Of a stretch of 31,440 nt of DNA, positions 1-31,440 are shown in pieces. Positions within the stretch are counted from its first letter, which is position 1. Every line of letters begins with the position of its first letter. The position numbers were made by a program, and so were the translations under genes. Where the stretch lies: the IMG/VR virus record IMGVR_UViG_3300026253_000003, positions 1-31,440 of that record, one strand, 5' to 3'. Source of the stretch: a virus. Under the pieces are notes generated by a model. The model ran no database searches. It worked only from the letters and a program-made list of their open reading frames with translations, and was not told the DNA's origin.

Positions 1-3000
1 AAGTCTAAGTTCTTTGGCATCTTCCAACCTATTTCCGTGGTAGTAATACCACTGGCACTTTTAATACCTTGAGCGGCTAAACTAATTTGGCCGTGATAAT
101 AACTTACATTACCCTCAACGTTTTCACGTGATAGTAAGTCTCCTTTTTTCGTTATGATATCAAGTACGCTCATTTCACCAAATGGTTGGCCGTAACGATT
201 AATAGCTGTTGTGGATCCATCTGGAACAAAAGAAATATTACTAGTTGCTTTACCAGATTTATCAAAGTTTATTATTTCTTGAGTAGTTCCATCTACATTG
301 GTCCGTGTAGACTTAACAGTTATACCGTTAACTCTATTTTCTACAATCTTAGTTCCAACTTCATAACTATCAGCTTGTTTTTCTGCAAAAATCTCTGTTG
401 TAACAGTTTTTTTATCTTTGCTAACGGTTCGAGTTTCCATAACAAACTCTTGAGCTTTACCACCTCCAATAGGTACAAGTTCTACTTTTTTAGTAACTCT
501 ACCTTCTTTGATTTGTATCACGGGAGCGTCTGTAGCGCTATCCATTCTATCCCAATATTGTTCATTGGCTTTAAATGCTAGTAATTTTCCGTTTTGAAAT
601 ACAATACTTTTAGGTCCATCACTATAATGTTCCCAGTTACTAAAAGCTTCCCCTGTTAACTTACCGTCTTTAGCTTGTGTAATACACCATGGGTTAGAGT
701 TCTTACCCCAATGAGAATCTATGATGTCTCTAACAGATTGTTGACCTTCTTTAGTATTATCAACTTTGTGCTCAGTAATACCATGTTTTTTATTGGTGGT
801 TGTGCTTGGAGAAAATTCAATTGTTTTATTTGGATCAAGAACTTTCTCTTTAACTTTACCAGCATATTTTTCTATAAGTTCGTTAGGATTTCTATAAGAG
901 AATATATCTTCCTTATGTTTTTCAGCTATTTCTACTGCCTGTTTTATTTTATAAGCATCTTCACCTAATTTAACGTTACTCGTAGCCAACCATTTAGTAG
1001 TTATTTGTTCGTATTTTCTTTTCTTGCTATCAAGAACAGCTAAACGATCAACAAAATCAAACATATTATCAACTGTCTTAGCTACTAATCCCTCTTTTAC
1101 TAAATCAGGTCTATGCTTAGTTAGAGTTTTTTCGTATTCAGTTCTATGTTTTCTAGAAAACTTTATATTATCATAGTTCTCAGGAGAACCTAATCTATCT
1201 ACGTTTTTAATATCGTTTAAAGATTTTGCTTCTTTTACCTTAGGATCAACTAATTCGTGTCCAGTTTTAGCTTGTTGAACTTTTGATTTTATATCTAACT
1301 GATCCAAGATATTCTTAACGGCCTCAACGTTCCGCATTGCATCGTCAGCAAAATACATATCATTATATCCTTCTGAAAACTTTTCAAGCATCCACATTGC
1401 TTTAGCTTCTCCAGTACTGTTGCCTAGTCCAGTGATATTCTCTAGAGGTATATCTAATCCTTGAGACTTCAAAAACTCATGTATAGGTCCAGCGGCTTCA
1501 GGTGGTCTAGCTGTTAAAATAAATTGATCTTTAGTTCCATACTTTTTAGCTCTACTTAAAGCTTTATCAAAAAATGGTCCTCTTTGTCCACCGGTAACAA
1601 CATTAAACTCTGAGAAATCAAACTCACCACCTCTATCTAATATTTCTTTCCCTTGAGTAGCAAATTGCTCAGCATCTAATCTGATTTTTTCATAACCACT
1701 AACAAAGTCATTCATCTGATCAACTAACTCTGTTGGCATTGCATCTTCTTGCTTTAACTTATCAGTCTTAATCTCCATGAACCTTTCACCAAACATTGTT
1801 TTAAAACCTGACTTATTACCTTGAACAGCTTCATGATTTTTCTCTACTATTTTATCTAATAAAGATCTTTCTTTCCTAACTCTGTTTCTTTCTAATGCTG
1901 TCTTTAATGAAGTCTCAACAAATACCATACTAACATCATATCCTTTGTCTTTAAACTCGTTAACAAGTTTTTCCATAGCTTTTATAGAACCACCAGTACC
2001 ATCAACAACTACGCCATCAGCACTACCCTTGTACTTCATCATTTTATTTTTAGCTATCTGTCTAGCTTGAGATTGTAATTTACCTAAAGTACTTCTTTGT
2101 TCTTTCGTAAACTCATTCATGTTTTCTGGTAAACCATTATTCTTTTTTAACCACTCTAACGATATATCAGAATTCACAACTTTAAATCCTTGTTTTTCTA
2201 AGTTTAATTTTTTAATAACATTACCTTTACCGCTACCGGCACCACCCGCTAAAAATACTACTTTTCTATTTGGCTTTGGCTTTCCATCAGTGTTAGGTAT
2301 TCTAGCTCTAACACCACCTTTAGTATAAGCTAAAGTATCATCAAAATCCCAAGCGCTCATACCTTTTGTTTTCTTATTACTTAGTCTACCTAGATTAGTA
2401 GCCTTAGCAACGTTGATTAAATCTTTAAGTTGATTTCTTCCTTTTAGTTTAGAGTAGTTTTTAATTCCAATGTTTTCTATAGCTCTAGTAATATTTACTT
2501 CTGAGATTTTATTTATTTTATTAACAACTCTGTTAATCTCTGCAAGTTTCATTACCTCTGGAGATTTCATTAAGTCTGCCCACTCTAAAGCGCTTCCAAT
2601 ACTATGATTAGATCTTTTTACAGAGTTAATAACTATTGTTGGTATTGCTCTATAAGATATTCTTTTAAAACCGGAATTAATCTTAACACCATTGACTGTT
2701 TTATAAATGGTATTTACAGATGGTCTAAGTGTTAATATTGCTTTTCCTGATAACATTGGAATGTTTAATTTTAATGGGTTTTTACCCATATAATGTAATC
2801 CCTTGCCCTGAATATTTATATAATAATTAGGGTAACCAGGTTTATTATTGTATATTCTACTTACATTGTCTATATTAAAGTTTTTATCTATAGCGGTTAT
2901 TCCATTTATATAACCTTCAACTACCATTTGTTCATATAATAACTCTGGAATAGGATCTGAAACATCGTTCCATTTAACACCATCTTCCATCAACCTTTCT

Positions 3001-6000
3001 CTCATAGCCTTTATTCCAGGTATAGTCTGCTGCAATAAAGCATTGATTTCCTTATGCATGAATTCACCTTTTTTAATAAGTGCTTTGCCGTTTTTTGTAT
3101 TTAACTTATTAACAGTAACGCTACCATGCTGGGCATTAGCCATCTTTACTTCTACAAAGAAATCTTTACCATGTAATTTTATATGTAGATCTGGGACGCC
3201 TCCTTCTGCAACGCTACTAGATAATACTTCAATTCCAGGAACTTTATTAGCTATATTTATTAGGGCTTGCTCGTACTGTGGTCCCCTTCCCTTTGGAACA
3301 TCTACAATTTTTCCTTTTCCAAGACCTTCTTGTAACGTTTTTCTTATGGCTTTATCTAAATTTTTATCATATAGTAGTTCTTTAGTATATAGTTTATCAA
3401 AAACAAAATCCGCTATTCGCTGATCGATATGTTTAAATTTATCTAATAGCTTTAATCCTTTTCCTTTAGATTTTAAATTATAAGTATTGTCTATTCCTTT
3501 TTCACTAATATTTTCCATTACTTCAAAGGCATCCATAAGGAATTTTTCAGGAGTTAATTTTGAATCTAAACCTTTGTCTATTTGTTTGATAGTAGATTCT
3601 ATTTCTTTCTTTATAGCATCATTTATATCTACAGATGATGTTTCTTTTAAATTTTCAACTATTTTATCTGTAATACCATAACCTCTTTCTTTTATATATA
3701 TACTCTCCAACCAAGCTCTTGATGCATTTTGATCTTTACCATAAACTTCCTCTATCATTTCTAACCCGAAAACTTCACGCCTATAGTCTATACGATCTTG
3801 TATTTCAAGTATTTTAGAGTCGTTTTTAATAATACTTTCTCTAATTTCTTGTTCTGTATAATCTTTTCCTGTTTTCCTATTCCTAACTTTACTAAAAGAC
3901 TTGGGTGATTTACCATCCGCAATAGCTAGCATCTCTGGTTCAAAGATTTTACCCATTTCCATCATTGGTTCTCTAAGACCTTGACTAGTAAACATTCTTT
4001 CAGTTAAAGAAATAACCCCCTTAAGAGTTTCACCAACACCTTCTAACCCCTCAACTGGTTTGTTGTTTCTAGTGTTTAAATTTCGAGTACCATCTTTCAT
4101 TATACCGATAGCTTCTCTAAGATTTTCTATTACCTCCACTGGCACCATTCCATTAACTGTCTTTTTGTATTGACCAAAAAAGTTTTCTTTTGATCTAACT
4201 TTTGTACCATCTATAGTTGTAACGCCAGCTATACTTCTTTTGGTGTGTGTTATGGCCTGTATTTTTCTAGGAACATTTGTTGTTTCGCCGGGAACTTGTA
4301 TACCGTTAACTTCTTTAGTTATAAACCCTTGCGGATTAACATACTCAGCAAACATTGGTATCCACTTGTTTAAACCGTTTTGTAAGGCCTTTATATCTTC
4401 TCCGTCTAAATTAGATTTCTTTTCTATCTTATTAGCTATTTTTTGTGCTAAAGCTTTATCTCCAACAAAAAGACTAATTGTTTCTGGTAGTACTAAAACA
4501 GGTAGATTTTTCATTTTTTTACCTGATACAGTTTCCATAAGTTTGTTTACATCAATACCACCTTCCTTGTTAGTAAACTTCTGTCTTATACCATCGTGTA
4601 TTTCCTTAGCTTGTTTACCTTTTTGGGTTTGAATGTCAGACATTACCTCGTGAAGCTTTGGTTTTTCGGATTCATGCAAGATACGTCTAGAGTTTGCGTC
4701 ACTCATTTTAGTCTCTATCATGTCGTAAGCACTAGGACCTTCGTAAACCAACTCCTTAACCCCGCTTTCGGCATCTATAGATTTTTCCATGTTTTTCCTA
4801 TGGAGAGTATCAGCTTTTCTGAAAACAGTTAAAACTCTTAAATCAGCAAATCCATTTATCCAACCTGATAAACCAAACTCAACATCCTTTTTATCATAAA
4901 CCTTCTCTTCAATGTTGAACCTTCTAATGTGACCACCTCTTTTTCTCTGACCATGATCCATACCACCTAGTTGTTGGTAAACTTGTTCGGCGAATTTAAT
5001 TGGATCACCCAAAAGCCCATTGAATTTTGCGTTAGCTGCGGCAGATCTTTTTATTAAATGTTTTATAACGTTGTCATGAAACTCTTTACTGCTATACACC
5101 TCTTCCCAACCTCCGTTTCTCCACTGATCTTTCGTGTACTTCTCACCAAGCCCGTTTATCGTCTTCATTTCAGGATACTTAGAGAAAGATTTAGCTAAAT
5201 CCATTTGACTTACCTCTGTAAAAGCATCCCATCCTTTAACGAACTTAATGGGACTCTCTACCATAAGATTCTTAACGTCGTACTTAGACGTGTTACCAAG
5301 TCTCTCAGATTCGCTAAAGATATCGTTTAACATGTTTTTAAGGTTGCTAGCATCTTTTTCGTTAAACACTTTAATGGTTTTCTTTCCTACGTTTGGAAAT
5401 ACTTTGTTAATGTGAGGAAGAAATACGTTTTGTATTTTTTCTGCTCTAGACAAATCTAGCGTTATTTGTTTATTCTTTAAACCCTCAACATACGTTGTTA
5501 ATATTTCCTCATAATACTTAGATTTTTGTTCGTAAGATTCTACACCTTCACGGAATGGTATTACAGTTTTACGATCAGAATACTCCCTTTCAATCATTTC
5601 ATTTTTAAGAAACTTTCTATCTTTTTCACTTAATGATTCAAGGAATTTATCTATGATGGCAACACCTTTTCTGGATATTCTTTGCTTAGTTACCTTTACA
5701 GGTATACCATATTCATTTTTTTCTGTTACTGTATAGTTTTCTTTAAAAGCATCTTTTAATATATGGTGAACTGTTTCGTGTATACCAGTACCTATAGTTT
5801 TAAACTCAGCTGCTTTAACTGGATCAACAACTATATATGACTTTCCATTTTTTGTATAATGAAACCCAGCAGTTCCTACAGCAGCTGGATCATTAGCTAT
5901 TCTTAAATAATCTTCTGTACTTTCAGCTATTTCAAATTCAGCTCCTAAACTTTCAGCTATAGCTTTTGCTATTAATAATTCTTTATTAACGGCTTCTTCA

Positions 6001-9000
6001 TATTTCTTTTTAAGCTCTGCTAATTCTTTCGTGTGCTCTAGTTTTATAGGCTCTAACTCAAGTTTTGCTAATTCTATTTTAGCACCGTTATTTGCTCCTT
6101 TATCATTTTTCAATCTTTCTAGCTTAGCTTCTGCGTCAAAATACTTTTTTGTTTTTGTCATCAGCTTTAGAGCTTCTGATCTACTAGTAATATTCCCAAA
6201 AGACTTAACATATTTTATTATCCCTTTGTAGTAATCTCTTTGACTAGTAAGAAACTCCGCTACTTCAGGACTCTTCATTTTTTTCATTAAATAATCAAAC
6301 TCAGCTTTATTCATACTGCCAAGATCGAGCATTTGTTGAGGTGTTAATTTTCCTCCAGCTTTATTAATAACATATAACTGTCTCTCGAGTTCAGCTAATC
6401 TTTTTTTATCTTTTGATATAAGTTTTTTAGCCGCTCTAATATGTAAACGACCATTCATATCGCTTGCCGCTTTTTCAATTTCCGCAAGTTCTTTTTCTCT
6501 AGCTTTAGCGTCTTTTTCTGTCTTTTTTGATTTAAGCCATTTTTTAGTTGCTTCAACTTTCTTTTTGTTTGCAGCAGCGTCTATAACGTCTGCATCAACG
6601 TTTTCTTTTATACTTAGTTTTTTAGCAGCCTTACTAGTATTTAAGTTTCTTATATTAAAGTTATCTATATCTTTTGCTAAAGCCTCACCAACCTTACCAC
6701 CCGGCGTTATATAACCTAACATAAACATACCAACGAAATCACTAGCCATAGTTTTAACTAAACTAGCTTTAGTTTCATTATTTTGATCTTTTATGTATTT
6801 TCTATAATCAACTTCTGATTCAAAACCGTTTTCAGCATACTTTGTAAAATCGTTATCTTGAAATAACAAATCTATAATCTCACTGTCTCCACTAATAGCT
6901 TTTGCTATTTCCATTGAACCGACTCCAGAAACAGCGCCCATACCTCTTTCAAAAGCTTTTTCTAATACACTATATCTACTTACCCTGCTCATAAACATAG
7001 AACCACGTTTACTTTGCATTAATCTTCCTATAATTTTTTTACCAACAACATTACCAACACCAAGACCAAAAGCAAACTCCCAGTTTAATTCGTCTGTCTT
7101 TGGATCATACACCATTGGGTCCATGTTAAATAGTGAGCCACCAACTTGATCAGCTATAGATAAATATACTAACTCTTCAACACCACCAAGAGTAATATCT
7201 GTCATAAACTTACCTATCTTCGTTCTACCAATAGGAAGTTTCTTCATGTAATTTCCAATAGCTGTAAACTTCTTACTAACCTGTCCACCAAGAGTTCTAG
7301 CTGTTCTTGCTCTTCCTCCCCAAGCAGCACCTCGTCCTGCCATAGCAAAAGCTCCAAGAGGTATCCGTTTAGTTATATATAACGATGCTATAAGCGGGGC
7401 GATATGCTTCACAAAATCTCTACCACCCTCAGCAATATCTCTTATATCAACTTCATCACCAAACATTTCAATACCACCTGGTAACATCCAATCACCACCT
7501 TCTCTAGTAACTCTTTTCCAATCATCATTCATTACTACTCCAATCTCTTCCATGTACTCACCAAATGCTTCTGCTTGTTCGTCGGCTGTATAGCCTATTA
7601 CCTTATCTGGAGCAAATAGAAATTCTCCAATATTTTTTTGAATTTTACCTGAAAAATTGAAAACATCTGCTAGCCCAACATCTGTCGAACCTTCCTCTGC
7701 TAACTTTGAAAGATCTTGATTTAATTCTAAAGCTCTACCTGTAATTAAATATTTCTTTAATGCTTCGTTGTAATGTTGAGTAACCTCATCATCTCCAGAC
7801 GCCTCTTGAAGACCACCGATTAACGAGTTGTTATCTGAAGCGCTTATTATTGCATTGTTAAAATCATCAGAACTCCAATTAACAAGACCCAATAAACCCA
7901 CTTGTGATTCGCCATGTGTCTCTCTATACATATTAACAGCCGCAACTAAATCATGGCGATTTTGCGTTTGCTGTATTTGTAGTGTGGCTGGCTTGTGTCT
8001 TTCAGAAAGTATAATAGCTCTCTCCTCATCCTCTTTACTTACCTTTGAGACGTTATTAGGATCAGCATTAGCTTTATCCTCATCGCTAAGCTCACTCCAA
8101 TTAATATATTTACCATCTTTATTATATAGAGTATAAAAACCGTTATCCTCATTTAATTGAGCTGCCTCATCACCTCTCCCAGCTTGAATTAAATCAAACG
8201 TGTCTTTGTCTTTACCCGCGAGCTGAGCTACGTTAGCATATTCATTAGATTGAATTTCTAAACCTTCTCCAAACTCGTTATCGGTGTCAAATTGTTCTTT
8301 GTATGAGTTACTTTGCTTAGCTTTTATATAATTTAGAATTCCACTTCTATCAACATTGCTACTAAAAAATCTATCTTGAAAAACTTTCTTTTGTCTTTCG
8401 TTTTCAGGAGTAGCGTAATCAGTGTCTGCTCCAAAAATCCCAGCAATAAAATCCATTGGTACTGTTAGATACATTGTCTCAGCATCCTCCATGTATGGTG
8501 CGTATAAGTACTCCATCATATCCTCGTCATCAAACATAGGAAGATCATTAGGATTTAAATATGTTTTGTCATCTCTGTCAAGGTTCAAATCTTCAGGTTT
8601 GAACATGATAGCATTCCCATGCTCATCAAATTGGGATTTTAAAGTACCATCATCATTAATTTGCGTAATTGCAAGAATTTCATCTCTATCTGACGTGCCA
8701 TATTGATTTATAAACTTCTGTTGAGTTCCAAGTTCTTCATGTTTCTTATCTAGCTCAGCTGTATTTTTTTCTAATTTACTTTGTTTTTTCTCTTTGTAAA
8801 GACCTACTATATCAAAAATATCAACAGACTTCCCGTACTTACCACTAAATTCCTCCTGCTCTAATTCTTGTTTTGTTACGGTTGTTGGTTTTAATATCTC
8901 AGGCTTTTCTTCTTTGTCTATTTCTTTGTTAAAAGCTTCTACTTGGTTTGTTGGCCCAGTTTTAGCGGCAGCAGCTAATTCTTCTTTTTTGCTATACACT

Positions 9001-9167
9001 TCCGGCGCTTTATTCTCCCTTATCTCATTAGCTTTTCGTTTTCTTATTTTCTCGAGTTCTTCTTTTGTATAATCTCCAGAGTCTATAAAAGGTTGCATAG
9101 CCACATCTAATTCTGATGCAGCTACGGTATTTCTAGCTTCTCTTATTCCAAGTGAATTATCGTTCAT
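1..9167 (-). CDS. Giant multi-enzyme virion (polyvalent/ejection-type) protein, C-terminus outside window
   Basis: An uninterrupted reading frame starts at ATG 9167, directly after the TAG of the upstream gene, and is still open at base 1: at least 3055 codons. I translated it by hand; motifs throughout fall exactly in frame with the 9167 start. Residues 1-580 are acidic with no recognised domain. About 584-612, 697-713 and 800-815 are Gly/Ala-rich and hydrophobic, possibly membrane-active. About 840-1070 is Lys/Glu-rich coiled coil. HETVH at 1130-1134 is a zincin motif. A PD-(D/E)XK nuclease motif is P1992-D1993 with E2006-V-K2008. HAD phosphatase motif I (DFDDT, 2274-2278) is followed by a P-loop kinase (GGAGSGKG 2308-2315, D2334), then HAD motif II (LTARP, T2552), K2589 and acidic pair D2608-D2609. 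A conserved-looking block with PWCIT lies near 2826. Known for such proteins: polyvalent proteins travel in the virion and act in the new host. That role here is inference from size, domains and position after internal-protein genes. Confidence 0.9.
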   Translation of the reverse strand, partial: MNDNSLGIREARNTVAASELDVAMQPFIDSGDYTKEELEKIRKRKANEIRENKAPEVYSKKEELAAAAKTGPTNQVEAFNKEIDKEEKPEILKPTTVTKQELEQEEFSGKYGKSVDIFDIVGLYKEKKQSKLEKNTAELDKKHEELGTQQKFINQYGTSDRDEILAITQINDDGTLKSQFDEHGNAIMFKPEDLNLDRDDKTYLNPNDLPMFDDEDMMEYLYAPYMEDAETMYLTVPMDFIAGIFGADTDYATPENERQKKVFQDRFFSSNVDRSGILNYIKAKQSNSYKEQFDTDNEFGEGLEIQSNEYANVAQLAGKDKDTFDLIQAGRGDEAAQLNEDNGFYTLYNKDGKYINWSELSDEDKANADPNNVSKVSKEDEERAIILSERHKPATLQIQQTQNRHDLVAAVNMYRETHGESQVGLLGLVNWSSDDFNNAIISASDNNSLIGGLQEASGDDEVTQHYNEALKKYLITGRALELNQDLSKLAEEGSTDVGLADVFNFSGKIQKNIGEFLFAPDKVIGYTADEQAEAFGEYMEEIGVVMNDDWKRVTREGGDWMLPGGIEMFGDEVDIRDIAEGGRDFVKHIAPLIASLYITKRIPLGAFAMAGRGAAWGGRARTARTLGGQVSKKFTAIGNYMKKLPIGRTKIGKFMTDITLGGVEELVYLSIADQVGGSLFNMDPMVYDPKTDELNWEFAFGLGVGNVVGKKIIGRLMQSKRGSMFMSRVSRYSVLEKAFERGMGAVSGVGSMEIAKAISGDSEIIDLLFQDNDFTKYAENGFESEVDYRKYIKDQNNETKASLVKTMASDFVGMFMLGYITPGGKVGEALAKDIDNFNIRNLNTSKAAKKLSIKENVDADVIDAAANKKKVEATKKWLKSKKTEKDAKAREKELAEIEKAASDMNGRLHIRAAKKLISKDKKRLAELERQLYVINKAGGKLTPQQMLDLGSMNKAEFDYLMKKMKSPEVAEFLTSQRDYYKGIIKYVKSFGNITSRSEALKLMTKTKKYFDAEAKLERLKNDKGANNGAKIELAKLELEPIKLEHTKELAELKKKYEEAVNKELLIAKAIAESLGAEFEIAESTEDYLRIANDPAAVGTAGFHYTKNGKSYIVVDPVKAAEFKTIGTGIHETVHHILKDAFKENYTVTEKNEYGIPVKVTKQRISRKGVAIIDKFLESLSEKDRKFLKNEMIEREYSDRKTVIPFREGVESYEQKSKYYEEILTTYVEGLKNKQITLDLSRAEKIQNVFLPHINKVFPNVGKKTIKVFNEKDASNLKNMLNDIFSESERLGNTSKYDVKNLMVESPIKFVKGWDAFTEVSQMDLAKSFSKYPEMKTINGLGEKYTKDQWRNGGWEEVYSSKEFHDNVIKHLIKRSAAANAKFNGLLGDPIKFAEQVYQQLGGMDHGQRKRGGHIRRFNIEEKVYDKKDVEFGLSGWINGFADLRVLTVFRKADTLHRKNMEKSIDAESGVKELVYEGPSAYDMIETKMSDANSRRILHESEKPKLHEVMSDIQTQKGKQAKEIHDGIRQKFTNKEGGIDVNKLMETVSGKKMKNLPVLVLPETISLFVGDKALAQKIANKIEKKSNLDGEDIKALQNGLNKWIPMFAEYVNPQGFITKEVNGIQVPGETTNVPRKIQAITHTKRSIAGVTTIDGTKVRSKENFFGQYKKTVNGMVPVEVIENLREAIGIMKDGTRNLNTRNNKPVEGLEGVGETLKGVISLTERMFTSQGLREPMMEMGKIFEPEMLAIADGKSPKSFSKVRNRKTGKDYTEQEIRESIIKNDSKILEIQDRIDYRREVFGLEMIEEVYGKDQNASRAWLESIYIKERGYGITDKIVENLKETSSVDINDAIKKEIESTIKQIDKGLDSKLTPEKFLMDAFEVMENISEKGIDNTYNLKSKGKGLKLLDKFKHIDQRIADFVFDKLYTKELLYDKNLDKAIRKTLQEGLGKGKIVDVPKGRGPQYEQALINIANKVPGIEVLSSSVAEGGVPDLHIKLHGKDFFVEVKMANAQHGSVTVNKLNTKNGKALIKKGEFMHKEINALLQQTIPGIKAMRERLMEDGVKWNDVSDPIPELLYEQMVVEGYINGITAIDKNFNIDNVSRIYNNKPGYPNYYINIQGKGLHYMGKNPLKLNIPMLSGKAILTLRPSVNTIYKTVNGVKINSGFKRISYRAIPTIVINSVKRSNHSIGSALEWADLMKSPEVMKLAEINRVVNKINKISEVNITRAIENIGIKNYSKLKGRNQLKDLINVAKATNLGRLSNKKTKGMSAWDFDDTLAYTKGGVRARIPNTDGKPKPNRKVVFLAGGAGSGKGNVIKKLNLEKQGFKVVNSDISLEWLKKNNGLPENMNEFTKEQRSTLGKLQSQARQIAKNKMMKYKGSADGVVVDGTGGSIKAMEKLVNEFKDKGYDVSMVFVETSLKTALERNRVRKERSLLDKIVEKNHEAVQGNKSGFKTMFGERFMEIKTDKLKQEDAMPTELVDQMNDFVSGYEKIRLDAEQFATQGKEILDRGGEFDFSEFNVVTGGQRGPFFDKALSRAKKYGTKDQFILTARPPEAAGPIHEFLKSQGLDIPLENITGLGNSTGEAKAMWMLEKFSEGYNDMYFADDAMRNVEAVKNILDQLDIKSKVQQAKTGHELVDPKVKEAKSLNDIKNVDRLGSPENYDNIKFSRKHRTEYEKTLTKHRPDLVKEGLVAKTVDNMFDFVDRLAVLDSKKRKYEQITTKWLATSNVKLGEDAYKIKQAVEIAEKHKEDIFSYRNPNELIEKYAGKVKEKVLDPNKTIEFSPSTTTNKKHGITEHKVDNTKEGQQSVRDIIDSHWGKNSNPWCITQAKDGKLTGEAFSNWEHYSDGPKSIVFQNGKLLAFKANEQYWDRMDSATDAPVIQIKEGRVTKKVELVPIGGGKAQEFVMETRTVSKDKKTVTTEIFAEKQADSYEVGTKIVENRVNGITVKSTRTNVDGTTQEIINFDKSGKATSNISFVPDGSTTAINRYGQPFGEMSVLDIITKKGDLLSRENVEGNVSYYHGQISLAAQGIKSASGITTTEIGWKMPKNLD

Positions 9168-10019
9168 CTATTGAATTGAATTATTTTCGTTATTATTTTG
9201 TGGAGTTGTTCTAGCTATTAATTGTTCAGCCTCCATTTTCTCTTTTGGAGTTTGGAAATCTGGATCAAAAGCTCTCTTTAATCTACTCGAGTAATGTTGG
9301 TGTAACCTAGTATCAAACTCTGGATTAAAAGAATCTGGATGTAGCATTTCATCTGTTATTTGTCCACTTGCAATAGCTTCTTGATTATTAATAAGATACT
9401 CATGTAAGAAATATGATCCACCTATTTTGTCAGAAACAAATATTTTCCAAGCATCGTTATTAGCTAGTAAATTATCTACAGTCCAGTCAATATCATAATC
9501 TAAGTCTTCACCAATAGTATTTCTTTGTTTAACTGCATCTTGTTGCATTTTCATAAATTGATTCTCTTCATCACCTCTTACAACCCAATTTTCAGTTATA
9601 TCTTCTGTACTCTTAGTTATTTCTTCTCCTTCAGGAGTTATGACAGTCCATAATGGTCTCATGTTTTGGTCAAAAGAAACTACAGAATCTTCTAAGACCC
9701 ACGCTCTGTCAAACCGTAAGTCAGTATAATTAGAATACAGTTTTTTACCTCCAACTCCTCCACCATAGTTGGCACCAAATTCTTTTTTAATTTCTTTAGC
9801 GTTATCTAAATCCCATGCTAGTTGATGAATCGCTTTGTTAAAAGTAGCAGCTAAGTCTTTATTTCCTTCAGCCATAGCTTTGTCATACTCAGTTACTAAA
9901 CTAGCAGCTTGACCATTAATTATTCGCTGATTATTTTTACCATGAATTTCAGATGACTTAGCGTCATTTCCATATGGCATGTTTTCAAAATACTTCTTAA
10001 CTCGTTTATCTTCTGACAT
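9168..10019 (-). CDS. Conserved phage protein of unknown function, probable internal virion protein
   Basis: A 283-residue soluble protein, acidic overall, with no signal peptide or membrane segment. I do not assign a family. Visible features are a Gly-rich loop (NYGGGVGGKK, about residues 85-94), a Trp-containing middle (LWTVITPEGEE, NWVVRGDEE) and an Asn/Gln-rich tail (PQNNNENNSIQ). It starts 5 nt after the S74-chaperone gene, and its TAG stop abuts the ATG of the giant multi-enzyme ORF with no gap, so the two are probably translationally coupled. The position between two candidate internal proteins suggests a virion or ejection component. That role is inference from neighbours, not from a motif. 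Confidence 0.85.
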   Translation of the reverse strand: MSEDKRVKKYFENMPYGNDAKSSEIHGKNNQRIINGQAASLVTEYDKAMAEGNKDLAATFNKAIHQLAWDLDNAKEIKKEFGANYGGGVGGKKLYSNYTDLRFDRAWVLEDSVVSFDQNMRPLWTVITPEGEEITKSTEDITENWVVRGDEENQFMKMQQDAVKQRNTIGEDLDYDIDWTVDNLLANNDAWKIFVSDKIGGSYFLHEYLINNQEAIASGQITDEMLHPDSFNPEFDTRLHQHYSSRLKRAFDPDFQTPKEKMEAEQLIARTTPQNNNENNSIQ

Positions 10020-10024
10020 ATTAT

Positions 10025-10876
10025 TTAATTTTTAGCTATCATATCGACGTCGATCATATCATAGTACACTCCGTAATATCCGTTACCCATAGTTGTTACA
10101 GCGTCTTCTCTACCAATGTTTAATAAATCTTGTGCCATTGCACCAGACCAAAGTTGATCTTCACCTTTATAATTAAATGTGTATATTGGTATTCCAGATT
10201 TCGAAACTCCAGTTTTATTTATATTTTCTTTTAATCTAATATCTGATCCAATAGCTGCTTTCATTCCTGTTGTTACTAAACCACTCACAAATGCATCCGA
10301 TTGCGCCTTGGCGTTATCTATAGCTTGGTCAGCCCCAGCTTTTCTACCCATTGCCCAATCTAATTGTTGATTCATTTTATCTTGGTCAAACTTCTCCACC
10401 ATTCTAGCGCCCTCTCTTTCCATCATGTCTCTTTTCTGTTCTCCTTCTGCGCTTTGTTGTTGTAATCTACCAGCTTCACCTCTTGCTCTAGATTGATTAG
10501 CCTGTTCTTGAGCTCCAATAGAAAGAGATGATTGTTGTGCTTGTTTAACACCTTGATTAGCTAGTACTTGCGCTAGTCCAGCCACACCACTACCTCCAGC
10601 AGCTCCTTGCATACCAGCCATCACATTCGCCATAGCTTGTTGAGATTGTTCTTTTGCAAACTCTGCTTGTTTTAAGTTTACTGTTTGATCTTCATAAACG
10701 TTTTCTAAGTTAGCATAAGGATTTGTAACCCCAGCATAAGGGTTTTTCATTTTAGAATCTTCCCATGCATCCATTTGGTTACCCATGTCTTCATTGGCTG
10801 CTCTTTGTTCTCTTCTTCTTGCCGCTCCCCCAAACATGGCATTTAAAAACTTATTTGGTGATTTTGAATTTCCCAT
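10025..10876 (-). CDS. Ala/Gln-rich internal virion-like protein with C-terminal S74 self-cleaving chaperone domain
   Basis: 283 residues. Residues 1-205 are Ala/Gln/Met/Gly-rich, mostly helical in character (AQQSSLSIGAQEQANQSR, EQSQQAMANVMAGMQGAAGG), as in short-tailed phage ejection proteins. The last 73 residues are an intramolecular chaperone of the peptidase S74 type. SDIRLKENI begins at S211, and S211 with K216 matches the Ser-Lys dyad of the endosialidase chaperone family, which cleaves just before the Ser. Further family landmarks are YTFNYK, GAMAQDLL and a closing YDMIDVDMI. S74 domains usually fold trimeric tail spikes and fibres, so a trimeric product losing an 8-kDa tail is expected. 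The domain is shorter than the roughly 110-140 residues usual for spikes. ATG 10876 is preceded by an A-rich leader without a Shine-Dalgarno sequence. Confidence 0.85.
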   Translation of the reverse strand: MGNSKSPNKFLNAMFGGAARRREQRAANEDMGNQMDAWEDSKMKNPYAGVTNPYANLENVYEDQTVNLKQAEFAKEQSQQAMANVMAGMQGAAGGSGVAGLAQVLANQGVKQAQQSSLSIGAQEQANQSRARGEAGRLQQQSAEGEQKRDMMEREGARMVEKFDQDKMNQQLDWAMGRKAGADQAIDNAKAQSDAFVSGLVTTGMKAAIGSDIRLKENINKTGVSKSGIPIYTFNYKGEDQLWSGAMAQDLLNIGREDAVTTMGNGYYGVYYDMIDVDMIAKN

Positions 10877-10915
10877 AATTTTATTTCTTTTATCTATAAT
10901 TACACTTATTATACA

Positions 10916-11263
10916 TTATTTACTACTAGCAGTTATTTCAGAGCTAACTGTATATATTTCTGCTTTTTCAGTAGAATTATTTCTAAGTTCTACTTCCGCA
11001 AAATAACCCACTAATCCAGATATATTTACTGAACTATCTTTTGCAAACATAATAAAGTCATTTACACCAGGATCCGTACCGGTGTTATTAACCTCTACCG
11101 CGTCATCTAATATAGTTGTAATATTTCCTATAAAAATAGGATTACTTGTTGATTGATTAAAACCACCAACAGCAGTTGAAGATGGGTTTGGCACAAAGTA
11201 AGCAAAATCACCCACTTGCAATGAGTCATTATTTATATTAGTTGTAAAATTTATTACTATCAT
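10916..11263 (-). CDS. Small conserved phage structural protein, function unknown
   Basis: A 115-residue protein, probably all-beta: alternating hydrophobic/polar stretches, rich in Asn, Ser, Thr and Val, with no Cys and no signal peptide. Landmarks are GDFAYFVPNP (about 18-27), PIFIGNITTI, NDFIMFAKD and GYFAEVELRNNSTEKAE near the C-terminus. I recall similar small proteins beside tail genes of uncultured marine phages but cannot check this. It starts 10 nt after the 531-aa tail-region gene and is followed by a 39-nt gap before the S74-chaperone gene. A tail decoration or fibre-attachment role would fit but is not shown by any motif. Confidence 0.8.
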   Translation of the reverse strand: MIVINFTTNINNDSLQVGDFAYFVPNPSSTAVGGFNQSTSNPIFIGNITTILDDAVEVNNTGTDPGVNDFIMFAKDSSVNISGLVGYFAEVELRNNSTEKAEIYTVSSEITASSK

Positions 11264-11273
11264 ATTATTTTAT

Positions 11274-12869
11274 TTATCCAGCCGTGCCAGTTGTTAATAT
11301 ATTGTCTAGGTCTAAATAAATTGTCTGGCTAGTCCCTGGGTATTTATCTATATATATTTTACCTGTTAGTGTTGCATTAGTGCTACTGCCATCTATATAT
11401 ATTGTGGTGTTTTCATTTGCCACATCAAACGTCCCATTTTCAATCGTAATTTCTCCTTCAGTGATGGATTGTTCTACAAGAGCTATAGTAGCGCCTTCTG
11501 TTTCTTGTTCTTTAAGAAATCTACACCTAACAGTAGCTCCTACGGATATCCCAGCCGTACCCTTGACAGTAGCTGTAGTCCCTGTAGATGATAACGCTGT
11601 TCTTAAGGTATTAGTTAATTGCACTAATTCTATTTTTAAATCAGAAAACTCTAAACCAACTCCAATCGCACGCCTTATTATTTCAGATCCATATGCCCTA
11701 AAAGTCATAGTATCATTGTTTGTAAGAGAGTTAGCTACAGATAGAGTTAATGTTTTTGATTTTCTATTAATAGCAGATATTTTAGTATTAGTTTCAGCAA
11801 GTGTTGTACCTGTTTTATACCACAAATTCATGCCCACAACTAGATTACTTAAGTCGTCTACAACTACAGTTGTACTAGAGCTAGTTGTACCATCTACTGT
11901 TTCTGTAGTAGACCAATAAAAATCTTCATCACTTGGTTGATCATTTATTAGAAAACCAGCATCAAAAACCGCTAAAGTAGTTGCTAGTTCTGTAGATAAA
12001 TTAATGACATCACGTGAATTCGTTAAATACTTAGCAATCACAGTTCCTGTTGAGGTTCCTAATGATGGTGTTCCTTCTATAGGTAACGTTCTAGTAGCTC
12101 CAGAGAATGTAATAATAGCATCTCCAACCTGCTCCATAGTTATTTGGTATAAAATTTTATTATTACCGATTAAGAATTCCGTATCAAACATAGGAATAGC
12201 GAAAATACTAATAGTATATGTTCCAGCAAATGATGCTGGGAAAGTTATATTTGTTCTATATCCTCCTCTAACCTTTACGTTGACTAATTTATTTCTCGAC
12301 GTATATGTAGACGTAAAAGCACTAGTTGTAAAATCATAATATTTTCCATCAGATCTCTTTATTTCTACGGTAAAAACAGCATCATAATCTCCACCCACTT
12401 TAAGAGTCCTAGCTGTAGAACTAGACGGCAAGGTAGTTTGATCAATCTCTATGTTGGTAATTTTATTCATACTAGTTATTAATACGCTTGCAAGAGGAGA
12501 ACTTGTACGAGGACCAATCGTTGTTGACGTAGGGGTAGGAACAATCGTTGTTGACATAGGGGTAGGAACAATCATTGGAACGGGCCCAGAGCACCCACAC
12601 ACAGTGTGCATCGTTTGTGCGAATTGAATTTTAGCTGTCTTTAGATTAGTTTGGTATATTGGATAAGTATTATTAGCTAATTGACCTGTCCAATGAGTGA
12701 CTCTATTAGCCCACCATCCACAACCACTACTCTGATAATGAGTCCACATGTTATTGATGAAAGTCATCATAGCGGTATACCAGACTGACGATGACTGATT
12801 CGATGCAGAGTAAGCTGGAAACATGATTGCTCTGCCATTATTTAGAAAATCGATATAATTACATGGCAT
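11274..12869 (-). CDS. Ser/Thr-rich tail-region structural protein, probable fibre or host-contact protein
   Basis: 531 residues. The N-terminal 100 residues are aromatic and helical (WYTAMMTFINNMWTHY, GWWANRVTHW) with a few Cys including CGCSG. Residues about 98-124 are a Pro/Thr/Ser linker made of a 9-residue repeat (VPTPMSTTI, VPTPTSTTI). After the linker the sequence is beta-rich: short domains of the type VGGDYDAVFTVEIKRSDGKYYDF and repeated Thr/Ser strands separated by Gly turns. This plan of a small head, a flexible linker and beta modules fits a fibre or appendage protein. No enzyme motif is visible. It starts 3 nt after the preceding gene's stop, within the tail block. The function is inferred from composition and position only. 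Confidence 0.8.
   Translation of the reverse strand: MPCNYIDFLNNGRAIMFPAYSASNQSSSVWYTAMMTFINNMWTHYQSSGCGWWANRVTHWTGQLANNTYPIYQTNLKTAKIQFAQTMHTVCGCSGPVPMIVPTPMSTTIVPTPTSTTIGPRTSSPLASVLITSMNKITNIEIDQTTLPSSSTARTLKVGGDYDAVFTVEIKRSDGKYYDFTTSAFTSTYTSRNKLVNVKVRGGYRTNITFPASFAGTYTISIFAIPMFDTEFLIGNNKILYQITMEQVGDAIITFSGATRTLPIEGTPSLGTSTGTVIAKYLTNSRDVINLSTELATTLAVFDAGFLINDQPSDEDFYWSTTETVDGTTSSSTTVVVDDLSNLVVGMNLWYKTGTTLAETNTKISAINRKSKTLTLSVANSLTNNDTMTFRAYGSEIIRRAIGVGLEFSDLKIELVQLTNTLRTALSSTGTTATVKGTAGISVGATVRCRFLKEQETEGATIALVEQSITEGEITIENGTFDVANENTTIYIDGSSTNATLTGKIYIDKYPGTSQTIYLDLDNILTTGTAG
12514..12576 (-). repeat. 27-bp tandem repeat (two full copies plus a partial) encoding a 9-aa Pro/Thr/Ser linker
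   Basis: Copies at 12514-12540 and 12541-12567 differ at a few bases, and a partial third copy covers 12568-12576. The unit is a multiple of three and encodes VPTPxSTTI inside the 531-aa tail-region protein, joining its aromatic N-terminal head to the beta-rich remainder. Copy number at such a site can change by slippage without breaking the frame. Confidence 0.8.
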
Positions 12870-12872
12870 AGT

Positions 12873-15401
12873 TTAATTTTTTATTTTATTCTTAATGATA
12901 TAGTCGTATTTTAAATCAATATTTAGTATTGTTTCCGCTTCATTCATAATGTAATTGTTAAAATATACTTCTGCTACAATAAGTCCGGGCACATCATTCG
13001 TTGTAAACTCAACACCAACTCCTTGCGGTAAATTTCCTCCTTCCCATTGATTAGACTGTGCGTTTAAAGTAGCTCCAGCAATACTCCATAATTCAATACT
13101 ACTAATATCATTCCCTTGAATATCCATATCAACGCCTAATATACTGATTTTTTGCATTCCAGTATAACTACCTGAAGGAATAAAAACAGCTCCAAACAAT
13201 GTTGAGACAGTAGGTATGGATGAGGGGTACATAGTTATGGAAGCAGGTCCACCATTCCACGATCCGGGAATTGGAATATCACCTATGTTTGCAGGGGGTC
13301 GCTTGAACCAATGACTATCTGGAATCAAATCGGCATCCGTATCTATAGCCGCGAGTAAATAAAGCTTTGCGTAAGTGCAAGTTCCATCATCAATAGTTGC
13401 AAGTGGATCAAAATTTAACGCTAAAGGATTCATACACCCAAATACCGGAGCCGGAAGTACACATGAGCCATCGTCGAAAGTTGCTAAAGGATCAAAATTA
13501 ATTGCGAGAGGATCCATACATCCTAAAACCGCGCCAGAAACTATTGTGTTTACTATTCCTATTCCTTGGAAGTTAAAAGCCGCAGTATCAACTTGATAAG
13601 ATAGTCCTTTAATATAATTAAACCATTTACCTTCTTTTTCTATAAATTCATTTAACGACCCTTCTTGCATGTCTGTGTGTATGCTTCCCACATACCAGCC
13701 TTTTTTGCTAGTTAAATTGTAGTAGTTATTATCGTCATGACGTATATCTACTTTAGATTGACTACCCTCATAGTTCAAAGTATTGAAGTTCTTAACAACC
13801 TCGGGCTGCATGTTAAATATTGGAGTAATAGACGATTCAAAATCGTCTCCATAAAAATTATTTCTATTAACAGGAGTTATTCCATCCGCTTCGAACTCTT
13901 GATGGTGCTTGTATAGTTTACCAAGTCTAGTTGTGTAATATTGACCAACAACACTTAAGGCAAAGTCTGGAGTAAAAGATTTAAAACTTGACCAACCTTT
14001 CACATCTTCTCCAAATGATAAAGTTTTTCCTCCACCAATTATTTCTAACGTTATGTTATCTATTGTACCTTTAAAACCAGAAGATCCACTAACAATACCA
14101 AATTTACTTACGTTATTAATATTAGATGTATTTAATATAGCTTGACTAATTATACCATTAAAGGTATGAAGTCCATTTGAATCTATAGGTCCAAATACAA
14201 ATCCTTTACCTTCGTCATTATATAAATAACTTGTAATTTCCCCGGCGCTATAATCGCTAACATTAAAAGTAATTCTAAATTGATCGCCTCCAGATATAAC
14301 CGATCCGTCTACTACTTGGTTTAACTCTACGTGAGGATTTGCTGTATCAAAAACTACACTACCTTGTTGAATCGTAGGGTTACCTCCAACAGGACTCCAG
14401 TAAAGTTCCAATGCATTACCAAGGTCTAGTAGGTTCCAATTAGTAACAGTTCCACCGCTTTGGTAAACCTCGTTTAAAACAATATTATCTATTCTTGCAA
14501 CGCCACCTGGTTCCATTAGTAAAATAAAATGAGTTGGTGCATTTCCTTGTTGGGACCACTCTGCAGTACCTATTCCATTGTCTTCTGTTATAGGAACTCT
14601 AGTGACTTGATTACCTTGAAAGTTTGCAACTGTATTAACAAATAATTTATCATTATAAGAAGGCAATACAGGTGGACCACTCCAATTAGTATTATCAACG
14701 TCATTATTAATATCCATTGTTACGACATAATTATGACCTGGTAATAAGGTTGCCCCTGTTTGGTAAAGTATTGCACTCATGTCAAACACAACTTCTAGCC
14801 CCGATGGAAAGTATATTTCGTCAGGATATGTTGTAAAATCAAGAGCTCCTTGTCCGGGAATAAACCCTGGTAAATCTATAGGGTTGAAAAACGACCAATT
14901 AGGCAGTGTCTCTGCGACAGCTACTTGATATCCTAATACTCGTTTAAAAGAAAAATTATCAAAAGCTATACTAGCAGCTGTTGGTGTGCCATTATATTTT
15001 ATAATCATTCTATTAGCTAAAGTTGGATCTGTTGTTCCTATTGGGTATCCGAACTTATCACTAGAAACTTCTATGCTGGAATATTTTTCAGCTACCATAG
15101 TACTACTTAGGGTGGTATTAAATTCTATTCCCGATGCAACACTTAGTATCCCGTCCCAAGGTCCGTATATAGTTATTGTTAAGTCAACATCATTTCCACT
15201 ACCAACGTCATACCAGAATTCTAATTGATATTCAGTCTCATCAATTAATGGCCAATTCCATGAATGTTGATATACTATATATTCGTTATTACCATTTGGG
15301 TCCCATTCAATATATCCATCCGACCCAGTATTAGTGCCAATGTTACCATTATTTATCACAAAAGTCGCTCCGCTTGCGTTATATAAATTCCAATTCGCCA
15401 T
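12873..15401 (-). CDS. Tail/adhesin protein: carbohydrate-binding-like modules, stabilisation-protein C-terminal region, GCMDP repeats
   Basis: 842 residues. Residues 1-155, 160-310 and 320-455 look like three beta-sandwich, carbohydrate-binding-like modules, each opening with an NW[NS] strand (NWNLYN, NWSFFN, NWNLLD) and closing with an 'IDNI.L' or 'FDNFSF' strand. From about 458 comes TLSFGEDVKGWSSFKSF, then KLYKHH, NFYGDDFESS, FNTLNYEGSQSKVD and GSLNEFIEKEGKWFNYIKG. From memory, this block is the C-terminal part of gp10-like stabilisation proteins in related marine phages, where it continues the propeller. Two 21-residue GCMDP repeats follow (about 627-675), then a beta-rich C-terminus ending in a basic tail. 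It starts 12 nt after the stop of the 1894-aa gene. Role inferred: outer tail protein contacting the host surface. Confidence 0.8.
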   Translation of the reverse strand: MANWNLYNASGATFVINNGNIGTNTGSDGYIEWDPNGNNEYIVYQHSWNWPLIDETEYQLEFWYDVGSGNDVDLTITIYGPWDGILSVASGIEFNTTLSSTMVAEKYSSIEVSSDKFGYPIGTTDPTLANRMIIKYNGTPTAASIAFDNFSFKRVLGYQVAVAETLPNWSFFNPIDLPGFIPGQGALDFTTYPDEIYFPSGLEVVFDMSAILYQTGATLLPGHNYVVTMDINNDVDNTNWSGPPVLPSYNDKLFVNTVANFQGNQVTRVPITEDNGIGTAEWSQQGNAPTHFILLMEPGGVARIDNIVLNEVYQSGGTVTNWNLLDLGNALELYWSPVGGNPTIQQGSVVFDTANPHVELNQVVDGSVISGGDQFRITFNVSDYSAGEITSYLYNDEGKGFVFGPIDSNGLHTFNGIISQAILNTSNINNVSKFGIVSGSSGFKGTIDNITLEIIGGGKTLSFGEDVKGWSSFKSFTPDFALSVVGQYYTTRLGKLYKHHQEFEADGITPVNRNNFYGDDFESSITPIFNMQPEVVKNFNTLNYEGSQSKVDIRHDDNNYYNLTSKKGWYVGSIHTDMQEGSLNEFIEKEGKWFNYIKGLSYQVDTAAFNFQGIGIVNTIVSGAVLGCMDPLAINFDPLATFDDGSCVLPAPVFGCMNPLALNFDPLATIDDGTCTYAKLYLLAAIDTDADLIPDSHWFKRPPANIGDIPIPGSWNGGPASITMYPSSIPTVSTLFGAVFIPSGSYTGMQKISILGVDMDIQGNDISSIELWSIAGATLNAQSNQWEGGNLPQGVGVEFTTNDVPGLIVAEVYFNNYIMNEAETILNIDLKYDYIIKNKIKN
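13377..13523 (-). repeat. Two GCMDP/DDGSC 21-residue repeats (Bacteroidetes-type surface repeat)
   Basis: Copies at 13461-13523 (GCMDPLAINFDPLA...DDGSC) and 13377-13439 (GCMNPLALNFDPLA...DDGTC) are separated by a 7-residue spacer. Each has a Cys at position 2 and at its end, plus a clustered DDG acidic turn, consistent with a disulphide-closed, possibly calcium-binding loop. Repeats of this kind are frequent near the C-termini of surface and secreted proteins of marine Bacteroidetes, which is one of the better host clues in the window. Confidence 0.85.
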
Positions 15402-15413
15402 AGTTAATATTTA

Positions 15414-18400
15414 TTAAACAGTTAATTCAATCTCGTCCCCCGCGCTAAATGCATAAGTGGTACCTAGTATTACTGTATTCCCATAAGATATACTAATAAC
15501 ATTTATTGCGCTTATAGCTGTACCGTTAACAGATATTATAGTAACCGATAAGCCAGCGTCCAACCATGCTTCAATCCAAGGGGTTCCTTGCCCACCATCA
15601 GGAAAAAATGTAACAGTGATAGTGGCACCCGTGCTAGTAGCACTAATGATAAGTGTCGTCGCATTTTGTGGGTAATATGAAAATGAACTCGCATCCATAT
15701 CTCCATCTTGTAATATCTCAGGAGCTAATATTGGTTCTTCAATTGCAGGCGTATAATTTTCAAGAACTGGATTAGATAATAGATTGGCATTACTAGTTGT
15801 TGATAAATATGTACCACCCTCATCAAAATCTGGATTTGATAATTTATTAGTTCCGTCAGGATATGATACAGTTAAATTATAATTTCTTTTATGCGTATCA
15901 TAACTGCCATATAATCTACCACCATCTCTTAAATTATCCCTAAACCAATCATGCATTCCATAATCAGATATTGGAGTTAGGCCATCCATTGATAATCTTA
16001 ACACTGCACCTCTTTGTTTGTCTGTAAAATAAGCTCTAAATGATTCTGCTGCAAATGATTCTGGATTTCTAGATATACCATAATTACCTCTAAACGGTTC
16101 GGCTGTACCTAAAAATCTATTTGTACTTAAAAGTTGAGAATTACCATCAGCATTATAAAGTACATCTTTATCAACGAACACTTGTAATACTCTATCTTCA
16201 CATAAAGTAATTAAATCTTTGTCTCTAGCATAAAGCTTTTGTATACTACCATATGATGGCATTAAATCCTTTGTAATTTTTTCAGCTTGTATAAACTGAT
16301 TTAAATTGTTAACACCACTTGTTGAATTATATAAACCAGAATATATTAACCCATATTTTCTTCTTTCTTCCTCATAAGGTTCTTCAAGAACAGTAGAAGC
16401 TTTTACACCGTGTCTTATGTAAGCCGCGTTATAGTCATCTCTAATTCTATTTGACTCTACGCCGTTTCCAAAAGAAAAACAATTATAGTAAGATAATCCG
16501 ATATACTTATTATATAGTTCTGGATGTACTTCTATTTTTGTTATATAATTTCCTTCAATTTTCTTAATTCTATATATACTAGCTTGAGTATAACTTAAAT
16601 CTTCGCGTATAAATTTCAACTTACCACTATTACCTTGTCCGTATATTGATGTCTGAGCACTCCAACCAGTTGCGTTATTTGTAAACGCAAGTGCTTGACC
16701 ACCTGGATTAACTCTTAAACCTGGACTATCAAGAGTAACTATGTTTCCATCCCATTCGCTAACCCGTACGTAAAAATTGTAATCAGGATAAGTATCATTT
16801 TGCCATGTTAAATCTGGGTTCGAGCCTACTATATTACAACTAATTTTCGACCCTATCGGAGCCCATACATGACCTTTTGTTGAGTCTGGATTTAGATTGA
16901 TTCCATTAGAGTTAGGTGGATAATCTGAATCGTCAGTTAGATCTAACCTTAAAGGAAGAGCATCACTAATTTCATAATATATATTCAAATCTATATCTTC
17001 TTTTGCTTCTGTCTCGAAAATAGCAGGACTTAGTGGTAAAAGATTTTTACCTGGCTCTATATGTTCATCTATAAATTGGATAGCTGCGAAGTCATTAACA
17101 TCTGCAACATTCAATGGATTAAAACCAGCGTCAGCATTTCTTGGATCTTTATCTAATTGTATTATATAACAAACTCTTCTATTGTTTGCTTTACCAAAAT
17201 CATAAATTTTTGATTGCAACATTATTGTACTTTCTGCGGATGTATCTGGATAACCAGCGTCAACCCATTCTTGGTATGCTTCAGAAACACTACCTCTTCC
17301 GTTGTTTAAAATATCATATCCTTTCCACCGTCTTCCCGTTTGCACAATCTCTTCCATTGGATTCCAAGATGTATGATTATATAGGTATTTTGTAGATACA
17401 CTTTTAATCGTATATATCTCAGAACTTCCAGCAAACTTAAATTGACTACCTGTTTCTAATCTAGCAATTACGCTTTTCGCGGAATCACCACCGCTCCATG
17501 CTGGGTTAAATTGGTTATCGTGTGCTTCGTCCGCGGCATCATTCCAATTTGTCGACGTCTGGATTGTTGATCCAGCCCAATGTTCATTCATATCACTACC
17601 CGTAACAGGAGGTAAACCGGCTCCAAATAATGCCTCCATCATCTCATCCCAAAGCGAACTTGAAGTTGACATAGTAGTATTAAGTTTTATTGAACCCGCT
17701 CTAATCCACTGACAATTTTTACGGAATAAATGAGAGTCTTGTTGTGGTGCCATTGACATCAAACCCATAATCAACCAATTAATGAAATTACCATCGTGTA
17801 GATCTACTCCAACGGATGAATATGATAGATGCATAAAGCATCCTTCATGTGCATTACCAGAAACAGTGGCTCCATAACCTCCTGTGTGATCGGTAACATA
17901 CGTATCATCATATTGGGGGAAATTATCACCAATACCGTTTTCCCATAATCTATTTTGACTCCAATTTCTTGATCCTAATCCTGAATTATACGCTCCATTA
18001 CTATCATCAGTTATGACAATACCTTCTAGTCCGTTTATCCACCAACCACCGTCCACTCCTGGCATATCTTCAGCGTATCCCTTCCACATTCTACCAGATC
18101 TAGCGGCGTCAAATCCCTTACTAGTATTAGCATTGTAGTCTTCTTGACCAGCAGCCATATACATGTTATCAATAAAGAATCCTTGATTAGATCTTTTACT
18201 TGTATTAAACTTTGTTACATCATGCCAACCATCTGCGGTTTCGGTAATTGCAGAACCTAAGCCACCTGAGGTAACGCCATTCACACCCGAAGCATTTCCT
18301 AGCCACCAATCCGTGACATTATATACCCCATAGGTTATAGTGGTATTATCAACGAATTGTTCTAGTAGATTCGTTGTCGTACTATTATCAGCTAACCAAA

Positions 18401-21098
18401 AAGCATAAGCTCTAGCTACAATTTGAAAATCATTAACTGCTCCTACATGAGGAGATAAATACTTTTGTGTAATAGGGTCAGATATAACTTTTACAAAAAA
18501 TCTTCCTTCAAATTCTACAGCTGGTTTTTCCTGTAACTCATATATAGTAATAGTTAAATCATCCGCGTAGTTTAAAACGCCTATAGAACTCTCTATCCAA
18601 CTATCACTTTCATGTATGGTATTTTCTAGTAGTAGATTCCATTTGCCATCAACTCCAGCCTCTTCTCTAAACCAAGCCAACACATGATATTGCTTAGATT
18701 TAATAACTGTATTACCTTCTATTATATTAAATTGTATAGATAATTTAGCTGTAGAAGATATATTGTCTAAATCAGCACCATATTCATCGTTTACCCAAGC
18801 TTCTTTATCTATACTAATACGTTTCACATCTACCGCTGGGGTAGCGCTTGTATCTGGAAATAATTTAACTAAGTCTTCTTGACTACCACCACCGCTCCCA
18901 AGAGATACATAGTCAAATTTAATAGATTTTGGAGCCTCATTTTTAATATCAATTACTTTGATATTATTTTTAACACCAACTTGGGTTGGTTGCTCCACTT
19001 CTTTTTTAATAGATATATAATCTCCTTCAACTAACTTATTTCTATCTGAAGATGGAAACGATAACCATAAATTTTGATCTTCTGTAGACTTATAAACCCT
19101 ATCCATAGTTAGATTATAGTATTCCCCAGTTGTTTGCTTTAAGTAATATTTAAAGTAATAAGCCCAATCAGGTTGTGTCCCAATCAATTTAGCCGCTAAA
19201 CATAAAGATTGACTAGCAGCTCCTAAAAATGATGACGCTCCACTGTTGCTTAGATCAACGGGCACTACTTGCGCTCCGCTAACACTTGTAAAAACAGGTG
19301 TTTCTCTTCCGTATTTATCTCCATATACAACCCCAAGTTGATATGTTCTATTAGATTTTATAGATCTTCTACCCGTAGTACCGCTAAAAGAATAACTACT
19401 TGGATCTTCGTTTCTAGCTTCCCACTTTATGTCTATATCAGAATTTGTTTTTCCACCTAAAAAATCTTTTAACGTATAGTTTTGTAAATAATTTCCATAT
19501 ATTAATCTATTACCTGTTATTTCTTGAGCTAAAGCTACTCTAGGAACATTATCCCACGGTCGTAGCATTTGGTTCTCAGGTAAAGCGGCATAGATGTTTT
19601 CTGTAGTAATAGTATACTCTCCACGATAACCAGTAGGTCTTGTATGATGAAATATAGTAGTTGGACCACCCGTTAAGTTTACGGGTAATATATCTCCAAG
19701 TTTGGTTACCGCTTGTAATTCAGTATAATTTGAATAATTTACGCTGTTCCAATAGTTGGTACTCATATTGGCTGATTGTGGGTCATCCCACTTTATACTA
19801 TCAACAGAGTAAACGGTTGTTGAATCTTCTTTTTTAAATAATATATCTATTTGGATTACGTCTTTGGGAGTGTCAGGAGTTATTAAATCTTGTAATTTAA
19901 TACTAATTGTTTTATTTTGCATTCCAACATTATAAGGATCTTTTGTTGGATGAAAACCAAAGTTACCAGCTAAGAATACTGGTTGAGTGAAAGGACTAAA
20001 TGCAGAATATTCACCATCTGCATACTTGTATCTTGTTGCGAATCTAATAAAAGTTTGTTCAAATATTACTTCTCTATCATCTTCTTTAATAATATAATAT
20101 TCATCAAACTCTCCTGTTGGGATAGATTGTTCTATCTCCAAAATCTCTAAATTCATTTGAGCTATACCTAGTTGAGCTCCAACATCCCAAAAAGGAGGTT
20201 GACCTCCACTCCAAGAATCAACTTTTGCTTTTATTTCGTAACTTATTGGTAAATTACCAGAAGCACCATGAGACTTTAAAAGCACAATATCGTTTACTTC
20301 TATTGGAAATGGATCAAAATGGTTAACATCAGCTGTATGTGTCATTGAGATTATATCTCCAACAAAAGGCAAACTACCATTATTAAAAGCAGATACATTA
20401 ATAGCAACATGAGGTACCATTCCACCTCCAAAACCACCTATACTAAATGTTTGTTGAGCTGTTGATTCAAAGAATATTACCTTAGGAGAGTTACTTGGCT
20501 TCTTTTTAATAACAACAATATACTCTTCTTTTATATCTAATATATTTGCTGGTGTAACCGTCCAATTAGATCCAATATCAATACCAAATTTTGGGACAGG
20601 TGACCCATCCACAAATAATTTAGTATGGGTATTCATATTCGATGTACCCAGTTTACAGTTTTTTATATTGATTTTCCTAGGTTCGTTTCTATTATCTGTC
20701 CAAAATAATAAATCATCAATTATATTTATACCGGTAATAGTATCATTAAAGTCAAACTTTAAAGTGTCTTTGTTGATATCTACTATTACAGGTGTAACAG
20801 TACCATCATCATGATATTCTATAATAGCATCTTTAGTGTCTCCATAGACAAACCAATATAATACGTCATTCTTTTCATCAGCTATCGCTCCCACACATCT
20901 TGATCCTGGAAATTGCTCTCCAATAATTGCTTCAACTCTAGAATTTCCTAAAATATTTTGTGCCGTTCCAACATCTGAACCTTCTGATGTTGCGATTTGT
21001 ATATTTAAAGCATCTCTATATTGTCCAACAGGTATTATTCTTTCGTCAAGGTCTTTGTTCATCGACCCCTTCGCGAAAGTATTTTTAATCTCCGGCAT
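15414..21098 (-). CDS. P22 gp10-like tail/DNA stabilisation protein (very large)
   Basis: 1894 residues, far longer than P22 gp10 (about 470). The N-terminus (MPEIKNTFAKGSMNKDLDER, QYRDALNIQIATSEGSDVGT, NILGNSRVE) is a signature I recognise from marine phage stabilisation proteins. Repeats of the type VLYWFVYGD, LLFWTDNRNEPRKINI and TRYKYADGEYSAFSPFT indicate beta-propeller blades. The middle (about 900-1350) is Gly/Asn/Trp-rich insertion sequence such as GGWWINGLEGIVITDD. Core sequence returns with SYGSIQKLYARDKDLITLCEDRVLQV and ends near residue 1747 (DTHKRNYNLTVSY). After that come LSNPDFDEGG and LLSNPVLE stretches, typical openings of carbohydrate-binding modules, up to a normal TAA. In relatives the core continues as EDVKGW..., which here is in the next gene. 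Role: seals the tail channel and helps contact the host. Starts 3 nt after the upstream connector gene. Confidence 0.85.
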   Translation of the reverse strand: MPEIKNTFAKGSMNKDLDERIIPVGQYRDALNIQIATSEGSDVGTAQNILGNSRVEAIIGEQFPGSRCVGAIADEKNDVLYWFVYGDTKDAIIEYHDDGTVTPVIVDINKDTLKFDFNDTITGINIIDDLLFWTDNRNEPRKINIKNCKLGTSNMNTHTKLFVDGSPVPKFGIDIGSNWTVTPANILDIKEEYIVVIKKKPSNSPKVIFFESTAQQTFSIGGFGGGMVPHVAINVSAFNNGSLPFVGDIISMTHTADVNHFDPFPIEVNDIVLLKSHGASGNLPISYEIKAKVDSWSGGQPPFWDVGAQLGIAQMNLEILEIEQSIPTGEFDEYYIIKEDDREVIFEQTFIRFATRYKYADGEYSAFSPFTQPVFLAGNFGFHPTKDPYNVGMQNKTISIKLQDLITPDTPKDVIQIDILFKKEDSTTVYSVDSIKWDDPQSANMSTNYWNSVNYSNYTELQAVTKLGDILPVNLTGGPTTIFHHTRPTGYRGEYTITTENIYAALPENQMLRPWDNVPRVALAQEITGNRLIYGNYLQNYTLKDFLGGKTNSDIDIKWEARNEDPSSYSFSGTTGRRSIKSNRTYQLGVVYGDKYGRETPVFTSVSGAQVVPVDLSNSGASSFLGAASQSLCLAAKLIGTQPDWAYYFKYYLKQTTGEYYNLTMDRVYKSTEDQNLWLSFPSSDRNKLVEGDYISIKKEVEQPTQVGVKNNIKVIDIKNEAPKSIKFDYVSLGSGGGSQEDLVKLFPDTSATPAVDVKRISIDKEAWVNDEYGADLDNISSTAKLSIQFNIIEGNTVIKSKQYHVLAWFREEAGVDGKWNLLLENTIHESDSWIESSIGVLNYADDLTITIYELQEKPAVEFEGRFFVKVISDPITQKYLSPHVGAVNDFQIVARAYAFWLADNSTTTNLLEQFVDNTTITYGVYNVTDWWLGNASGVNGVTSGGLGSAITETADGWHDVTKFNTSKRSNQGFFIDNMYMAAGQEDYNANTSKGFDAARSGRMWKGYAEDMPGVDGGWWINGLEGIVITDDSNGAYNSGLGSRNWSQNRLWENGIGDNFPQYDDTYVTDHTGGYGATVSGNAHEGCFMHLSYSSVGVDLHDGNFINWLIMGLMSMAPQQDSHLFRKNCQWIRAGSIKLNTTMSTSSSLWDEMMEALFGAGLPPVTGSDMNEHWAGSTIQTSTNWNDAADEAHDNQFNPAWSGGDSAKSVIARLETGSQFKFAGSSEIYTIKSVSTKYLYNHTSWNPMEEIVQTGRRWKGYDILNNGRGSVSEAYQEWVDAGYPDTSAESTIMLQSKIYDFGKANNRRVCYIIQLDKDPRNADAGFNPLNVADVNDFAAIQFIDEHIEPGKNLLPLSPAIFETEAKEDIDLNIYYEISDALPLRLDLTDDSDYPPNSNGINLNPDSTKGHVWAPIGSKISCNIVGSNPDLTWQNDTYPDYNFYVRVSEWDGNIVTLDSPGLRVNPGGQALAFTNNATGWSAQTSIYGQGNSGKLKFIREDLSYTQASIYRIKKIEGNYITKIEVHPELYNKYIGLSYYNCFSFGNGVESNRIRDDYNAAYIRHGVKASTVLEEPYEEERRKYGLIYSGLYNSTSGVNNLNQFIQAEKITKDLMPSYGSIQKLYARDKDLITLCEDRVLQVFVDKDVLYNADGNSQLLSTNRFLGTAEPFRGNYGISRNPESFAAESFRAYFTDKQRGAVLRLSMDGLTPISDYGMHDWFRDNLRDGGRLYGSYDTHKRNYNLTVSYPDGTNKLSNPDFDEGGTYLSTTSNANLLSNPVLENYTPAIEEPILAPEILQDGDMDASSFSYYPQNATTLIISATSTGATITVTFFPDGGQGTPWIEAWLDAGLSVTIISVNGTAISAINVISISYGNTVILGTTYAFSAGDEIELTV

Positions 21099-21101
21099 AT
21101 T

Positions 21102-22448
21102 TTAGTGTTTTATCCATTTAGACTTACCTCTCATTATCTGAGTAAGTTCTTCAATCTTCAAGTTTGATAATCGTAATTTTGCTGTTCTAATTGCTGCAAA
21201 GCGTTCTTTCTTAAGTCTATTAATAACGTATTCTGGAACCCCCATTTTAGTAGATAAAATAGCATGTGATATCCATCTATACATTGCTTCCTCAGCAAAT
21301 TTATGAACTTGCATTTCCTTGTTTGTCCCAAGACTATCGCTTATATAATCTAAGATCACAGTTTTTCCTGAAATATTAGAGCTAAAATTGATTTTTCCTG
21401 AATTACAATCCATATAAAAAGAACCATTAACCTGAGCATGTTGAGGATCTAGTCCATATCTTCCTCCATCCATCGACCGATAATTATCATCGTCATATTG
21501 ATTTTGATTTTCTGATGGTGTTCCTGATTTATAATTTAACCAAACCGTAGATTCCTCTGTATTAGAAACGAATCCAACTGTATCACCACTATCGACCACT
21601 TCTACGCAAGGATCTGAAAGCTCAACAGTTGTTGTTCCAACTCCTACTACTTTAATAGCTTCTCCAGCATCATTAACAAAACCATGGTGGTTTATAAACA
21701 TACCTACTTTTATGCCCGCGGTACTAGTTAAGTTTAAAGCCGTTTCACCAGTACCTGCAGCAGCTGTTGTTGTAGTTTCTATTAATGATCCTTTAGAAAG
21801 CCTTAAAGGATGTCCTAAGTAAAAAAAACGAGTTATCAATAATTGCTCATTTGTTGTTGCTAATGCGTTTTTATTATTTGTGCCTGCTAAATTTTCTAAA
21901 GTAATAGATGTTATTCCAGCCGTAGTTGTTATATTGTGTATGTGCGAAGCGGGTTTTAAATTAGGACCTTCAACCCTCATTCCATGAACTAGAATACCGC
22001 TATAGTCACCGTCTAATACAACTACATTGCTCCCACCCACTAGAGTTCCAATAGGCTTTATTGTATGATCGCCATCACTATTTTGATAGAAAGATTTTGG
22101 ATTTGATGTTTTACTTGTAGGATATAATAAGTGTTTTATACCAGCAGAATCTACCCAGCTAATTTTAGTATAGTTTACATAGTCTCGCGGAAGTATCATT
22201 TGCAAACTAGGTGGAACAACTATTTCTCGGCTCTTACAGGACTTAAATGTGTCAAATGATAATTCTTGCATAGCTCTTTGTGCATGAAATGCTACGTCTG
22301 TTCTTTTTACTTTTTGAATAATTTTTTCCTCACCAACATATACTACCATAAATTGGTTTATTATATCTTCTAAAGAAACAAATTGATATCCACCATAATT
22401 ATCGCCTTCGTAGTATTCTTGTTGAGTAGTTCCATCTAATAATCCCAT
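21102..22448 (-). CDS. Connector / tail ring-type structural protein
   Basis: 448 residues. The N-terminal third is helical with conserved-looking text (VSLEDIINQFMVVYVGEE, VKRTDVAFHAQRAMQELSFD, EIVVPPSLQMILPRDYVNYT). This pattern of helices followed by 'P.....LP.DYV' is common in head-tail adaptor and gp4/tubular-A-like proteins of short-tailed phages. The middle contains beta-rich inserted sequence (TAGIKVGMFINHHG, TVELSDPCVEVVDSGDTVGF). The C-terminus returns to helix with a basic end (KKERFAAIRTAKLRLSNLK...GKSKWIKH). It follows the smaller connector by 4 nt and precedes the stabilisation protein by 3 nt, the expected place for a neck ring. The exact equivalent (adaptor or ring) cannot be fixed from sequence alone. 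Confidence 0.75.
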   Translation of the reverse strand: MGLLDGTTQQEYYEGDNYGGYQFVSLEDIINQFMVVYVGEEKIIQKVKRTDVAFHAQRAMQELSFDTFKSCKSREIVVPPSLQMILPRDYVNYTKISWVDSAGIKHLLYPTSKTSNPKSFYQNSDGDHTIKPIGTLVGGSNVVVLDGDYSGILVHGMRVEGPNLKPASHIHNITTTAGITSITLENLAGTNNKNALATTNEQLLITRFFYLGHPLRLSKGSLIETTTTAAAGTGETALNLTSTAGIKVGMFINHHGFVNDAGEAIKVVGVGTTTVELSDPCVEVVDSGDTVGFVSNTEESTVWLNYKSGTPSENQNQYDDDNYRSMDGGRYGLDPQHAQVNGSFYMDCNSGKINFSSNISGKTVILDYISDSLGTNKEMQVHKFAEEAMYRWISHAILSTKMGVPEYVINRLKKERFAAIRTAKLRLSNLKIEELTQIMRGKSKWIKH

Positions 22449-22452
22449 TTAT

Positions 22453-23157
22453 TTATTTTTTTTCTTGTTGAATATTTCTACTGTCTTCTCCCGCTGCTAT
22501 TTGATATAAAGATTGATCTTTAAGTGTGAACCCTGCTAAAGTTAATATCTTTAAAACTAATTCCGTTTCCTCTGATGGGTGTAATTCAAAATTCTGGGCA
22601 TCAATTGCGCCTTCATTATATAAAGCGTTCTCACCAACCACAACGTATGTCCAATTTGCAGTCTCAGGTTCTCTAATGTAATCTACAAAGATAGTGGCAG
22701 GATCATCTCCTAATAATGTAACTAAGTTTTCCCCAACAAAATAAGCGGGTCTGTTGGCTGTTGGTCTTGTTAATGGACCAAGTTGTAATCGCCTCGCTTC
22801 TTGTCTACTAACTCCTTCGGCTATAATATTATTATTAGTTCTAATAGTAGTAACCCTATATAAATTACCCAAATCACCCAAATCATACATAGCTGGATCC
22901 GCCGTCCCTGTTTGAGTTATGGTATTTGTTTGTTCAAACACACTAATCTTCTCCTGTAATACATCAACCATATCAGCATGAACAGTGTCATTACCTGGTG
23001 TTCTTCTAAATTGATTTAAATCATAGAAGTATTGCTCGAATATATCCATCTGCGCGTGATTAGCAAGTAAATTAAATTCTTGAGGTGTTATATAACCTCT
23101 TTGTTCTTTATTTGCAAGAGTTAAAACTCTTTGATATACTCTATCTACATTTACCAT
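22453..23157 (-). CDS. Head-tail connector / adaptor-like structural protein
   Basis: 234 residues. The N-terminus VDRVYQRVLTLANKEQRG, YITPQEFNLLANHAQMDIFE and QYFYDLNQFRR is a well-conserved opening in marine podovirus-like neck proteins (recalled, not searched). Helices 1-60 are followed by a beta-rich core (LYRVTTIRTNNNIIAEGV, PAYFVGENLVTLLGD, TIFVDYIREPETANWTYV) and a final helix HPSEETELVLKILTLAGFTLKD. That alpha-beta-alpha plan fits an adaptor sitting on the portal. It lies after a 59-nt gap with a small hairpin and 4 nt before the 448-aa connector gene. ATG 23157 has no Shine-Dalgarno sequence. Function is by position and fold impression; the naming (adaptor versus first ring protein) is uncertain. 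Confidence 0.75.
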   Translation of the reverse strand: MVNVDRVYQRVLTLANKEQRGYITPQEFNLLANHAQMDIFEQYFYDLNQFRRTPGNDTVHADMVDVLQEKISVFEQTNTITQTGTADPAMYDLGDLGNLYRVTTIRTNNNIIAEGVSRQEARRLQLGPLTRPTANRPAYFVGENLVTLLGDDPATIFVDYIREPETANWTYVVVGENALYNEGAIDAQNFELHPSEETELVLKILTLAGFTLKDQSLYQIAAGEDSRNIQQEKK

Positions 23158-23184
23158 AGTGTCTTTTTAATTTGTAGTTTACGA

Positions 23185-23200
23185 TCGCCCCGTAAGGCGA
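23185..23200. other. Small GC-rich hairpin in 59-nt gap between head and connector genes
   Basis: A 5-bp stem (TCGCC / GGCGA) with a 6-nt loop stands in otherwise AT-rich sequence, in the gap 23158-23216. No T-run follows it on the minus strand, so it is not a convincing intrinsic terminator. It could be an mRNA processing or stability element, or chance. Confidence 0.4.
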
Positions 23201-23216
23201 CCGCTCTACAGTTTGA

Positions 23217-24068
23217 TTAATTATTTAATCTTTTTTCAATATTTGAATATATATCCATACCTTCATCAGTTTTAAACCAATGTGCTAAAGCAGTATATGG
23301 ATGCTCGTCAAATGGTATTACCATTAACTTTCTTCCGTTAGAACCCCAAAGGAAATTCCTTTGATCAGAAGATAATCTTAAAATACCATCTTCAACAGCT
23401 CTAATACCAAAGTTTCTTAGCATTACATTTTCATCATCTGCAAGTTCTAAGAACAATTTAGGGTTATTCTTAGCAAATATAAGCAAATCACGTCTAAGTT
23501 CCTTAGAACTCAAACCTGATACTTTAGAACCAACCTCAACACGCATAATAGCCTCTGCCATGTCAATGTCAATGGATTTTGCTGCTACCAAAGCATCAAC
23601 TTGTAATTCTAATACATCTATTTCTTCTGCAGCTAATTGAGCTGGTTTATATTCCTTCCAAATATTATCTTTATGTGGATGATATAAACTCAAAAGTTTT
23701 TGCAAAACTGTTTTTTCTTTTGGTACAAATAAACTACCGTCTCTAAATATGATATGAGATAATCTTTGATCACCTTTCATTTCGTCCACGAATGAAGTTT
23801 GTTGATTTTCACAATATTTCAACTCACGTTCGTATCCTTTTTCTTGATCGAACCAGAATATATTAGAAGATCTAACCATATAAGATATTGGTTTTCTTTT
23901 ACTACTTAAGTAGTATATTCTATCTTTAATTTCCCACTCATTAGATGGTACTACTCTTTCTCTTGCTTGTGGTTGCTCTACAACCTGTGGAGCTTCTAAA
24001 ACCTCCATAACTTCTTGTTCAGTTACAGTTTCTTCTATAACTTCTTTTGTTTTTTGTTTTTTTGCCAT
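23217..24068 (-). CDS. Conserved head-region protein of unknown function
   Basis: 283 residues. Residues 1-45 are a Glu/Val/Lys-rich disordered lead (AKKQKTKEVIEETVTEQEV) resembling the start of the scaffold-like protein. Then comes a beta-rich segment (DRIYYLSSKRKPISYMVRSS, NIFWFDQEKGYERELKYC), and a helical half (DVLELQVDALVAAKSIDIDM, SGLSSKELRRDLLIFAKNNP, KLFLELADDENVMLRNFGIR). The C-terminus has SSDQRNFLWGSNGRKLMVIP. It lies directly after the capsid gene's terminator hairpin and before the connector genes, so it is likely a head or neck component made at a lower level than capsid. I recall related proteins downstream of the capsid gene in crAss-like phages but cannot assign a function. 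AT-rich leader, no Shine-Dalgarno sequence. Confidence 0.8.
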   Translation of the reverse strand: MAKKQKTKEVIEETVTEQEVMEVLEAPQVVEQPQARERVVPSNEWEIKDRIYYLSSKRKPISYMVRSSNIFWFDQEKGYERELKYCENQQTSFVDEMKGDQRLSHIIFRDGSLFVPKEKTVLQKLLSLYHPHKDNIWKEYKPAQLAAEEIDVLELQVDALVAAKSIDIDMAEAIMRVEVGSKVSGLSSKELRRDLLIFAKNNPKLFLELADDENVMLRNFGIRAVEDGILRLSSDQRNFLWGSNGRKLMVIPFDEHPYTALAHWFKTDEGMDIYSNIEKRLNN

Positions 24069-24097
24069 AATATAATATAATATAAATTAATAAAAAT

Positions 24098-24129
24098 AAA
24101 GGGAGTGGAGACTAAGCTCCACCCTCTTT
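24098..24129 (-). terminator. Intrinsic terminator after major capsid gene
   Basis: An imperfect 13-bp stem lies in the 74-nt gap below the capsid gene: 24098-24110 pairs with 24117-24129, with one mismatch and one G-T wobble around a 6-nt loop. Its perfect inner part is GTGGAG/CTCCAC. Read on the minus strand it is followed by a T-rich tract (24085-24097, TTTATTTTTATTA). It is the only strong hairpin between genes in the window and would reduce read-through from the highly expressed capsid gene. Confidence 0.75.
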
Positions 24130-24142
24130 AAAATAGTTGTGC

Positions 24143-25660
24143 TTATTTCAACATCATGAAATTATTAGCACCTTGTGTAATTAAACATCTTTCTGATAAC
24201 ATATGGATTTGCATTGCATCTAAAGCAGACGTAGCAGCTCCAACAGAACCAGTAACCCAAGTTTTCATTCGTCTATCATCAGTTTGAGAAGCTCTATAAC
24301 GTACGTGTAAAAATGGACGTTTTAAGTTTTTCCCTAACATTTGATCGTAAACTGTAGATGTACCAGCTGGTATAATTATACCTCTGATTGCGTTAGCAGC
24401 AGAAGCAGCGTTAATACCACCTCTTGTAGCTTTATCGTTTAAGTATCTGAAATCTGACTTGTAGAAATCGTAAGATCCACGTCTGAAACCAGAGAAACCT
24501 AAATTAAGTGCCATATCTTCTGAGTTGTTAAACACTCCATAAGAAGTACCACCAGCCCCATAAGAATTCATAGAAGCTAACATGTCATCGATCGCAAGAG
24601 ATGTACCTCTATTCAAAAACATCATATTCTCTTCAATAGCACCTTGAGAGTCAAACTCAGCTAAGATAGCATCAAATTCAGCTAAATCAGTAGCAGCGTT
24701 AACACCAGTGATACCAGTAGTAACATTACCTCTTGATTCAACAGCTGCAAATAAACCTTCAGTACCAACCGCATTTCCAGCAGATGTACCAGAGATAATA
24801 TCAGCACCATCAATCTCAGTAGAACCGGCTACACCAAGTTCTCCCTCTAACATTGCCATTTCTAAGTAGTCATTAAAACGAGCTCTAGTATCAGCTTCAG
24901 CTTTTAAATACCATAAGTATCCACTTTGTCCATCTTCAGAAGCAACTTCAACCCAACCGATTCTAGCTGTATCAGAACCTGATACTTCGTAGTAATCTTT
25001 AATAATGATTGGTTTGTTAGTAAAACTTTTGAAAGATGGTTCGTTAGCACCTCTTGTGTTAGTGGCAGTTGAACCACCAGCAGCAGCTCTATAGCTGTCA
25101 CCTTTTCCGTATTCAGAACCATATACTAATACAGTAGTTGCATTAGCTGTAGTAAGTAGCGCGATAACAGAACCATCATAAGGTTCAACATCGATAACAT
25201 CAGCCGCTACAACCGATACGATACATTTATAAACACCATTAACATTAGATAGTATAATAGTATCATTCACTCGGATACCATGAGACTCTGCTGTATAAGT
25301 AGCGTTCGCATCAATGTTAGCTGTAATTGTAAACTGAGCTACAGTAGCAGAACCACCAGTGTAAAGTGCAGCACCAGCAGAAGCGGAACTAACATTACCT
25401 GTATATGATAAGTGTAATCTACCTTGTTCCGACCAAACAACTTGGTCAGCACTCATAGATTCTTCAGCTCCAACTTGTGAAAGAAAACCAGATATAGTCC
25501 TAGGACCAAATACCTCAGCTTCTTTTTCCATTAGATCTGGTAAATATTGTTGCGCCCAGCCTTCTCCGGCTGTAGACGTAAAATCGAAATAGTTTGAAGA
25601 TAGTGCCTGCTGTATTGGAGCTGGAACACTATTTAAACTACCTCCGGGTGTAATTGCCAT
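24143..25660 (-). CDS. Major capsid protein
   Basis: 505 residues, placed after portal and scaffold and before a terminator, as expected for the most abundant virion protein. The N-terminus (PIQQALSSNYFDFTSTAGEG, QQYLPDLMEKEAEVFGPRTI, SGFLSQVGAEESMSADQVVW) and the C-terminus (KRPFLHVRYRAS, MKTWVTGSVGAATSALDAMQ) match my memory of crAss-like and marine podovirus-like capsid proteins with the HK97 fold; this was not searched. Residues about 85-195 are a Thr/Ala/Val-rich beta domain (TITANIDANATYTAESHGIR, NDTIILSNVNGVYKCIVSVV) that looks like an insertion projecting from the capsomer. FNSYGAGG-like Gly turns and DMLASMNSYG lie in the second half. ATG 25660 has a poly-A leader (AAAAAAAC) and no Shine-Dalgarno sequence. 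Confidence 0.88.
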   Translation of the reverse strand: MAITPGGSLNSVPAPIQQALSSNYFDFTSTAGEGWAQQYLPDLMEKEAEVFGPRTISGFLSQVGAEESMSADQVVWSEQGRLHLSYTGNVSSASAGAALYTGGSATVAQFTITANIDANATYTAESHGIRVNDTIILSNVNGVYKCIVSVVAADVIDVEPYDGSVIALLTTANATTVLVYGSEYGKGDSYRAAAGGSTATNTRGANEPSFKSFTNKPIIIKDYYEVSGSDTARIGWVEVASEDGQSGYLWYLKAEADTRARFNDYLEMAMLEGELGVAGSTEIDGADIISGTSAGNAVGTEGLFAAVESRGNVTTGITGVNAATDLAEFDAILAEFDSQGAIEENMMFLNRGTSLAIDDMLASMNSYGAGGTSYGVFNNSEDMALNLGFSGFRRGSYDFYKSDFRYLNDKATRGGINAASAANAIRGIIIPAGTSTVYDQMLGKNLKRPFLHVRYRASQTDDRRMKTWVTGSVGAATSALDAMQIHMLSERCLITQGANNFMMLK

Positions 25661-25681
25661 AATTTTGTTTTTTTAAATTTA

Positions 25682-26869
25682 TTATTTATTTTTAATTTTA
25701 AACTTGAAATCAGGTTGATCGTCGTTATTTAATGCTCGAACTTTTAACCCACTAGTGTTCATGTTTTCGACATGAGCTTGTCTAGGGTCCATGCTTATAT
25801 TTTTAGACTTTGAGATACTTTCTTTTAAAGCATCAGCTTTTCCTTGTTCGTAAAAATGGTTAGCAATCGCGTCAGAATTCATTGCAGTAAAAAGTCCTTT
25901 ATGATAGCCCGCGGCGTCTTTCATTATATTGTCTTTAGTCAAAAACTTTTTGATAAAGTTATTAATGTCGCCTTGAGTTTCTTTCAGTTTAATCGTGTCT
26001 TTAACGTTAAATCTAAACTTTTTGTCTCCAACATTATATTCAAAACCTTTGAATTTATCATTGAAAACTTTGTTAGTTTTATCCGCAAATACATCAGATT
26101 GTTTCTTACTTAATTCATAATCTCTTTCTGATTCCTCGTTGTGTTTGCTGAAGAAATCAATTGCCTCTTGTTGCTCATTTGTGAGTTTAGAGCCAGCTTT
26201 GATGTCTTCATAGTATTTGGATTTTACACTGTCCAAGTGTAGCTTTGCTTGAGCAACTTGCTCCTTCATAGCTAATTTTTTTCTTTTAATATCTCTTTCC
26301 TCGTCAACATCTTCGTCATACGAAAACGTATCTTCCATAACGAAATCAATTTCGTCACCTGTTAAGTGAGGTTTAGTAGATTTGTAATATTCTTTTAATA
26401 AAGTTTGATTATCTAATTCAGAGTAGTCTTGGTTAAGTGTAACATAGTCGTTTAAATCACCTCCAGTTTCCTCCATAAAAGTCATTAACTTCTGGATATT
26501 GTCTGGTAATGGTTCTCCACTTTCCATAGATTCTGTTAAAGCTTGTCCTACAATATCCGCTACTTCTTCAGTTTCTTGTTGATCTACTTCATTAGTTATC
26601 TCTTCAACAATAGGAGTTTCAGTATCCTCGTCTACTGGTTCAACAATTTCTTCAACTACCTCTTCAACAACTGCAGTTGGTTCTTCTACTGTAGAATCAG
26701 TTTTCTCTATTGGTTTATCTAAATTAACCTTAGTGATAGTCTCTTGACTTAAATCTTCAGGTTCCATTTTCATTTTTGCTTGAACTTTAGTAACGTCTCC
26801 TTTAGGTTCGTTTACTTTAAGTTCCTCGGTAGCCTTTTCTACTACCTCTTCTTTTTTCTTTTTTGCCAT
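25682..26869 (-). CDS. Capsid scaffold-like protein
   Basis: 395 residues. It begins MAKKKKEEVVEKA, followed by about 120 residues dominated by Glu, Val, Asp and Thr (EEVVEEIVEPVDEDTETPIV), which is very acidic and presumably disordered. The rest is charged and helical (DIKRKKLAMKEQVAQAKLHL, DSVKSKYYEDIKAGSKLTNE) with a basic C-terminus (DQPDFKFKIKNK). Scaffolding proteins of tailed phages commonly combine an acidic helical body with a small basic C-terminal capsid-binding end, and this gene sits between portal and capsid where scaffolds normally are. No protease motif is visible, so the scaffold is either released intact or cleaved by something outside the window. The role is inferred from position and composition. 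Confidence 0.78.
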   Translation of the reverse strand: MAKKKKEEVVEKATEELKVNEPKGDVTKVQAKMKMEPEDLSQETITKVNLDKPIEKTDSTVEEPTAVVEEVVEEIVEPVDEDTETPIVEEITNEVDQQETEEVADIVGQALTESMESGEPLPDNIQKLMTFMEETGGDLNDYVTLNQDYSELDNQTLLKEYYKSTKPHLTGDEIDFVMEDTFSYDEDVDEERDIKRKKLAMKEQVAQAKLHLDSVKSKYYEDIKAGSKLTNEQQEAIDFFSKHNEESERDYELSKKQSDVFADKTNKVFNDKFKGFEYNVGDKKFRFNVKDTIKLKETQGDINNFIKKFLTKDNIMKDAAGYHKGLFTAMNSDAIANHFYEQGKADALKESISKSKNISMDPRQAHVENMNTSGLKVRALNNDDQPDFKFKIKNK

Positions 26870-26902
26870 AATAAAATATTATAAAATTAATAAAATTGTT
26901 TC

Positions 26903-29284
26903 CTACCTAGGTCCAAAGCTCGATAAATCAATACCTCCTAATATATCATTACCTGTTGACTCAAAGTTTTTAGGTGGTTTGTTGTTATTTCTTTGATCAA
27001 TTAACTCGCTTTGTTGAGTTGCTTGTATCTTTGTTCTTTTATCTTTACGATCCTCTTTCTCGTTTTCTCCTTGATATTTTTGATTTGCATCAATTCCCCT
27101 TAATTGCATGTTGTATTGGAATTCTAACTCCATCAATTGTTTCTTTATCTCTGCTTCTTTTATTAGGTTGTCTATCTTGAATTGAGATCTAGCTTCTTCA
27201 ATAGATATAGATGTACTAGCAACAGCTTGTTGTTTTTGCATTTCCAATTCAGCCGACGCCTGTTGTTGTTGAATATTAGCCTGCGCTTGAGCTTGCATGT
27301 TCTCTTGTTGTATTTGCTGGTCTCTTGCTATTTTCTTTTTTCTTCTAATCTTTAATAATTGATTAGCAAGTTTTATATTTTTAATCTCTCTAAGATCAAT
27401 AGCATCCTCTAGTTCGATATTCATTTGTGACAAAGCTACTTGTATGTTATTCTCAAGCATTGCTTTTTCCTCTTCATCTGGGGTTAATTCGATAAATATA
27501 CCAAAGTCATATAAATGTAATTGACTCATCTCAGTTAATGTCGCTACGTTATGAGCTCCAATAGACTGTATAAATGCTTCTTTAGTTGGTGAGTATTCTA
27601 TAATATCAGATATTCTTAAAGATAGACATCCACAAACTTCAGAGGTTAAAAACAATCCACCTTGTAAGATATGTCTAGTAGCCGTATTAGAATTAGCTGC
27701 TGCCATTTTCTGAACACCAACTAATGATTTTGGATCTGGATTAGCAGCATCCCTAGCTTCGTTAAGTCCAGTCACATCTCTTATCATTTGAAGATAGTAA
27801 TTGTAATTACCAATTAAAGATTGTAATTTTTGACCACCCGACCCACTTGAGATCTCTTGTATAGGAACTTTCCCAGGATTCATATCTCCTTCAGAAGTTA
27901 AACTCCTACCAATAATAGAACCAGTTTGGAAGAACATGTTTAAAGCTTCTTGTGGACTATAGTTTGTTCCATTACCTAAATCAATTTCAGCCAAACCATC
28001 AGCGTCTAGATAAACTCCATCAGGTGTCATTCTAGACATTACTTGCTGAATCTTTAAATGAGTTAGTTGAATCATATCTGCGAAACCGGTTATGCGATTA
28101 ACTAACGAATCAATTCTACCTTCATACATTCTTGGCGCACATATAGCGTAATTCATTTTTACTTTAGTAAAATCGCTTTTAGGACGCATCATATTCTTTG
28201 CCATCTCCCACTTGAGTAATTTCTTTGTACCTAAAACTATAGCGCCATCATATAAACATTCAATTTTTCTAGATTCTTTAGTAAAATTAGAATCCATATC
28301 TTGAGGCGGATCAAATGAATCATCTTTTTCTATAGCTTTTTCAGCACCACTAGCAGTTTCTTTTAGCTTGTAAACCTCACTCATGTAGGTTTTATAATTA
28401 AAGTATAGTACTTGAACAGTATTATTATCTGCACTTCTTTTATTGAAGTCGCGGATACCACCACCTTTAATTATTTCTTCTAAATCTTCTTGGGTTAGGT
28501 GTGGGAATTGTTTAATTAACTCGTTTATTGGAATTGATTTTACTTCACCAACATAATATATATCTTCAAAGTAAGGTGAGTCAGTGTGTGAGTAAACTAA
28601 TTTAGCTGGATCAACATAATCGATAACTACACCTTCAGAAGTATTAAAAGAGGTTTTCACCGCGCCTATACCAAGAACGGTTAAGTCGTAATAAAACCTC
28701 TTTTTAATTAATTCATATCTACTTCCTTCTAATAGAACATTTATTGCTTGCTCTTCTGCTATCTCTACAGCTTGTTTGTAATTAAGCTGCATATGTAAAT
28801 CTAATTCTTCTTGTGAGTCTGGTAATAATGACGAATCGCCATTAAATAAATCCATTCCAAAGTTCTCTAGAACAAATTGCTTTAGTTCTTTAGTCCTCAT
28901 GTCTTGCTGCACTTTCTCCATATACTGCGTTCTCTTACTTACGCCAAACGGATCTTGTGAATATGCTTTAACATCATATGTTCTTTCTGCGATACCATTA
29001 ACAACAATATCTACAAACTTAGATATAATTGGAACAGGTTTCCAATCTAAATTAAGATAAGATAGATCACCATTAATAGATAATTCATCTTTATATTTTT
29101 GAATAGATTGTTCTCCTCTAGCATATAACCTTAAGTTATGAAAGTTATTTATATTATTAAGATATCTACTAGAGTAGTTATCTTTATCAAACCATTCAGA
29201 TTCTATAGCTTGAGCGATTTTTAATCCATACTCAAAACTTATCTTTTCTACATCGCTAACTACTTGACTTGGGAACTGCCTCAT
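26903..29284 (-). CDS. Portal protein
   Basis: 793 residues, the length usual for crAss-like portals. It starts one nucleotide after the terminase stop. Key text: NLRLYARGEQSIQKYKDEL (about 50-68), LNLDWKPVPIISKFVDIVVN (77-96), KKRFYYDLTVLGIGAVKTSF (194-213), VIDYVDPAKLVYSHTDSPYF (220-239). The 'GIGAVKTSFN...VDPAKLVYS' block is the part I recognise as portal. About 635-750 is a long Gln/Ala/Glu-rich coiled coil (QQENMQAQAQANIQQQQASA), corresponding to the portal barrel region, followed by a charged tail ending SSFGPR. As the dodecameric ring at one capsid vertex it docks the terminase and, below it, the connector proteins encoded further on. ATG 29284 with leader AAAGAATAAT has no clear Shine-Dalgarno sequence. 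Confidence 0.88.
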   Translation of the reverse strand: MRQFPSQVVSDVEKISFEYGLKIAQAIESEWFDKDNYSSRYLNNINNFHNLRLYARGEQSIQKYKDELSINGDLSYLNLDWKPVPIISKFVDIVVNGIAERTYDVKAYSQDPFGVSKRTQYMEKVQQDMRTKELKQFVLENFGMDLFNGDSSLLPDSQEELDLHMQLNYKQAVEIAEEQAINVLLEGSRYELIKKRFYYDLTVLGIGAVKTSFNTSEGVVIDYVDPAKLVYSHTDSPYFEDIYYVGEVKSIPINELIKQFPHLTQEDLEEIIKGGGIRDFNKRSADNNTVQVLYFNYKTYMSEVYKLKETASGAEKAIEKDDSFDPPQDMDSNFTKESRKIECLYDGAIVLGTKKLLKWEMAKNMMRPKSDFTKVKMNYAICAPRMYEGRIDSLVNRITGFADMIQLTHLKIQQVMSRMTPDGVYLDADGLAEIDLGNGTNYSPQEALNMFFQTGSIIGRSLTSEGDMNPGKVPIQEISSGSGGQKLQSLIGNYNYYLQMIRDVTGLNEARDAANPDPKSLVGVQKMAAANSNTATRHILQGGLFLTSEVCGCLSLRISDIIEYSPTKEAFIQSIGAHNVATLTEMSQLHLYDFGIFIELTPDEEEKAMLENNIQVALSQMNIELEDAIDLREIKNIKLANQLLKIRRKKKIARDQQIQQENMQAQAQANIQQQQASAELEMQKQQAVASTSISIEEARSQFKIDNLIKEAEIKKQLMELEFQYNMQLRGIDANQKYQGENEKEDRKDKRTKIQATQQSELIDQRNNNKPPKNFESTGNDILGGIDLSSFGPR

Positions 29285-29285
29285 A

Positions 29286-31440
29286 TTATTCTTTAATTAT
29301 TTTAGAAACACTGCCTTTGTTTGAATATTTGGCAATATTTATATTCAGTTTTGGTTTTTCAATCTTCGCATTCGGTCTATATAAATGTCTATTACAAGCC
29401 ATTATAGCTAATCCAGAGCTTATAGAAGCATCATGTTTAGTTCTATTATTTATATCAAATCTACTCCAATCATTTAATGTTCTATTAAAATAAACATTTC
29501 CATAGTCTCCATCTCCTAGGTGTCCAACGTAATCCTGTATATACATTTCAATCGCTGCGGCGTGAGCTTGTTTTATATCCTCACTAGAATTAGGTATACC
29601 CCCAATTTCCTTTTCTGTTACAGATAGTTTATTCCATAATTTATCTGGTCTGTTCATACTAAACCCTCTATAACCTCTTCGCCTCAAATAGTAAAGTAAT
29701 CTAGGTTTATTATTTTCACATAATAATGGCATTCCATAAAATACTAATGCCATTAAAACATCTTCAAAAAATATCTCAGCTGTTTGTGGTCTAGCTATAT
29801 ACTCTAAAAAGAACGAACTAGACGGAGCGTCTTCCATTGAGAACTTAGTTAATCCATGTAAAGCTCCATTTGATCCTCTGCCATCTACAGTTCCTGATAT
29901 ATCATAGGAGTCACAACCGAAAGCTCCCATATGTTCATTTGCTGGATATCTTATACCGTTCTTTATTATTATTTTGTTTTGTAAGTGAGACGGTGGTGTC
30001 CAACTAACTTTAAATCTACCTTTTGGATCTGGATAAAAAATTACTTGAGAATCTTTTATACCATTTACCCATTGAAAATTACCAGTTGTAACACCTAATG
30101 TTCTAGACATCTCCTCGTTGTAATCTATTTGCTCATATATCTTAACAAGATTAAATATAGAGTTCTTAGCCTCATCTCTAAATGCATGTTCTGTCGTTCT
30201 TGGAAACTGTCTGTAGAATTCATTTAAGGCATCGTGATCTGATTTTAAACCGTCTGCTTCGTTTTGCCAATTATCTATTACACCTACATCTATTAATTCA
30301 CCATCTGGGGCGAATATATCGATATCAGGAGTAGTGAAAACTGGAAAGCCGTGCTCGTCAATAAAACCTTCGTAGTTCCATTCCATTGGGATAAACAAAG
30401 AGTATAAACCAGACTTTGTTTGGCCATTTCTATTTCGCTTAGTGACGTCTGATGCATTATATAGTTTTTTAAAATTACTACCTCCTTTATCCAAAGCGTT
30501 TGATGTTGATCCCATCATACACTTACCTACTATTCTACTACCTAATCGTAAACACGTCTTTGTAACTCTCCAATTATTTAAAATATTATCTGGTCTTTCC
30601 CACTTACCACTTTCATCATGAACTAGTAATGCTAATTTCTCACCATCATAACTATTGTCTCCAGTATTCTTCCAATCAATAGTCGTATCTAATCCTTGTA
30701 TGTCTTCCAACTTTTCGTTCGTCGTGATTTTCTTTCTCGTAAACTTACTAGCAGGTACTCTGTAAGCAAGTTCGGATTTTGGGCGATCCATACCATCTTG
30801 TACAGGTTTAAAAAAGAATGGATAGTTAATCGATATAGGAACCACTTTGTCTGTAAACATTTTTTTCGCATCTGCACCTGTTTTAGATAATATACCATAT
30901 CTACTATCACTCGCTAGAGTAGCTAAATTAACCGCTTCCGCAGAAGACATAAAAGAAAATCCAGAACGTCTGTTTTTTAAGTAACATATACCATAACATC
31001 TTTTATCTACCTTACAAGCTTCCCAAAATAAATAAAATAATCTATTTGCCTCTCTAAAGTCCGGAGCACCAACATCAATCTTGCTCCATTGTAGATACAT
31101 ATAGTGTGTACCTGTTATATATGTAGGTTTACCATTATTTGTAAACCAAAACCCTTCGTCTCTTCTTTTAAATTCTTCATCTATATAATCGAACCATTGT
31201 TCTTTTTGCTCATCCGGATATCCTCTCCAATCAAAGATATTTTTAATATTCTTTAACTCTTCAGGATACTCCGCTTTAACCCACTTATTTTTCTTGTGTT
31301 TAAATACTTCTTTAGGTGGTTTTGGTAAAGCTATCTGAAGATTTTGTATTTCAAGAATTTCACCAATTTGTCCGGTTTTTGATAACACAATAATATCATG
31401 TTCTTTATCATACCCGTACTTCCATTTCTTGCCTTTATTA
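29286..31440 (-). CDS. Terminase large subunit (5' end outside window)
   Basis: The packaging motor: an N-terminal ATPase and a C-terminal RNase H-like nuclease. The frame remains open past the GTG at 31388 to the window edge (GKKWKYGYDKEHDIIVLSKTG), and that sequence looks like coding, so GTG 31388 is not the true start. Numbering from the GTG codon: Walker A region NRRSGFSFMSS (139-149), in which the usual Lys before Ser/Thr is Phe; Walker B LALLVHDE (252-259); coupling motif GSTSN (293-297). Nuclease acidic residues are likely D493/D496 (GCDSYD), E558 (LLCENN) and D653 (KHDAS). YRGFSMNRPDKLW (573-585) is a further conserved-looking block. No small terminase subunit is visible in the window; it may lie upstream. 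The stop is 1 nt before the portal start. Confidence 0.92.
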   Translation of the reverse strand, partial: NKGKKWKYGYDKEHDIIVLSKTGQIGEILEIQNLQIALPKPPKEVFKHKKNKWVKAEYPEELKNIKNIFDWRGYPDEQKEQWFDYIDEEFKRRDEGFWFTNNGKPTYITGTHYMYLQWSKIDVGAPDFREANRLFYLFWEACKVDKRCYGICYLKNRRSGFSFMSSAEAVNLATLASDSRYGILSKTGADAKKMFTDKVVPISINYPFFFKPVQDGMDRPKSELAYRVPASKFTRKKITTNEKLEDIQGLDTTIDWKNTGDNSYDGEKLALLVHDESGKWERPDNILNNWRVTKTCLRLGSRIVGKCMMGSTSNALDKGGSNFKKLYNASDVTKRNRNGQTKSGLYSLFIPMEWNYEGFIDEHGFPVFTTPDIDIFAPDGELIDVGVIDNWQNEADGLKSDHDALNEFYRQFPRTTEHAFRDEAKNSIFNLVKIYEQIDYNEEMSRTLGVTTGNFQWVNGIKDSQVIFYPDPKGRFKVSWTPPSHLQNKIIIKNGIRYPANEHMGAFGCDSYDISGTVDGRGSNGALHGLTKFSMEDAPSSSFFLEYIARPQTAEIFFEDVLMALVFYGMPLLCENNKPRLLYYLRRRGYRGFSMNRPDKLWNKLSVTEKEIGGIPNSSEDIKQAHAAAIEMYIQDYVGHLGDGDYGNVYFNRTLNDWSRFDINNRTKHDASISSGLAIMACNRHLYRPNAKIEKPKLNINIAKYSNKGSVSKIIKE

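Follow-up and report, generated by a model that had tools for sequence, protein, structure and literature searches.

In T4 and bacterial Pnkp, the kinase and the phosphatase are joined end to end, with the kinase before the phosphatase. Mammalian PNKP has the reverse order, with the phosphatase first and the kinase second. In jumbo phages, PKN-HAD and Swiss-army-knife HAD phosphatases have been tied to RNA repair, and PKN-HAD is fused to an N-terminal kinase (PMC7824862). The polyvalent proteins of phages and conjugative elements are a further relevant class, and in the searched text of their description they include zeta-like kinases (PMC5512222).

In the present study, we analysed a virus record of 31,440 bases (the whole stretch is called the window), in which a complete P-loop kinase of about 200 residues follows motif I of a single HAD phosphatase and splits it; the phosphatase, residues 2269-2633 of a giant protein, has motifs I to IV intact. 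As in T4 Pnkp and bacterial Pnkp1 (of the Pnkp1/Rnl/Hen1 complex), a P-loop kinase and a HAD phosphatase, both with intact catalytic residues, share one chain, and by Z score Pnkp is the best solved structure for both halves. The window protein differs from them in that the kinase is enclosed by the HAD, with motif I before it and motif II after it, and in that no membership of their sequence family could be detected; no Pfam PNK3P match was found. The kinase-first order is also lacking, since the window protein is nested and its tandem relatives are phosphatase-first. This is the order of mammalian PNKP, which is not nested and whose FHA domain was not seen here. In PKN-HAD the kinase is N-terminal rather than nested (PMC7824862), and no kinase nested in a HAD was found in the open-access literature searched. 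Domain fusions usually join ends, but here a whole enzyme sits in the active-site loop of another. A kinase-phosphatase fusion and a polyvalent-type protein are of known kinds; the apparently exchangeable flap site was unexpected.

The giant protein and its nested region

The giant ORF is the last gene in the window and is preceded in gene order by the terminase, portal, capsid, and tail genes (Table 1). Terminases of Flavobacterium and Cellulophaga podovirus-type phages, and that of an uncultured podovirus, share 45-65% identity with the terminase of the window; thus, the host is probably a flavobacterium. No cultured phage with the same giant protein was found in the phage collection searched. 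In the nearest relative, judged by terminase, the corresponding place is taken by an unrelated protein of 3860 amino acids with two HEFGH motifs. Elsewhere in the window, a Peptidase_S74-like C-terminus and a pair of adjacent repeats in a tail-region protein were observed (Table 1).

Several unrelated enzyme features occur in this very large protein of the virion gene block: the HAD, the kinase, an HExxH motif at 1130, and a PD-(D/E)xK-like motif at 1990, the last two as motifs only. The giant protein fits the polyvalent class, which it resembles in being a giant multi-domain phage protein encoded near virion genes, with a metallopeptidase motif and with ART-like and zeta-like kinase modules in the family. 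HAD domains and domain insertion, both present in the window protein, are absent from the searched text on polyvalent proteins (PMC5512222). Its gene position and the polyvalent-protein literature suggest that the protein is probably delivered with the virion.

Table 1. Features of the window and of related loci (positions in nucleotides of the window unless noted; residues of the giant protein)
Feature	Locus	Position	Strand	Residues	Remarks
Giant ORF	window	3..9167	(-)	3055+	Stop-free to contig end (3055 codons)
HAD part 1	window	2295..2363	(-)	2269-2291	Motif I strand, WDFDDT (D2274, D2276, T2278), and first flap-hairpin strand; invariant in relatives
Insert: PNK/zeta-type P-loop kinase and short linkers	window	1686..2294	(-)	about 2292-2494; kinase proper 2298-2492	GGAGSGKG (K2314), VNSD (D2334), VVVDGTGG (D2389); missing from uninterrupted relatives; Pfam AAA_33/Zeta_toxin; fold match
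HAD part 2	window	1269..1685	(-)	2495-2633	Second flap strand; motif II LTAR (T2552), motif III GEAKAMW (K2589), motif IV FADD (D2608, D2609)
HETVHH, zincin-type metallopeptidase motif	window	5763-5780	(-)	1130-1135	No Pfam match
GGVPDLHIKLHGKDFFVEVK	window	3140-3205	(-)	about 1989-2009	Resembles PD-(D/E)xK nuclease core (VRR-Nuc-like); no Pfam match
Peptidase_S74-like intramolecular chaperone (SDIRLKENI)	window	10025-10876	(-)		Protein C-terminus; slightly below Pfam cut-off
Two adjacent repeats, GCM(D/N)PLA(I/L)NFDPLAT(F/I)DDG(S/T)C	window	about 13375-13600	(-)		In ORF 12873-15401 (tail-region protein)
Tandem HAD-kinase	L064, L065, L323				HAD first, kinase second
ART-like insert (tentative), type 1	L248, L249, L272				At flap tip
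ART-like insert (tentative), type 2	L258				At flap tip
43-aa helical insert	L392, L310, L275, L331, L361				At flap tip
Similar stretches KYVVDMTTKEGRRFVENYE and PDWIVDISTKKGRELIQNLE	L064, L065			about 1806-2050	Flank the tandem kinase
Second partial copy of post-motif-IV segment	L004, L040, L208-L229			L004 2476-2524; L040 2532-2579 (protein coordinates)	About 450-650 residues downstream of HAD
Standalone kinase relative, then NT5C-type HAD gene	L083 (Melnitz)	5977-7276 of locus			
Standalone kinase relative, then cytidylyltransferase-like gene	L082 (HTVC008M)	5953-8402 of locus			

The initial annotation had named the HAD and kinase motifs and placed the kinase in the cap position of the HAD. 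We found every motif at its residue in one open minus-strand frame. The split at the cap position (C1-cap, flap) was confirmed by uninterrupted relatives, in which the DFDDT segment and the LTARP/ADD segments are naturally joined. We searched IMG/VR with the 399-residue region and obtained 231 relatives. In L002-L062, motif I and LTAR are separated by 277-283 residues, with the P-loop at +39; in L064-L081, the distance is 77-80 residues and no kinase lies between. Sampled uninterrupted relatives are 46-66% identical to the window protein. Because they align across the junction, the two pieces form one HAD domain. By this alignment, the junction follows the proline at the end of the first flap strand ('..RARIP' before N in the window, '..LYTTP' before E in L066) and precedes 'RLDAEQFA' or 'KLNAEQFA', respectively; the insertion point is the tip of the beta-hairpin (flap) directly after motif I. 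An artefact of a single contig was ruled out by 75 distinct nested loci.

The annotation had also proposed structure prediction. In the nested-region model (pLDDT 87.9, pTM 0.76), flap strands 25-30 and 231-236 bracket the kinase. The insertion point suggests that the inserted domain would form a cap-like cover above the HAD active site.

In the HAD half, D13, D15, T17, T291, K328, D347, and D348 (region numbering, equal to giant numbering minus 2261) are invariant among 62 aligned relatives with and without the kinase, and a strict pattern recovered all four motifs intact in 240 of 255 cores. The motifs that define the HAD superfamily (DxDxT/V, S/T, K, and an acidic pair) occur in order in one Rossmann-like core. 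No Pfam HAD match was found in the interrupted protein, where the HAD was seen via its motifs, uninterrupted relatives, and fold, and no Pfam HAD model scored above cut-off among the uninterrupted relatives (sub-threshold HAD, E 0.12; DUF2608, best E 4.5e-6); recognition above cut-off is not a strict requirement of the superfamily. A direct sequence search of the PDB gave no significant HAD match. The model of an uninterrupted HAD (pLDDT 87.1; hairpin strands 19-23 and 29-33) matched the T4 Pnkp phosphatase domain with Z 12.6 (126 aligned, 2.4 A), T4 Pnkp with 11.9, and bacterial Pnkp1 with 11.8. T4 Pnkp and bacterial Pnkp1 fill the first six places by Z, with unrelated chains next at 11.3 and 10.9; this lead of Pnkp is modest, because the Foldseek E-value order places other HADs ahead (led by phosphoserine phosphatase and MDP-1, with T4 Pnkp only 20th).

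The kinase half matched Pfam AAA_33 (E 1.4e-10) and Zeta_toxin (E 1.5e-9; 38 bits, cut-off 22.3), with nothing else confident in the giant protein, and, for the kinase part only, PHROG 505 polynucleotide kinase (E 1.9e-7). The Pnkp family model TIGR04075 was not matched (13.7 bits against a cut-off of 750). By fold, the best solved structure is the Clostridium thermocellum Pnkp kinase 4gp7 (Z 17.9, 165 of 171 residues, 2.8 A), followed by epsilon/zeta structures with zeta toxin (Z 14.7) and adenylate kinases (Z 14). The Pnkp-like character that the annotation had seen in both halves was therefore upheld at the level of solved structures, with the Pnkp kinase and the Pnkp phosphatase as the respective best matches. 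All 81 kinases, three of which lie outside these giant proteins (HTVC008M, Melnitz, and Atu_ph07), share K53, D73, D128, and T130, and all 80 that extend far enough share R166, R170, and R173. The 'GKG' of Walker A was considered as a sign of a dead kinase and rejected; G occupies this position in 30 of the 81 kinases and in adenylate kinases. Both the kinase and the C-terminal part of the HAD are under purifying selection (dN 0.07-0.19 against dS 0.57-2.2; dN/dS about 0.1-0.25). From the conserved residues and this selection, we infer that both enzymes are active.

Occupants of the flap site

Among 248 distinct HADs, we counted 161 with an empty flap, 75 with a nested kinase (the window and 74 relatives), three in tandem with a kinase, three with type 1 and one with type 2 of an ADP-ribosyltransferase (ART)-like insert, and five with a small helical insert; the census comprises the distinct HAD cores among all loci fetched, and the choice of queries biases its numbers. 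When motif IV was the sole key of a pattern scan, 69 of 80 loci were empty. The HAD clearly works without the kinase.

The type 1 insert contains YYHGT, GLGKHYTKS, and an acidic motif at the C-terminus, and had no Pfam match to ART-PolyVal. The type 2 insert had a sub-threshold match to ART-PolyVal (E 0.075, 14.2 bits, cut-off 31.2) over positions 18-127 of 140. The ART naming of the inserts is tentative, because it is based on motifs and this one sub-threshold full-length match; that they are distinct domains occupying one flap site is not in doubt. The 43-residue helical piece reads MLDVxARRxFKKEFENLPSFKQNF..., and L308 has it besides the five census carriers. In L064 and L065, two similar stretches flank the tandem kinase, resembling two copies of a small unit with the kinase in between. 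Some loci have a second partial copy of the post-motif-IV segment downstream of the HAD (Table 1).

Filled and empty sites occur in near relatives: L248 (filled) and L252/L294 (empty) are close in DNA on both flanks of the insert, and likewise L258 and L255, and L261 and L259. Between L248 and L249, the type 1 inserts are identical at 407 of 429 DNA positions (94.9%), against 287 of 389 (73.8%) in the HAD part after the insert (Fisher p 8e-18); the insert has a dS of 0.24, whereas dS in the HAD has reached saturation. Since the inserts are about 95% identical inside HADs about 74% identical, the type 1 insert must have moved by itself.

In the case of the kinase, well-supported branches of the HAD tree force at least four changes of state. 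Several insertions, or one ancient insertion with repeated losses, would fit this distribution equally. The kinase is more conserved than the HAD in pairs such as the window and L010 (84% against 66% identity) and L065 and L323 (95% against 77%), and these comparisons point to kinase exchange. The kinase and HAD trees also reject each other, but so do trees of the two halves of either domain by itself; because general recombination gives the same signal, we set this conflict aside as proof of kinase mobility.

Because other enzymes or nothing occupy this loop in relatives, it resembles a socket for exchanged enzyme modules. From these sequences, we prefer to view the HAD as a host domain whose insertion site has been used repeatedly, and the kinase as one of several alternative modules. 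In a stronger form, which we consider possible though somewhat short of an even prospect, the flap tip would be a dedicated exchange site at which whole effector enzymes (the kinase, at least two ART types, and others) are swapped between phages and the HAD retains an intact catalytic site, with the insert as a replaceable cap. If so, the phosphatase would be gated or redirected by whichever enzyme is inserted. Exchangeable inserts suggest a route by which phages diversify injected effector proteins. As natural empty and filled sites exist among close relatives, the evolution and cost of domain insertion are directly testable, and in these natural chimeras the insert and the host can be assayed apart or together.

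Possible functions

As a whole, we favour, with somewhat better than even confidence, a Pnkp-phosphatase-like HAD in a giant multi-domain, probably virion-delivered phage protein, whose flap tip is a recurrent insertion site. The hairpin tip after motif I tolerates whole domains, here a Pnkp/zeta-type P-loop kinase and in relatives nothing, an ART-like domain, or a small helical piece. Early in infection, the pair would act on the phosphate ends of nucleic acids or nucleotides, the kinase phosphorylating 5' ends and the HAD dephosphorylating 3' ends; where no kinase is present, the HAD would do its job alone. We regard a phosphate-end enzyme pair as most likely, with moderate confidence, given the independent resemblance of each half to Pnkp; the fold comparisons make a PNKP-like pair plausible, and end healing is the leading predicted reading.

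The initial annotation had read the two halves as one nested kinase-phosphatase, plausibly an end-healing enzyme for breaks in host tRNA or DNA or a nucleotide-modifying enzyme. A dedicated bifunctional enzyme would phosphorylate 5'-OH ends and remove 3'-phosphates, readying broken tRNA or DNA for ligation. The Pnkp structures of both halves favour this, as do the tandem relatives, which repeat the pair in the other order, and Methylophilales phage Melnitz, in which a close kinase relative precedes a HAD nucleotidase gene. Of 13 contigs with the kinase, 11 encode an ATP-dependent DNA ligase, as do 6 of 13 contigs without it, but this association is not significant (p 0.10), and ligase absence is weak evidence because the contigs are incomplete. 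No RtcB was found, and a search for T4 Rnl1, which lacked a positive control, gave no match. An RNA ligase partner was rejected: the PF09414 matches overlap the DNA ligase ORFs. PADLOC returned nothing of weight. Most relatives have the HAD without the kinase, three have the kinase after the HAD, and ART-like domains take its place in others. Because the HAD is usually kinase-free and the loop can hold other enzymes, the claim of one dedicated bifunctional enzyme is not supported as it was made, and we regard a dedicated enzyme as doubtful, though a serious contender.

Two further readings take the kinase away from nucleic-acid ends. It may phosphorylate UDP-N-acetylglucosamine or another small host metabolite, with the HAD as an unrelated phosphatase for small molecules that the same injected protein carries. 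The window kinase resembles zeta toxin and UNAG kinase in its Zeta_toxin score above cut-off and in its match to epsilon/zeta structures; one viral relative is annotated as UDP-N-acetylglucosamine kinase, and zeta-like kinases are among the polyvalent modules in the searched text (PMC5512222). By fold, however, zeta structures lie 3 Z units below the Pnkp kinase, and we consider this quite unlikely. Substrates of both enzymes might otherwise be free nucleosides, nucleotides, or NAD-derived compounds, in counter-defence or salvage. Adenylate-kinase-like folds and the NAD-using ART domains at the same site would agree with this, but adenylate kinases rank below Pnkp; we regard it as unlikely. 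Standalone kinase relatives adjoin an NT5C-type nucleotidase gene in Melnitz and a cytidylyltransferase-like gene in HTVC008M (Table 1), which makes nucleotide metabolism a possible role, although this link is seen in distant phages only.
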